Source of the DNA: an uncultured Roseiflexus sp.
GTDB taxonomy: Bacteria > Chloroflexota > Chloroflexia > Chloroflexales > Roseiflexaceae
DNA length: 49,365 nucleotides
Assembly (NCBI GenBank): GCA_937935075.1
Contig: CALGYB010000036.1
Span: 1-49,365 of the forward strand
Reading direction: 5' to 3'
Of this stretch, positions 1 through 49,365 are shown piece by piece (position 1 is the stretch's first letter; the number at the start of each line of letters is the position of its first letter). The notes beneath the pieces were generated by a model. The model had not been told where the DNA came from. It did no database searches and was given only the letters and a program-made list of their open reading frames with translations. The translations under genes were made by a program, and so were the position numbers.

Positions 1-309
1 GCAAAGACCCCGGCCTTCAGCCAGCGCTGGGTTTGCTGATAGACGGTGTACCACGGCGGCGGAGCGTTGGGCATCATGCGCCAGGGCGCTCCCGTGCGAT
101 GCGCTGAGCCTGCCGAAGCGCGGACGATGCAATCGCCCCCCCCTGCCCCCCCCCGTAGGGGGGGGCAGGGGGGGGGCGCAGCGCGTGGTCGCGCTGCGGG
201 GCGTCTTCGGTCATGAAGGTCAGGGAGGGAGCGCGGCGCCTGAGCCTGTCGAAGCGACGAAGGCCCGCTCCTCGTCGCTCACATCGCTGGGATAGGGTTG
301 ACGTGTCAT
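1..309 (-). pseudogene. Degenerate N-terminal part of an IS5-family transposase (cut by window edge)
   Basis: Read leftward from the ATG at 309, the start MTRQPYPSDVSDEE is typical of IS5-family transposases. Further typical pieces follow in other frames: TEDAPQRDHALR (about 205-165) and PWRMMPNAPPPWYTVYQQ (about 85-30). The frame is broken twice. A GCTTCGACAGGCTCAG-type repeat sits at about 241-256, and a G/C-run palindrome with a second copy of that repeat at about 104-178 replaces the segment where family members usually read EVFNGLRWIVR. The gene cannot make a full transposase. The C-terminal part lies outside the window. Family assignment is from remembered motifs. Confidence 0.75.
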
Positions 310-333
310 GCTGAAATCATACCACGTTTATCT

Positions 334-356
334 CTGAAGTGCATAACAGGCTCTAA
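334..356 (-). mobile_element. Terminal inverted repeat and insertion point of the IS5-family element
   Basis: Reading leftward from 353, the sequence GAGCCTGTTATGCACTTCAG precedes the IS5-type ATG at 309 by about 25 bases and has the GAGCC start common in this family. The flanking bases CTTA (357-354) suit the family's short T/A-rich target. The first G of the repeat completes the TAG stop of the IS982 remnant, so the IS5 element inserted into the tail of the IS982 gene. The other terminal repeat is outside the window. Confidence 0.55.
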
Positions 357-1208
357 GCGGAGAGAAGGTTTTTGGGCTGACGGCAATAGGCAATCAGGCC
401 GCAAAGCAGATTGACCAGGAAATTGATTGGACTGCGATGGCGTGAATGCTCAATCTGCGAAATGTTCTTGAGTTGGTCAATAATGGTCTCCACAATTGCG
501 CGTTTGTGAAGCAGGATGTTGTCCATACCATGGCATGAGCGCGTGCTTCATAGTGGAGCGAACGCCAGTGACCAGGTCCACACCGAAGGTGCGCAAGCGT
601 TCGTTGCGGAGCGTTTTGGAGAGATACCCCTTGTCGCCGAACAACGTTCCGAAGAAGTTGCAGGCCAACTTAGGAACGGGCTGACGATCATCAACGTTGC
701 CGGGTGTGAGCATGAGATTGAGGAATTCGCCGCGGTCATTGAACATCAGATGGAGTTTGAAGCCAAAAAACCAGCCGGTGGACGTTTTCCCGCGTGCCGC
801 CAGCCCTGCAACGACCGTGTAGGAGTGGATTCTGGGATTTTTGCAGACGGCCAGGGCGGTCGAATCGATGAAGGAAATGCCAGGACCCGTTCCCAAGCAC
901 GTCGTGCACAGGGAGACGCACAGAGGAACCAGGATAGAAGGAATGAACTCGACAAAGCGGTTATAACTGACCAGACCGGGAAACTCTGGGCGCAAGCGCT
1001 CCAAAACATAGTCGGTGGAGTACGCTTTGAAATGACGATAATGCGACTGATGAACATGAATCAAAATGGTCATGATCTCGCTCATGCTCAGACTCCTTGC
1101 GCGCTGTCGCTGGATTTCACCCGCGCTCAGCATCTGGTTCCGCCACAGAGGGAGAAACGACTGACAAAAATCATCGACATCGCAAAACAATTCGATGAGA
1201 CTATCCAT
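353..1208 (-). pseudogene. IS982-family transposase, frameshifted
   Basis: The frame starts at the ATG at 1208 ([18 protein letters not shown]). It carries the DDE-type blocks [10 protein letters not shown] and GDKGYLSK of IS982-family (DDE_Tnp_1-like) transposases. Near 525-535 the frame shifts after LMPW. The frame with the natural continuation ([20 protein letters not shown] ... [18 protein letters not shown]) is offset by one base, consistent with a single extra base. The in-frame product stops at 477 and lacks the third catalytic residue (Glu in [10 protein letters not shown]), so it should be inactive unless ribosomal frameshifting occurs. The last codon and stop coincide with the IS5-family insertion. 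A longer in-frame start at 1520 only adds repeat-derived codons and was not used. Confidence 0.8.
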
Positions 1209-1523
1209 AAAGGGGCTCCTTGGAATGCTTGTTTTTGCAAATCCAATTTTATCCCATGGGGCCCCTGATCCCCAACTTACGTTATTACCTTCGCACCTGC
1301 AACCTTCGTTCACCATTTCACGTGCGACGGTTCCATCTTCGTACCCGTACCCCGTCAACCCCTGCACTTCGCCCGGCGCGAGCCTTCCGGCGCGCCGCGT
1401 GCAATGATGACCCGCCCTGCTCCCTGTCACCCCTGCGCTGCGCCCGGCGCGAGCCTTCCGACGCGCCGCGTGCAACGACCGCCTGCCCGCTGTCAACACC
1501 TTTACACCGTTCACCTGCAACGT
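1209..1523. repeat. Intergenic region with a two-copy tandem repeat of about 71 bp
   Basis: Between the IS982 remnant and the phosphatase gene no coding region is supported. Two copies of a unit starting CGCCCGGCGCGAGCCTTCC lie at about 1370 and 1441 (period 71), differing at a few bases. A stretch rich in TTCACCTGCAACGTTCAAC-like words follows at about 1503-1530. The outer end of the IS982 element should lie near 1260-1290, but I could not define its inverted repeat. Confidence 0.5.
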
Positions 1524-2051
1524 TCAACTCTCCACTGCCATCCCCGGATGAAACGCCAGCGCCCAGCGCCAGCCCTGGTCGGCGCGAATACCGTGCCAGA
1601 CGCCGGCGGTAGGTGTATGATTCCCATAGTCGTAGCGATGCCCGCTCAAATCGATACGATCGTTCGTGGTGTGCTGGAGAGCAGCGAGAATGCAACTGCC
1701 ATGGGTGACGAGCGCCACACGCTGCAATGGCGTATCATCGAGCTGATTGAGCAGATCGGCGATGCGCGTGCGCACCTCTGGATGCGTTTCCCCTGGTGCA
1801 ACTTCACGCAACGTCTCGATAAGGATCGGTTCCAATCCAATGAGTTGCCCGATAGTGGCGGCAGTAGCGCTGGTGCGGGTGAACGGCGATGAGAACAACC
1901 GCTCAATGCCACGCTCGCGCAGCCAATGCCCTGCCTGCACCGCCTCCTCTTCGCCGCGCAGGGTCAACGGCGGTCCCGGCATGACAGCATACGGCAGACC
2001 GGTCGTGCGATCCGGTTCAGCATGGCGGATCAAAAACAGTTCAGTCAACAT
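1524..2051 (-). CDS. Histidine phosphatase family protein (phosphoglycerate-mutase-like)
   Basis: This 175-residue protein begins MLTELFLIRHAEPDRT. The RHAE motif near residue 9 carries the phospho-accepting His of the histidine phosphatase superfamily. FSSPFTRTSATA (about 54-65) is the usual second-Arg segment, and ALVTHGSCI (about 112-120) provides the second catalytic His. The length is that of a minimal single-domain member. Substrate is unknown: small phosphatases of this fold act on sugar phosphates, alpha-ribazole phosphate or phosphoproteins, and nothing here selects one. It starts only 6 bases after the stop of the M14 peptidase gene, so the two are probably co-transcribed. No signal peptide is seen, so it is likely cytoplasmic. 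Confidence 0.85.
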   Translation of the reverse strand: MLTELFLIRHAEPDRTTGLPYAVMPGPPLTLRGEEEAVQAGHWLRERGIERLFSSPFTRTSATAATIGQLIGLEPILIETLREVAPGETHPEVRTRIADLLNQLDDTPLQRVALVTHGSCILAALQHTTNDRIDLSGHRYDYGNHTPTAGVWHGIRADQGWRWALAFHPGMAVES

Positions 2052-2057
2052 ACTGGA

Positions 2058-3395
2058 TCACCTCACCTGATGCGCCGCTGTCGGCGCAAGCGATCGTTCA
2101 CGCACCAGAAATGCCCACCCCACCGGTTCGAGGACCACGCTCCCATCATCATTCAGGGTCAACACGGCGCGCTCGAAGACCTGTTGCACGCGCCATTCGC
2201 CGTCGGCGGCGTATGCCGTCACCTCGTCGCTGAGCGGGAAGCCGAACGTCTGCGTTCCACCATGGCGCTCCCAGTACGCAGCGAAAGCGCCGCGTATTGC
2301 GTAAGGCGTCTCCGTGAACCGAAGGCACACCGGCGGCGCGCAATCGTTCTGCGGCGCAGCGCCAACCGGCGCGTAGGATCGTCCAAGCGGCGCCACCTGC
2401 ACCAGGTACGGGGTGTCGGACCATTCGGGATGCAGTTCGAGCACGGCACGCTCGAATATCTGACGTGTGACCCCATGTTCGACAACGGCTGGCGCCAGCG
2501 GCGGACCGAACAGATCGTTGCCGCCGTGCATACGCCAGTGTCGCCAGAGAACCGCCGGTACGACAATACCATTCTCGACCCGATCCTCCGGCGCAGGGAG
2601 CAGTTCTTCCACAGCCGCCAGCACCGCCTGAACGCCTGCCAGGTTCTGCTCGAACTCCGGTTCCGTACCGGTGATCAGTTCGGGAATGATTGCGGCAATT
2701 CCCAGACCGGCAGCCCAATCGTGCATGCCGCCGGTGATGACGTACTGCTCCCAGAAGCGCGTGTAACGGTAGCCGCTGGCAGCGGCATAGACGTGCGCCA
2801 TGTCGATGGATGGCGCGTGCTCACAAAATGCAGGAAACACGTTGCCAGCCGCCGAGTGGAGGAATATCGCGCCCCAGGCGTCGAGCAGAAAACTGCGCAG
2901 CACACGACTCTCGACCTCCGAGTCAGGGTAGGGTCCGCCGGTGTCGGACACGATGCCATACGCCCCGAACACTGTCACGCGCCAGTCATTATCGGGGCAG
3001 GCGTCGAGATTGGTGTTCATGTTGCGGTTGAGATCGACGCCACGCGCGTTGAGTCGCGTCCCGAGCGCCAGTCCATCCGGGTTGATGGTGGGGATGATGT
3101 AGAGGCGCACGGCAGGCGGAACCTCGTGCGGGTTGGTGCGGAAATAGTCGGCGAGCATGGTTGCCAGCGCGTGGGTGTTGGCTTCCGGCGCGCCATGCGT
3201 ATTGCCGACGATTACCAGTTTGATCGGGCCATCGCCGATGCGCAGCGCAGAGATCGGGCGCCCCTGCGCCGACGCGCCGATGGTCAGTTCCGCCACGGAC
3301 GGTTGGCGCACCGGCGCGGCGTAGAGCGAGATCGGGATAAGGAATAGAAGGACCAGGAAAGGCAGGAGTTGACGTTGAAGGTTGAAGGTCGTCAT
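2058..3395 (-). CDS. Secreted M14-family zinc carboxypeptidase with C-terminal FERA-type repeats
   Basis: The 445-residue protein has an N-terminal hydrophobic segment (LLPFLVLLFLIPISLYAAP) that looks like a cleavable signal peptide. Zinc and substrate ligands of the M14 fold are visible: GNTHGAPEAN (HxxE), NPDGL and RGVDLNRNMN (Arg/Asn), FLHSAAG (third zinc His), and a downstream Glu in PELITGTEPEFEQ that could be the general base. The last 150 residues or so hold two imperfect repeats ending IFERAVLELHP and VFERAVLTLND, each preceded by FGPPL or FGFPL, a module I associate with secreted Chloroflexota proteins. It probably trims peptides or cell-wall peptides outside the membrane. The start overlaps a GTTGAAGG-type repeat. 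The SNF2 helicase gene lies 126 bases upstream on the same strand. Confidence 0.85.
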   Translation of the reverse strand: MTTFNLQRQLLPFLVLLFLIPISLYAAPVRQPSVAELTIGASAQGRPISALRIGDGPIKLVIVGNTHGAPEANTHALATMLADYFRTNPHEVPPAVRLYIIPTINPDGLALGTRLNARGVDLNRNMNTNLDACPDNDWRVTVFGAYGIVSDTGGPYPDSEVESRVLRSFLLDAWGAIFLHSAAGNVFPAFCEHAPSIDMAHVYAAASGYRYTRFWEQYVITGGMHDWAAGLGIAAIIPELITGTEPEFEQNLAGVQAVLAAVEELLPAPEDRVENGIVVPAVLWRHWRMHGGNDLFGPPLAPAVVEHGVTRQIFERAVLELHPEWSDTPYLVQVAPLGRSYAPVGAAPQNDCAPPVCLRFTETPYAIRGAFAAYWERHGGTQTFGFPLSDEVTAYAADGEWRVQQVFERAVLTLNDDGSVVLEPVGWAFLVRERSLAPTAAHQVR

Positions 3396-3521
3396 AGATT
3401 CCCTGAGATCCTTGAGGTCACGTCATATCTGAACGGCAGGCAGGAACCGTTGCGCCGGGAAGGGTTCATCGCCATACCCCACTCAATCGGGGAGACCTCA
3501 AGGGTCGGGACGTTCCGCGCC

Positions 3522-6500
3522 TCACCCAAACAACACCTCCACATCCTCGCGCGTGAGCGATTTGAGCATGCTGGCGTCGGCAGTGATCAGTTGCCCAACA
3601 AGATCGCGTTTGCGCTGTTGGAGGTGCAGGATTTTCTCTTCGACCGATTCGCGGGTGATGAGTTTGTAAACAAAAACCGGTTTCTCCTGACCGATGCGGT
3701 GGGTGCGGTCGGTTGCCTGCATTTCAACTGCCGGATTCCACCAGGGGTCAACATGGATGACATAGTCGGCAGCGGTCAGATTCAGCCCGACGCCGCCAGC
3801 TTTCAGGCTGATCAGGAAGAACGGCAGCGTCTCGTCGTTCTGAAAGCGATCGACCTCTTGCTGGCGCCGACGGGTCTGACCGTCGAGGTAGGCGTACCGG
3901 ATGGAACGCGCATCGAGCGCTTCGCGGATGAGGGTCAGCATCTGAACGAACTGCGAGAAGACCAGCGCCTTGCGCCCCTCAGCCGCCAGGGTTTCGAGCG
4001 TTTCCAGGAGCAACTCGAATTTGCCAGACAAACCGCGGAAGTCGGGGGCGACCAGTTTCGGATGGTTGCAGATCTGGCGCAGGCGCAGCAACCCTTCGAG
4101 CACCTTCATGCGCGCATTGTTGATTCCTTCGTTGTCGATCAGCCCCAGCAGCAACGCGCGGTAGTAGTCGCGCTGTTTGACGTACATGCGACGCTGTGCC
4201 GGTTCCATCTCGATTTCGAGCAACCGTTCGCTGCGCGGCGGCAATTCTGGCGCCACCTGATCCTTCGTGCGGCGCAGGATGAAGGGGTGGACCATTTTGC
4301 GCAAAAACTGCGCCGTCTCCTGGTTCTGCTTCTTTTCGATGGGAGTGACGAACTCCTCACGAAAATAGTCCAGATTGCCAAGCAGTCCAGGGTTGAGGAA
4401 CGCAAACTGGCTCCACAGTTCGAGCGTCGAGTTTTCAACCGGCGTGCCGGTAAGAACCAGGCGCCGTTCGGCGTTGAGCAGGCGCGCCGCTTTCGCAGTT
4501 TCCGCCAGCGGATTCTTGATCGCCTGCGATTCATCGAGAATGACGTAGCGAAAACAGTAGCGCCGCAGCAACTCGATGTCGCGCAGCATGGTACTGTAGG
4601 TGGTCAACACCAGATCGTAACGGTCGAACAGCGCCGGATCGCCGATGCGGTCAGTATCGTGGTGAACATAGACGCGCAGATCGGGGGTGAAGGTTGCGGC
4701 TTCGCGCTCCCAGTTGAACAACAGCGAACGCGGCATCACGATCAGGCTCGCGGAGCCATCAGGGTGGCGCTCTTCGAGCGATTGCAGAAACGCCAGCGCG
4801 CAGACGGTCTTGCCGGTGCCCATGTCGTCCGCCAGGCAGCCGCCGAAACCATACTCGTTGAGGAAGTGGAGCCACTCATACGCAGCGCGCTGATAGGAGC
4901 GCAGTTCGCCGCGGAAACCGCGCGGCAATGGCTGCGTCTGAATGTGCTCGAACGAACGCAAGCGTTCACGACGCCGCTCGAACTCAGCGTCGGTCTGCGC
5001 GCGGTCGGCGTCAGCGAGAAGTTGATCGATGAGGGTCAGGTGACTCTGCGACAGGCGCACGCCTGTGTCGGTCTCTTCACCGAGGGCGAACAGGTAGCGA
5101 TAGCGTTCGAGCCACTCTTCGGGAATCGCGCCGATGGCGCCGTCCGCCAGTTTCAGATACTTCTCGCGGCGACGAATGGCGCGGCGCACCTCCTTGAACG
5201 GCGCCTCGAGGTCGCCGAAACAGACGACCGCCTCAAGGTCGAACCAGTCGATGCCGGAACTGATACGAAACGAGATCTGCGGACGATTGCGGTTGACCCG
5301 CGCCGTCTTGATCTGGTCTTCGCCGAAAATCTCGAACCCGCGCTGCGTCAGGAGCGGGATGCGGTGCAGCAGAAAATCAAGCGGGTGGACCGTCCTGCGC
5401 AGATCGAACCATCCAACGTCGGCGCACTTTTTCAGCCCATATGTGGACGCTCCCAGGTCCTGCAGGAAGACCATTTCCTCTTCGATATAGCGGCGGATGC
5501 GTACCATGGTCATCGTCCCGGGATGTCGCCGGATGATGCGTTGTGGCGGCGATTTGTCCGCCTGCACTTCATAATCGCCGTAGGCGAAGCGCACCTGCGC
5601 GCGCAGTGTTCCTTCCGCCTCACTCAGGTAAACGCGCGGCGTCGGCGCAACATCAATGTCTTCCCAGCGCAGCAGATCGCCGCTGAGCGGCAACTGCTCC
5701 GCCAGCGGCAGCAGATACCGATCGAAGAACTCTTCCTGCTCATTCGGAGGAATCGTCAGGTCGGGGTATTCGATCAGGGCTTCAGCGGCGCCGTCTGGCG
5801 CATCAACCGGCAACAGCCATTCACCGACGATCAGCCGGAGCGGTCTACGGATGAAGACCGTGGCATCGCGCGGATCGAGCGCAATGCGTTCACCGGCGAC
5901 GTTCAGGTGTGCTCTGAGGCGGAGCGCGCCTTGATCGCCCTGCTCGACGGACATCTCGACCGATGCTGGCCTGGTGAGCACGCGCACACGGTACTGAAAC
6001 GGATTGTCCTGTTCGCCGATATAGACGAGTTGATCGGCGAGCAGCGGGAGTATCGGATCATAGACAGCGCTTCGATCATTGCCAAACAAGTAGGAAATGT
6101 AGGGCGCACTGTTGTTGGTGACCACGATCATATTGACGGCATTGATCGTTTCCACAGCGACGCCCGGATAGGAAGCCCGATTGATGCGTGATGAGATCGG
6201 GCGCGCCTCGCTCGACAGGTTCAACGACGCGATGGCTTCCGCCAGCGCCTCGGGGTCGCGCAGCGCTTCAGAGGGAAGGGAGCGGTGTGCAATCGCATAG
6301 GGAACGATCGTCCATGAGGAATTGCTGCGCTGCACACTGAACACAATGCAGGCATGATGAACAGTCGGCGCGCGCTGCGGTTGCGCTTCGACTATTTTGC
6401 CGATCACAGCGCGCCACAGGCTTGGAGGACGCTCGATCAGGTAATCGCGGAGCGCCAGCAGCGCCGCCACGCGGTGTCGGCAGAGCGTCCAGTAGTGGCG

Positions 6501-6731
6501 CTGCGGGCATGTACAACTGGCAAAGATCTGATGGTTGTGCATGCGAACAGTAACCTGGTGCGCCACGCCCGGCGACTCGAAGACGCTAATCTGCGCGTTT
6601 TGCGCATCCACATAATCGATGATAACCTGCCCGCGCTTGACGTACTGTTCTCCCTGCCGAACGACGGATTGCGAAGCCGACTGAAACAGCCGATCACTAT
6701 TCAGTATATCGGCGGAAAGGACATTCAACAT
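3522..6731 (-). CDS. SNF2/Rad54-family helicase with N-terminal SWIM zinc finger
   Basis: The 1069-residue protein has a SWIM zinc-finger pattern near residues 70-90 (CTCPQRHYWTLCRHR, giving CxC...CxH). The C-terminal half is a complete Swi2/Snf2 ATPase: motif I DDMGTGKT, motif II LDESQAIKN (DESQ), motif III LTGTPVENS, motif IV KALVFSQF, motif V SLKAGGVGLNLT and motif VI ATDRTHRIGQ. Bacterial proteins of this layout (HepA-like) are ATP-driven double-strand DNA translocases linked to transcription recycling or repair; the exact target is unknown. The middle region (about 150-550) has no recognised motif. A TATAAT-like hexamer on the minus strand at 6851-6846 could be its promoter, leaving a leader of about 110 bases. 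Confidence 0.93.
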   Translation of the reverse strand: MLNVLSADILNSDRLFQSASQSVVRQGEQYVKRGQVIIDYVDAQNAQISVFESPGVAHQVTVRMHNHQIFASCTCPQRHYWTLCRHRVAALLALRDYLIERPPSLWRAVIGKIVEAQPQRAPTVHHACIVFSVQRSNSSWTIVPYAIAHRSLPSEALRDPEALAEAIASLNLSSEARPISSRINRASYPGVAVETINAVNMIVVTNNSAPYISYLFGNDRSAVYDPILPLLADQLVYIGEQDNPFQYRVRVLTRPASVEMSVEQGDQGALRLRAHLNVAGERIALDPRDATVFIRRPLRLIVGEWLLPVDAPDGAAEALIEYPDLTIPPNEQEEFFDRYLLPLAEQLPLSGDLLRWEDIDVAPTPRVYLSEAEGTLRAQVRFAYGDYEVQADKSPPQRIIRRHPGTMTMVRIRRYIEEEMVFLQDLGASTYGLKKCADVGWFDLRRTVHPLDFLLHRIPLLTQRGFEIFGEDQIKTARVNRNRPQISFRISSGIDWFDLEAVVCFGDLEAPFKEVRRAIRRREKYLKLADGAIGAIPEEWLERYRYLFALGEETDTGVRLSQSHLTLIDQLLADADRAQTDAEFERRRERLRSFEHIQTQPLPRGFRGELRSYQRAAYEWLHFLNEYGFGGCLADDMGTGKTVCALAFLQSLEERHPDGSASLIVMPRSLLFNWEREAATFTPDLRVYVHHDTDRIGDPALFDRYDLVLTTYSTMLRDIELLRRYCFRYVILDESQAIKNPLAETAKAARLLNAERRLVLTGTPVENSTLELWSQFAFLNPGLLGNLDYFREEFVTPIEKKQNQETAQFLRKMVHPFILRRTKDQVAPELPPRSERLLEIEMEPAQRRMYVKQRDYYRALLLGLIDNEGINNARMKVLEGLLRLRQICNHPKLVAPDFRGLSGKFELLLETLETLAAEGRKALVFSQFVQMLTLIREALDARSIRYAYLDGQTRRRQQEVDRFQNDETLPFFLISLKAGGVGLNLTAADYVIHVDPWWNPAVEMQATDRTHRIGQEKPVFVYKLITRESVEEKILHLQQRKRDLVGQLITADASMLKSLTREDVEVLFG

Positions 6732-7011
6732 TGGCAGTGTTTTTCCCGAGATTGATACTGATATTGCGGGTCAGCGCACACCCGGCAGGACGACGCCCTC
6801 GAATGCGGGTACAGGGAATTGGAGCGATAGCGCTGACAGATGCGTATTATATCATGGCGCTTTTTCATCAGACTCTTATCCTGCGTGCAACTCCGCAAAC
6901 GTGTGTCCCCCTTGCAGTGATGGTATAATGCCTGTTGCGCGTCCGGCGGGATGCACTGGAGGCGCGCCGGAGTCCAGCGATCTACTGATACACGATACGC
7001 GGAGTTGCACT
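6732..7011. promoter_or_regulatory. Divergent intergenic region with two candidate -10 elements
   Basis: This 280-base region separates the helicase gene (minus) and the DsbA-like gene (plus). A plus-strand TATAAT lies at 6924-6929, about 83 bases before the ATG at 7012, with no good -35 hexamer 17 bases upstream. A minus-strand TATAAT lies at 6851-6846. No gene or long repeat is seen between them. Confidence 0.4.
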
Positions 7012-7767
7012 ATGAGTACACGTTCGCAGCGTGGTCGAGCGGTTCAGACAAAGAAAAGCGGCGGCGCTTCCCGCGCACTCTACGTGGTGATGGGCGCTGC
7101 CGTTCTGCTGGTGATTGCAATTGCCGCAACGGTTGCGCTGCAGAACCGGCAGCCTGCGGCGACTCCCGGGCGCGAACCGGCGCGCCCGATGACGAATATT
7201 CCCACGGGGGTGGACGACAATGGCTTTTTCTTCAAAGGGAATGCCAACGCGCCGGTTGTCGTGACCGAATTCTCGGATTTCCAGTGCCCCGGCTGCGCCT
7301 ATTACGCAACTGTGTTGTCTTCGCAGTTCGAGCAGGAATATATTGCGACCGGCAAAGTCAAATTCGTGTACCACGAATATCCGTTGAGCGGGCATATGAA
7401 CGGCGTCCCTTCCGCATATGCGGCACGCTGTGCAGGTGAGCAGGGCGCCGACAAATACTGGGCAATGCACGATTACCTCTTCACCAATCAGCGTCAGTGG
7501 GGCGCACAGCCGGACCCCAGGGCGCAGTTTGTCGCCTATGCACGCCAGATTGGTCTTGATACTGCTGCATTCGAGCAGTGCTACGCCAGCAACCGCTTCC
7601 GCGACGCCATCAACCAGGCGAAGGCGGCAGGCGATGCGTTGCGCCTGCCAGGAACTCCGTCATTCGCTGTGAATGGTCAACTGGTCGACACCACCGGCGC
7701 GACCAGTGTGGAAGAAATCTACGCCCGCATGCGTCAGGCGGTCGATGCGGCGCTCGGAGGGCGGTAG
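7012..7767 (+). CDS. Membrane-anchored DsbA-like thiol:disulfide oxidoreductase
   Basis: The 251-residue protein has a basic N-terminus, one membrane segment at about residues 22-43 (ALYVVMGAAVLLVIAIAATV), then a thioredoxin-like DsbA domain facing the outside. The active site FSDFQCPGCAYY gives a CxxC at Cys92/Cys95. The cis-proline loop is LPGTPSF. The domain matches the Thioredoxin_4/DsbG-like group common in Gram-positive-type cells. It should form or isomerise disulfides in exported proteins. The start at 7012 is chosen over upstream frame extension because GGAG (7001-7004) sits 7 bases before it and the longer version adds no conserved sequence. The next genes, secD-secF, also act in protein export but have their own promoter. 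Confidence 0.88.
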   Translation: MSTRSQRGRAVQTKKSGGASRALYVVMGAAVLLVIAIAATVALQNRQPAATPGREPARPMTNIPTGVDDNGFFFKGNANAPVVVTEFSDFQCPGCAYYATVLSSQFEQEYIATGKVKFVYHEYPLSGHMNGVPSAYAARCAGEQGADKYWAMHDYLFTNQRQWGAQPDPRAQFVAYARQIGLDTAAFEQCYASNRFRDAINQAKAAGDALRLPGTPSFAVNGQLVDTTGATSVEEIYARMRQAVDAALGGR

Positions 7768-8164
7768 GACCATTGAATGTTGAACGTTGAGAGTTGAACG
7801 TTGCAGGTGGCAGGTTAACGCACCCGAATCCTTGATACTCATGTGCGGTCATTTATACAAGACTGCCGGGGCGCCGGGGTGCTGCGGGCGAAAGCCCTCG
7901 CTGAAGACGCGGTTCGACTGCGCTCACTGCAAGTGCAAGCCCAGCCGGGGCTGCTGGCGCCACTGCGCAGTCATACGTTCACGATACGGACTGCTGGTGT
8001 GCGTTGCGAACCGGGCGCTCGAACATCCTGTCTGACTGACCGCACGTTAGTATGAGGTCTGTGCTGAGAGCGCAAGCCTGAAGCAAGAGGCAAGAGGCGT
8101 TGAACTACGTCCATCGCTCCACGACACAACTCAGACGATTGTCGCCCAGGGGCGCGTCGCTCTA
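7768..8164. repeat. Intergenic region with GTTGAACG-type words and one copy of a dispersed repeat of about 175 bp
   Basis: No coding region is supported. Bases 7776-7812 hold reiterated GTTGAACGTTG words. Bases 7881-8056 match, with substitutions and small gaps, 47172-47362 (both start GCTGCGGG, then GAAGCCCTCGCTGA or AAAGCCCTCGCTGA, GACGCGGTTCGAC, CTGCGCAGTCAT and end near TATGAG). A short third match lies at 41862-41891. Confidence 0.6.
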
Positions 8165-8193
8165 TTGACATCCCCTCGCCGCATGGCTATAAT
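8165..8193 (+). promoter_or_regulatory. Consensus sigma-70-type promoter for secD-secF
   Basis: TTGACA at 8165-8170 and TATAAT at 8188-8193 are separated by exactly 17 bases. Transcription would start near 8200, giving a leader of about 75 bases before the GTG of secD. Confidence 0.85.
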
Positions 8194-8276
8194 GCCGGGG
8201 TCTGACGCCTGCTCCACATCTGCGCGGGGCAGCCTGTACAAGCGATTGTTGTTGCACGCAACAGAGAGATACCATC

Positions 8277-9701
8277 GTGCGTAACCGGGATATCTACTCG
8301 CTCATTTTCATCCTGCTGATCGCCGGAGTCGCGCTGTCGATCGTCTTTGCGCCCGAAGGACGCTGGCTGTTCAACCGCGACGTCAGCATTCGCCTGGGTC
8401 TCGACCTGCGCGGCGGCACACAGGTGCTGCTCCGTGCGGCTGAACCGGTCGAGCGCAGCGTTATGCAGACAGCGGCCGGCGTCATCGAGCGCCGTATCAA
8501 CGGTCTCGGCGTGGCTGAGTCGGTCGTCCAGTTGTCGGGAAATGACCGGATCATCGTCGAGATACCAGGCATTGCCAACCCTGAACAGGCGATTGAAACG
8601 TTGCGCGGCACCGGGAAACTGGAGTTCATCGACACCAAAGGCGAATTCCTTTCTCCGGGCGCCATCGTGCGCACCACCGGCAGCCCCAATCCGATTGCGC
8701 TGCGCCCCACAACACCAGTCACCGACACGGAGTCGATCACTTCGACTGAAACGATATCGCCGACGGTTCCAGAAGGTCCAATCTATGAGAGCATTACCGA
8801 CGGCAAGGACCTGGATCTGAACTCGGTGCAGCCGCCGCAGATCGCCGGTCAGAGTCTGCAAAACCAGTTTGCTGTGCCTTTCGCATTCACCGGCGAGTCG
8901 GCGCGCCGACTGGAGCAGTTCACCGCCGCCAACATCCAGCGCCCGATGTGTATCGTGCTCGACAATCAGGTGTTCAGTTGCCCGATCGTCCAGGCGGCGC
9001 TGGTTGGCGGGCGTGGGGAAATCACGACCAGCACACGCCAGGACGCCGAGCAGATCTACACGCAACTCAAGTTTGGCGCGTTGCCGGTGCCGCTTCAGGT
9101 CGAATCGAGTCGGACAGTCTCAGCGTCACTGGGGCAAGGGTCGGTCGATGCGAGTATTGTGGCAGGCGTTGTCGGTCTGGCGACGGTGGCGCTATTTATG
9201 ATTCTGTTCTATCGGTTGCCAGGCGTGCTGGCGACGGTGGCGCTGCTGCTCTATACGCTGATCAGTTTTGCGCTCTACCAGTTGATACCGGTGACGCTAA
9301 CGCTGCCGGGTATCGCAGGGTTCATCCTGTCGATCGGCGTGGCAGTCGATGCGAATGTGTTGATCTTTGCCCGTTTGAAGGAAGAGTTACGCCGTGGCAG
9401 GTCGCTGAATGCGTCAATTGACGCCGCTTTCGTCGAAGCCTGGCCCGCCATTCGCGATTCGAGCGTGGCTACGCTGATTACGTGCACAATCCTGTTCATG
9501 TTCGGCAATACCTTCGGCGTCAGCCTGATCAAGGGGTTTGCCCTGACGCTTGGGCTTGGTATTTTGCTGAGTCTGTTCACATCTATGGTCGTAACCCGCA
9601 CCTTCCTGCACACGATCAATCCGCTGCCCTTCGCTCAGAACCCATGGCTCTACGAACTGAAGGATGCACCGGGAATGCGCCACGCCCGTGAGGCGGCGTA
9701 G
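8277..9701 (+). CDS. secD: Protein translocase subunit SecD
   Basis: SecD is the larger half of the SecDF complex, which uses the proton motive force to help pull exported proteins through SecYEG. The 474-residue protein has a first membrane segment at about 7-24, then the signature LGLDLRGGTQVLL. A long external domain follows (about 40-280, with VIERRINGLGVAE and VEIPGI), then the five-helix membrane block with GFILSIGVAVDANVLIFARLKEELR, which carries the conserved Asp of the proton path. The start is a GTG at 8277 that directly precedes the hydrophobic start RNRDIYSLIF. secF begins 19 bases after the stop, so the two form an operon. Confidence 0.96.
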   Translation: MRNRDIYSLIFILLIAGVALSIVFAPEGRWLFNRDVSIRLGLDLRGGTQVLLRAAEPVERSVMQTAAGVIERRINGLGVAESVVQLSGNDRIIVEIPGIANPEQAIETLRGTGKLEFIDTKGEFLSPGAIVRTTGSPNPIALRPTTPVTDTESITSTETISPTVPEGPIYESITDGKDLDLNSVQPPQIAGQSLQNQFAVPFAFTGESARRLEQFTAANIQRPMCIVLDNQVFSCPIVQAALVGGRGEITTSTRQDAEQIYTQLKFGALPVPLQVESSRTVSASLGQGSVDASIVAGVVGLATVALFMILFYRLPGVLATVALLLYTLISFALYQLIPVTLTLPGIAGFILSIGVAVDANVLIFARLKEELRRGRSLNASIDAAFVEAWPAIRDSSVATLITCTILFMFGNTFGVSLIKGFALTLGLGILLSLFTSMVVTRTFLHTINPLPFAQNPWLYELKDAPGMRHAREAA

Positions 9702-9720
9702 ATGACTTCAAGAGAGACGT

Positions 9721-10695
9721 ATGGATAAACTCGTCAAACTGCGCTACTGGTGGTTCGCACTGTCGCTGCTGTTCATTATCCCTGGTCTGGTCTCGCTGGC
9801 GATCTTCGGGTTGCGTCTGGGCATCGATTTCAGCGGCGGCGCACTGTGGGATCTGCAATTCGTCGAGCGTTCGCCTGGTCAACTCGATACTGAGCGGATT
9901 CGCGCGATTTTTGCCACCCATGGGTTTGAGGGGGCGCTGGTACAGTTGACCGAGTCGCAGGTCGATGGGCGCACCGTCGCCAGCGCAGTGGTGCGCACCC
10001 GTTCCTTGAGTGAAACCGACCCTGAGTCGCAGCGCCAACAGGTGCTCCAGGCACTCAGTGCAGAGTATGGTCAGGTCAATCAACAGGCGTTGCAGACGGT
10101 CGGCGCCACGGTGAGCGCCGAATCGACCCGTAGTGCAGTGATTGCGGTCATCGCCGCGTGTGTAGCGATTCTCGTCTATCTGACGCTCGCCTTCCGCCGG
10201 GCGCCGCATCCGGTACGCTACGGTGTCTGCGCCATTCTGGCAATGATCCACGATGTGCTGCTGGTGCTGGGTGTCGCCTCGATCCTGGGCATCACCATCG
10301 GGCTGGAGGTGGACGCGCTGTTTCTGACTGCGCTGCTGACCGTTATCAGTTTCTCGGTGCACGATACTATCGTGGTCTTCGACCGCATCCGCGAGAACCT
10401 GATCAACCGACGTCCCACCGAGACCTTTGATGACATCGTTAACCACAGCATCGTCCAGACGTTGCCGCGCTCGGTGAATACGCAGTTGACCACCTTTTTC
10501 ACGCTGGTAGCGCTGCTGCTCTTCGGCGGCGAGAGCATCCGCAATCTGGTGCTGATCCTGTTGATCGGGCTGATCAGCGGCACGTATTCGTCGATCTTCA
10601 ACGCTGCGCAATTGCTGGTGGTGTGGGAGAACCGCGAGTGGAACCGCTGGTTCCGCCGCAGCACCCCACCGGGCGCCGAAGCGCCCGCGGCGTAG
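9721..10695 (+). CDS. secF: Protein translocase subunit SecF
   Basis: The 324-residue protein has the SecF layout: an N-terminal helix, the conserved GIDFSGGALWDL block (about 34-45), an external domain, and five C-terminal membrane helices with SVHDTIVVFDRIREN, the family's second signature. It pairs with SecD in the same operon to drive late protein export. Its length is normal for the family. The C-terminus is rich in Pro and Ala (STPPGAEAPAA). It runs toward tsaD, and a GC-rich hairpin separates the two convergent genes. Confidence 0.96.
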   Translation: MDKLVKLRYWWFALSLLFIIPGLVSLAIFGLRLGIDFSGGALWDLQFVERSPGQLDTERIRAIFATHGFEGALVQLTESQVDGRTVASAVVRTRSLSETDPESQRQQVLQALSAEYGQVNQQALQTVGATVSAESTRSAVIAVIAACVAILVYLTLAFRRAPHPVRYGVCAILAMIHDVLLVLGVASILGITIGLEVDALFLTALLTVISFSVHDTIVVFDRIRENLINRRPTETFDDIVNHSIVQTLPRSVNTQLTTFFTLVALLLFGGESIRNLVLILLIGLISGTYSSIFNAAQLLVVWENREWNRWFRRSTPPGAEAPAA

Positions 10696-10698
10696 TAG

Positions 10699-10719
10699 GG
10701 GCGTGCCGGTGGCACGCCC
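10699..10719. terminator. Hairpin between convergent secF and tsaD
   Basis: GGGCGTGCC and GGCACGCCC form a perfect 9-bp stem around the loop GGT, starting just after the secF stop. There is no T tract on either side, so it may be a dispersed repeat hairpin that blocks RNA decay rather than a classical terminator. A weaker hairpin of GCGCGCC/GGCGCGC follows within 35 bases. Confidence 0.4.
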
Positions 10720-10767
10720 ACATCCCCGCGCGCGCCCACGCGCCGGTGGCGCGCCCACATCCCCTAC

Positions 10768-11856
10768 CTACCCCGCCTGCAATGGCAGATTTGGCTGCAC
10801 ATCGAGATCCCAGCCATCCTGTTTGCTGGCGTCGAAGCGGTAAAAGGCGGCAGCGCCGATCATGGCGGCATTATCGGTGCAGAGGGCAATTGGCGGGACG
10901 CGCACCGGAACCGGTGAACGGCGACGAAGTTCTTCTCGCAGGCGGAGGTTGGCCGCCACGCCGCCCGCCAACAGCACTTCGGTTGCGCCGAAGGCGCGCG
11001 CCGCCTCGACCGTCTTGGTCACCAGCACATCGACGACCGACTCCTGGAATGCGCGCGCCAGACGCGCTACGATGGCCGGTGGAAGGGGGGGCGGGTTGGC
11101 GGCTGCGGGTGTGCCACGTTTGCCGGCGCCAGGCTGAAGCGCCGCTTCACGCGCCCGATACTCGCGGATCTGATGCAGCACTGCGGTTTTCAGCCCGCTA
11201 AACGAAAAATCGTAACTGTCGCGCAGCCAGGCGCGCGGCAAGGTGACGCCGCCGGGCGCGTTTTCAGCCGCCTGTTGAATGGCGGGTCCGCCAGGGAAGC
11301 CAAGCCCCAGCAACCGCGCGACCTTATCGAACGCTTCGCCAGCCGCGTCATCGCGCGTCTGCCCAAGCATACGGTAGCGACCGTGCCCTTCGAGCAGCGC
11401 CAGCAGCGTATGCCCGCCGCTGACGACCAGCGCAACGACGGGAAACTGCGGTTCGGGCGCATCAGGTTGCGCGTCGGTCAGCAACCAGTTCGCATAGATG
11501 TGCGCCTCGATATGGTTGACCCCAACGAACGGCAGTTCACGGATCCAGGCAATCGCCTTGGCGACATTCAGACCGGTCATCAGCGCACCTGCCAACCCAG
11601 GACCATACGTCGCCGCAATGGCGTGGATGTCGTTCCATCCGCCGGGAAGCGGGCGCAGTGCATCGTGCACCACGGCATTGATCGTCAGCATATGCTGGCG
11701 CGACGCAACTTCGGGAACAACGCCGCCGTAGCGACGGTGCTCTTCGATCTGCGATGCGACAACATTCGAGATGATCGTGCGACCGCCGCGAATGACCGCC
11801 GCCGCCGTTTCATCGCACGATGTCTCAATTGCCAGAATAGTACAGTTCGTATCCAT
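10768..11856 (-). CDS. tsaD: tRNA N6-adenosine threonylcarbamoyltransferase
   Basis: TsaD transfers the threonylcarbamoyl group to A37 of tRNAs that read ANN codons, working with TsaB and TsaE. The 362-residue protein begins with the ATP-grasping loop LAIETSCDETAAAV. The metal-binding NHIEAH motif lies at about 136-141, and the further family blocks VSGGHTLL, FSFSGLKTAV and LAGGVAANLRLRE follow, all intact. Near 247-262 is a Gly/Ala/Pro-rich insert (GAGKRGTPAAANPPPLPP) not usual for the family. TsaB and TsaE genes are not in the window. The gene converges on secF and is divergent from the DtxR-like regulator. Confidence 0.96.
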   Translation of the reverse strand: MDTNCTILAIETSCDETAAAVIRGGRTIISNVVASQIEEHRRYGGVVPEVASRQHMLTINAVVHDALRPLPGGWNDIHAIAATYGPGLAGALMTGLNVAKAIAWIRELPFVGVNHIEAHIYANWLLTDAQPDAPEPQFPVVALVVSGGHTLLALLEGHGRYRMLGQTRDDAAGEAFDKVARLLGLGFPGGPAIQQAAENAPGGVTLPRAWLRDSYDFSFSGLKTAVLHQIREYRAREAALQPGAGKRGTPAAANPPPLPPAIVARLARAFQESVVDVLVTKTVEAARAFGATEVLLAGGVAANLRLREELRRRSPVPVRVPPIALCTDNAAMIGAAAFYRFDASKQDGWDLDVQPNLPLQAG

Positions 11857-11869
11857 ACCCGGTATTGTA
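11857..11869 (-). promoter_or_regulatory. Possible -10 element for leaderless tsaD transcript
   Basis: On the minus strand TACAAT (11869-11864) is followed after only 7 bases by the tsaD ATG at 11856, and no ribosome-binding sequence is present. If this hexamer is used, the mRNA would start at or next to the ATG. No clear -35 is seen. Confidence 0.35.
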
Positions 11870-11928
11870 CCATTACTCCGGCGGCGGGTCCCCGGAGTTT
11901 CACGCCGACCGGGTGAGGAAGGGGCGCC

Positions 11929-11958
11929 TTGACATACTGGCTGCCGGAAAGGTATAAT
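11929..11958 (+). promoter_or_regulatory. Consensus promoter of the DtxR/MntR-like regulator
   Basis: TTGACA at 11929-11934 and TATAAT at 11953-11958 are separated by 18 bases. Transcription would start near 11965, inside or next to the operator at 11967-11982. Confidence 0.85.
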
Positions 11959-11966
11959 GGGGCGGT

Positions 11967-11982
11967 TTTAGGAATACCTAAA
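11967..11982. promoter_or_regulatory. Palindromic operator, probably bound by the DtxR/MntR-like protein itself
   Basis: TTTAGGAATACCTAAA is an inverted repeat with TTTAGG/CCTAAA arms around four bases. It lies just downstream of the -10 hexamer, where a bound repressor would block transcription. The half-sites resemble the TTAGG/CCTAA arms of known DtxR and IdeR sites. Self-regulation is inferred from position and from the family. Confidence 0.7.
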
Positions 11983-11994
11983 TATACCAGAGCC

Positions 11995-12672
11995 ATGCCA
12001 CTGTCAGAACACACCGAGTCCGTCCAGGACTATCTGAAGAGCATTTTCGACATCCAGCGCGAGCACGGGCGTGTGGCGACGACGATGCTTGCCGAGCGGT
12101 TGGGCAACTCACCTGCATCGGTAACCGGCATGATCAAAAAACTCGCCGCGCTCAATCTGGTGGAATACGAACCGTACCAGGGCGCGGTGTTGACCCCAGC
12201 AGGCGAAAAGATTGCGCTGGAAGTGATCCGCCACCACCGCCTGATCGAGCGGTATCTCGCCGAGGCGTTGGGTGTGCCATGGGATCAGGTGCATGCCGAA
12301 GCGGAAAAGTGGGAGCACGTGTTGTCGGAGGACCTGGAGGACCGGATCGATGCGGTGCTCGGCTACCCGACGACCGACCCGCACGGTGCGCCGATTCCAG
12401 GGCGCGACGGCACGTTACCGCCACCCCACACCACCCGTCTGTGCGACCTGCAGAGCGGTCAGTCGGCGACGGTTGCCGAGGTGAGCGACCATGACCCGGC
12501 GATGTTGCGCTATTTTGCCGAACTCGGCTTGCGCCCCGGCGCCGATGTCACCGTCGTTGCAGTGGCGCCGTTTGGCGGACCGCTGACCGTGCGGCTCGAC
12601 AATGCCGAGCATGCCGTGGGACGCGAGGTGGCAGGGTATGTGGCGGTGTGCAACGTGACGTCGGGGGGGTGA
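11995..12672 (+). CDS. DtxR/MntR-family metal-dependent transcriptional regulator
   Basis: The 225-residue protein has three parts of the DtxR family. An N-terminal winged helix (about 1-65, with VATTMLAERLGNSPASVTGMIKKL as the DNA-reading region) is followed by a dimerisation/metal-binding domain (about 66-140, IRHHRLIERYLAEALG and EAEKWEHVLSEDLEDRID with His/Glu/Asp ligands), and then by a C-terminal FeoA/SH3-like domain (about 150-222). It should repress metal uptake genes when Fe(II) or Mn(II) is plentiful; which metal is not clear from the sequence. The start at 11995 is the first ATG after the promoter. No metal transporter is adjacent, so targets other than its own promoter lie elsewhere. 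Confidence 0.92.
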   Translation: MPLSEHTESVQDYLKSIFDIQREHGRVATTMLAERLGNSPASVTGMIKKLAALNLVEYEPYQGAVLTPAGEKIALEVIRHHRLIERYLAEALGVPWDQVHAEAEKWEHVLSEDLEDRIDAVLGYPTTDPHGAPIPGRDGTLPPPHTTRLCDLQSGQSATVAEVSDHDPAMLRYFAELGLRPGADVTVVAVAPFGGPLTVRLDNAEHAVGREVAGYVAVCNVTSGG

Positions 12673-12680
12673 GACGCAGG

Positions 12681-13109
12681 TCAGCCACGAGGGTACGTAG
12701 GTCTGGTCGCCTCGTACCTCAGGATATCCGGCAAATCTCTAAGTTGATCGCCCGTCACGACCACAATCTGTCGCATCCTTGCCTGTTGACGGAACGCCGC
12801 GAGCGCCTGCGCATTAGCGCGATGTGCGCTGCACGCCGAAATAAAGAGGGCGCCCACGAATGAGCCGCCAATCATACTGGTGATTGCCCGTAGTTGATCG
12901 AGGTGCGCAGTACGAAATGGGCGTGCTTCTGTTTTGCACTCGGCAATCAGGAGCGAAGCGGCATGCGCCGCAGCAAGATCGATCTGGTTCGTAGCCGATC
13001 CACCCTGCGCTGGGATTTGAACTGCCAGGCAGCAATCATCGAAACAACTGATGCATGCCTTACCGTGGCAAATGTCAGGATCGACCGTAATGTACTCTGT
13101 CCATCCTGT
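12681..13109 (-). pseudogene. Remnant joining a DUF433-like start to a Card1-like (DUF1887) nuclease tail
   Basis: One open minus-strand frame runs from a stop at 13110-13112 to the TGA at 12681. Its first residues read TYITVDPDICHGKACI, the usual start of DUF433 antitoxin-like proteins (after which RGTRI would be expected). After a junction at about 13050 the frame continues NQIDLAAAHAASLLIAECKT, then LDQLRAITSMIGGSFVGALF and, at the end, a block around RQIVVVTGDQLRDLP. The D...ECK pattern and what follows resemble the C-terminal PD-(D/E)XK nuclease domain of Card1/Can2-like CRISPR-associated proteins. The N-terminal CARF part is missing and no usual start codon lies in frame before the DUF433 segment. 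It looks like the leftover of two genes joined by a deletion. Assignment is by motif memory only. Confidence 0.55.
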
Positions 13110-13191
13110 CTACTCCTCTGAACAAGCCGGACATTGCAACCCGATGCTGACGCCAACCGTCACCTCCAAACCCGCATCATCCGCCCGGACT

Positions 13192-13605
13192 TCATCCTTC
13201 CTCTTCGTCGCGGGACTGATCGACAGGCGGATGGGTCGGGACGCTGCGCCTATCGGCACGCGGCAGGTCGGTGGTGATGTCGCCGTCTTCGGCGACGTGG
13301 AGCACATCGGGGGCTTGGGAGAGTTCATTGATGGCATGCTGGGTGCCAACGACGAAGAGGGTGTTGAAGGCCGTCGGTTCACTGACCTGCACAACCTCGT
13401 CACTGAGACCATGCTCATCGATCCAGTGCAGCAGGCGAGTGCGCGCCTGCCCGTTGTGTTCGCGCAAGCGACGGTATTTCTCGGCACGGGTGCAGTGCGC
13501 GAGTTCCTCAGCGGAGGGGCGCTGCAGGGTCACAACCGAACGAACCAGAGCGCGCACACGGTTGTTGGATTGTGACGCAGGAGTCTGCTCGTGCTTCGTG
13601 CTCAT
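13192..13605 (-). CDS. Small I9-like propeptide/inhibitor protein paired with the subtilase
   Basis: The 137-residue protein has no signal peptide. Residues about 45-75 are charged and helical. The segment TAFNTLFVVGTQHAINELS then APDVLHVAEDGDI (about 83-117) follows the pattern of the second half of the inhibitor I9/subtilisin propeptide fold, which ends in a PxVxxVxxD strand. The C-terminus is acidic (DQSRDEEEG). Its ATG (13605-13603) overlaps the TGA of the subtilase gene (13604-13602) as ATGA, so translation is coupled and the two products are likely made in step. The simplest reading is a folding helper or inhibitor acting in trans on the subtilase. The I9 assignment is an inference from pattern, not a search. 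Confidence 0.6.
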   Translation of the reverse strand: MSTKHEQTPASQSNNRVRALVRSVVTLQRPSAEELAHCTRAEKYRRLREHNGQARTRLLHWIDEHGLSDEVVQVSEPTAFNTLFVVGTQHAINELSQAPDVLHVAEDGDITTDLPRADRRSVPTHPPVDQSRDEEEG

Positions 13606-14891
13606 AGGACAAACCTCGCCAGCCCGGCGCCGACCCGTTCGGCAGGCGCCGATAGCGGAAGCGCGGTTTCCAGCAGCCGCTGACGCAGGGCAGCCCCCTG
13701 CAAACCAGGGTTGGCGGAAGCGATCAGCGCAGCAATGCCTGCCACATAAGGCGCCGCCATGCTTGTGCCGCTCATCCGGGCATACAAACTGCGGCGCTGA
13801 AGGTCGCGCTCCAGGCTCGACATGACATTCACTCCGAAGCCGACAATATCGGGCTTGTGCAGTCCGTCGGGCGTTTGCCCGCTGCTGCTGCTGGACCAGG
13901 GGTTGAGATCGAAATCGACGGCGCCAACCCCCAGCGCTTCGGCGTAGGAACCAGGCGCGCGTATCACACCAGGACCGTCGTTGCCGATGGCGATGATCGG
14001 AAGGACATCGAAATCCTCCACCAGCGTGCGCAGCAGTAACCGCATACCTTCGGTGACCGTCTTGAATGCCGGCGCGCCGATCCACTCCGGTCGAAAACCA
14101 AGTGACATGCTGATGATCATCGGTTTGTCCTGATTTTCCATCAGGCTGAAGTGCGACAGCATCCAGTCCAATGCGACCACAATCCGTTCCAGACTGGTTT
14201 TGACCGTCTCACTTTCGATCACCGCTGCTGCCAGAAGATCGACATCCGGCGCGACACCGACATTCCGCCCAGCGATTATTCCACAAACGTGCGTCCCATG
14301 TCCGTGCGTATCGAAGCCATTGACAGCCCGCATACTTTCGGGCGTGGGAACGAAGGGAACGTAGCGGAACTCGATCCGTTTTCCGAGAAACTCGTTGTGA
14401 TCCGCGTCACAACCGGTATCCAGCACACCGACGATGACGTTCCTTCCTCTGATGCCCAGGCGGTGCGCTTCCTGAATGCCGCTGACGGCTGGCCACTCTG
14501 GTGCGCGTGGCCGGCGAACCCTGGTTTCGGCGCCAACACGCGCGACCGGCAACGAAAGCGACACATCCGGCACGATCAGGTAGTCGTCCGCGAGGATTTC
14601 GCGCGCCTGTTCCGCCTGTTGACTGGTTGGGGCGTTGACGATGTAGCAACTGACATGACCCAGGCGCTCAAACCCGTGTCCGACCGGCTTGCGCTGCCCG
14701 GGCAGATGGGGACGCAGACCAAGCCGGATCAATTCCATCGCGCGACGCGATGTTTGCGCGTCGCGCATGATTTCCACGCGCTTTTCGGCAGTTGCCGCTT
14801 CGTGCAGGGCAAATGCCGCGCTTCGCGTCCGCTTGCGGACGGCAATGAACTTTTCCACGCCCGATAACTGCCTGCCGGAGCGTGCTGCCAC
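13602..14891 (-). CDS. Cytoplasmic subtilisin-like serine peptidase (S8)
   Basis: The 429-residue protein carries the full S8 triad: Asp in VGVLDTGCDADHNEF, His in THGHGTHVCGIIAG, Ser in MSGTSMAAPYVAG, plus the oxyanion Asn in AIGNDGPG. Before the catalytic domain, residues about 78-118 (HVSCYIVNAPTSQQAEQARE ... DVSLSLP) look like a built-in propeptide. No signal peptide or membrane segment is seen; the N-terminus is basic (RKRTRSAAF). It therefore probably acts inside the cell. The start is a GTG at 14891. The gene overlaps the small I9-like gene by 4 bases, and its promoter region carries a 12-bp perfect palindrome. The physiological target is unknown. Confidence 0.9.
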   Translation of the reverse strand: MAARSGRQLSGVEKFIAVRKRTRSAAFALHEAATAEKRVEIMRDAQTSRRAMELIRLGLRPHLPGQRKPVGHGFERLGHVSCYIVNAPTSQQAEQAREILADDYLIVPDVSLSLPVARVGAETRVRRPRAPEWPAVSGIQEAHRLGIRGRNVIVGVLDTGCDADHNEFLGKRIEFRYVPFVPTPESMRAVNGFDTHGHGTHVCGIIAGRNVGVAPDVDLLAAAVIESETVKTSLERIVVALDWMLSHFSLMENQDKPMIISMSLGFRPEWIGAPAFKTVTEGMRLLLRTLVEDFDVLPIIAIGNDGPGVIRAPGSYAEALGVGAVDFDLNPWSSSSSGQTPDGLHKPDIVGFGVNVMSSLERDLQRRSLYARMSGTSMAAPYVAGIAALIASANPGLQGAALRQRLLETALPLSAPAERVGAGLARFVL

Positions 14892-14908
14892 GCTTCTATT
14901 CTTCTCTG

Positions 14909-14922
14909 TACTGTACAGTATA
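14909..14922 (-). promoter_or_regulatory. Palindrome overlapping the -10 region of the subtilase operon
   Basis: TACTGTACAGTA (14909-14920) is a perfect 12-bp palindrome. On the minus strand a TATACT hexamer (14922-14917) overlaps it and lies 25 bases before the GTG start. A repressor bound here would cover the transcription start. No good -35 is seen, so the promoter itself is less certain than the palindrome. Confidence 0.45.
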
Positions 14923-14948
14923 GCACACGCGAGACGACGGTTGCATGG

Positions 14949-15860
14949 CTACAACCCCTCGCCCCATACCCCCACCTCAATCCCGGCCAGGTTTTCGAGC
15001 GCCTTGATCAGTGCATGGTTGCCTTCGTGCCCAAGACCGCGCGCCTGAAGGGTGCGGTAGAGCTGGTGGATCAGCGCCGTTCCGGGCAACGGTACGCCAA
15101 GACGGTCGGCTTCCTGCAGAACCAGCCGGATGTCTTTTTGCTGGAGATCGATGGTAAAACCGGGACGCCAGTCGCGCGCCAGGATCTGCGGTCCGCGGTT
15201 GCTCAACATCCAGCTGCCCGCTGCGCCGCTTGCAACCGCTTCGAGCGCCTTATGCAGATCGACGCCGCCTGCCTGCGCGAACAGCAGCGCCTCACTCATT
15301 GCCAGCGCGTGCCCCACCACCAGAATCTGGTTGACCAGTTTGGTCGTCTGTCCGGCGCCGATTGAACCCAGGTGAGTGATGGTTTTGCCCATCGCCTGGA
15401 AGACCGGTAATGCGCGCTCGAACTGTGCGGCATCACCGCCGACCATGATGCTGAGCGTGCCGCGTGCGGCGCCCTCCGAGCCGCCGCTGACCGGCGCATC
15501 GAGCATGTGGATGTGGCGTTCGGCCAGGCGCGCGGCGATCCGCTGGGTTGCCTGCGGGCTGATGGTGCTCATGTCGATCACCAGCGATCCGGGGCGTGCG
15601 CCATGGATGACGCCGCCTTCGCCCAGAATGACCTGCTCGACGTCGGGCGTGTCGCTGACACAGGTGATGATGATGTCGCTGTGGAATGCCAGATCACCGG
15701 GGCTGCTGGCCGGTCCGGCGCCTTCTGCCGCCAGTTCGTCCATGCGGCTGGCAGTGCGGTTCCATACCCGCAACGGAAATCCTGCCTTCAGAATGTTACG
15801 CGCCATGCCGCGCCCCATGATGCCGAGACCGATAAAACCGACCCGTTCGCGCTGCTCCAT
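14949..15860 (-). CDS. NAD(P)-dependent beta-hydroxyacid dehydrogenase (GarR/3-hydroxyisobutyrate dehydrogenase type)
   Basis: The 303-residue protein starts with the Rossmann loop VGFIGLGIMGRGMARN (GxGxMG). The family blocks follow in order: MSTISPQAT, DAPVSGGSEGAARGTLSIMVGG (substrate-binding), and GSIGAGQTTKLVNQILV with the catalytic Lys. The group includes 2-hydroxy-3-oxopropionate reductase, 3-hydroxyisobutyrate dehydrogenase and glyoxylate/succinic semialdehyde reductases; the sequence does not separate these. The start at 15860 has a strong AGGGGGACGAG ribosome site and removes 23 residues of an in-frame upstream extension without similarity. It stands alone, with no obvious operon partner. 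It is presumably cytoplasmic. Confidence 0.9.
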   Translation of the reverse strand: MEQRERVGFIGLGIMGRGMARNILKAGFPLRVWNRTASRMDELAAEGAGPASSPGDLAFHSDIIITCVSDTPDVEQVILGEGGVIHGARPGSLVIDMSTISPQATQRIAARLAERHIHMLDAPVSGGSEGAARGTLSIMVGGDAAQFERALPVFQAMGKTITHLGSIGAGQTTKLVNQILVVGHALAMSEALLFAQAGGVDLHKALEAVASGAAGSWMLSNRGPQILARDWRPGFTIDLQQKDIRLVLQEADRLGVPLPGTALIHQLYRTLQARGLGHEGNHALIKALENLAGIEVGVWGEGL

Positions 15861-15943
15861 ACGCTCGTCCCCCTGCTTGTTCAGTACGAAACCTGTTGCG
15901 CGCCATTGTATCACGCACTTCTCAGACATCTGCCATTTTTGCG

Positions 15944-15996
15944 TAACGCTGGCGTTATCTGCGGGGATTGTCGAAGCAGTCGCGTCTGGCTACAGT
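15944..15996 (+). promoter_or_regulatory. Palindrome and weak promoter upstream of the glycosidase-like lipoprotein gene
   Basis: TAACGCTGGCGTTA at 15944-15957 is a perfect 6+6 inverted repeat. It is followed by TTGTCG (15968-15973) and TACAGT (15991-15996) at 17-base spacing. The promoter match is modest. The palindrome just upstream of the -35 would suit an activator or repressor site, but no regulator is identified. Confidence 0.35.
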
Positions 15997-16035
15997 ATCA
16001 GGAGTGTGTGGTTTTGTATGTCCAGGAGCGTCGGT

Positions 16036-17397
16036 ATGGCTTCGTTCACTCGCTTCATCATCATTGCGACCTGTGCAGCGTCGCTGGCGCTGTCGTTACT
16101 CGCGGCATGCGTCGCTACGCCGGCAGTTGTGACGGCGCCGCCGCCGGATGCCGCTGTTCCGACTGCGGCTGTCTGGGATCAGGCGCCGTTTCCGCTACGA
16201 GTGGCGCCGGATGGCGTGCCGGCCTCTTCATACGCGAATGTGACCCCTTCTCCAACGCTCCAACCCCTCCCCACGCCATTCCCAACCCCCATCCCGCCGA
16301 CGATGCAGCCGCTTGGTCCGGGCGGTATGCCGCATCCACTGCGCGTCCGCCGGTTGCAATTCGGCGTCCATGCCCATCTGTTCTGGACTGATCGCGCGAC
16401 ACCGTTGCGTCTGGCAAAGGATGCCGGTTTTGGCTGGATTCGCCAGCAGATCCACTGGAAAGACCAGGAGGGTCCACCCGGTTTCTATGCCTGGGGCGCA
16501 GAACTCGACGCGCTGATCGCCGATGTCAACGCGCGCGGGCTGAAACTGATGATTTCGGTCGTCCGGTCGCCGAACTTCTATGGGCGCGGCGGCAGTGATG
16601 GACTGCCGGAAAATCCCGAAGCGCTGGGGAACTTCGTGGCGGCGCTGGCGCAGCGGTATAAAGGGCGCATCCACGCCATTCAGATCTGGAATGAGCAAAA
16701 CCTGGCATACGAGAATGGCGGCTATGTTTCAACCGACGATGCCCGGCACTACGTCGAAATCCTCAAGGTTGCGTACCGGCGCATCAAGGAGGTTGACCCG
16801 ACGATCATTGTGGTCAGCGGCGCACCGGCGTCAACCGCCGTCGATAGCCCTGGCGTCGCAATTTCCGATATTCGCTACTACAGTGCCATGTTCGCCTATG
16901 AGAACGGCGTCATTCGCAATTACGTCGATGCGCTCGGCGTCCATCCCGGCGGTTCGGCCAACCCGCCGGAGACCTTCTGGCCCGATGCGCCGAGTCCGGC
17001 GCAGGGATGGACCGACCACCCGACGTTCTACTTCCGCAATGTCGAACGGATTCGCCGCCTGATGGAAGAATACGGGCTGGCGGATATTCCGGTGTGGATC
17101 ACCGAATTCGGGTGGGCGACGCGCAACAACACGCCAGGATTCGAGTTTGGCAACCAGGTATCATATGAACAGCAGGCGCAGTATATCGTCGGCGCTATGC
17201 AATGGACGGCTGAACGGTATCCGTGGGTGGATGCAGTGTTTTTGTGGAACCTGAACTTTGCGCCGCTGCGCGCGCGCAATGGCGAACCCTGGCATGAACA
17301 GGCGTCGTTCAGCATCATCAACACCGATTACACGCCGCGTCCGGCATATTGGGCGATCCAGCAGTACATCCTGGAGTATAATGCCCGGCGTGAGTAA
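16036..17397 (+). CDS. Glycoside-hydrolase-like lipoprotein (GH clan A fold)
   Basis: The 453-residue protein has a lipoprotein signal (SLALSLLAAC, lipobox Cys about 25), a Thr/Pro-rich linker (about 27-100, TPFPTPIPPT), then a TIM-barrel glycosidase-like domain. The clan A signatures are present: IQIWNEQN, with the acid/base Glu preceded by Asn, and VWITEFGWAT, with the nucleophile Glu. The closest groups by motif are GH39/GH5-like proteins; the sugar substrate cannot be read from the sequence. It is expected on the outer face of the membrane. The start at 16036 is supported by AGGAG at 16023-16027. The following membrane-protein gene begins soon after, so a joint transcript is likely. Confidence 0.87.
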   Translation: MASFTRFIIIATCAASLALSLLAACVATPAVVTAPPPDAAVPTAAVWDQAPFPLRVAPDGVPASSYANVTPSPTLQPLPTPFPTPIPPTMQPLGPGGMPHPLRVRRLQFGVHAHLFWTDRATPLRLAKDAGFGWIRQQIHWKDQEGPPGFYAWGAELDALIADVNARGLKLMISVVRSPNFYGRGGSDGLPENPEALGNFVAALAQRYKGRIHAIQIWNEQNLAYENGGYVSTDDARHYVEILKVAYRRIKEVDPTIIVVSGAPASTAVDSPGVAISDIRYYSAMFAYENGVIRNYVDALGVHPGGSANPPETFWPDAPSPAQGWTDHPTFYFRNVERIRRLMEEYGLADIPVWITEFGWATRNNTPGFEFGNQVSYEQQAQYIVGAMQWTAERYPWVDAVFLWNLNFAPLRARNGEPWHEQASFSIINTDYTPRPAYWAIQQYILEYNARRE

Positions 17398-17457
17398 GCG
17401 CCTGTCCGAAACATTGCCACATGACGCGCGGCGCTTCGGCCCGCTCAGCGACCGCCG

Positions 17458-17488
17458 GGCAGGTGAAGGCAATACCTTCGCCCGCCCG
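17458..17488. repeat. Imperfect hairpin repeat (GGTGAAGGCA...TACCTTCGCC family)
   Basis: GGGCAGGTGAAGGCA and TACCTTCGCCCGCCC form an imperfect inverted repeat. It is a variant of the perfect hairpin at 28045-28075. Its place before the hydrophobic start of the next protein argues that the coding region starts downstream of it. Confidence 0.6.
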
Positions 17489-17506
17489 ACATTTTTTCTG
17501 GAACGT

Positions 17507-19474
17507 ATGCTCCTGCTCACCACGCCTGCCAGAGCGTTCATGTTCTGTCGAATGATGACTGCACGCGCCCCGCTTGCCGCTTTTTGCTGTCTTCTCGCCC
17601 TCTATCTGCTCACTGCGAGCGGCCATTTCTACTCCCCCGATGAAGAGGCGATGTACTATGTGACGCGCACCATCGCAACTCGCGCCGATGTCGCCATCGA
17701 AGACGGCGATCTGACGCCGATGCCGCTGCGCGAAGGACGTGATGGGCGCAGGTTTTCGCCGTATGGCATTCTCCCATCATTAGCGGCGCTCCCATTCTTT
17801 GCACTCGGCGCGCTCTTCTCCAGCGGCGCGCCGGTCGAGGTCTATGAGTATCTCACCCGCTTCGGCGTCAGTCTCCTGAATGCGGTGGTGACTGCTGCAA
17901 CCGGCGCTGTGTTGTTCGCATTCGTGGCAGCACTGGGGTATGACAGACGCGCCGCGTGGCTGACGACTGCCGCGTTTGGCGTGGCAAGCCTGGCATGGCC
18001 CTATGCCCGGACGTTCTTCTCCGAACCGCTGACCGGTCTGCTGCTGCTGTGCGCGGTGGAACGGGCGTATGCCGCTCAGGCGCAGAATGACCGACGAGCG
18101 CTGTTGGCGGCAGGGGTTGTGGCAGGGCTGCTGATCGCAACGCGCATCGCAGCCGCCATTGCGTTGCCATTCCTGGCGCTGTATGTCGCAATGGCCGCGT
18201 GGTCGCACCAATCCCCCGATCTGGACGGTGTATCCATTGGTGTGGCGGCGCGGTTGCGCACCGTGGCGGCGCGTCTGGGTCGCTGGGGGTTGGGGCTGGT
18301 TCCTGGCATGACGTTGGTGATCGGCTACAACCTGGCGCGTTTCGGCATGCCGCTGGCGAGCGGGTATGGCGATGAGGCGAGCGCATTCACGACGCCGCTG
18401 CTGACCGGCTTGACCGGGTTGTTGCTCAGCTCCGGGAAGAGCCTTTTCCTCTACGCGCCGGTGGCGCTGCTGGCGCTGGCGGGAGCGCCGCTCCTCTGGC
18501 GGCGCCGGCGCCTGGAGACGGCGCTCTTGATCGGGTTGGTCGTTGCAAATGTGCTACTTTACGCGCACTGGCACGCCTGGGACGGCGGCGGCGTCTGGGG
18601 ACCGCGCCTGTTGCTGCCGATCGTGCCGCTGCTGGCGGTGCTGGCGGCGCCGGTGTTCGAGCGTGCGGCGGCAGGCGGCAGCATTGTGACCCGTTCGGTC
18701 ACCGGTGCAATCCTGGCATTGGGGACGATCAACGCGCTGGCAGGCGTCATTGTCAATCCGTCAATCTACCTCAACACGGGCATTCCTCGCCGGCTCATCT
18801 ACTTCGACGCGGCGCACTCGCCGCTGCTGGCGCACTGGCGCATCGCGGCGGAACGCTGGCAGGCGCGATACGGCGACGGGCAGTGCGTCCTCGGCGACGG
18901 GTTCTACTTTTCGGAAGCGCGCAATGCGCTGCTGCCGCGCATGACCGGCGGCTGGGGGGTGATCGCCTGTCACAACAACAGACCGGCGCTCCTCACGATC
19001 CGCATCAACGACGACCGTCCGGCAGGCGCGCCGCCGGGCAACCCGACGCTCGACATTGCCGGACGACAGGCAGCGTTGCGCGGCGGTCAGGGGAGTGTGG
19101 TGCGGATAATGGTTCCGCCGGGCGAGTCGCTCGTGCTGCGGGCGCAGCCGTTTACGCAGACGATACCAGGAACGGAGCGGCAGCGGATGGTCGGGCTGCG
19201 CGTCGATGAGATTTCCGCTGTTGATGATCGTGGCGGTCGCCTGCCTTTCTCCGATGCCGCCATCGAACCGCCGCCGGCAAGTCCACGCTACCGCTGGGGG
19301 TGGTATTTCGTCCCAACCGTCCGCCACACAACCGACCTGTGGATCGGGTATTTGCTGCGGAGCGAGGTTGGTCCGCTCCGTGCAGCAGCAGTTGTGGCGC
19401 TGATGATCGGCGTGGTGTTGGCGGCAGGTGTGGCGGGGGCATGGATGTTGAAGGGGCAAGGTGTTGAACGTTGA
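17507..19474 (+). CDS. Polytopic membrane protein, GT-C glycosyltransferase-like
   Basis: The 655-residue protein has about ten hydrophobic segments over residues 25-470, then a soluble C-terminal part (about 480-610) and one last membrane helix near the end. SGHFYSPDEEAMYYVTR (about 38-54), an acidic motif in the first external loop, resembles the DE-type motif of GT-C enzymes such as ArnT/PMT-like proteins, which use polyprenyl-linked sugars. The donor and acceptor are unknown. The start is uncertain: ATG 17507 (weak GGA before it), 17552 and 17555 are all in frame, and the hairpin repeat at 17458-17488 makes earlier starts unlikely. It follows the glycosidase-like lipoprotein gene and precedes other secreted proteins, consistent with cell-surface work. 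Confidence 0.7.
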   Translation: MLLLTTPARAFMFCRMMTARAPLAAFCCLLALYLLTASGHFYSPDEEAMYYVTRTIATRADVAIEDGDLTPMPLREGRDGRRFSPYGILPSLAALPFFALGALFSSGAPVEVYEYLTRFGVSLLNAVVTAATGAVLFAFVAALGYDRRAAWLTTAAFGVASLAWPYARTFFSEPLTGLLLLCAVERAYAAQAQNDRRALLAAGVVAGLLIATRIAAAIALPFLALYVAMAAWSHQSPDLDGVSIGVAARLRTVAARLGRWGLGLVPGMTLVIGYNLARFGMPLASGYGDEASAFTTPLLTGLTGLLLSSGKSLFLYAPVALLALAGAPLLWRRRRLETALLIGLVVANVLLYAHWHAWDGGGVWGPRLLLPIVPLLAVLAAPVFERAAAGGSIVTRSVTGAILALGTINALAGVIVNPSIYLNTGIPRRLIYFDAAHSPLLAHWRIAAERWQARYGDGQCVLGDGFYFSEARNALLPRMTGGWGVIACHNNRPALLTIRINDDRPAGAPPGNPTLDIAGRQAALRGGQGSVVRIMVPPGESLVLRAQPFTQTIPGTERQRMVGLRVDEISAVDDRGGRLPFSDAAIEPPPASPRYRWGWYFVPTVRHTTDLWIGYLLRSEVGPLRAAAVVALMIGVVLAAGVAGAWMLKGQGVER

Positions 19475-19569
19475 ACGTAGGAGGGTGGAGGGGTTGCCGG
19501 TTGCAGGTTGCAGGCGGGAAGGTGGTTCCTTATCTCTAACCCCTAACCCACGAAAAGAGAGGAACCTGC

Positions 19570-21615
19570 ATGCATTCACGTCGTTCATTCCTGGCGCTGA
19601 TCCTGATCGCGCTGCCTGGATTGCTACTGACATTGAGCAATCCGCCGGTGCGCGCGGATGTGGCATATCCCGCATCTGGCGCATCGGTCTATCTCCCGTT
19701 CGTCACGCGCCCCGCGGCGGTCGATCTGGTTCTCAACCAGGTCGAGATCACCCAATCGGTGCAGAACAGCAGTAACAGCGTGCCGCTGGTTGCCGGACGC
19801 GCGACCGTGATGCGGGCGTATGTGACCGTATCCGGTGCGGCGGAACTGTCCGATGTGGTTGTGGAGGCTTCAGCAACGCGCAACGGCGCGCCGTTGCCCG
19901 GTTCGCCGCGCCGCTCTGGTCCGCGCACGGTCACAACGAGCGCTTCGCGCGCGAACTACGCCAGCAGTTTCAATATCGCCCTTCCAACTGAATGGCTGTC
20001 GGGAAATGTGCAAGTCAGCGTTGTCGTTGATCCCGACAACCGGATCGTGGAATTGAACGAGTCAAATAATCGCCTGACGCGCACACTGGAATTTCTGGCA
20101 GTGCCGCAGCTCGATCTGACGATTGTGCCGATCGAGTATACGCATACGCCGAACGGACGCACGTACCCGGCGCCGACGCGCGATACCGTCAGCGACTGGA
20201 TCATGCGCGCCTACCCGATCAACGGCGTCAACGTGCGGCTGCGTGCGCCACTATCGTTCACCGGCGATCTGCGGAGCGGCGCTGAATGGGAGCGCCTCCT
20301 TAATGTGATCACGTCAGTCAAGCAGGGTGATGGTGCGCGATCCTCGCGGGTGTACTACGGTCTGATACCGATTGCAAACGGCAGCGACCGCTGGTTCAGC
20401 AGCGGCATCGCCGGCATTGGCTGGATTGGCCTGCGCGCCTCGCTGGGACTTGATCTGACCGGCGCTGCGGATGCTGCCGGTCAATTAGCGGCGCACGAGA
20501 TCGGGCACAACCTGGGGCGCTACCACGCGCCATGCGGCGTCAGCGGCGATCCACGGCAACCTTTTCCCTATGCGAATGGCTCGATTGGACCAGATGTGTA
20601 TGGTTTGGATATCAGCCGCGCGCGCGTCTGGACCTCAACCGCACCAGATAACACGAAGGACTTGATGAGTTACTGCCGACCGCAGTGGGTCTCGGATTTC
20701 ACCTACCAGGGGCTGTTGAACAATCAGCGCGTCTATGGCGCCAGCGTTGCGCCGGTTGGAACCGGGTATCTGGTGCGCGCTGTGTTGGCGAAAGATGGTT
20801 CGGCTACGCTGGAACCGGTGTACGCCCTCGACCATGTTGCCCTGGACGCGCCGCAGTCCGGCGAGTATACTATCGAATTGCTGGACGCCGCCGGAACCGT
20901 GCTTGCCTCTCACACCGTCACAGCCGTCGAAGCCGAAGGACCGTATTATTACGGCGAGGCGCCGGTGCATCACGACCATGACCATACCTATCGTTCGGTG
21001 ATCGCCATCGTGCCTGCGCCGGCGGGAATAGCGATGCGGGTGCGTCTGGTGCGCGATGGCGTCGTGATCGCGGAGCGATCGATCAGGAATGGCGCAGCGC
21101 CGGCAGTCACTCAGGCAGCGCTTGCGCAGGAGAACGCCTTCTGGGTGCTCTCCTGGTCGAATGCGACTGTACCAGCGCTCGTGCGTTACACGCACGACGA
21201 CGTGCACTGGACGACCCTTGGCGTTGATCTGGTCGGCGGGCGATTGACCATCGATCCCGACACACTTTCTGGCGGCGGTCGAGGGCGGTTCGAGGTTGTG
21301 CAATCTGACGGCGCCACGCTCACCGTCGATGGAGCGCCGATGGTCGCTGCATATGACGCACCGCCACAGGTGTGGATCAATGGTCCTGCCACGCTGCCAG
21401 CCGGCGCGCCGTTGCTCCTCTACGGGCGGGCTTCGGACCGCGAGGATGGCGCTATCGCGGATCTGTCCTGGAGCGTCAACGGCACACCTGCGGATGCAGG
21501 GCAGGCGTTGATGCTGGATAACCTCACACCCGGCGCATACCATATTCGCATGACGGCGCGTGACAGCGCGGGAAACGAGACGGAGGCGGAACATACCGTG
21601 GTCGTCGGTCCGTAG
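19570..21615 (+). CDS. Secreted metzincin-like metalloprotease with CARDB-type domain
   Basis: The 681-residue protein has a signal peptide (FLALILIALPGLLLTL). A CARDB-like beta domain follows (about 50-180, ending in VVDPDNRIVELNESNNRLTR, the typical CARDB end). A metalloprotease core (about 185-380) contains the zinc motif AAHEIGHNLGRYHAPCG (HExxHxxxxxH) and a Met-turn-like DLMSYC. The C-terminal 300 residues are beta-rich with Ig-like segments (PPQVWINGPATLPAGAPLLL). It is probably released or held at the cell surface and cuts extracellular protein. A GAGAGGAA ribosome site precedes the ATG. The gene sits between two cell-surface genes on the same strand. The peptidase family number is uncertain; M66-like is possible. 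Confidence 0.82.
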   Translation: MHSRRSFLALILIALPGLLLTLSNPPVRADVAYPASGASVYLPFVTRPAAVDLVLNQVEITQSVQNSSNSVPLVAGRATVMRAYVTVSGAAELSDVVVEASATRNGAPLPGSPRRSGPRTVTTSASRANYASSFNIALPTEWLSGNVQVSVVVDPDNRIVELNESNNRLTRTLEFLAVPQLDLTIVPIEYTHTPNGRTYPAPTRDTVSDWIMRAYPINGVNVRLRAPLSFTGDLRSGAEWERLLNVITSVKQGDGARSSRVYYGLIPIANGSDRWFSSGIAGIGWIGLRASLGLDLTGAADAAGQLAAHEIGHNLGRYHAPCGVSGDPRQPFPYANGSIGPDVYGLDISRARVWTSTAPDNTKDLMSYCRPQWVSDFTYQGLLNNQRVYGASVAPVGTGYLVRAVLAKDGSATLEPVYALDHVALDAPQSGEYTIELLDAAGTVLASHTVTAVEAEGPYYYGEAPVHHDHDHTYRSVIAIVPAPAGIAMRVRLVRDGVVIAERSIRNGAAPAVTQAALAQENAFWVLSWSNATVPALVRYTHDDVHWTTLGVDLVGGRLTIDPDTLSGGGRGRFEVVQSDGATLTVDGAPMVAAYDAPPQVWINGPATLPAGAPLLLYGRASDREDGAIADLSWSVNGTPADAGQALMLDNLTPGAYHIRMTARDSAGNETEAEHTVVVGP

Positions 21616-21683
21616 CGCCGTTGCAACGGTTCTGCATTGCAGGCATCTCTCACACAAAGGCGCGAAGGCGCAAAGAAACAGAC

Positions 21684-23831
21684 GTGGATTCGTTTGAACA
21701 GATCATACGTCAACACGGCGACGATCTCTATCGCCTTGCGGTGTTGCTGACGCCCGATCCAACCGCAGCGAATGCGCTCACGCAGCGGGTCGCCCGCCGT
21801 TTTCGTGATCGTAACCCTGCCGATGTGCTCGAAGTGGCGCGCGCCCTGCTCGAACATGCATACACACGACACAACCCGCTGCGTCGCAACGCATCACCTG
21901 GCTGGACGACTGCGCCTGACGTCAAGCCCGAGGCCGCGCCGTTGCTTACTGCAATTGCGCGCCTGCCAGATGCACAACGGTTCGCGTTGGGGATGACGGT
22001 GCTGCATGCCTTCGATGGCGCGGATCGTTCAGCATACGCCATTGTCGGGCAAGAGTGGCGCGCGCTGGTGAGGGATGCGCTGTTGTCGTCGTTGCCGGCC
22101 ATTGATCCCGACATCGATCCATCACGCTTCGACCCCGATCAGGCGCCCGAAGAATGTCGGGCAACGCGAGCGGCGCTGATCCTCGACCTGACGGCAGCCT
22201 CCGATAGTTCCGAGGTGCGCGGGCATCTGGCGCTGTGCGAGACGTGCCGGCAGGCGGCGCGCGACTGGCGGCGCGCCGTGGTGCAGGTGGAAGAGACGCT
22301 GCGCGATGCGTTGCGCCCATGTCGGCTGCCGGAAGACGTTGCGGCACAGGCAATCGCCGCAGCGCGTCATGATCCGCGTCCAATTGGACGGCGCCTGATC
22401 GAAAGTCGCTGGTCGCGTCGCGCGTTGCTGCCACTGGCAGTGCTATTCCTGATCGTACTGATCGTCTGGCCCCGCGGGCAGGCGGAGGAGTCGTCCGTTC
22501 CCGCTGTTCCCGCCTATTCGCCCCGCGAATTGCTCGCACGCGTGGAGCAGACCCTGTATACCCCATCGCCTGGTGAGGGAAGCTGGCAGGGCAGGTATCT
22601 CATTCGCTGGACGTTTGTCGACCAGACGTATGCCAACCTGCGCGGCGATCTCTGGATCGACCGCGAGACCGGGCAGCACCGCATCCAGCTGGTTCATCAG
22701 CAGGGGGGCGCTCCCTACGAATTTCAACTGGCCGATAGCCGGGATCAAGCGTGGTACGCAGTCGCGCCAGCCTACAGCGCAACGCTGGGACTGCCGTTCG
22801 CGGGCGAAGACTCACAGGGCATTCAGGCGAATGCCGACCCTGACATGCGGCAGCGTCTGTTAGGGGCGCGGTTGAACAGCGGAGCGTGGGCGACGCCGCG
22901 CCTCTATCTGGCGCAGGCGCGCACGGCAGAGGTGCAGAGTTGGGGACGACAGCACCTTGACGACGGCACACAGGTCGAGGTGATCGGATTTCGCGGCGTA
23001 AGCCTGCTTGGTTTCCCTCCCGATGCACCCAATGCTGGCGACACAAGCGCCACGATTCTGCTGGCGATCGATGGAGCGACCGGTTCCTTGCGCGAAATCC
23101 GTGAACTGATCGGTCCATCTGAGGGCGAGCAGGTGAGCCGCACAGTCTGGACATTTGACGGCGGGCGCGAAGTGGATCCGCGCGAGGAAGCGCGTCTTTT
23201 CGGCATAGCATTTGCCTGGAATGGGCGGGGGAAGTTTATCAGGCAGGATGAAATCGTATCGCCGTACTTTCCGCTCATTCCAGCAGAGTCATTCATCTCG
23301 CTGCCCCGGGCAATGCGTGAGATAAGCGTGCTCCCTGACCCGCCTTCCGATACCGTTGAGGCAATCCTGATACACGGCGCACCGATGCTTGATGATGGGA
23401 TGTGGCACAGGTATATCGCAATCTACACGGGTTCAGGACGACGGTTGAGCATCAAGGTGCTGCCTGCATCAAACGCCCAGGCGCCAGACGAGTTCATCAA
23501 TGCCGATGTCGAGCAGGTTCGTGTGGGAGCGTATGGCGTCTGGTTACGTCCAGGTCTCCGTTGGAATTATCAGGCGATTGTCGTCGATGGAGAGTCGCCG
23601 TTATGGGGAGCGCCTGGAGATGGCGGCGACGCATATTCACGGACATATCGGGCGACTCTCGCAGATAGACGGTCGCCTCTATGGGAATATGTTGCGCAAG
23701 TAGAGGCGCAGGGGTATACACGAGCCGAGTTGCTAAAGGTGCTGGCGTCGCTCGATGTTATGACGCCGCAGCGCTATGAGGAGCAGCGATCATTCTTCGT
23801 GACCGGCGCAGCCGACGCAACCCATCGCTGA
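21684..23831 (+). CDS. Fusion of sigma-factor-like, anti-sigma zinc-finger, membrane and outer domains
   Basis: The 715-residue protein starts at a GTG (21684) just after a CACAAAGGCGCGAAGGCGCA repeat. Residues 1-45 (SFEQIIRQHGDDLYRLAVLL) look like sigma-70 region 2 of ECF factors. LPDAQRFALGMTVLHAFDG (about 98-116) resembles region 4, but the DNA-reading helix is poor. A zinc-finger anti-sigma motif (HLALCETCRQAARDW, about 180-194) follows, then one membrane helix (about 250-268), then a 440-residue outer domain without known motifs. A sigma-like part and its usual inhibitor in one chain suggest a surface sensor that no longer works as a normal sigma factor. The role is inferred from domain order only. 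Confidence 0.65.
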   Translation: MDSFEQIIRQHGDDLYRLAVLLTPDPTAANALTQRVARRFRDRNPADVLEVARALLEHAYTRHNPLRRNASPGWTTAPDVKPEAAPLLTAIARLPDAQRFALGMTVLHAFDGADRSAYAIVGQEWRALVRDALLSSLPAIDPDIDPSRFDPDQAPEECRATRAALILDLTAASDSSEVRGHLALCETCRQAARDWRRAVVQVEETLRDALRPCRLPEDVAAQAIAAARHDPRPIGRRLIESRWSRRALLPLAVLFLIVLIVWPRGQAEESSVPAVPAYSPRELLARVEQTLYTPSPGEGSWQGRYLIRWTFVDQTYANLRGDLWIDRETGQHRIQLVHQQGGAPYEFQLADSRDQAWYAVAPAYSATLGLPFAGEDSQGIQANADPDMRQRLLGARLNSGAWATPRLYLAQARTAEVQSWGRQHLDDGTQVEVIGFRGVSLLGFPPDAPNAGDTSATILLAIDGATGSLREIRELIGPSEGEQVSRTVWTFDGGREVDPREEARLFGIAFAWNGRGKFIRQDEIVSPYFPLIPAESFISLPRAMREISVLPDPPSDTVEAILIHGAPMLDDGMWHRYIAIYTGSGRRLSIKVLPASNAQAPDEFINADVEQVRVGAYGVWLRPGLRWNYQAIVVDGESPLWGAPGDGGDAYSRTYRATLADRRSPLWEYVAQVEAQGYTRAELLKVLASLDVMTPQRYEEQRSFFVTGAADATHR

Positions 23832-23841
23832 ACGGGATGTA

Positions 23842-24330
23842 TCACTGGTTCTCTTCGCGGCGCTGAAGTTGTTCGGCAGCCTGCCGTTGCACCCAGAGCG
23901 GCGGCACGCCGTAGAAGGCGCGTTCAGCGTCGGTGACGGCGGGATCGACACGCCCGACCGTCCACCGTCCATTTTCGCGGATGAATTGTGTGCCAAAGCG
24001 CTGCGGCTGCCCGCGCGCCAGCAATGATCGATCCCAGGCAGCGGCAATAATCGACCATGCGCGCGGATCGCCCAGGTTTGCCGCGCGGCGCGCCAGCAGG
24101 CGCGCCAATTCCCAGTGCGCCGGTTCTTCGCCGTAGAGCATCACCAGCGAGGCATGGTAAAAGTCGCGCTCGGTTTGCAGTTTCCCCTGCGCATACAAGG
24201 TTGCGACGCGAGCACGACGCTGCCGACCGCGCCGGAAGCGATCCTCAGCGTCGGCGTCGAGGTCGATGATCTGCTCCTCCGCCAGTCGCTCCAGCTCGGC
24301 ACTGACATCATCTGACATATAAGCATCCAT
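23842..24330 (-). CDS. DUF6624-like protein of unknown function
   Basis: The 162-residue protein has an acidic, helical N-terminal part (SAELERLAEEQIIDLDADAE) and a block with GQPQRFGTQFIRENGRW, then VTDAERAFYGVPPLWVQ, similar to the pattern of DUF6624 proteins (QR-YGTQ ... R---G-PPL). No signal or membrane segment is seen. The function of the family is unknown to me. The start at 24330 is preferred because AGGAG lies 7 bases before it; in-frame ATGs at 24345 and 24318 are possible. It converges on the sigma/anti-sigma fusion with only 10 bases between the stops. Confidence 0.65.
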   Translation of the reverse strand: MDAYMSDDVSAELERLAEEQIIDLDADAEDRFRRGRQRRARVATLYAQGKLQTERDFYHASLVMLYGEEPAHWELARLLARRAANLGDPRAWSIIAAAWDRSLLARGQPQRFGTQFIRENGRWTVGRVDPAVTDAERAFYGVPPLWVQRQAAEQLQRREENQ

Positions 24331-24375
24331 AGCGTGCTCCTGCAACCTGCACGATCATTATACCACTTTGCAGGT

Positions 24376-24547
24376 GCAGGCGACCGCCACTCGACGACAG
24401 AAGGCGACTGAGGGAGGCGCCCGCCGCCCGACACCACTCCCGGGTCGCTGCCGTTCAGGGCGCAGGCGACCGCCACTCGACGACAGAAGGCGACTGAGGG
24501 AGGCGCCCGCCGCCCGACACCACTCCCGGATCGCTGCCGTTCAGGGC
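24376..24547. repeat. Two-copy 86-bp tandem repeat
   Basis: Two nearly identical 86-base units start GCAGGCGACCGCCACTCGAC at 24376 and 24462 and differ at one base seen near their ends (CGGGTCG versus CGGATCG). A third, broken start follows at 24548 (GCAGGTGATGGTCACC). Related words occur near 32205-32235. The repeat fills the gap between the DUF6624-like gene and the solenoid operon. Confidence 0.85.
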
Positions 24548-24576
24548 GCAGGTGATGGTCACCCTGGGGATAACCC

Positions 24577-26622
24577 CTAACCCAAAGCCTCGAGCAGTAG
24601 ATCGGCTTCCTCGGGCGTAATCCGTCCCTCGGCAACCATGCGCAGGATGGCGGCGCGTTGCTCTTCGAGGGTTGTCCCGGACGGCTGAGTCGTCACATCG
24701 GATGGCGTGGCCCCCTCTGGCGGCGCCGGCGTTTCTTCCACCGCAGCAGGCTCAGGTTCGCCGGCAACCTGCTCGACATGGATCCGAGTCGTGACACCCG
24801 TTGCCGCTTCGGGCGGAGGTGGCGGCGTCGGAGGACGCGGGATGCCCGCACTCTCCGGCGGGTGCGGCGGGTGTGGCGGCGCCGGTGGTCGCGTCCGCGG
24901 GATGCCCATACTCTCGAGTGCGCGTTCCACTGCCTCGAGTGCGCCAACAATCCCGGCCTGCGCGGCCGCAGCGGCTTCGCGCTTCATCCGTTCGAGCCGC
25001 TCTTCGTCGAAGCGCCACTCACGGTCGTTGATACGCACGCGAACTTCGCGGGGACGCCCTTTGTGCTGCGCGGTTTCGCGGGCACGTTCCGTCGCTTCAC
25101 GCATCTCGCGCTCGATCCGCTGGCGAAGACGCTCGGCTTTGCGCTGCGAGCGGCGCGCCCATTCGTCGCTGCGCCCGCCCATCTCTCTGCTGAACTCCTC
25201 TGCCCAGCGGCTCATATCCCGACCAAATTGCTCGCCCCAGCGTCCCATTTCTTCGGCAAACCGCTCCGCCCAGCGTCCGATGTCGTCATCAGGCGTTCGT
25301 CCGGCGCCGGCAGACCGGGCAGCGCCTTCGCCCATGGAACTGCTGCTGCGCGGCGTTGGTCCACGCAGCGACAGGTCTCCACCGATGAACAGTTCGAGCA
25401 ATGCCGCCCCCTCGCCGTACACTGCGCTGAACATCCCGCTACCGGCGGTCACGCCCGAACCGCGCACCGACCCGCCGACGGTTGCCCGCACGGTCAGGCT
25501 GGCGTCGGGCGGCAGTTCGACCCGCGCATCGCCGCCGATATTCAGTCTGGTGACGCTATCGGGAGGGAAGCGCATTGCCAGTGTCAGGTCGCCGCCGATG
25601 TGCCCGATGTGGGTGGCATTCGTCACATTGCGCAGCGTCAGGTCGCCGCCAATGCTGCCGGCTTTCAGCGTGTCGCCAATATCGATGAATGTTGCATCGC
25701 CGCCAATGCTGCCGATGCTGAGGTCGCCACTGATAGTACGCATATCGGCATCGCCGCCGACGGAACCAAGCCTGACACTCCGCGCCTGGTCGATCCGCAC
25801 ATCGCCGCCGATACTCCCTCCTTCGACAGCAGCGCCGTCGCTCCGGCGCAGACGCAGATCGCCATCCAGATCGCGGAAGCGCACAACCTCCGCAACGCTA
25901 TTGGCGTGCAGTGAGCCGGCGATCGCGCCAACCATGAGACTCTGCACCTCGTCGACGCCGACGTCGCCGGCGACATCGTTCAACACGACCACGCCTGATC
26001 GATTGACCTGCACATCACCGTCGATAGACCCGGCGACCCGTAGACTGCCAGCCCGTTCGACCAGCGCATCACCGGCGATGTGTTCGAACAACGCTTCGCC
26101 GCGCACATCGGCCACGCGCACATCACCCTCGACGTACTGCGCTTCGAGCGAGCCGACGCTGCCGACCGTCAGATCACCCTCGACCCGGCGCACCACAACA
26201 GACCCGTCCACTGCTGACGCCTGCATCGTTCCTGCCACACTGACGACGCTCAGCGCCGCAGCGCGATTGACGGTAAGATCCCCCTCGACATCGCCAAGCG
26301 TCACCGTTCCGCCGACGCCTTCGATCCGCACATCATCTTCAGCAGCATCGAGGGTGAACGATGCAATCCCGGCTACCAGCACGGCGTCCTCGACAGTTCC
26401 ACCGGAAATGGTAGCCGTTGCCGGCGTGCGCAGCCGGAGATCGCCCTCGATGTCGCCGGTGATCACGAGCATCTGCTCGTCCTGTTGCAGGGCAATCTCG
26501 CGCTCCTCTTCGGTCCAGATCTCGACTATGCCGGATTCGCCCGGCTCGACACGTAACGCGCCAGTGCAGCGGTCAAAGCGAATATGCGGCGCATCACCCA
26601 CAGATATGTGTCTGACTGGCAT
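24577..26622 (-). CDS. Beta-solenoid repeat protein (DUF4097/LiaX-like) with C-terminal SHOCT-like motif
   Basis: The 681-residue protein is built of many repeats of about 20 residues with GDV/GDL turns (SIGGDLTLRNV, VEGDLTVGSV, IDGDVQVNRS) across residues 50-420, which predicts a beta-solenoid like that of DUF4097 adhesin-like proteins. A charged, Arg/Trp/Glu-rich helical region follows (about 440-570, GRWAERFAEEMGRWGEQ), likely coiled coil. Then comes a Pro-rich linker (about 585-650), and the last 30 residues (AAILRMVAEGRITPEEADLL) are a SHOCT-like motif. No signal peptide is seen. It is the last gene of a three-gene operon, 10 bases after the stop of the previous gene. In Bacillota, LiaX/YvlB proteins combine the same two elements in the reverse order and act in envelope stress; a similar role here is inference. 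Confidence 0.8.
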   Translation of the reverse strand: MPVRHISVGDAPHIRFDRCTGALRVEPGESGIVEIWTEEEREIALQQDEQMLVITGDIEGDLRLRTPATATISGGTVEDAVLVAGIASFTLDAAEDDVRIEGVGGTVTLGDVEGDLTVNRAAALSVVSVAGTMQASAVDGSVVVRRVEGDLTVGSVGSLEAQYVEGDVRVADVRGEALFEHIAGDALVERAGSLRVAGSIDGDVQVNRSGVVVLNDVAGDVGVDEVQSLMVGAIAGSLHANSVAEVVRFRDLDGDLRLRRSDGAAVEGGSIGGDVRIDQARSVRLGSVGGDADMRTISGDLSIGSIGGDATFIDIGDTLKAGSIGGDLTLRNVTNATHIGHIGGDLTLAMRFPPDSVTRLNIGGDARVELPPDASLTVRATVGGSVRGSGVTAGSGMFSAVYGEGAALLELFIGGDLSLRGPTPRSSSSMGEGAARSAGAGRTPDDDIGRWAERFAEEMGRWGEQFGRDMSRWAEEFSREMGGRSDEWARRSQRKAERLRQRIEREMREATERARETAQHKGRPREVRVRINDREWRFDEERLERMKREAAAAAQAGIVGALEAVERALESMGIPRTRPPAPPHPPHPPESAGIPRPPTPPPPPEAATGVTTRIHVEQVAGEPEPAAVEETPAPPEGATPSDVTTQPSGTTLEEQRAAILRMVAEGRITPEEADLLLEALG

Positions 26623-26632
26623 TCCGATGCTC

Positions 26633-26998
26633 CTATTCTACGAAAATCTCGATACGCTCCCCTTCTTCGAGGTCCTGCAGCTCGAAGATGCGTCCCGGTG
26701 CGTTGCGCTCGATAGCGCGCAGCACATCGTCGTTCGTGACGCTGGCGTTGCGCGGAAAGAGGCGCGCCCCCAGTTTGAGACCGACAGTCACCAGGCTGGC
26801 GGGGATTGTGACATTGATCTTCTGCCGACGCGAGTGCATGTCGGTCACCACCACGCGCAACGAACGGGCGCGCGCCTCGGTGCGGGTGCGCGTCGCATCG
26901 TCGGTAATCGCCTCGAGGAGGCGCGCCCCTTCTTCGGCGGAGATCTGACCATGTTCGATCATCTGCAGAATGCGCAGACGATCATCGCTTGCAGTCAT
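26633..26998 (-). CDS. Small SHOCT-like domain protein
   Basis: The 121-residue protein begins MTASDDRLRILQMIEHGQIS and continues AEEGARLLEAI, the same short helical motif that ends the solenoid protein. The rest (about 40-121) includes LRVVVTDMHSRRQKINVTIP and ends in an acidic strand (LEEGERIEIFVE), with no catalytic motif. Proteins of this kind often sit beside DUF2089 and DUF4097 genes. It lies 10 bases after the DUF2089 gene and 10 before the solenoid gene, clearly one transcription unit. It is probably a small adaptor or regulator in the cytoplasm. Confidence 0.8.
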   Translation of the reverse strand: MTASDDRLRILQMIEHGQISAEEGARLLEAITDDATRTRTEARARSLRVVVTDMHSRRQKINVTIPASLVTVGLKLGARLFPRNASVTNDDVLRAIERNAPGRIFELQDLEEGERIEIFVE

Positions 26999-27008
26999 AG
27001 GATGCCCC

Positions 27009-27371
27009 TTACGATTTCAGCAGCCGCAGCGCCTCCTCGACCGAAATCTCCTTCGCTGCCAGGCGGTCGAGGATCGCCCGCCGATCAGGGCGCGCCGCTT
27101 CCGCTGGCGGACCATACCCAAGCGCGGCGACAATGTCGTCGAGGCGGCTGCGCGCCGTGTTGTAGGCGACTTTAAGATCGCTAGCGACGCCGTTGATATT
27201 GCCGCGATTTTTGACAAGCAACTCGACGAATTCGAGTTGCTCACGCGACAGGCGCCCCAGCCGACCAAGCGCGAAACGTCCTTCGATGGCAGTGTGGCAT
27301 GCGTCGCACTCGAAGCGAGTAACGTGCAACGCCTCACCGCAAACCGGGCATGTGGTGAGGAGCGGGTTCAT
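27009..27371 (-). CDS. DUF2089-family zinc-ribbon/HTH protein
   Basis: The 120-residue protein has an N-terminal zinc ribbon with two CxxC pairs (TTCPVCGEALHVTRFECDAC), then a helical DNA-binding-like region (LSREQLEFVELLVKNRGNIN, VASDLKVAYNTARSRLDDIV) typical of DUF2089. It ends in a motif related to SHOCT (RRAILDRLAAKEISVEEALR). The start at 27371 has AGGAG nine bases upstream; the ATG at 27380 is less well placed. As the first gene of the operon it is the likely regulator of the two genes that follow. Function in the family is not established. Confidence 0.83.
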   Translation of the reverse strand: MNPLLTTCPVCGEALHVTRFECDACHTAIEGRFALGRLGRLSREQLEFVELLVKNRGNINGVASDLKVAYNTARSRLDDIVAALGYGPPAEAARPDRRAILDRLAAKEISVEEALRLLKS

Positions 27372-27630
27372 CGTTGGCATCTCCTGTCTTCAGTGCCGCC
27401 TGATTGTCGGGCGACTATCACACCTGTTCAGGTCCAGACTTTGCCTGGTCATGTTGATCCTTATTCCCCTGCTCCCTTCGCTCACCCAGGGAGAAAAGGG
27501 AGCGTCGGGTCAAAGCGGCGCCTCGCTCGTACCGGCATTCTGATGCTCCAATGGGCGATAGACCACAGAAACGCGCTGGAAAACCCGCCTCCGTAAGGCG
27601 CCTACCCCCAAATGTGAATGGCGCCGATGA

Positions 27631-27840
27631 TCAAGCGCCAGCAGCGCGTATCGGTTCGTCCTGCCCGATTTCAAGGAGACGTGTGCGCAGCCAGGCAAAG
27701 GCGCGCCCTGCACGTTGCGCCAGGCGATGGATGGACGAGGTGCGCGCCTGCTGCACCTTCCGCGCGGCGGCCACCTCGGCGAGCAAGGTCTGATACCGTT
27801 CGCGTGCCATGTCCAGTGATTGCTCAAAGGTCAGCAGCAT
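27631..27840 (-). CDS. Small helical protein of unknown function
   Basis: The 69-residue product (MLLTFEQSLDMARERYQTLL ...) is predicted to be mostly helical and basic, without membrane segments or known motifs. It is called because the context is good: an AGGAGG ribosome site lies 7 bases before the ATG at 27840, and upstream is a promoter-like pair at 27915-27920 and 27893-27898. A GTG nine bases earlier overlaps the ribosome site and is less likely. No relatives are recognised, and the C-terminus (about 45-69) may be poorly structured. Confidence 0.6.
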   Translation of the reverse strand: MLLTFEQSLDMARERYQTLLAEVAAARKVQQARTSSIHRLAQRAGRAFAWLRTRLLEIGQDEPIRAAGA

Positions 27841-27892
27841 TGCGTTCACCTCCTTTCAACCTGAATGGCGTTTCAGGCCATTTCTTTGCAAT

Positions 27893-27920
27893 ATATTATC
27901 ATGCCACCAGAAAAAGTCAA
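27893..27920 (-). promoter_or_regulatory. Promoter for the small helical protein gene
   Basis: On the minus strand TTGACT (27920-27915) and TAATAT (27898-27893) have 16-base spacing. Downstream a short hairpin (CCTGA...TCAGG) and the AGGAGG site lie before the ATG at 27840. The region is visibly more A/T-rich than its surroundings. Confidence 0.6.
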
Positions 27921-28043
27921 GATGTTTTGGCAATTTTCATCAACAGAGAGATATTGTTTACCATCCATTTGAAAGGGCCTGCATGATGGCGCATTTGTTG
28001 GTTCTGTCAAAACGTGCGGCAACGTCGTACTGCCAATTAAGGT

Positions 28044-28112
<69 letters not shown>

Positions 28113-28336
28113 ACGTAGAGCGATTACCCACAACCTGGACCATCAAGGACGTGGAGCGGCCACCGTGGGCTTCGACAGGCTCAGCCACCGTCAGCCGCAA
28201 GACGGTCAATACGAGCAATGATTGTGCAACATCAGGTTGATCGCTCTATGAGAGCGTGCCTGAAATCTCGCCTCACGAGGCGCAGTTGGGCAAGCGAAGG
28301 CAAGATGAAGCAGGCATATTCCTCCGCCAGGGAAGG

Positions 28337-30799
28337 TCAACCACGGTATCGCCGCACCACTCCCCCGATCGCCACCATTGCCAGCGTCGCCAGGCTGATC
28401 GCTCCGCCGATCAGGAATGAGCGCGGACGGTAGACGAATTCGACGGTGTGGGTTCCAGGCGGCAGCCAGACGCCGCGCAACGTGTAGTTGGCGCGCACGA
28501 TTGGCGCCGGCTTACCGTCTACAATGACTTCCCATCCGTCGTAGTAGTTGTCTGCCAGGACCAGCAACGCCGGTACAGAAGGCGCAGCGGTGACGGTGAC
28601 GGCATTCGGCGCATAGCGCACGGACGGAGTCGGGTCAAGGGTTGCAGGGGCCGGTCCGACGGCGGGCAGCGGCTGCGATACAACCGCAACCGTCGCGGGA
28701 TCGAAATCGGGGCGCGCCAGAAAATCGAGCTGCTCGTCGTCATCGGGAATGGTTTCGACGCTGTAGACAAGCCATGCGCGTGGGAGCGCTCTGGGGTTGC
28801 GATAAATGCGACCCTCATCGCTTTCATGCACGAGTTCGAGACCAGGATAGCGCGCCTCAGTCGTACTGCCCGGCGGGAAGATAAGGTACTGCACGTTGAG
28901 CATGTCGAGTAATCGTGGACGTTCATACGCCAATGTCAGGAAGGCGCGCAGACTGACGTTTCCCTCGCTCGTGCGGCGGTAGTCTTTGCCGTCGATCAGC
29001 CGCGCCAGACGATTGTAGCGCGCCGGGTAGAGCGAATGATAGCCGCGCACATCTTCCAATCCATACGCACTCGCCAGGTTCGGCGGCAGAGCGTCGTAGT
29101 CGGCGCCATGGATGCGGAACGGTCCTGGTTGCGCTTGCAGAAATGCGATCTGGCGCGTCGGCGGGTAGAGGACCTGGAAAAGTTGCAGATCACGCGGATA
29201 GTTTGCCAGTTCGCGGGTCAGATCGGTCGTCGGTTGCGCAATAGCAGGTGAGACTGAAGTATTGAATCCTGCGCCGTACCACCACATATCCAGCACAGTA
29301 ATGACGATCACCGGCGCAAACGCGATGGCGGCATTGCGCCGGTAGAACCGCAGGAACGCGATGCTCGCCAGCCCGATGACGCCGAAGATCAGCGGCGGAA
29401 GAACTTGCTGGGTGCGGATCATCGTCAGATAGTGACCGAACCGCGACTGTGGCGTGAAGAGCGCCAGATGGTGGAGCGACCATCCGGCAATGAACACGCC
29501 GACGGCGAGGAGCAGGAGGCGAGCGGCTGGCAGACGGGCGCGCCAGCCCATTCCGGGAGGTGCGCTCTCCCACACGCCAGCGCCGGCAGGCGCATAGAGC
29601 CGCTGTGCTGCAATGGCGGCCAGGACAGCCACGGCGAAGCCCCACACCATATACCAGCGGGCGTGGTCCTCGAACTGACGGTACGGCGGGATGAGAGTGA
29701 TAAAGACCTTCAGCAGCGGTGTGCGCACCGCCAGCGCGAATGATGCCGCCGCCATGACGCCGAAGAACGCCGCCAGACGGTGACGCGCCAGCGCCAGACC
29801 GGTGATCGCCAGCGCCAGCGGCGCCAGCCCGACATAGGGATAAGGAACCTGGAGCGTCGGCGGTCCCCACGTCGGCGGCGGGCCGATCCGCTCGAAGCCG
29901 CCGAGGGCAGGAAAGACAAGCCGCAGCAGACTGCCGAAATAATCTTCCGGCGGCGCCAGCGAGAAGCCAATGTTACTCCGCTGCCCCTGCACCGACAACG
30001 TCATTGCGGGCAACAGTTGTACGGCGCTCAAGCCGAGACCCAGCGCATACGCCAGCGCCAGCCCGATCAGCAGACGCCAGCGTGGCGTCGTGCGCCCTTC
30101 GTCGCGCTGCACGATGCGGAATAGCGCGTAACAGCCGGTCGCCACATACGTGTAAAACGCCAGTTGAATCTGCGCCAGCACGACAAGCCCCAGCATCACG
30201 GCTGCAACTGACCAGCTTCGCCATTCACCGCCGCATATTGCGCGTTCGATGCCCCAGAAACACCACGGTAGCATCGCGGTCGCGCCCGAAAGTTCCGGGA
30301 ACGGCAGGTAGGTGAGCATGTGCCCGGTGAACATATATGCAATGCCTGCCAGCGTCGCCGGTCCTTCGTCCAGCCCGATGCGCCGTGCAAACGCATAACT
30401 TCCCAGCCCGGCGATGATCAGTTGCGCGCAGGCGTAGACACCAAGCGCCTTATCGAGCGGCACGAAGAGAAAAAGGAGATTGGGCGGGTAAAAGAAAGCG
30501 ATCTGCCCGTCATCGAGCAGCGGGACGCCGCTCAGAATCGACGGGTTCCACAGGGGCCAGGCGCCCTGGCGCACCATTTCGTTCGTCAGCAGGCGCCTGG
30601 GATAGATCTGGCGGATCGAGTCGGTCGAAATATGATTATTGACCGGCACACGCTCATACGAATAGCGCCAGGGGTGCAGGTGCAGCAGCGCATCCAGCGG
30701 CAGGAAGACCTCGCCGCCAATGAGCGGACGCCAGAGAAACATCACCGCGCTCAGACAGATGACGGCAACTGCAACACCCCTACGTGGTATAGTGCGCAT
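28337..30799 (-). CDS. YfhO-family polytopic membrane protein
   Basis: The 820-residue protein has an N-terminal membrane segment and about a dozen hydrophobic segments up to residue 560. Typical YfhO features are the first external loop with DALLHLHPWRYSYE and the segment LWNPSILSGVPLLDDGQIAF (about 80-100). A soluble beta-rich region follows, then a last membrane helix near the end (FLIGGAISLATLAMVAIGGV). YfhO proteins are GT-C-like and are linked to glycosylation of surface polymers in Bacillota; the substrate here is unknown. The ATG at 30799 lies inside the 3' end of argJ, so the two overlap by 20 bases and translation may be coupled. An in-frame ATG at 30811 is an alternative start. Confidence 0.83.
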   Translation of the reverse strand: MRTIPRRGVAVAVICLSAVMFLWRPLIGGEVFLPLDALLHLHPWRYSYERVPVNNHISTDSIRQIYPRRLLTNEMVRQGAWPLWNPSILSGVPLLDDGQIAFFYPPNLLFLFVPLDKALGVYACAQLIIAGLGSYAFARRIGLDEGPATLAGIAYMFTGHMLTYLPFPELSGATAMLPWCFWGIERAICGGEWRSWSVAAVMLGLVVLAQIQLAFYTYVATGCYALFRIVQRDEGRTTPRWRLLIGLALAYALGLGLSAVQLLPAMTLSVQGQRSNIGFSLAPPEDYFGSLLRLVFPALGGFERIGPPPTWGPPTLQVPYPYVGLAPLALAITGLALARHRLAAFFGVMAAASFALAVRTPLLKVFITLIPPYRQFEDHARWYMVWGFAVAVLAAIAAQRLYAPAGAGVWESAPPGMGWRARLPAARLLLLAVGVFIAGWSLHHLALFTPQSRFGHYLTMIRTQQVLPPLIFGVIGLASIAFLRFYRRNAAIAFAPVIVITVLDMWWYGAGFNTSVSPAIAQPTTDLTRELANYPRDLQLFQVLYPPTRQIAFLQAQPGPFRIHGADYDALPPNLASAYGLEDVRGYHSLYPARYNRLARLIDGKDYRRTSEGNVSLRAFLTLAYERPRLLDMLNVQYLIFPPGSTTEARYPGLELVHESDEGRIYRNPRALPRAWLVYSVETIPDDDEQLDFLARPDFDPATVAVVSQPLPAVGPAPATLDPTPSVRYAPNAVTVTAAPSVPALLVLADNYYDGWEVIVDGKPAPIVRANYTLRGVWLPPGTHTVEFVYRPRSFLIGGAISLATLAMVAIGGVVRRYRG

Positions 30800-32003
30800 T
30801 GATTTCAACATACTCTTTGCTGAAATCGCACGTCCAGATCGTCGTGTGCGCATTGCCCAGTCCGAGGTCGAGCGTGATAAAGACCGGGTCCTGGCGTAGA
30901 AGCGCCGAAGCCGCCGACAGGTCGGCGTCGAGCGGCAGCCCGTTGGCCACCAGATGGATCGGCGACGACGGCGGACCGAACCAGAGCGCCAGCCGGTCGG
31001 GATCGATGGCGGCGCCGCTGTACCCGGCGGCGCACACAATGCGACCCCAATTCGGATCGTTGCCATGGATGGCGGTTTTCACCAGTGGTGAGCGCGCAAT
31101 AGCGTTAGCCACCTGATGCGCCTGCTGCTCATCCGCCGCGCCGCGGACCGTAATTTCCACCAGCCGGGTGGCGCCTTCGCCATCGCGCGCGATCTGCTTC
31201 GCCAGGTCGATGCACACCTCAGTGAGCGTTGCCGTGAATTGCTCGAACGCCAGCCCATCTCGCGCGTCGGTATCGCTTACCGAAATGCCCGACGCTCCCG
31301 ATGCCAGCAGAAGGAGGGTATCATTGGTGCTGGTGTCGCCATCGACGCTGACGCGGTTGAAACTGCGGTCGGCAGCGTAACGCAGGGCGCGGTTGAGGAT
31401 CGCGGGTGACGCCTGCGCATCGGTTGTCACAATCGCCAGCATGGTCGCCATGTTGGGGTGGATCATGCCGGCGCCTTTACACATTCCCGCAATCGTGATT
31501 GTCTTCCCGGAAACGCCAATCGTGCGCGCGGCGACTTTCGGGCGGGTGTCGGTGGTCATGATGGCGCGCGCAGCAGCGCCTGCCCCACGTTGCGCGCCCG
31601 GTCCGGTCAGGCTGGCGATTCCCTGCGCGACCTTCGCCATATCGAGTTGCCTGCCGATCACACCGGTCGAAAGCACCAGCACCTGTTCGGCGCGGCATCC
31701 AAGGCGTTCGGCGGTCATCTCCGCCATCGCGCGGCAATTGGCGACGCCCTGCGGTCCGGTGCAGGCATTGGCATTGCCCGCATTGACAACCACTGCACGG
31801 ATAGACGCGGCATTCGTTGCCAGCACGCCCTGATCATAGATGACGGGCGCCGCCTTGACGCGATTGGTCGTGAAGAGACCAGCGGCGCTGCAGGGCGCAT
31901 CCGCCGCGATCAGCGCCATATCGAGCGCGCCGTTCGGTTTCAAGCCGCAGGCGGTCGCGGTGGCGGTAAAACCGAAGGCAAGGGAAAACGTGTCTGCCAG
32001 CAT
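30780..32003 (-). CDS. argJ: Glutamate N-acetyltransferase / amino-acid acetyltransferase ArgJ
   Basis: ArgJ moves the acetyl group from N-acetylornithine to glutamate and so recycles acetyl groups in arginine synthesis. The 407-residue protein has the self-cleavage segment GMIHPNMATMLAIVTTDA, where the Thr of ATML becomes the N-terminal nucleophile of the beta chain. DGDTSTNDT and GNDPNWGRIVCAAGYSG are further ArgJ blocks, all intact. The start at 32003 has a GAGGAA ribosome site. Upstream codons of the same frame come from a period-7 repeat and were excluded. A separate argA-like gene is present, so this enzyme may be mono- or bifunctional; the sequence alone does not decide. Confidence 0.95.
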   Translation of the reverse strand: MLADTFSLAFGFTATATACGLKPNGALDMALIAADAPCSAAGLFTTNRVKAAPVIYDQGVLATNAASIRAVVVNAGNANACTGPQGVANCRAMAEMTAERLGCRAEQVLVLSTGVIGRQLDMAKVAQGIASLTGPGAQRGAGAAARAIMTTDTRPKVAARTIGVSGKTITIAGMCKGAGMIHPNMATMLAIVTTDAQASPAILNRALRYAADRSFNRVSVDGDTSTNDTLLLLASGASGISVSDTDARDGLAFEQFTATLTEVCIDLAKQIARDGEGATRLVEITVRGAADEQQAHQVANAIARSPLVKTAIHGNDPNWGRIVCAAGYSGAAIDPDRLALWFGPPSSPIHLVANGLPLDADLSAASALLRQDPVFITLDLGLGNAHTTIWTCDFSKEYVEINAHYTT

Positions 32004-32023
32004 TGTCGTTCCTCGAAGGGAAA

Positions 32024-32112
32024 ACCGAGAACTGAGAACCAAGAACCACGAACCAAGAACCAAGAACTAAGAACTAAGAACCAAGAACTAAGAACTAAGA
32101 ACCAAGAACTCA
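32024..32112. repeat. Period-7 repeat tract (GAACCAA/GAACTAA)
   Basis: About twelve successive 7-base units of the type GAACYRA lie directly upstream of argJ. Similar tracts occur at about 40145-40190 and, with a CCTCTCA unit, at about 40470-40553. Such strings resemble the short tandem repeats of cyanobacterial intergenic DNA. No coding role is likely. Confidence 0.85.
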
Positions 32113-32400
32113 GAGAGGGCTTCAGGGCGACCGTCACTGCGCGTATCAACCACATCGCCCTGCCGGCGGCGCTGCACGGCGCAGACATCAGGCGATGGCG
32201 CGCGCCTTGCGGTGACGGTCACCTGCGCCAAGCGCCCTTCTCCCCAGACCGCCGTATCCTACCACTATGGGTGGGGAGGCGCCGGCGGCGCGCTCCTACC
32301 CGTCACCGTCCCACGTGCAACAGGCAATGCTGTCGCGGGCGTTGCGGTGCAGCGCCCCTACCTGCCCCACCTTCCACCTTCGCACCTTCAACCTTCAACC
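32113..32400. other. Intergenic region between argG and argJ
   Basis: No gene is supported. The region contains a perfect palindrome GGTGACGGTCACC at about 32210-32222, words related to the 86-bp tandem repeat at 24376, a fragment like the GAAGCCCTC dispersed repeat near 32118, and CTTCAACCTTCAACC words just after the argG stop. Confidence 0.4.
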
Positions 32401-33609
32401 CTACCGTCCCTCCAGCAACGCCTGCACCTTCATCGGCAACCCAAAAATCTTGATGAACCCTTCGGCGTCCTTCTGGTTGTAGCTATCGCTCATCGTAAAA
32501 CTGGCAATGTCTGGGTTGTAGAGACTCTTCGCAGCGCGTCGCCCAACGAGCGTGGCGTTCCCCTTGTACAGTTTCAGGCGCGCCTCGCCGGTGACATTGC
32601 GCTGAGTCACGCGCACAAAGGCGTCGAGCGCCTCGCGCAGCGGCGTGTACCACTGCCCATAGTAGACCAGTTCGGCGTAGCGATGGGCGATCACATCCTT
32701 GTAGTGCAGCGTATCGCGATCGAGCGTCAGTTGTTCGAGACCCTGGTGCGCCACTCGCAGAATCGTCCCGCCAGGGGTCTCGTACACGCCGTGGCTCTTC
32801 ATGCCCACGAGTCGGTTTTCGACCAGATCGACGCGTCCGATGCCATGTCGTGCGCCAATGTCGTTCAGCATCAGCAGCAGATCGACCGGTCCCAGGCGCT
32901 CGCCGTTGACGCTCACCGGCACACCCTGTTCAAACCCGACGATTACATACTCCGGTTCGTGCGGCGCCGCTTCAAGCGCGGTCGTCAACGTGTACATCGC
33001 CTCTTCCGGCTCCTGCCAGGGGTCTTCGAGGATGCCGCCTTCGTGCGACATATGCCAGATATTGCGGTCGCGGCTGTAGATTGATTTGAGCGTCGCAGTC
33101 ACCGGGACATTGTGTTCGGCGGCGTAGTCGAGCGCGTCTTCGCGGCTGCGGATGTTCCATTCACGCCAGGGGGCGATGACCTTCAGATGGGGCGCAAATG
33201 CCATATAGGTCAGTTCAAAGCGCACCTGGTCGTTGCCTTTGCCGGTGCAACCGTGCGCCAGCGCGTCGGCGCCCTCCTGTAGCGCAATTTCCGCCTGGCG
33301 ACGCGCGATCAGCGGGCGCGCCACCGATGTACCGAGCAGGTAGGTGCGTTCGTAGACCGCGCCGGACTGGAGCAGTGGAAAGAGAAAATCGCGCACGAAC
33401 ACTTCGCGCAGGTCTTCGACATAGCACTTCGAGGCGCCGGTTGCAAGCGCTTTCTCCTCCAACCCGCTCAGTTCATCGTCCTGACCGATATTGGCGCAGT
33501 AGCAGATGACTTCCGGGTTGCCGTAGTTCTGTTTGAGCCACGGAACGATAATGCTGGTGTCAAGACCACCGGAGTATGCCAGAACGACTTTGTTGACTCT
33601 GATGCTCAT
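32401..33609 (-). CDS. argG: Argininosuccinate synthase
   Basis: ArgG joins citrulline and aspartate with ATP to make argininosuccinate, the step before arginine release. The 402-residue protein starts with the PP-loop [13 protein letters not shown] (about 8-20). The further family blocks [30 protein letters not shown] and [20 protein letters not shown] are complete. The length fits the family. Its ATG (33609-33607) overlaps the TGA of carB (33608-33606), so argG is translated together with carB. Placing argG in the same unit as carbamoyl-phosphate synthase agrees with the flow carbamoyl phosphate to citrulline to argininosuccinate. argF and argH are not in the window. Confidence 0.97.
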
Positions 33610-36600
33610 GATTGTTCCTTGTTGATCTTCAGGGATGTACCCGCTGTATGATGTTCTGCCGTCATCGTCAGACGATAATGTTCCTGCAAGGAACGGACGC
33701 GCAATTCCTTCTGGCGCAACGCCTTGATGGCGCTGACCGTCGCCGCTGCACCGGTCAGGGTCGTCACCAGCATGACGCCGTAGCGGATGGCTGCCGAGCG
33801 CAGCGCCTGACCGTCGGCATACGCGCGCGATCCAAGCGGGGTGCTGATCACCAGCCCGACCTTGCCCGACGCAATCAGATCGACGGTGTGGGGTGAGCCT
33901 TCGGAGACTTTGTTGACGACGATGGCGGGCAAACCAATCTGATGGAGCCATGTCGCCGTGCCGCGTGTGGCGTAGATCGTAAAACCGAGTTTCACCAGGT
34001 CGCGGGCAATGCGCCCAATCGCGCCCTTGTCGTAATCGTTGACGGTCAGCAGCGCGCCGCCGCCGGTTGGAATACGCTGGTTAGCGCCCATCTCAGCTTT
34101 GGCAAAAGCATGCCCGAAGGTCGAAGCGTGCCCCATCACCTCGCCGGTCGAACGCATTTCGGGACTGAGGAAGACCGCTGCGCCGGGGAATTTATCGAAT
34201 GGCAGGACGGCCTCCTTGACGAAGAAACCGTTGAGTGACGGCTCGCGCGTAAACCCCAGTTCGGTCAGTTTCTTGCCGGCCGCTGCCTGCGCGGCAATCC
34301 GCACCAGCGGCACACCGGTGGCTTTGGCGACGAACGGCACGGTGCGCGACGCACGCGGGTTGACTTCGAGCACATAGACCTCGTCGTCCTTGATGGCGAA
34401 CTGAATGTTCATCAACCCTTTGACGCCGAGCGCCTCGCCGATGCGGATCGTTTCGTCACGGATGATCGAGAGGTGATAGGCGCTCACCTTGTACGGCGGC
34501 ATAACCATCGCCGAGTCGCCGGAATGAACGCCAGCCTCTTCGACGTGCTCCATAATGCCGCCGATCACCACGCACTCACCGTCGCCAACGGCATCGACAT
34601 CGAGTTCGAAGGCGTCTTCCAGGTAACGGTCGATCAGCACCGGTTGACCGGCGCTGATCTGCGCCGCCTCGTGGATGTACTGCGCCAGCCCTTCATCATC
34701 GTAGGCAATCGCCATGGCGCGTCCGCCGAGCACATAACTGGGGCGCACCAGCACCGGGTAGCCGATTCGCTGCGCCACCCGCCGGGCAGCCTGGAGATCA
34801 GCAGCCATGCCGCTCTCCGGTTGCATGATGTCGAGCTGCCGGAGCAATTCACTGAAGCGCCCGCGATCCTCCGCCAGGTCGATTGAGTCCTGCGAGGCGC
34901 CCCAGATCGGCACGCCAGCCGCTGCCAGCCCTTTCGCCAGGTTGAGCGGCGTCTGCCCGCCAAACTGCACGAGCATTGGCACAGGCGTTCCTGTTCCGCC
35001 ATTTCGCATGCCCGACTCGTTCTCCCAGACATTGAGTACGTCTTCGAGGGTCAGTGGCTCGAAGTAGAGGCGGTCGCTGGTATCGTAGTCGGTCGAGACG
35101 GTTTCCGGGTTGCAGTTGATCATGATCGTCTCGTACCCGAGGTCGCGCAACGCAAAACTGGCATGGACGCAGCAATAGTCGAACTCGATCCCCTGCCCGA
35201 TGCGGTTGGGTCCGCCGCCGAGAATAATGGCTTTGGGTCGGTCAGTCACCGCCGATTCATCGGATGTCGCATACGTGCTATAGAGATAGGGGGTATAGGC
35301 TTCAAACTCGGCGGCGCAGGTATCGATCCGATGGTAGACCGGCAGAATGCCAAGCGCCTTGCGATATGTCCGCACATCCATTTCGGTGGGAGCGTGGGGC
35401 GCGCCATCGCGCACGGTCGGTTGCAGAACGAGTGCGATCTGTGCGTCGGAAAAGCCGTTTTCCTTCGCCTCGCGCAGCAGATCGGCGGGGAGCGTCTCGA
35501 TCGTGTGAGACGCAAGCGCCGCTTCGAGGTCGATAATCGCGCGCATCTGCGCCACAAACCATGGGTCATAGCCGGTCAGCGCGGCGATCCGCTCGATGTC
35601 CCACCCGGCGCGCAGGGCATTGGCGACGTGAAAGATGCGCTGCGCGGTCGGAATGCGCAGGTCCTCTTCTAATGGCTCCGATGGCGTTTCGACGCTCAGG
35701 CGTTTCCCGGCAAACGCACCCAACCCAACGGCGCCGATCTCCAGACCACGGATCGCTTTCTGGAGCGCCTCATTGAACGTCGCGCCAATCGCCATCACCT
35801 CGCCGACGCTCTTCATCTGCGGTCCGAGGGTTGGATCGACGCCGGGGAACTTCTCGAACGCCCAGCGCGGGATTTTGACCACGACATAGTCCAGGCTCGG
35901 CTCGAACGATGCCGGCGTCACACGGGTAATGTCATTCGGAATTTCGTCGAGCGTGTAGCCAACGGCAAGCAACGCCGCGATCTTGGCAATTGGGAAACCG
36001 GTGGCTTTGGATGCCAGCGCCGACGAGCGGCTAACGCGCGGGTTCATCTCGATCACGAGCGGCGTGCCGTCGCGCGGATTAACGGCGAACTGAATATTCG
36101 AGCCGCCGGTCTCCACGCCAACGGTGCGAATGACAATCTTCGCCATTTCGCGCAACCGCTGATACTCGCGGTCGGTCAGCGTCATTGCCGGGGCGATAGT
36201 GATCGAGTCGCCGGTATGGACCCCCATCGGGTCGAGATTTTCGATTGAACAGACGACCACGAAGTTGTCCATCCGGTCGCGCATGACTTCAAGTTCGTAC
36301 TCTTTCCAGCCGATCACCGACTGTTCGATGAGCACCTGCGTCACCGGTGAGGCGCGCAAACCGCGATCAGCAACGTCGCGCAATTGCGCTTCGTTGTATG
36401 CCACACCGCCGCCACTGCCGCCGAGGGTGAAGGACGGGCGCACCAGCACCGGGTACCCGATCCGCGCCGCCACATCCAGCGCCTGATCAACAGTCGAAAC
36501 CGTCTCACCCAGCGGCACGCGCAAGCCGGCATCGAGCATGGCTCGTTTGAACAGTTCACGGTCCTCGGCGAGCGCAATCGCTTTTGGCGAAGCGCCAATC

Positions 36601-36944
36601 AACCGAACGCCGTACCGGTCGAGCACGCCGCTCTCCGCCAGTTTCATCGCCAGGTTGAGGCCCGTCTGCCCGCCGACCGTCGGCAGCAGCGCGTCGGGGC
36701 GTTCACGTTCGATAATTTTCTCGATAATATCAGGGGTCAGCGGTTCGATATAGGTCGCGTCCGCCATCTGCGGATCGGTCATGATCGTCGCTGGATTGGA
36801 ATTGACGAGCACGACGCGGAACCCCTCGCGGCGCAGCGCCTTGCATGCCTGAACGCCGGAATAGTCAAATTCGCACGCCTGACCGATAACAATCGGACCG
36901 GAGCCAATGATCAGAATCGTATGAATATCAGTTCGTCGCGGCAT
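33606..36944 (-). CDS. carB: Carbamoyl-phosphate synthase large subunit
   Basis: CarB makes carbamoyl phosphate from bicarbonate, ammonia (delivered by CarA) and two ATP. The 1112-residue protein has the duplicated ATP-grasp structure. The first half opens [20 protein letters not shown] and the second [21 protein letters not shown], with paired lysine/arginine-rich nucleotide blocks and [16 protein letters not shown] / [16 protein letters not shown]. The C-terminal allosteric domain (about 960-1090, [20 protein letters not shown]) is present. The start at 36944 gives the usual [11 protein letters not shown]. Unusually, carA is not directly upstream: a 157-residue kinase-domain-like gene lies between. 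carB overlaps argG by 4 bases. Confidence 0.97.
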
Positions 36945-37086
36945 TGATAATCTGTCTCTCTTCTCGATGTCCTGGTATGTGGCATGCGCCAGAATCCGAT
37001 CCAAAGACGCTGAAACAATCTCCTGTCAGGTTCAGAAGAGACGTTACGGTGCAACGTCTCTGCCTGTGCGCCTCTCGCCGCTCGCC

Positions 37087-37560
37087 TCACCCAGTCCGCT
37101 CCTGCGACGAGGTGAGGGCGTCAATCACATCGAGGACATCGCGGGAGGCCATGTCCAGGTCACGAACCATCTGCGTAAAACTCGCCGGCAGACCGGGATC
37201 GCTGATGCGGACCGTCAGCCGGGCCACGCCGCGCAGATTGTTGAGCGGCGTCAGCAGATCGTGGCGATAGGCATGCAGCTCATGGTCGCTCAACCCGCCG
37301 ACCGCACGCGCATGGTCGCAGCGTTCGACACCTTCGGCGACGAGCGCATCGAGGCGCGCCATTGACTCACACAGCACATCGAGCAATTCCCCAAAACGTC
37401 CTCTCATCAATGATGCTGTCTGATCCGGGCGCAACCGGCTCAAATCGCCAATGGCGCGGCGCAGCGTATCGAGCGGCGCGACGAGTTCCGCCTGCATGAT
37501 CTGCACACGCTCTTCCGGCGAACGCTGGTAGAACGGTCGCAGGCGCTGGTAGAGCGACAT
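37087..37560 (-). CDS. Orphan histidine-kinase dimerisation/phosphoacceptor (HisKA-like) protein
   Basis: The 157-residue protein is entirely helical by composition. Near residues 100-113 it carries HAYRHDLLTPLNNLRG, a clear H-box of the HisKA type (H-[DE]-L-x-x-P-L). The rest of the kinase, the HATPase ATP-binding domain with N, G1 and G2 boxes, is absent; the protein stops 44 residues later. It could accept phosphate from, or hold together, other two-component proteins, like a histidine phosphotransfer protein. A GGGAGA ribosome site supports the start at 37560. It sits between carA and carB on the same strand, about 140 bases before carB and 105 after carA. Confidence 0.7.
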   Translation of the reverse strand: MSLYQRLRPFYQRSPEERVQIMQAELVAPLDTLRRAIGDLSRLRPDQTASLMRGRFGELLDVLCESMARLDALVAEGVERCDHARAVGGLSDHELHAYRHDLLTPLNNLRGVARLTVRISDPGLPASFTQMVRDLDMASRDVLDVIDALTSSQERTG

Positions 37561-37665
37561 GGCGTTTCTCCCTGATGTCGGGATCATGCTCCTGGCAGCA
37601 TAGCATGAACCGCAGAGTAACGTGAGCGAACGGCGCTTTCAGGCAGCGAGCGATCGCTTCATTCT

Positions 37666-38826
37666 TCAACCGCTCGACGCTGAACGCCGGTTGCGCGCCT
37701 GCGCCATGAGCTCGACAAACTGGCGAAACAGATAGCGTGCATCGTGCGGTCCTGGCGCGGCTTCAGGATGGTACTGCACACTGAAGGCGCTCTGATCCGG
37801 CGCACGCAACCCCTCAACACACCCGTCATTCAGGTTAATATGCGTAATCTCGACCCCCTCCGGCAACGACGCCTCCTCGACTGCAAAGCCATGGTTGTGG
37901 CTGGAAATCTCCACCCGCAACGTGTCGCTGAAACGCACTGGCTGATTGACGCCGCGATGACCGAAATGCAATTTATAGGTCGTGCCGCCAAGCGCCAGAC
38001 CCAAAATCTGATGCCCCAGGCAGATGCCAAATACCGGCGTTTTGCCCAGCAAATCACGCACAGCCTGAACGCCATACGTCACCGCCGCCGGATCGCCTGG
38101 TCCATTCGAGAGGAACACGCCGTCGGGTTCGAGCGCCAGCACATCGGCGGCTGGCGTTGTCGCGGGCACAACAGTGACGCGGCAGCCATGCTCCGCCAGC
38201 AGGCGCAGAATATTGCGCTTGATCCCGAAGTCGTAAGCCACAACATGGAACGTCGGCTCGCCACGTTGCGCCGGCGTTTCGCCCGGACCCCACTCCCCCG
38301 GATTGCCTTCGACCCAGTGGTACGGCTCAGCGCAGGTGACATACGGCGTCAGATCGAGACCATTCATCGACGGCGCGGCGCGCGCAGCGGCAATCAGGCG
38401 ATCCGGTTCCAGGTTCTGCGACGAAATCACGGCGCGCATCGCACCCCTTGTGCGGATGTGGCGCACCAGCGCGCGGGTATCGACGCCGGTCATCGCCACA
38501 ATGCCATGCGCTGCCAGGTATTCGTCGAGCGACTGTGCCGCGCGCCAGTTGGAGACATACGGACTGGCGGCGCGCACCACGAACCCCGCCACCCAGGGAA
38601 GACGGCTTTCTTCGTCCTCATGGTTGACGCCGGTATTGCCGATATGCGGCGCCGTCATCACCACGATCTGCCCATAGTAGGAAGGGTCGGTCAACACTTC
38701 CTGATAGCCGGTCATCGAGGTGTTGAACACTGCCTCACCAGCGCGTTCGCCGACCGCCCCCAGCGCATACCCATGCCAGATCGTGCCATCTTCCAGCGCC
38801 AGCATCGCCGGTGTGCGTTGTCTCAT
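37666..38826 (-). CDS. carA: Carbamoyl-phosphate synthase small (glutaminase) subunit
   Basis: CarA releases ammonia from glutamine for CarB. The 386-residue protein has the CarA-specific N-terminal domain ([29 protein letters not shown]). The class I glutamine amidotransferase domain follows, with the nucleophile elbow [17 protein letters not shown] and the partner His/Glu in [13 protein letters not shown]. All triad residues are present. The start at 38826 follows a GAGGT site. It lies 12 bases after the argA-like gene, so it belongs to the argB-argA-carA string, and carbamoyl phosphate supply is probably tied to arginine control as well as pyrimidine synthesis. Confidence 0.97.
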
Positions 38827-38838
38827 GCCAGACCTCTT

Positions 38839-39354
38839 TCACCCCTCAAACTCAACCACCACCGCCGTTTCATCACACGCATGCTGAAGCGGGCAAATCG
38901 CACAATCCCGCCAGACTTTTTCAGGGAAGTCCTCTTTCGAAGTAATGCGAAAACCCAGTTTCTCGAAGAAAGGAACGGCGCGTGTCAGCGCAAACACCTT
39001 TGGAAACCCGCGACGACGCGCTTCTTCCACCAATCCGCGGACAATCGCCTGCCCGATGCGCAACCCGCGATACTCAGGCAGAACAGCCAGTGAACGCACC
39101 TCAACCAGCGTCGGACTCATCTGCACCAGCGAACCGATACCGGCGACGCTGCCTTCCACTTCCGCAACCAGCCACGACGACAACGTGGCGCGAATATTGT
39201 CGGCGCTACGCGGCAGCAGATGTCCCTGACGGGCATTTTCGGCGACAATGGTGACAATAGCGTTGATGTCGTCCTCTTCAGCGCGGCGCACGATAATGTT
39301 CGGCGCGCGCGGCGGCACGACAAAGACCTGCGATTCGCGGACGTGTACGGTCAT
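38839..39354 (-). CDS. Short N-acetylglutamate synthase-like GNAT acetyltransferase
   Basis: The 171-residue protein is a single GNAT domain with the acetyl-CoA loop VLPEYRGLRIGQAIVRGLVEEARR (Q/R-x-x-G-x-G/A type). Its end, ALTRAVPFFEKLGFR then VWRDCAICPLQHACDETAVV, matches short ArgA-type N-acetylglutamate synthases, including the Cys-rich tail. It should make N-acetylglutamate, the first arginine precursor, topping up the cycle run by ArgJ. Its ATG overlaps the argB stop as ATGA (39354-39351), and it is followed closely by carA. No kinase-like regulatory domain is present, so feedback inhibition, if any, differs from that of long ArgA. Confidence 0.88.
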   Translation of the reverse strand: MTVHVRESQVFVVPPRAPNIIVRRAEEDDINAIVTIVAENARQGHLLPRSADNIRATLSSWLVAEVEGSVAGIGSLVQMSPTLVEVRSLAVLPEYRGLRIGQAIVRGLVEEARRRGFPKVFALTRAVPFFEKLGFRITSKEDFPEKVWRDCAICPLQHACDETAVVVEFEG

Positions 39355-40130
39355 TCGTGTGGTTCCCTTTCCGTAACGATGGTCGTTCCGTGTTCGAGCA
39401 TACCTTCCAGATTGGTGATCCGCGCAGCGCGCACACCGGCGTCGAGCGCCGTGAGCGCCGCGCGCACTTTGGGGATCATCCCGCCGCTGATGGTCCCATC
39501 GGCGATCAGCCGTTCAATGTCGCTGCGCGTCAGCAGGCGCATCACATCGCCATTCACCAGCACTCCCGGCACATTGGTCACAAAGACGACCTCGTCGGCG
39601 CCGAGAGCAGCGGCGACGGCGCCTGCCGCTTCATCGGCGTTCACATTGTATGGTCCGTCCGACCCCAGCGCAATCGGCGCGATGACAGGAATGACGCCGT
39701 GCCCGAGCAACTCAGCGAGCACCTCGCGCCGCACGGCGGTTGGTCGTCCGACGCGCCCCAGATCGCCCGCCGGATGCTCCTGTTTCACCACCCGGATGAG
39801 ACCGCGATCCACGCCGGAGATGCCGATCGCATCGGCGCCGGCAGCAATGAGCGCCGCAACCAGGCGGGTGCTGACGCTACCGCACAACACCATCTCCGCA
39901 GCGGTCAGCGCCGTTGCATCGGTGTAGCGCAGCCCGCCGACAAACCGGGGGGTGCTGCCGAGCGTTTCCTGCAAAACGCCGATTTCTTTACCGCCGCCGT
40001 GCACCAAAACGGGATACGGACGCAGCGCAGCCACGATACGCGCCAGTTCGCCAACGAACGCTGTGTCGTCGAGTTCGTTGCCGCCGACTTTGATCACCAG
40101 CGTTGGTTGGCGATCGTTCAGGTCTGTCAT
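39351..40130 (-). CDS. argB: Acetylglutamate kinase
   Basis: ArgB phosphorylates N-acetylglutamate, the second step of the acetylated arginine route. The 259-residue protein shows VIKVGGNEL (phosphate-binding Lys, about 12-20), VLVHGGGKEIGVLQ, GLIRVVKQEHPAG, YNVNADEAAGAVAAALGAD and ISGGMIPKVRAALTALDAGV, all family hallmarks. Length is slightly short but complete. A GGAGAGAGGAG ribosome site precedes the ATG. The stop overlaps the next gene (argA-like) by 4 bases. The 427-base gap to argC is filled with repeats, so either the transcript reads through or an unseen promoter serves argB. Confidence 0.96.
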   Translation of the reverse strand: MTDLNDRQPTLVIKVGGNELDDTAFVGELARIVAALRPYPVLVHGGGKEIGVLQETLGSTPRFVGGLRYTDATALTAAEMVLCGSVSTRLVAALIAAGADAIGISGVDRGLIRVVKQEHPAGDLGRVGRPTAVRREVLAELLGHGVIPVIAPIALGSDGPYNVNADEAAGAVAAALGADEVVFVTNVPGVLVNGDVMRLLTRSDIERLIADGTISGGMIPKVRAALTALDAGVRAARITNLEGMLEHGTTIVTEREPHE

Positions 40131-40557
40131 CTCCTCTCTCCTGTAGAACCAAGAACCGAGAACTGAGAACCAAGAACTGAGAACTGAGAACGGATACTAA
40201 TGCGCGGTCTTTGTACAATATATGACTTCACTGCAAAAAGCGGTAACCACGAAGGTCACAAAGGGACACGAAGGAAATGCACTTCATGTTTATTTACCTT
40301 CGTGCGCTTCGTGTCCTTGGTGGTTAAGCCTTTTTATAGCAATGGTTTTTGAGCACATCATCCGGCATCGCCCGGTGCAGCCCGCGCAGGCGGGCTTTGT
40401 AGCAGTAGCCTGCGGCTTTAGCCGCCGGGCTGCTGCTGCGCATTTGTGTATCGTTGCGCTTTCAACGTTCCCCTCTCCCCTCTCGCCTCTCACCTCTCAC
40501 CTCTCACCTCTCACCTCTCGCCTCTCCCCTCTCACCTCTCACCTCTCGCCTCGACCC
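40131..40557. repeat. Repeat-filled gap between argB and argC
   Basis: Three structures fill this gap: a period-7 tract of GAACYRA units (about 40145-40190), an imperfect inverted repeat with ACCACGAAGG / CTTGGTGGTT arms (about 40241-40330), and a second period-7 tract of CCTCTCA units (about 40470-40553) ending at the argC stop. Between them, at about 40375-40440, lie CAGCCCGCGCAGGCGGGC and related hairpin words. No gene is supported. Confidence 0.75.
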
Positions 40558-41568
40558 TTACGCCAACCCGGTTGTTTCGTCCAGTCCGAACATCAGGTTC
40601 ATATTCTGGATCGCCTGACCGGCTGCGCCTTTGACCATGTTATCTTCACTGGAGACGACGATGAGCAACCCGGGCCGCGCCAGGGTCAGCGAGATGGCGC
40701 AGACATTAGTGTACGTTGTATGCGCCAGAGTTGCCGGCTCGCCCGCCGGCAGCACCCGCACGAACGGTTCACCGGCATACTGCTCGCGGTACAGCGTCCG
40801 CACCCGATCTTCGCTCCAGTCGTCCGGGATGCGCAGATAGATCGTGCTCAGGATGCCGCGGCTCACCGGCAGCAACTGCGGCGTGAACACAATCTCCGGC
40901 GTCATGCCGCGCGCGATCCGCTGCGCTTCCTGGAGCATTTCACCGACATGCCGGTGGACCTGCCCGATATTGTATGGCGCGAGATTTTCGTTCACCTCGA
41001 CGAAGTGCGTATTCTGCTTCGGCGCGCGCCCTGCGCCCGACACCCCCGACTTGGCATCGACGATGATCAGCGGATCGGTCAATGCGCCCGCCATCAGGAG
41101 CGGCGCAACCCCCAGCAGCATACCGGTCGGGTAGCAGCCGGGGTTGGCAATCAGCGCAGCGCCACGCAGCGCCTCACGGTTGAGTTCCGGCAAGCCATAG
41201 GGCGCCGGCAGCAACTCAGGCGCCGGATGGTCGTGCCCATACCAGCGTCGATAGGCTTCAGGCGTGGTCAGGCGAAAATCGGCGGAGAAATCGATCACCC
41301 GCACGCCAGCCGCGCGCGCGCGCCGCGCCATCGTTCCCGCAGCGCCGTGTGGCAACGCCAGAAAGACCAGATCGACATCGCCGAGCGGTGCATCATCGGG
41401 CGCAACCAGCGGTGCATCGAGGGGACCAGGCACGACATCAGCGAGCGACGCTCCGGCCGACGACTCGGAGGCGGTGAAGACAATACGCACTTCTGGGTGG
41501 CGTCGCAGCCAGCGAAGTAATTCATACCCGGCATAACCGGTTGCGCCAAAAATGCCGACGCGGATCAT
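40558..41568 (-). CDS. argC: N-acetyl-gamma-glutamyl-phosphate reductase
   Basis: ArgC reduces N-acetylglutamyl phosphate to the semialdehyde with NADPH. The 336-residue protein has the Rossmann start VGIFGATGYAGYELLRWL. The catalytic cysteine block is IANPGCYPTGMLLGVAPL (about 140-157), and further family blocks are SGVSGAGRAPKQNTHF and HRHVGEM (active-site His). It is the first gene of the arginine cluster and lies 13 bases behind the hairpin and U-rich run of the attenuator; the ribosome site GGAGGGC is immediately before the ATG. Control by the Arg-rich leader is inferred from the sequence upstream. Confidence 0.96.
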   Translation of the reverse strand: MIRVGIFGATGYAGYELLRWLRRHPEVRIVFTASESSAGASLADVVPGPLDAPLVAPDDAPLGDVDLVFLALPHGAAGTMARRARAAGVRVIDFSADFRLTTPEAYRRWYGHDHPAPELLPAPYGLPELNREALRGAALIANPGCYPTGMLLGVAPLLMAGALTDPLIIVDAKSGVSGAGRAPKQNTHFVEVNENLAPYNIGQVHRHVGEMLQEAQRIARGMTPEIVFTPQLLPVSRGILSTIYLRIPDDWSEDRVRTLYREQYAGEPFVRVLPAGEPATLAHTTYTNVCAISLTLARPGLLIVVSSEDNMVKGAAGQAIQNMNLMFGLDETTGLA

Positions 41569-41575
41569 GCGCCCT

Positions 41576-41615
41576 CCAAAGAAAAGCCCTTCGGACCATT
41601 ACTGTGTCCGAAGGG
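41576..41615 (-). terminator. Attenuator terminator of the arg cluster
   Basis: On the minus strand CCCTTCGGAC (41615-41606), a 9-base loop, and GTCCGAAGGG (41596-41587) form a perfect 10-bp stem followed by CTTTTCTTTGG. This is a standard intrinsic terminator placed between the leader ORF and argC. Its left arm with one more base, ACCCTTCGGAC, can instead pair with GTCTGGAGGGT (41685-41675) in the leader ORF. Confidence 0.85.
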
Positions 41616-41671
41616 TGGATCATCACGCTGACGCTTCTCTTGCCCGATGCACTCGTGCTGCGCACGCGCGG

Positions 41672-41746
41672 CTAACCCTCCAGACCGGTGCGACCCGGAC
41701 GACGGAAGCGACGCAATGTGCGCAGGTTGTCAGGCGTTTGATTCAT
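41672..41746 (-). CDS. Arginine-rich leader peptide of the arg attenuator
   Basis: A 24-codon ORF starts MNQTPDNLRTLRRFRRPG and ends at TAG (41674-41672). Six of its residues are Arg (9, 12, 13, 15, 16, 19), all CGC or CGT codons. The ATG lies only 10 bases after the -10 hexamer, so the mRNA would begin a few bases before it and translation would be leaderless or nearly so; no ribosome-binding site is visible. An in-frame ATG at 41761 overlaps the -10 hexamer and is unlikely to be transcribed. A ribosome stalled on the Arg run for lack of charged tRNA would leave codons 21-24 free to form the antiterminator. Confidence 0.8.
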   Translation of the reverse strand: MNQTPDNLRTLRRFRRPGRTGLEG

Positions 41747-41756
41747 AGCGAAGGTA

Positions 41757-41785
41757 ATCATAGCGCCGATTATTCTGGTTGTCAA
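41757..41785 (-). promoter_or_regulatory. Promoter of the arg cluster
   Basis: TTGACA (41785-41780) and TATGAT (41762-41757) are separated by exactly 17 bases on the minus strand. Transcription should start near 41750, about four bases before the leader ATG. Confidence 0.88.
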
Positions 41786-41789
41786 GTAG

Positions 41790-42132
41790 AGAGATGGAGC
41801 GCTGTTTTGGTTTGTTGGGAACCGCCGTAGCCCGCGGCTTCAGCCGCCGGGCGAGAGGGGCGCTGCGGGCTGAAGCCCTCGCTGAGGACGCCCAAGCCCC
41901 TGCGGGGCTGCCCGCGCTCGCGGGAGCGCTGCGGGCAAGCGCGGCGTGTCCTGGTGCAGGAGCACACCAGGCCCGGCGGGGGGCGCTGCTCGCAGCCTGC
42001 GACCTTCGTCGCCGGGCGGGTCGGCGCACCGCGCCACCGGGCGACATGTGCTCTCACCCGCATATTTTGCCGGACTTTTTCGCCAGTTGATCAAAAAACG
42101 CCCTGGCATCCTGAGGAGCGGCATCGTTTCCC
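41790..42132. repeat. Intergenic GC-rich repeats between the arg promoter and the antiporter gene
   Basis: The region contains TAGCCCGCGGCTTCAGCCGC-type words, a short copy of the dispersed repeat (GCTGCGGGCTGAAGCCCTCG at 41862), and further hairpin-rich segments with GCTGCGGGCAAGC. No gene is supported. The last 60 bases lead into the antiporter C-terminus. Confidence 0.55.
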
Positions 42133-43416
42133 TCAATCGTGAACAGTTACCTCACTTCCACTCTTTGGCGAGCGGGTGTTGCGCCAGGCGCGGAAGAACT
42201 GCACACTGGTCCAGATCAGGGTCACGGCGATCAGCGGCAGCGCCAGCAACATCGCGCTGGTAAAGGTCTCCAGCGCCGGATTGCGGGTTGCGACCAGAAT
42301 AAGGAAGAGCGTGTAGGCGATGTAGCTGCCCAGGAAGAGAACCCCCTCCCAGCGGGCAATGGCAAAGCCAGTGAAAAAGATCGGTAGACAGGCCACTGCC
42401 ACAGCAATCATTACTGGCATGTCAAATCTAATAATGAGCGGATGAACACTGAGCCCGCCCGGAGTAACCATCGCCGACAGTCCAATGATGCCAAGGATGT
42501 TGAAAATGTTCGAGCCAACGACGTTCCCAATAGCGATGTCGCGCTCCTTACGAATGGTGGCGATGATCGAAGCGGCTACCTCGGGCAACGAGGTGCCAGC
42601 GGCGACGATTGTCAGTCCAATGATCACGTCGCTTACGCCAAAGGTGCGGGCAATGCTTGTGGATGAGGCGATCAGGTAGTCAGATCCGAGCACCAGAACG
42701 CCGAGCCCTGCCGCGATGAAACCGACCTGATGAGCGATGTCGCCGCCTTTCGTCGTTCCGCCCTTGCCAAAGAGCGAGCCAGCGATGAAGAGCCCGGCGC
42801 CCACGACGACGAAGCCAGTTACTACTATGCTGAACCATCCCAGAACATAGCCAGCAGTTGCCAGAGCCGCCACTGCCGCCGCCCCGCCGAGCCAGAGCGG
42901 ACTCTTGACCGCGATGGCGTCAATGGTTGTTGCCTCCGCAACTGCCGCACGTGCCGCTGTCTCCTTGCGACTCTGCACGATCAACCAGACAATGTAGACC
43001 ACGATCCCTGCAAAGAGCAGGGCGCCATCGAGAAAGCCGATCCTCCCGTCGAGAGAGAGCAACAGCAACAGGATCGACACGCCCGCCATGATCGGCGCCT
43101 CGCGCCGGACAAGGCGCAGCGAGACGACCAGCGGCAGAATGAGGGCGCAGATGCCCAGAATAAACAGCACATTGAAGATGTTCGATCCCACCACGTTGCC
43201 TACGGCGATGTCAGGGTCGCCAGACAGACCTGCGCGGATGCTCACCGCCATTTCTGGCGAACTTGTCCCGAAGGCGACCACCGTCAGACCAATTACCAGC
43301 GGCGAGATGCCGAAGGCCGCCGCAACGCTTGACGCCCCTCGCACCAGCAACTCGCCGCCGGCTACGAGCAGCGCAAGCCCTGTCGCCAGGATCAGCAGAG
43401 TCGTAACCCAATCCAT
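42133..43416 (-). CDS. CaCA-family sodium/calcium (cation/proton) antiporter
   Basis: The 427-residue membrane protein has the two alpha repeats of the Ca2+:cation antiporter family: GLTVVAFGTSSPEMAVSIRA with GNVVGSNIFNVLFILG in the first half, and GLTIVAAGTSLPEVAASIIA with GNVVGSNIFNILGIIG in the second. About ten or eleven hydrophobic segments are seen. It should export Ca2+ or a similar divalent ion in exchange for Na+ or H+. The gene has a yybP-ykoY-type riboswitch candidate upstream, which points to Mn2+ as the regulating, and perhaps exported, ion. The ribosome site GGAGGG lies 9 bases before the ATG at 43416. Confidence 0.93.
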   Translation of the reverse strand: MDWVTTLLILATGLALLVAGGELLVRGASSVAAAFGISPLVIGLTVVAFGTSSPEMAVSIRAGLSGDPDIAVGNVVGSNIFNVLFILGICALILPLVVSLRLVRREAPIMAGVSILLLLLSLDGRIGFLDGALLFAGIVVYIVWLIVQSRKETAARAAVAEATTIDAIAVKSPLWLGGAAAVAALATAGYVLGWFSIVVTGFVVVGAGLFIAGSLFGKGGTTKGGDIAHQVGFIAAGLGVLVLGSDYLIASSTSIARTFGVSDVIIGLTIVAAGTSLPEVAASIIATIRKERDIAIGNVVGSNIFNILGIIGLSAMVTPGGLSVHPLIIRFDMPVMIAVAVACLPIFFTGFAIARWEGVLFLGSYIAYTLFLILVATRNPALETFTSAMLLALPLIAVTLIWTSVQFFRAWRNTRSPKSGSEVTVHD

Positions 43417-43430
43417 TGTTTGCCCTCCAG

Positions 43431-43540
43431 GTTTCAGGTCTCGTGCACACCAAAAAGCGAGACCATCACGGCGTTTCAGCCGTACTGGCGACGCTCAGTT
43501 CCACGCAAAGAGTGGAAGGCTACTCCCCATCTGAGATGGT
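43431..43540 (-). promoter_or_regulatory. yybP-ykoY (manganese) riboswitch candidate
   Basis: Read on the minus strand, the leader contains the hallmark GGGGAGUAGCC (43528-43518). A hairpin UUCCAC...GUGGAA follows, then GCGUCGCCAGUACGGC paired with GCCGUGAUGG (the second Mn-binding loop region). The block ends in CGAGACC (43443-43437) before the ribosome site. The order matches known yybP-ykoY aptamers. The P1 stem is weak as I read it. GGUCUCG and CGAGACC can form a 7-bp stem, and the region next to the GGAGGG site could serve as a translational switch. The downstream gene is a cation antiporter, a typical target. Confidence 0.72.
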
Positions 43541-43695
43541 GTGAAATCTCTGTCAGAAGAGTATCAGTGTTTTGCCGGTTGTCAAGCAGCATCGGACTCT
43601 AGCGGGAATATGCAAGACAGTGTCGCAACCAACGAACGTATTAGAGGCATATGCTACACTGTGGTTGTTCCAGGAACTATCAGGAGGCATACCAT

Positions 43696-44781
43696 ATGAG
43701 CGCCATCTACAATTTCAACGCCGGTCCGGCGATCCTCCCTGCGCCCGTGCTGGATCGCGCGCAGCGTGAACTGCGCGACTACCAGGGTCGCGGGATGTCG
43801 ATCCTCGAGATGAGCCACCGTTCGCCGGAATACGAGGCGATCAACGCCGAAGCGGCGGAACGCCTCAAACGTCTCCTCGGTGTCGGCGAGGAGTACCATG
43901 TGCTCTTCCTGCAGGGCGGCGCCAGTATGCAGTTCGCCATGCTGCCGCTCAATTTCTTGCCGCCAGGTGCATCGGCGGATTACGTGCTTACCGGCGCATG
44001 GGCGGAAAAGGCGTATGAGGAAGCATTGCGCGTCGGGCAGACGCGGGTGGCTGCCAGCACCGCCGAAACAGGCTATCGCAGCGTGCCATCTCAGGCGGAT
44101 GTCACGCTTGATCCAAGGGCGGCGTATGTCCACATCACCAGCAACGAGACGATCCAGGGCGTGCAGTGGCACGCCTGGCCCGACGTGGGGGATGTGCCGC
44201 TGGTCGCCGATATGAGCAGCGACCTCCTCTCGCGCCCGCTCGAAACGCATCGTTTTGCGCTGATCTACGCCGGCGCCCAGAAAAACCTCGGACCGGCAGG
44301 GGTCACGATTGTAGTCGTTCGTGATGCGTTCCTCCAGCGCGCGTCGGCACATCTGCCGGTGATGTTGCGCTATGCCACGCACGCGAAAAACCGCTCGCTC
44401 TACAACACGCCGCCGGTGTTCGCCGTATACATGGTGAACCTGGTGCTTGCATGGATCGAGGAGCAGGGTGGACTCGCCGCCATTGAGGAGCGCAATCGGC
44501 GTAAGGCGGCGACGCTGTACCGCGTGATCGACGAGAGCGGCGGGTTTTATCGTGGGCATGCCGATCCCAAGCATCGTTCGCTGATGAATGTCACTTTTCG
44601 CCTGCCGGACGAAACGCTGGAGAAGCGGTTCGTTGCCGAAGCGACCGCGCAGGGCATGGTCGGACTGGCAGGGCACCGGTCGGTCGGCGGCATTCGCGCG
44701 TCGATCTATAACGCAATGGGACAGGACGGGTGCGATGCGCTGGCGACGTTTATGACCGATTTCATGCGCCGCAATGGCTAG
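43696..44781 (+). CDS. serC: Phosphoserine aminotransferase
   Basis: SerC converts 3-phosphohydroxypyruvate and glutamate to phosphoserine, and also serves vitamin B6 synthesis in some bacteria. The 361-residue protein starts IYNFNAGPAILPAPVL, typical of the family. It has ILEMSHRSPEYE, LFLQGGASMQFAMLPLN (cofactor phosphate loop), the PLP lysine in ALIYAGAQKNLGPAGVT, and the end block GLAGHRSVGGIRASIYNAMG. A strong AGGAGG site lies 8 bases before the ATG at 43696. The next gene begins 14 bases after its stop, so both probably share a transcript. Confidence 0.96.
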   Translation: MSAIYNFNAGPAILPAPVLDRAQRELRDYQGRGMSILEMSHRSPEYEAINAEAAERLKRLLGVGEEYHVLFLQGGASMQFAMLPLNFLPPGASADYVLTGAWAEKAYEEALRVGQTRVAASTAETGYRSVPSQADVTLDPRAAYVHITSNETIQGVQWHAWPDVGDVPLVADMSSDLLSRPLETHRFALIYAGAQKNLGPAGVTIVVVRDAFLQRASAHLPVMLRYATHAKNRSLYNTPPVFAVYMVNLVLAWIEEQGGLAAIEERNRRKAATLYRVIDESGGFYRGHADPKHRSLMNVTFRLPDETLEKRFVAEATAQGMVGLAGHRSVGGIRASIYNAMGQDGCDALATFMTDFMRRNG

Positions 44782-44795
44782 GAAGAGGTTGTATC

Positions 44796-46916
44796 ATGCC
44801 GCTTCCTGCCGACTATGTTGAGCGCGTCTACGCGGGCGTGCTGGGGAAGATCATCGGTGTTTACCTGGGACGTCCGTTCGAGGGATGGACGTATGACCGG
44901 ATCATGGCGGAGTTGGGCGAAGTCTGGCACTATGTTCACGAACGGCGCGGTGTGCCGCTGGTTGTGACCGATGATGACATTTCCGGCACATTCACCTTTT
45001 TGCGGGCGCTGCCGGATTACGGCGCCACACGCGCACTCTCCCCGGCGCAAATTGGACAGACCTGGCTCAACTATATCATCGAGAATCGCGCCATTCTCTG
45101 GTGGGGCGGTATGGGGCGTTCGACCGAACATACGGCATTTCTGCGCCTGAAACGCGGGATAGCCGCGCCTCGCAGCGGTTCGGCGGCGCTGAACGGGCGG
45201 GTGGTCGCTGAACAGATCGGTGCGCAGATTTTCATCGACGGCTGGGCGATGATTGCACCCGGCGACCCGGAATTGGCTGCCGACCTGGCGCGTCGCGCCG
45301 CCTCGGTCAGTCACGATGGCGAGGCGATCTACGGCGCACAGGTGATTGCAGCGATGGAGTCACTGGCATTCGTCGAGTGTGATCTGAACGTGCTGATCGA
45401 TGCCGCTGTCAGGTGTATTCCGCAAGAATCGACCATTTTCCGCTTGATTGCCGACCTGCGCGAGTGGCGCGCCCGCTTTCCCGACTGGCGCGCTGCGCGT
45501 GAGCAGATCGTGGCACGGTATGGGTATGATCGCTATCCGGGCAACTGCCACATCGTCCCCAATCACGCACTGATTCTGTTGGGGCTGCTCTACGGCGACG
45601 ATGACTTTCAGAAGTCGCTCATGATCACAGCCACTGCTGGCTGGGATACCGACTGCAACGCCGGCAACGTCGGCTGCCTGTTAGGGATCAAAAACGGGCT
45701 GGCAGGCATCGACGCCGGTCCTGACTGGCGTGGTCCGGTGGCGGATCGGCTGTATCTGCCGACTGCCGACGGCGGGCGGGCAGTGACCGATGCGGTACGT
45801 GAGACGTATACCGTCGTCAACATCGGCAGGGCGCTGGCAGGTGAGGCGCCGCTGGCGCCGAAGCACGCCGCGCGCTTCCACTTCGAGTTGCCGGGAAGCG
45901 TCCAGGGGTTTGTTGTTGACGACAGCGCCGATGCCAGAGGGACGTTGCGCATCGAAAACGTCGCTGGCCATAGCATGCACGGAAACCGGAGTCTGGCGCT
46001 CCATTATCGTCATCTCGCGCCGGGATGCACAGCACGAGCGGCGACTGCCACGTTTCTGTCGCCTGATACGCGACACATGCCTGGCTATGCCATGCTCGCC
46101 TCCCCGACGCTGTATCCGGGTCAGCACATCCAGGCGCTCGTATGTGCCGATAGCGCCAACCCCTCGCCAGTGCAGTGCTGTCTCTACCTGATGGTCTACG
46201 ACTCGTGCGATGCGCTCATTCGGAAATATGGTGATGTAACAACGCTGACGCCGGGATCAGAACACGTCTTTGCCTGGCGCGCACCAGAGACCGGCGGTCA
46301 GCCGATTGCAGCGGTCGGCATCGAACTGCGCGGTCGCGGCCATGGAACGGTGTACCTCGACTATCTGTCCTGGGAAGGTGCGCCAGAGGCGACATTCGGC
46401 AAACCGGCGGGCGGCGGCGATATGTGGCGTCGCGCCTGGGTGAATGGCGTCGATGGATACGAACAAGGCGCTGATACACCCTACCGCCTGATTCAGAACG
46501 AGGGCACGGGGCTACTGATCCAGGGGGCGCGCGAGTGGCGCAATTACCGCGTCGGTGCAACCGTGACGCCGCACCTGGCGGAAGCCTTTGGCATAGGGGC
46601 GCGCGTGCAGGGTATGCGCCGCTACTATGCGCTTCTACTGATACACAGAGCTGACGGAGCGGGCGCAGTGCAACTGGTGCGTGCGCTCGATGGGGTCACA
46701 CCGCTCGCCGAAGCGCCGTTCGCCTGGACCTATGACCAACCATACACGTTTGATCTGCGCGTGGCTGGCCATGATTTAAGCGGAGTCATCCACGCTCCCG
46801 ACGGCGCCAGCATCACCCTGACTGCACGGGACGATCGACTGGATGGCGGCGGCATCGCACTACTGCTGACCGAAGGGTGCATCAGCGCCGATCAGGTGGC
46901 AGTACGTTCCGGTTAA
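44796..46916 (+). CDS. ADP-ribosylglycohydrolase-family protein with C-terminal beta domains
   Basis: The 706-residue protein starts with an ADP-ribosylglycohydrolase (DraG-like) fold: AGVLGKIIGVYLGRPFEGW, the metal-binding TDDDISGTFTFLRAL (Asp cluster, about 51-65), HTAFLRLKRG, and TATAGWDTDCNAGNVGCLLG with further acidic ligands (about 270-290). Residues about 355-706 are beta-rich and contain two carbohydrate- or ligand-binding-like modules (FELPGSVQGFVVDDSADARG; WRNYRVGATVTPHLAEAFGI). No signal peptide is seen. It may remove ADP-ribose or act as a nucleoside/sugar hydrolase. The link to serC, 14 bases upstream, is positional only. The ATG at 44796 is preferred to upstream starts inside serC. 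Confidence 0.83.
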   Translation: MPLPADYVERVYAGVLGKIIGVYLGRPFEGWTYDRIMAELGEVWHYVHERRGVPLVVTDDDISGTFTFLRALPDYGATRALSPAQIGQTWLNYIIENRAILWWGGMGRSTEHTAFLRLKRGIAAPRSGSAALNGRVVAEQIGAQIFIDGWAMIAPGDPELAADLARRAASVSHDGEAIYGAQVIAAMESLAFVECDLNVLIDAAVRCIPQESTIFRLIADLREWRARFPDWRAAREQIVARYGYDRYPGNCHIVPNHALILLGLLYGDDDFQKSLMITATAGWDTDCNAGNVGCLLGIKNGLAGIDAGPDWRGPVADRLYLPTADGGRAVTDAVRETYTVVNIGRALAGEAPLAPKHAARFHFELPGSVQGFVVDDSADARGTLRIENVAGHSMHGNRSLALHYRHLAPGCTARAATATFLSPDTRHMPGYAMLASPTLYPGQHIQALVCADSANPSPVQCCLYLMVYDSCDALIRKYGDVTTLTPGSEHVFAWRAPETGGQPIAAVGIELRGRGHGTVYLDYLSWEGAPEATFGKPAGGGDMWRRAWVNGVDGYEQGADTPYRLIQNEGTGLLIQGAREWRNYRVGATVTPHLAEAFGIGARVQGMRRYYALLLIHRADGAGAVQLVRALDGVTPLAEAPFAWTYDQPYTFDLRVAGHDLSGVIHAPDGASITLTARDDRLDGGGIALLLTEGCISADQVAVRSG

Positions 46917-47426
46917 GGACCGAGGCAATGGTGGCGGTTGCAGGGGATGCCGGGACAGAGTCGTTCGCACGGCGCTATGAACTCTGCACGAACTGTTGTG
47001 CAGCCTGGCATGGACTGAGCCGGTTGAAGTCCATGCCCTGCCATCGGGCGCCGGCATTGTGACACTAAGAGCCTATCCGAAAAATCGCTGACTGAAGTGC
47101 GACCGGGTAGGCGAAGGCAATGACTTCAAAACCAGCCGCCGGGGCTGCTGATGCCGCTGCGCACCCGGCGCGCTGCGGGCTGAAGCCCTCGCTGAGGACG
47201 CGGTTCGACGGCGCTCACCGCACGTGAAAGCCCCGCCGAGGCTGCTGATGCCGCTGCGCAGTCATGCGTCCACAACGCTGGACTGCCGGTGCGCGTTGAC
47301 CGTTGCGCCTTGCCCAACGCACGCGCGAACATCGTGTCGGACTGAACGCCACCTGGTATGAGAAATGCTGTTCCCCACACTCTGCGCCTTTGTGCCTCCG
47401 TGTGATATGATCCGCGTGTTTCGCGC
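46917..47426. repeat. Repeat-rich intergenic region between the ADP-ribosylglycohydrolase-like gene and rsmG
   Basis: No gene is supported. Two hairpins come first: CTGCAC/GTGCAG (46984-46989 with 46998-47003) and GGCATGGACT/AGTCCATGCC (47007-47016 with 47028-47037), neither with a T tract. At 47068-47119 lies the 52-bp copy of the IS-end-like repeat also found at 28061-28112. At 47172-47362 lies the copy of the 175-bp repeat shared with 7881-8056. CTCTGCGCCTTTGTGCCTCC-type words follow before the rsmG stop. Confidence 0.65.
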
Positions 47427-48131
47427 TCACCGGATGGGGCGTTTCGCAGGAATACCGACGGCGCGCGGGTAGGCGGCAGGCGTAGGAGCAATTTTGGCAA
47501 TGACCACCAGGGTCCGTGGTTCAATGCCGGGTATCTCCACCGGCTCGACGCCGATCACCTGCCCGCCGAGTCGGGCAATGACGATTCGTGCGCGGGCAAC
47601 CTCGTCGTCAACATCGCGTCCCTTTGGCGCCAGGACCCGTCCGCCAATGCGACAGAGGGGGAGACAGTATTCGGCAAGCGTCGCCAGTTCCGCCACGGCG
47701 CGTGCAGTAACGACATCATACTGCTCACGGTGCTGCGGGTCGTGTCCCACGAGTTCGGCGCGTGCAGCGACCACAGTCACGTCGCGCAAAGCGAGCGTCG
47801 CAACGACGTGCTCGAGGAATGCCGCTTTCTTGCCAACGCTTTCCACAAGGATGACGTGCAATTCCGGATGCAGGATCTTGAGCGGCAACCCTGGAAATCC
47901 CGCCCCACTGCCGACATCGATCAAACGGGAAGGCGTATCGCCCCAACTCAACGCACAACGCAGCGAGTCGAGGAAATGGCGAAGAATGATCTCGCGCTCA
48001 TCGGTGATCGACGTGAGATTGACGCGCGTATTCCAGGCGCGAAGTTCGGCGCTGTAGCGGGCAAATTGCTCGATCTGGCGCCGATCGAGGCGCAGCCCCC
48101 ACGATGTTGCAATCCTCAGCAGTTCGTCCAT
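47427..48131 (-). CDS. rsmG: 16S rRNA (guanine-N7) methyltransferase RsmG
   Basis: RsmG (GidB) methylates N7 of G527 in 16S rRNA. The 234-residue protein has the SAM-binding block LIDVGSGAGFPGLPLKIL (about 69-86) and the family segments NLTSITDEREIILRHFLDSL, LVESVGKKAAFLEHVV and VTARAVAELATLAEYCLPL, all present. Its length is normal. It follows nadD by 27 bases on the same strand, with no hairpin in between. It is cytoplasmic, acting on the 30S subunit or its precursor. Confidence 0.95.
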   Translation of the reverse strand: MDELLRIATSWGLRLDRRQIEQFARYSAELRAWNTRVNLTSITDEREIILRHFLDSLRCALSWGDTPSRLIDVGSGAGFPGLPLKILHPELHVILVESVGKKAAFLEHVVATLALRDVTVVAARAELVGHDPQHREQYDVVTARAVAELATLAEYCLPLCRIGGRVLAPKGRDVDDEVARARIVIARLGGQVIGVEPVEIPGIEPRTLVVIAKIAPTPAAYPRAVGIPAKRPIR

Positions 48132-48158
48132 GGATGCGGCTGACGCAAAGGCGAACAG

Positions 48159-48758
48159 TTATCGATACAATCCATTCGTCTCAATGTAGGCAACGACAGA
48201 GTCGGGCGTCTGATAGCGGATGGGTCTGCCCTGCGCAACGCGCAGGCGAAGGTCGGTGCTGGAGATATCAAGGCGCGGACCATCGATCACGATCAGGCGT
48301 TCCATCAATCCGGGAAGAATCTGCGACAGATGCGCCGGATCGAAGGAGGCGCCAGGGCGAGACATGCCGACGATCCGCGCCAGTTTCAGGATGCGTCGAA
48401 CCTCATGCCAACGCGGCAGGTCGGCCACCGAGTCGGCGCCAAGGATCAGGTAGAGGTCATCGAACCCCTGATCGTGGAGGATCTGCAGCGTGACATACGT
48501 GTACGACGGACCAGGGCGATCGATCTCGATGCTGGAGACCTCGAAGAAAGGATTGCTGGCGCATGCCAGGCGCGCCATGGCAAGGCGATGGACTGAGGAA
48601 GCCACACTGCCGCCGGGCTTAAGCGGTTGTTCGCCTGCCGGAATAATCAGAACGCGCTGCAACCGAAGAACGACGCGCGCCTCCTCGGCAATCGCCAGGT
48701 GCCCGTAGTGGATCGGGTCGAACGAACCGCCAAGGATACCGGTGCGTCCGGTGGTCAT
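48159..48758 (-). CDS. nadD: Nicotinate-nucleotide adenylyltransferase
   Basis: NadD joins nicotinate mononucleotide with ATP to form deamido-NAD in NAD synthesis. The 199-residue protein starts with the nucleotidyltransferase signature GILGGSFDPIHYGHLAIAEE (GxFxPxHxGH). The second site is near its end, ISSTDLRLRVAQGRP (ISST-x-hR). YLILGADSVADLPRWHE matches the family's GxD-[AS] block. Complete length. Its ATG overlaps the stop of the small upstream gene as ATGA (48758-48755), so they are translationally coupled. rsfS, a frequent neighbour, is not seen downstream; rsmG takes that place. Confidence 0.95.
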   Translation of the reverse strand: MTTGRTGILGGSFDPIHYGHLAIAEEARVVLRLQRVLIIPAGEQPLKPGGSVASSVHRLAMARLACASNPFFEVSSIEIDRPGPSYTYVTLQILHDQGFDDLYLILGADSVADLPRWHEVRRILKLARIVGMSRPGASFDPAHLSQILPGLMERLIVIDGPRLDISSTDLRLRVAQGRPIRYQTPDSVVAYIETNGLYR

Positions 48759-49006
48759 GCCTGGTCGATCTCGTACTCAATTTCGGCGCCTTCCTGCAGC
48801 AGGTTCCACACCAGCCAGGAGAGCGCACGGCGGTCGCGGCGGTCGAGGTGCGCGACATACGGATGAATGAGTTCAATGATATCCTGACGACTCAGCAGAT
48901 AGCTGCGACGACCAAGATCGTGGTAGAGCCGCAGCGTCAGCATGTCGGCGTACTCGTACAGATCCTGTTCCGAGAGGGTTCCGTCAGCGTCGGGAAGATG
49001 CGACAT
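48755..49006 (-). CDS. Small protein of unknown function upstream of nadD
   Basis: The 83-residue product is acidic and helical (SEQDLYEYADMLTLRLYHDL, then LSRQDIIELIHPYVAHLDRR, RALSWLVWNLLQEGAEIEYE). No signal, membrane segment or known motif is recognised. It is supported by tight packing: its stop overlaps the nadD start by 4 bases, and only 5 bases separate it from the next gene upstream. Confidence 0.72.
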   Translation of the reverse strand: MSHLPDADGTLSEQDLYEYADMLTLRLYHDLGRRSYLLSRQDIIELIHPYVAHLDRRDRRALSWLVWNLLQEGAEIEYEIDQA

Positions 49007-49011
49007 CGTCC

Positions 49012-49365
49012 TTACTCATCTTCTTCATCTTCATCGTTGTGCTGGAGGCGCCGGGTGCGGAGACGACTCTGATAATAAGCGGCTTCCCGCGGATCGGTGT
49101 GCGGTGCGCGACTGCGAGATTCACGCTCTGCACGCGATGGCTGAAGAGCGGTCTGATCGGGCTGCGTCTTCTCCTCTGAGCTCATCGACGTATTGACCAG
49201 CGTATCACCGATATACTCCAGCACATCGCGAATATCCTCATTATCGTCGAGCATACTGTCGAACGGCAGCGCCACGCCGGAGACGGTCTTCACCGTCTGC
49301 CCGATCTCCTTCAGCGTGCGGTCGATCCCGCTCACCAGCGACTGCATCACCGCCGCCAACTCCTC
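49012..49365 (-). CDS. Unknown protein, 5' end beyond the window
   Basis: The open frame reaches the window edge without a clear start: the edge reads EELAAVMQSLVSGIDRTL, so the gene most likely continues. The visible 118 residues have an amphipathic part (SGIDRTLKEIGQTVKTVSGV, DDNEDIRDVLEYIGDTL), then a low-complexity, charged tail (Ser/Arg/Gln-rich, ending QHNDEDEEDE). No family is recognised. It is first in the visible string with the small gene, nadD and rsmG. Confidence 0.6.
   Translation of the reverse strand, partial: EELAAVMQSLVSGIDRTLKEIGQTVKTVSGVALPFDSMLDDNEDIRDVLEYIGDTLVNTSMSSEEKTQPDQTALQPSRAERESRSRAPHTDPREAAYYQSRLRTRRLQHNDEDEEDE

Follow-up and report, generated by a model that had tools for sequence, protein, structure and literature searches.

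Ribosome-mediated transcription attenuators of the trp, his, leu and thr type, known from Proteobacteria, combine a promoter, a short open reading frame (ORF) rich in the end-product residue, a competition between antiterminator and terminator, and a protector hairpin that forms when the ORF is untranslated, and they control the matching biosynthetic operon. The leader described here upstream of argC has, or is predicted to have, all of these features. It differs in the amino acid that would be sensed, arginine, in its Chloroflexota host, in the lack of a Shine-Dalgarno site and in a predicted 5' leader of about 4 nt. In mycobacteria, leaderless cysteine attenuators reportedly use the codons of a short ORF to sense the amino acid and to control the downstream operon. 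These mycobacterial cys leaders have no obvious terminators (PMC1262725), whereas the argC leader, with Arg instead of Cys codons, has a strong intrinsic terminator and an antiterminator. Morbach 2000 (as cited in PMC10272879) reported that the ilvBNC attenuator of Corynebacterium glutamicum makes its leader peptide with no ribosome binding site. This system shares transcription attenuation and the missing ribosome binding site with the argC leader, but it senses branched-chain residues and belongs to the Actinobacteria. In Salmonella, the leader ORF orf34 of speF has two Arg codons in a row, and pausing of the ribosome on them reports the arginine supply (PMC6386406), as is proposed for the Arg codons of the argC leader. 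In contrast to the argC leader, orf34 has a Shine-Dalgarno site and controls ornithine decarboxylase via Rho-dependent termination, translation and RNase G decay; it is not an intrinsic-terminator attenuator of arginine synthesis. The ArgR repressor and Arg T-boxes act on the same pathway and signal by a different mechanism.

Based on sequence comparison and folding models, we consider it very probable that the leader before argC is a classical ribosome-mediated transcription attenuator, near-leaderless, which senses the charging of Arg-tRNA. The mechanism as such is a classical one. Leader peptides that are leaderless or have no ribosome binding site are already known from Actinobacteria, and pausing at Arg codons is known from Salmonella speF. 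New, with a reservation on priority, is the combination of an Arg-specific intrinsic-terminator attenuator of an arginine operon with a near-leaderless start in a lineage without ArgR, which is absent from Rfam and from the literature found. No Arg attenuation in Chloroflexi was found in the literature searched; Lopatovskaya 2010 (doi 10.1134/S0026893310010164) lay outside its coverage, which leaves priority uncertain.

Layout and conservation of the argC leader

All leader elements and argC are located on the minus strand of the window, i.e., the whole analyzed stretch of 49,365 nucleotides from an uncultured Roseiflexus sp.:

41757-41785, minus strand: sigma-70-type promoter TTGACA-N17-TATGAT, 11 of 12 consensus bases (TTGACA 41785-41780, TATGAT 41762-41757)
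41672-41746, minus strand: leader ORF of 24 codons, MNQTPDNLRTLRRFRRPGRTGLEG (ATG 41746, TAG 41674-41672)
41718-41725, minus strand: protector hairpin, 5' arm CTGCGCAC (P 0.975 without ribosome; minimum free energy (MFE) fold)
41699-41722, minus strand: putative sensing region, Arg codons 9, 12, 13, 15 and 16 (masked-ribosome folding)
41675-41685, minus strand: antiterminator left arm GTCTGGAGGGT, identical with the 3' end of the ORF (11 nt, 13 nt past Arg16)
41658-41665, minus strand: protector hairpin, 3' arm GTGCGCAG (masked-ribosome folding; MFE fold)
41606-41616, minus strand: left arm of the terminator, shared with the antiterminator as its right arm, ACCCTTCGGAC (pairing, covariation)
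41578-41596, minus strand: terminator right arm GTCCGAAGGG (41596-41587) and T tract CTTTTCTTT (covariation)
40558-41568, minus strand: argC, putative first controlled gene (ATG 41568; TIGR01850 with 375 bits, cutoff 234)
37666-40130, minus strand: argB, N-acetyltransferase (argA-like) and carA (ORF positions and family matches)

The sequence-only reading had already proposed the leader elements and argC, and every coordinate and element that it gave proved correct when the sequence was re-read. This applies to the promoter, to the 24-codon ORF with Arg at positions 9, 12, 13, 15, 16 and 19, and to the perfect 10-bp terminator stem (CCCTTCGGAC, 41615-41606, with GTCCGAAGGG, 41596-41587), which is followed by the T tract CTTTTCTTT and directly by argC. 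The 11-bp alternative pairing between the 3' end of the ORF and the left arm of the terminator likewise exists as described. The promoter is the sole promoter-like site within 1.5 kb (0.2 expected in the region). The genes behind the leader are arginine synthesis genes, the pathway that matches its Arg codons: argB matches TIGR00761, carA matches TIGR01368, and the best family of the argA-like acetyltransferase is PRK07757, just below cutoff (147 of 154 bits). Likely, argB, this N-acetylglutamate synthase-like acetyltransferase and carA are the remainder of the argC operon.

We located argC in every one of the 82 genomes of the order. Upstream of argC, 31/31 loci read from Roseiflexaceae and Herpetosiphonaceae, i.e., from the families f1 (including records named Roseiflexus, Roseiflexaceae and Kouleothrix) and f3 (including Herpetosiphon aurantiacus DSM 785), combine an Arg-rich leader ORF with an intrinsic terminator and an antiterminator that excludes it. 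Across genera the sequence drifts, with the ORF and its Arg cluster, the terminator and the alternative pairing all retained; a lack of a conserved ORF or pairing in related genomes would, according to the sequence-only reading, have refuted it. The 17-nt promoter spacer also recurs in all 31 of these Chloroflexia loci, and the leader ATG, located 10 nt past the -10 box in the window, lies 7, 9 or 10 nt past a TANNNT box in each of them, a kept spacing which supports the near-leaderless start that had been suggested. A Shine-Dalgarno site was not found at the leader start of the 31 loci. Leaderless genes have been recognized by a TA-like box that precedes the start codon by about 10 nt and by the lack of a Shine-Dalgarno site, and account for about 4.7% of genes in the four Chloroflexi genomes where they were detected (PMC3160421); by this definition the leader start would count as leaderless in 31/31 Chloroflexia loci. 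In the Anaerolineae loci, the apparent distance from box to ATG is mostly 12-41 nt, so that near-leaderless loading seems to be chiefly a trait of the Chloroflexia.

The leader peptide drifts from MNQTPDNLRTLRRFRRPGRTGLEG to MKKQMLTNLFSPALRLRRPRTNEVRWACAVCAA and MNKQTSATPMMRRADRRRVRTGPESVIRIG, with tandem Arg always kept. The Arg codons vary by lineage (CGT in most, CGA in genus g9), and the peptide beyond the Arg cluster is unconserved. Anaerolineae-type leaders show the motif RRxRRPxTxEV, and its codons for EV (GAGGT) form base pairs with an ACCTC in the terminator. The argC leader L189 (G417) has an in-frame TAG ahead of the Arg codons (MFVDQA, then stop), which may be due to decay, a sequencing error or another start; its sister L190 (G210) is intact (MLIFTAQAFPRRPRPPRTTGLVFKVA).

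Alternative folds and the proposed switch

The leader folds more stably than shuffled sequences (z -2.75). A structured leader is what a metabolite riboswitch or a protein-binding leader with an incidental ORF would also provide. However, no relevant family of Rfam release 15 was matched at gathering or relaxed thresholds, and a T-box covariance model gave no match in the window. The conserved part is the coding Arg cluster with drifting synonymous codons, and no conserved aptamer-like core was seen beyond the ORF and the terminator, which makes such a leader highly improbable.

For attenuation, the ribosome was modeled as a masked stretch on nascent RNA reaching up to the left arm of the terminator. 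Without translation, the second pairing of the sequence-only reading (CTGCGCAC with GTGCGCAG) forms in the window as a protector hairpin with P = 0.975 and the antiterminator has P 0.00. When Arg 9, 12, 13, 15 or 16 occupies the A site, the antiterminator reaches P 0.96-0.99, and with the ribosome at the stop codon neither the protector hairpin nor the antiterminator (P 0.00 for the latter) is formed. At Arg19 the antiterminator has P 0.00. Because the ribosome there masks the antiterminator arm and the sister genome G065 has Cys at this position, Arg19 is probably a non-sensing codon; the sensing codons would be those at positions 9, 12, 13, 15 and 16. The three states are little changed at 50 and 60 °C. 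Among the further sequences tested, several from Roseiflexaceae and three from Anaerolineae switch on and off in the same way. In the window and in most Roseiflexaceae models, the antiterminator arm is blocked when a ribosome sits at the stop codon, but this is not so in Herpetosiphon and some Anaerolineae models. As the arm is left free in Herpetosiphon, release there would depend on timing or come about otherwise. In an RNAalifold consensus of 14 Roseiflexaceae, the Arg-codon region pairs with the stretch after the stop codon. When the full leader of the window is folded to equilibrium, the terminator prevails even if a ribosome is stalled on it. The switch would therefore have to be kinetic and decided during RNA synthesis, which is normal for attenuators.

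From the elements, their conservation and the exclusivity of the modeled folds, all of which were computed, we infer as follows how transcription starts, how the ribosome loads and stalls and how transcription is terminated. RNA polymerase would initiate about 4 nt ahead of the ATG, and the ribosome would load without a Shine-Dalgarno site. When Arg-tRNA is scarce, the ribosome would stall at Arg codons 9-16, break the protector hairpin and leave the end of the ORF bare, which could then pair with the left arm of the terminator and allow read-through into argC-argB-argA-carA. When Arg-tRNA is plentiful, the ribosome would reach the stop codon and cover the arm, and the terminator would form before argC. 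Without translation, the protector hairpin would hold the arm, and the terminator would form as well. If true, this would be a natural case of a sensing ribosome which is loaded at the bare 5' end of an RNA, close behind the polymerase, and the coupling of leaderless initiation and attenuation would become directly testable.

A ribosome covers about 12 nt ahead of its A-site codon. Across two classes, the antiterminator helix follows the last pair of tandem Arg codons, measured from the second codon of the pair, at a median distance of 12 nt (interquartile range 11-13), and the distance from the helix to the stop codon varies (mostly 0-37 nt). This fixed spacing of about 12 nt together with a drifting stop codon speaks for a ribosome that stalls at hungry Arg codons and against arrest by the peptide at the stop codon. 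In the latter case, the nascent Arg-rich peptide would bind free arginine, comparable to the fungal arginine attenuator peptide, and stall the ribosome when arginine is abundant, a stall near the stop favoring the terminator. In the window, the stop codon is directly adjacent to the antiterminator arm, and an arrest there would act in the right direction. However, the spacing that is kept is that between Arg codons and antiterminator, not between antiterminator and stop. Arrest peptides need specific residues, but those outside the Arg cluster are unconserved, and the Arg codons differ in the third base. An arrest peptide is therefore very unlikely.

The pairing of leader and terminator also supports attenuation at the Arg codons. 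Cognate duplexes have a mean of -21.2 kcal/mol compared to -17.0 kcal/mol for swapped ones (z -10.4; 0/20,000 permutations as good). For 24 genus-level representatives, a design which removes relatedness in part only, z is -6.1 (0/50,000 permutations as good). Compensatory changes, which the sequence-only reading had named as a check, are found as well: the terminator pairs of 11 Roseiflexaceae sequences contain 16 double-change cells, compared to 5.8 after shuffling and no more than 4 after sliding the alignment. The antiterminator shows 7 against 2.8 when shuffled; as 7 is also reached on sliding by one column, we regard this covariation as moderate. In the Anaerolineae, the terminator pairs covary and the antiterminator pairs are nearly invariant, so that they add no covariation support. 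The terminator is strong (about -20 kcal/mol) and could act alone next to an unlinked small ORF, for example by insulating argC from upstream transcription. A plain terminator, however, would give no reason to keep the cognate pairing, the 12-nt spacing and the spacing of promoter and ATG, and as the promoter is located upstream of it, it would only silence argC. This is the least probable of the explanations considered.

Distribution, ArgC phylogeny and ArgR

To the 31 Chloroflexia loci, 58 argC loci of metagenome-assembled genomes from Anaerolineae, Ardenticatenales, Thermoflexales and Aggregatilineales were added from a scan of named genomes, and about 42 of them carry an Arg-rich leader and a terminator according to our reading. 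The leader was not found at argC in the Chloroflexaceae-like family f2, in f4 and in G042, nor within 4 kb upstream of argC in the six genomes tried among these. A detector that requires an Arg-cluster ORF together with a terminator upstream of argC fired at 29/30 positive loci, in 1/600 dinucleotide shuffles of the positives and in 1/39 argC upstream regions of the sister families, the latter being a false match beside a tRNA-like stretch. Searching the whole order with covariance model R1 gave one convincing site per scoring Roseiflexaceae genome, located at argC. The strongest R1 match away from argC (G031) was rejected as an unrelated, cobalamin-riboswitch-like terminator. In the phylum search with model R2, 8 candidates were scored per genome, which strongly undercounts; two matches in Chloroflexaceae-like genomes were rejected as coding DNA. 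In genus g12 of f2, whose genomes lack the attenuator, a conserved small ORF close to MFTRFLKFLRRLGQIHPAVIAIAPDRTW immediately precedes a -10-like box in front of argC (L048, L050, L052, L054, L058 and L071).

In the ArgC tree, the genes of Roseiflexaceae and Herpetosiphonaceae group with the main leader-bearing clade of Anaerolineae (support 89/83), apart from f2/f4 (99/97) and from the ArgR-bearing lineages. This grouping would suit an old element which was lost several times, the root and some deep forks of the tree being weakly supported. A survey of classical attenuation lists Proteobacteria, Actinobacteria and, newly, Firmicutes (PMC2965389); if true, the argC leader would extend it beyond these groups. 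Three records named Singulisphaera, Thermoflexus hugenholtzii and Pleurocapsa (L101, L112 and L136) contain an argC of the Chloroflexota type, with a leader in L136, and are probably misnamed or misbinned.

The remark of the sequence-only reading that arginine genes are usually controlled by ArgR can be sharpened, as ArgR (PF01316) is missing in 82/82 genomes of the order, with positive controls matched. In 97 of 400 sampled Chloroflexota genomes, PF01316 was found above cutoff, and 0/20 argC loci of ArgR-bearing Chloroflexota show the leader. Among 50 genomes behind the Anaerolineae-type loci, ArgR was found at the curated cutoff in one, a Latescibacterota-named record without leader. The contrast would fit a replacement of one control by the other and is confounded by phylogeny. 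As f2 and f4 have neither ArgR nor the leader, some other control may exist there. To our knowledge, no regulatory logic for arginine synthesis has been described in these lineages, and the attenuator, if true, would supply one. More broadly, ribosome-mediated attenuation might be an old and general control of amino acid synthesis in ArgR-lacking Chloroflexota, made near-leaderless in the Chloroflexia, with leaderless sensor ORFs (Arg for argC, Thr for thrC) in place of DNA-binding repressors. We offer this tentatively and think it somewhat more likely to be wrong than right.

A Thr-rich leader and possible leaderless starts

A Thr-rich leader ORF with a GC-rich terminator, e.g., MIKPCCASTTTTTTMLTHTTTRVSTYVW, is found before thrC in Roseiflexaceae:

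G000:C84, about 3600-3900, minus strand: candidate thrC leader L080 (relatives L227-L230, L244, L249, L252-L256)

From its sequence, it looks like a second attenuator. It is near-leaderless in several genomes of genus g9, and its start codon is unconserved in Roseiflexus itself.

In the genome to which the window belongs (G000), the pattern TTGACA-N16-18-TANNNT-N6-11-ATG occurs at 19 places, compared to 2 for the reversed pattern. This roughly tenfold excess over the reversed control suggests that the genome contains a set of leaderless genes. Among the 19 places are short ORFs that precede a redox-sensing-repressor-like gene (L078) and a NUDIX-like gene (L084).
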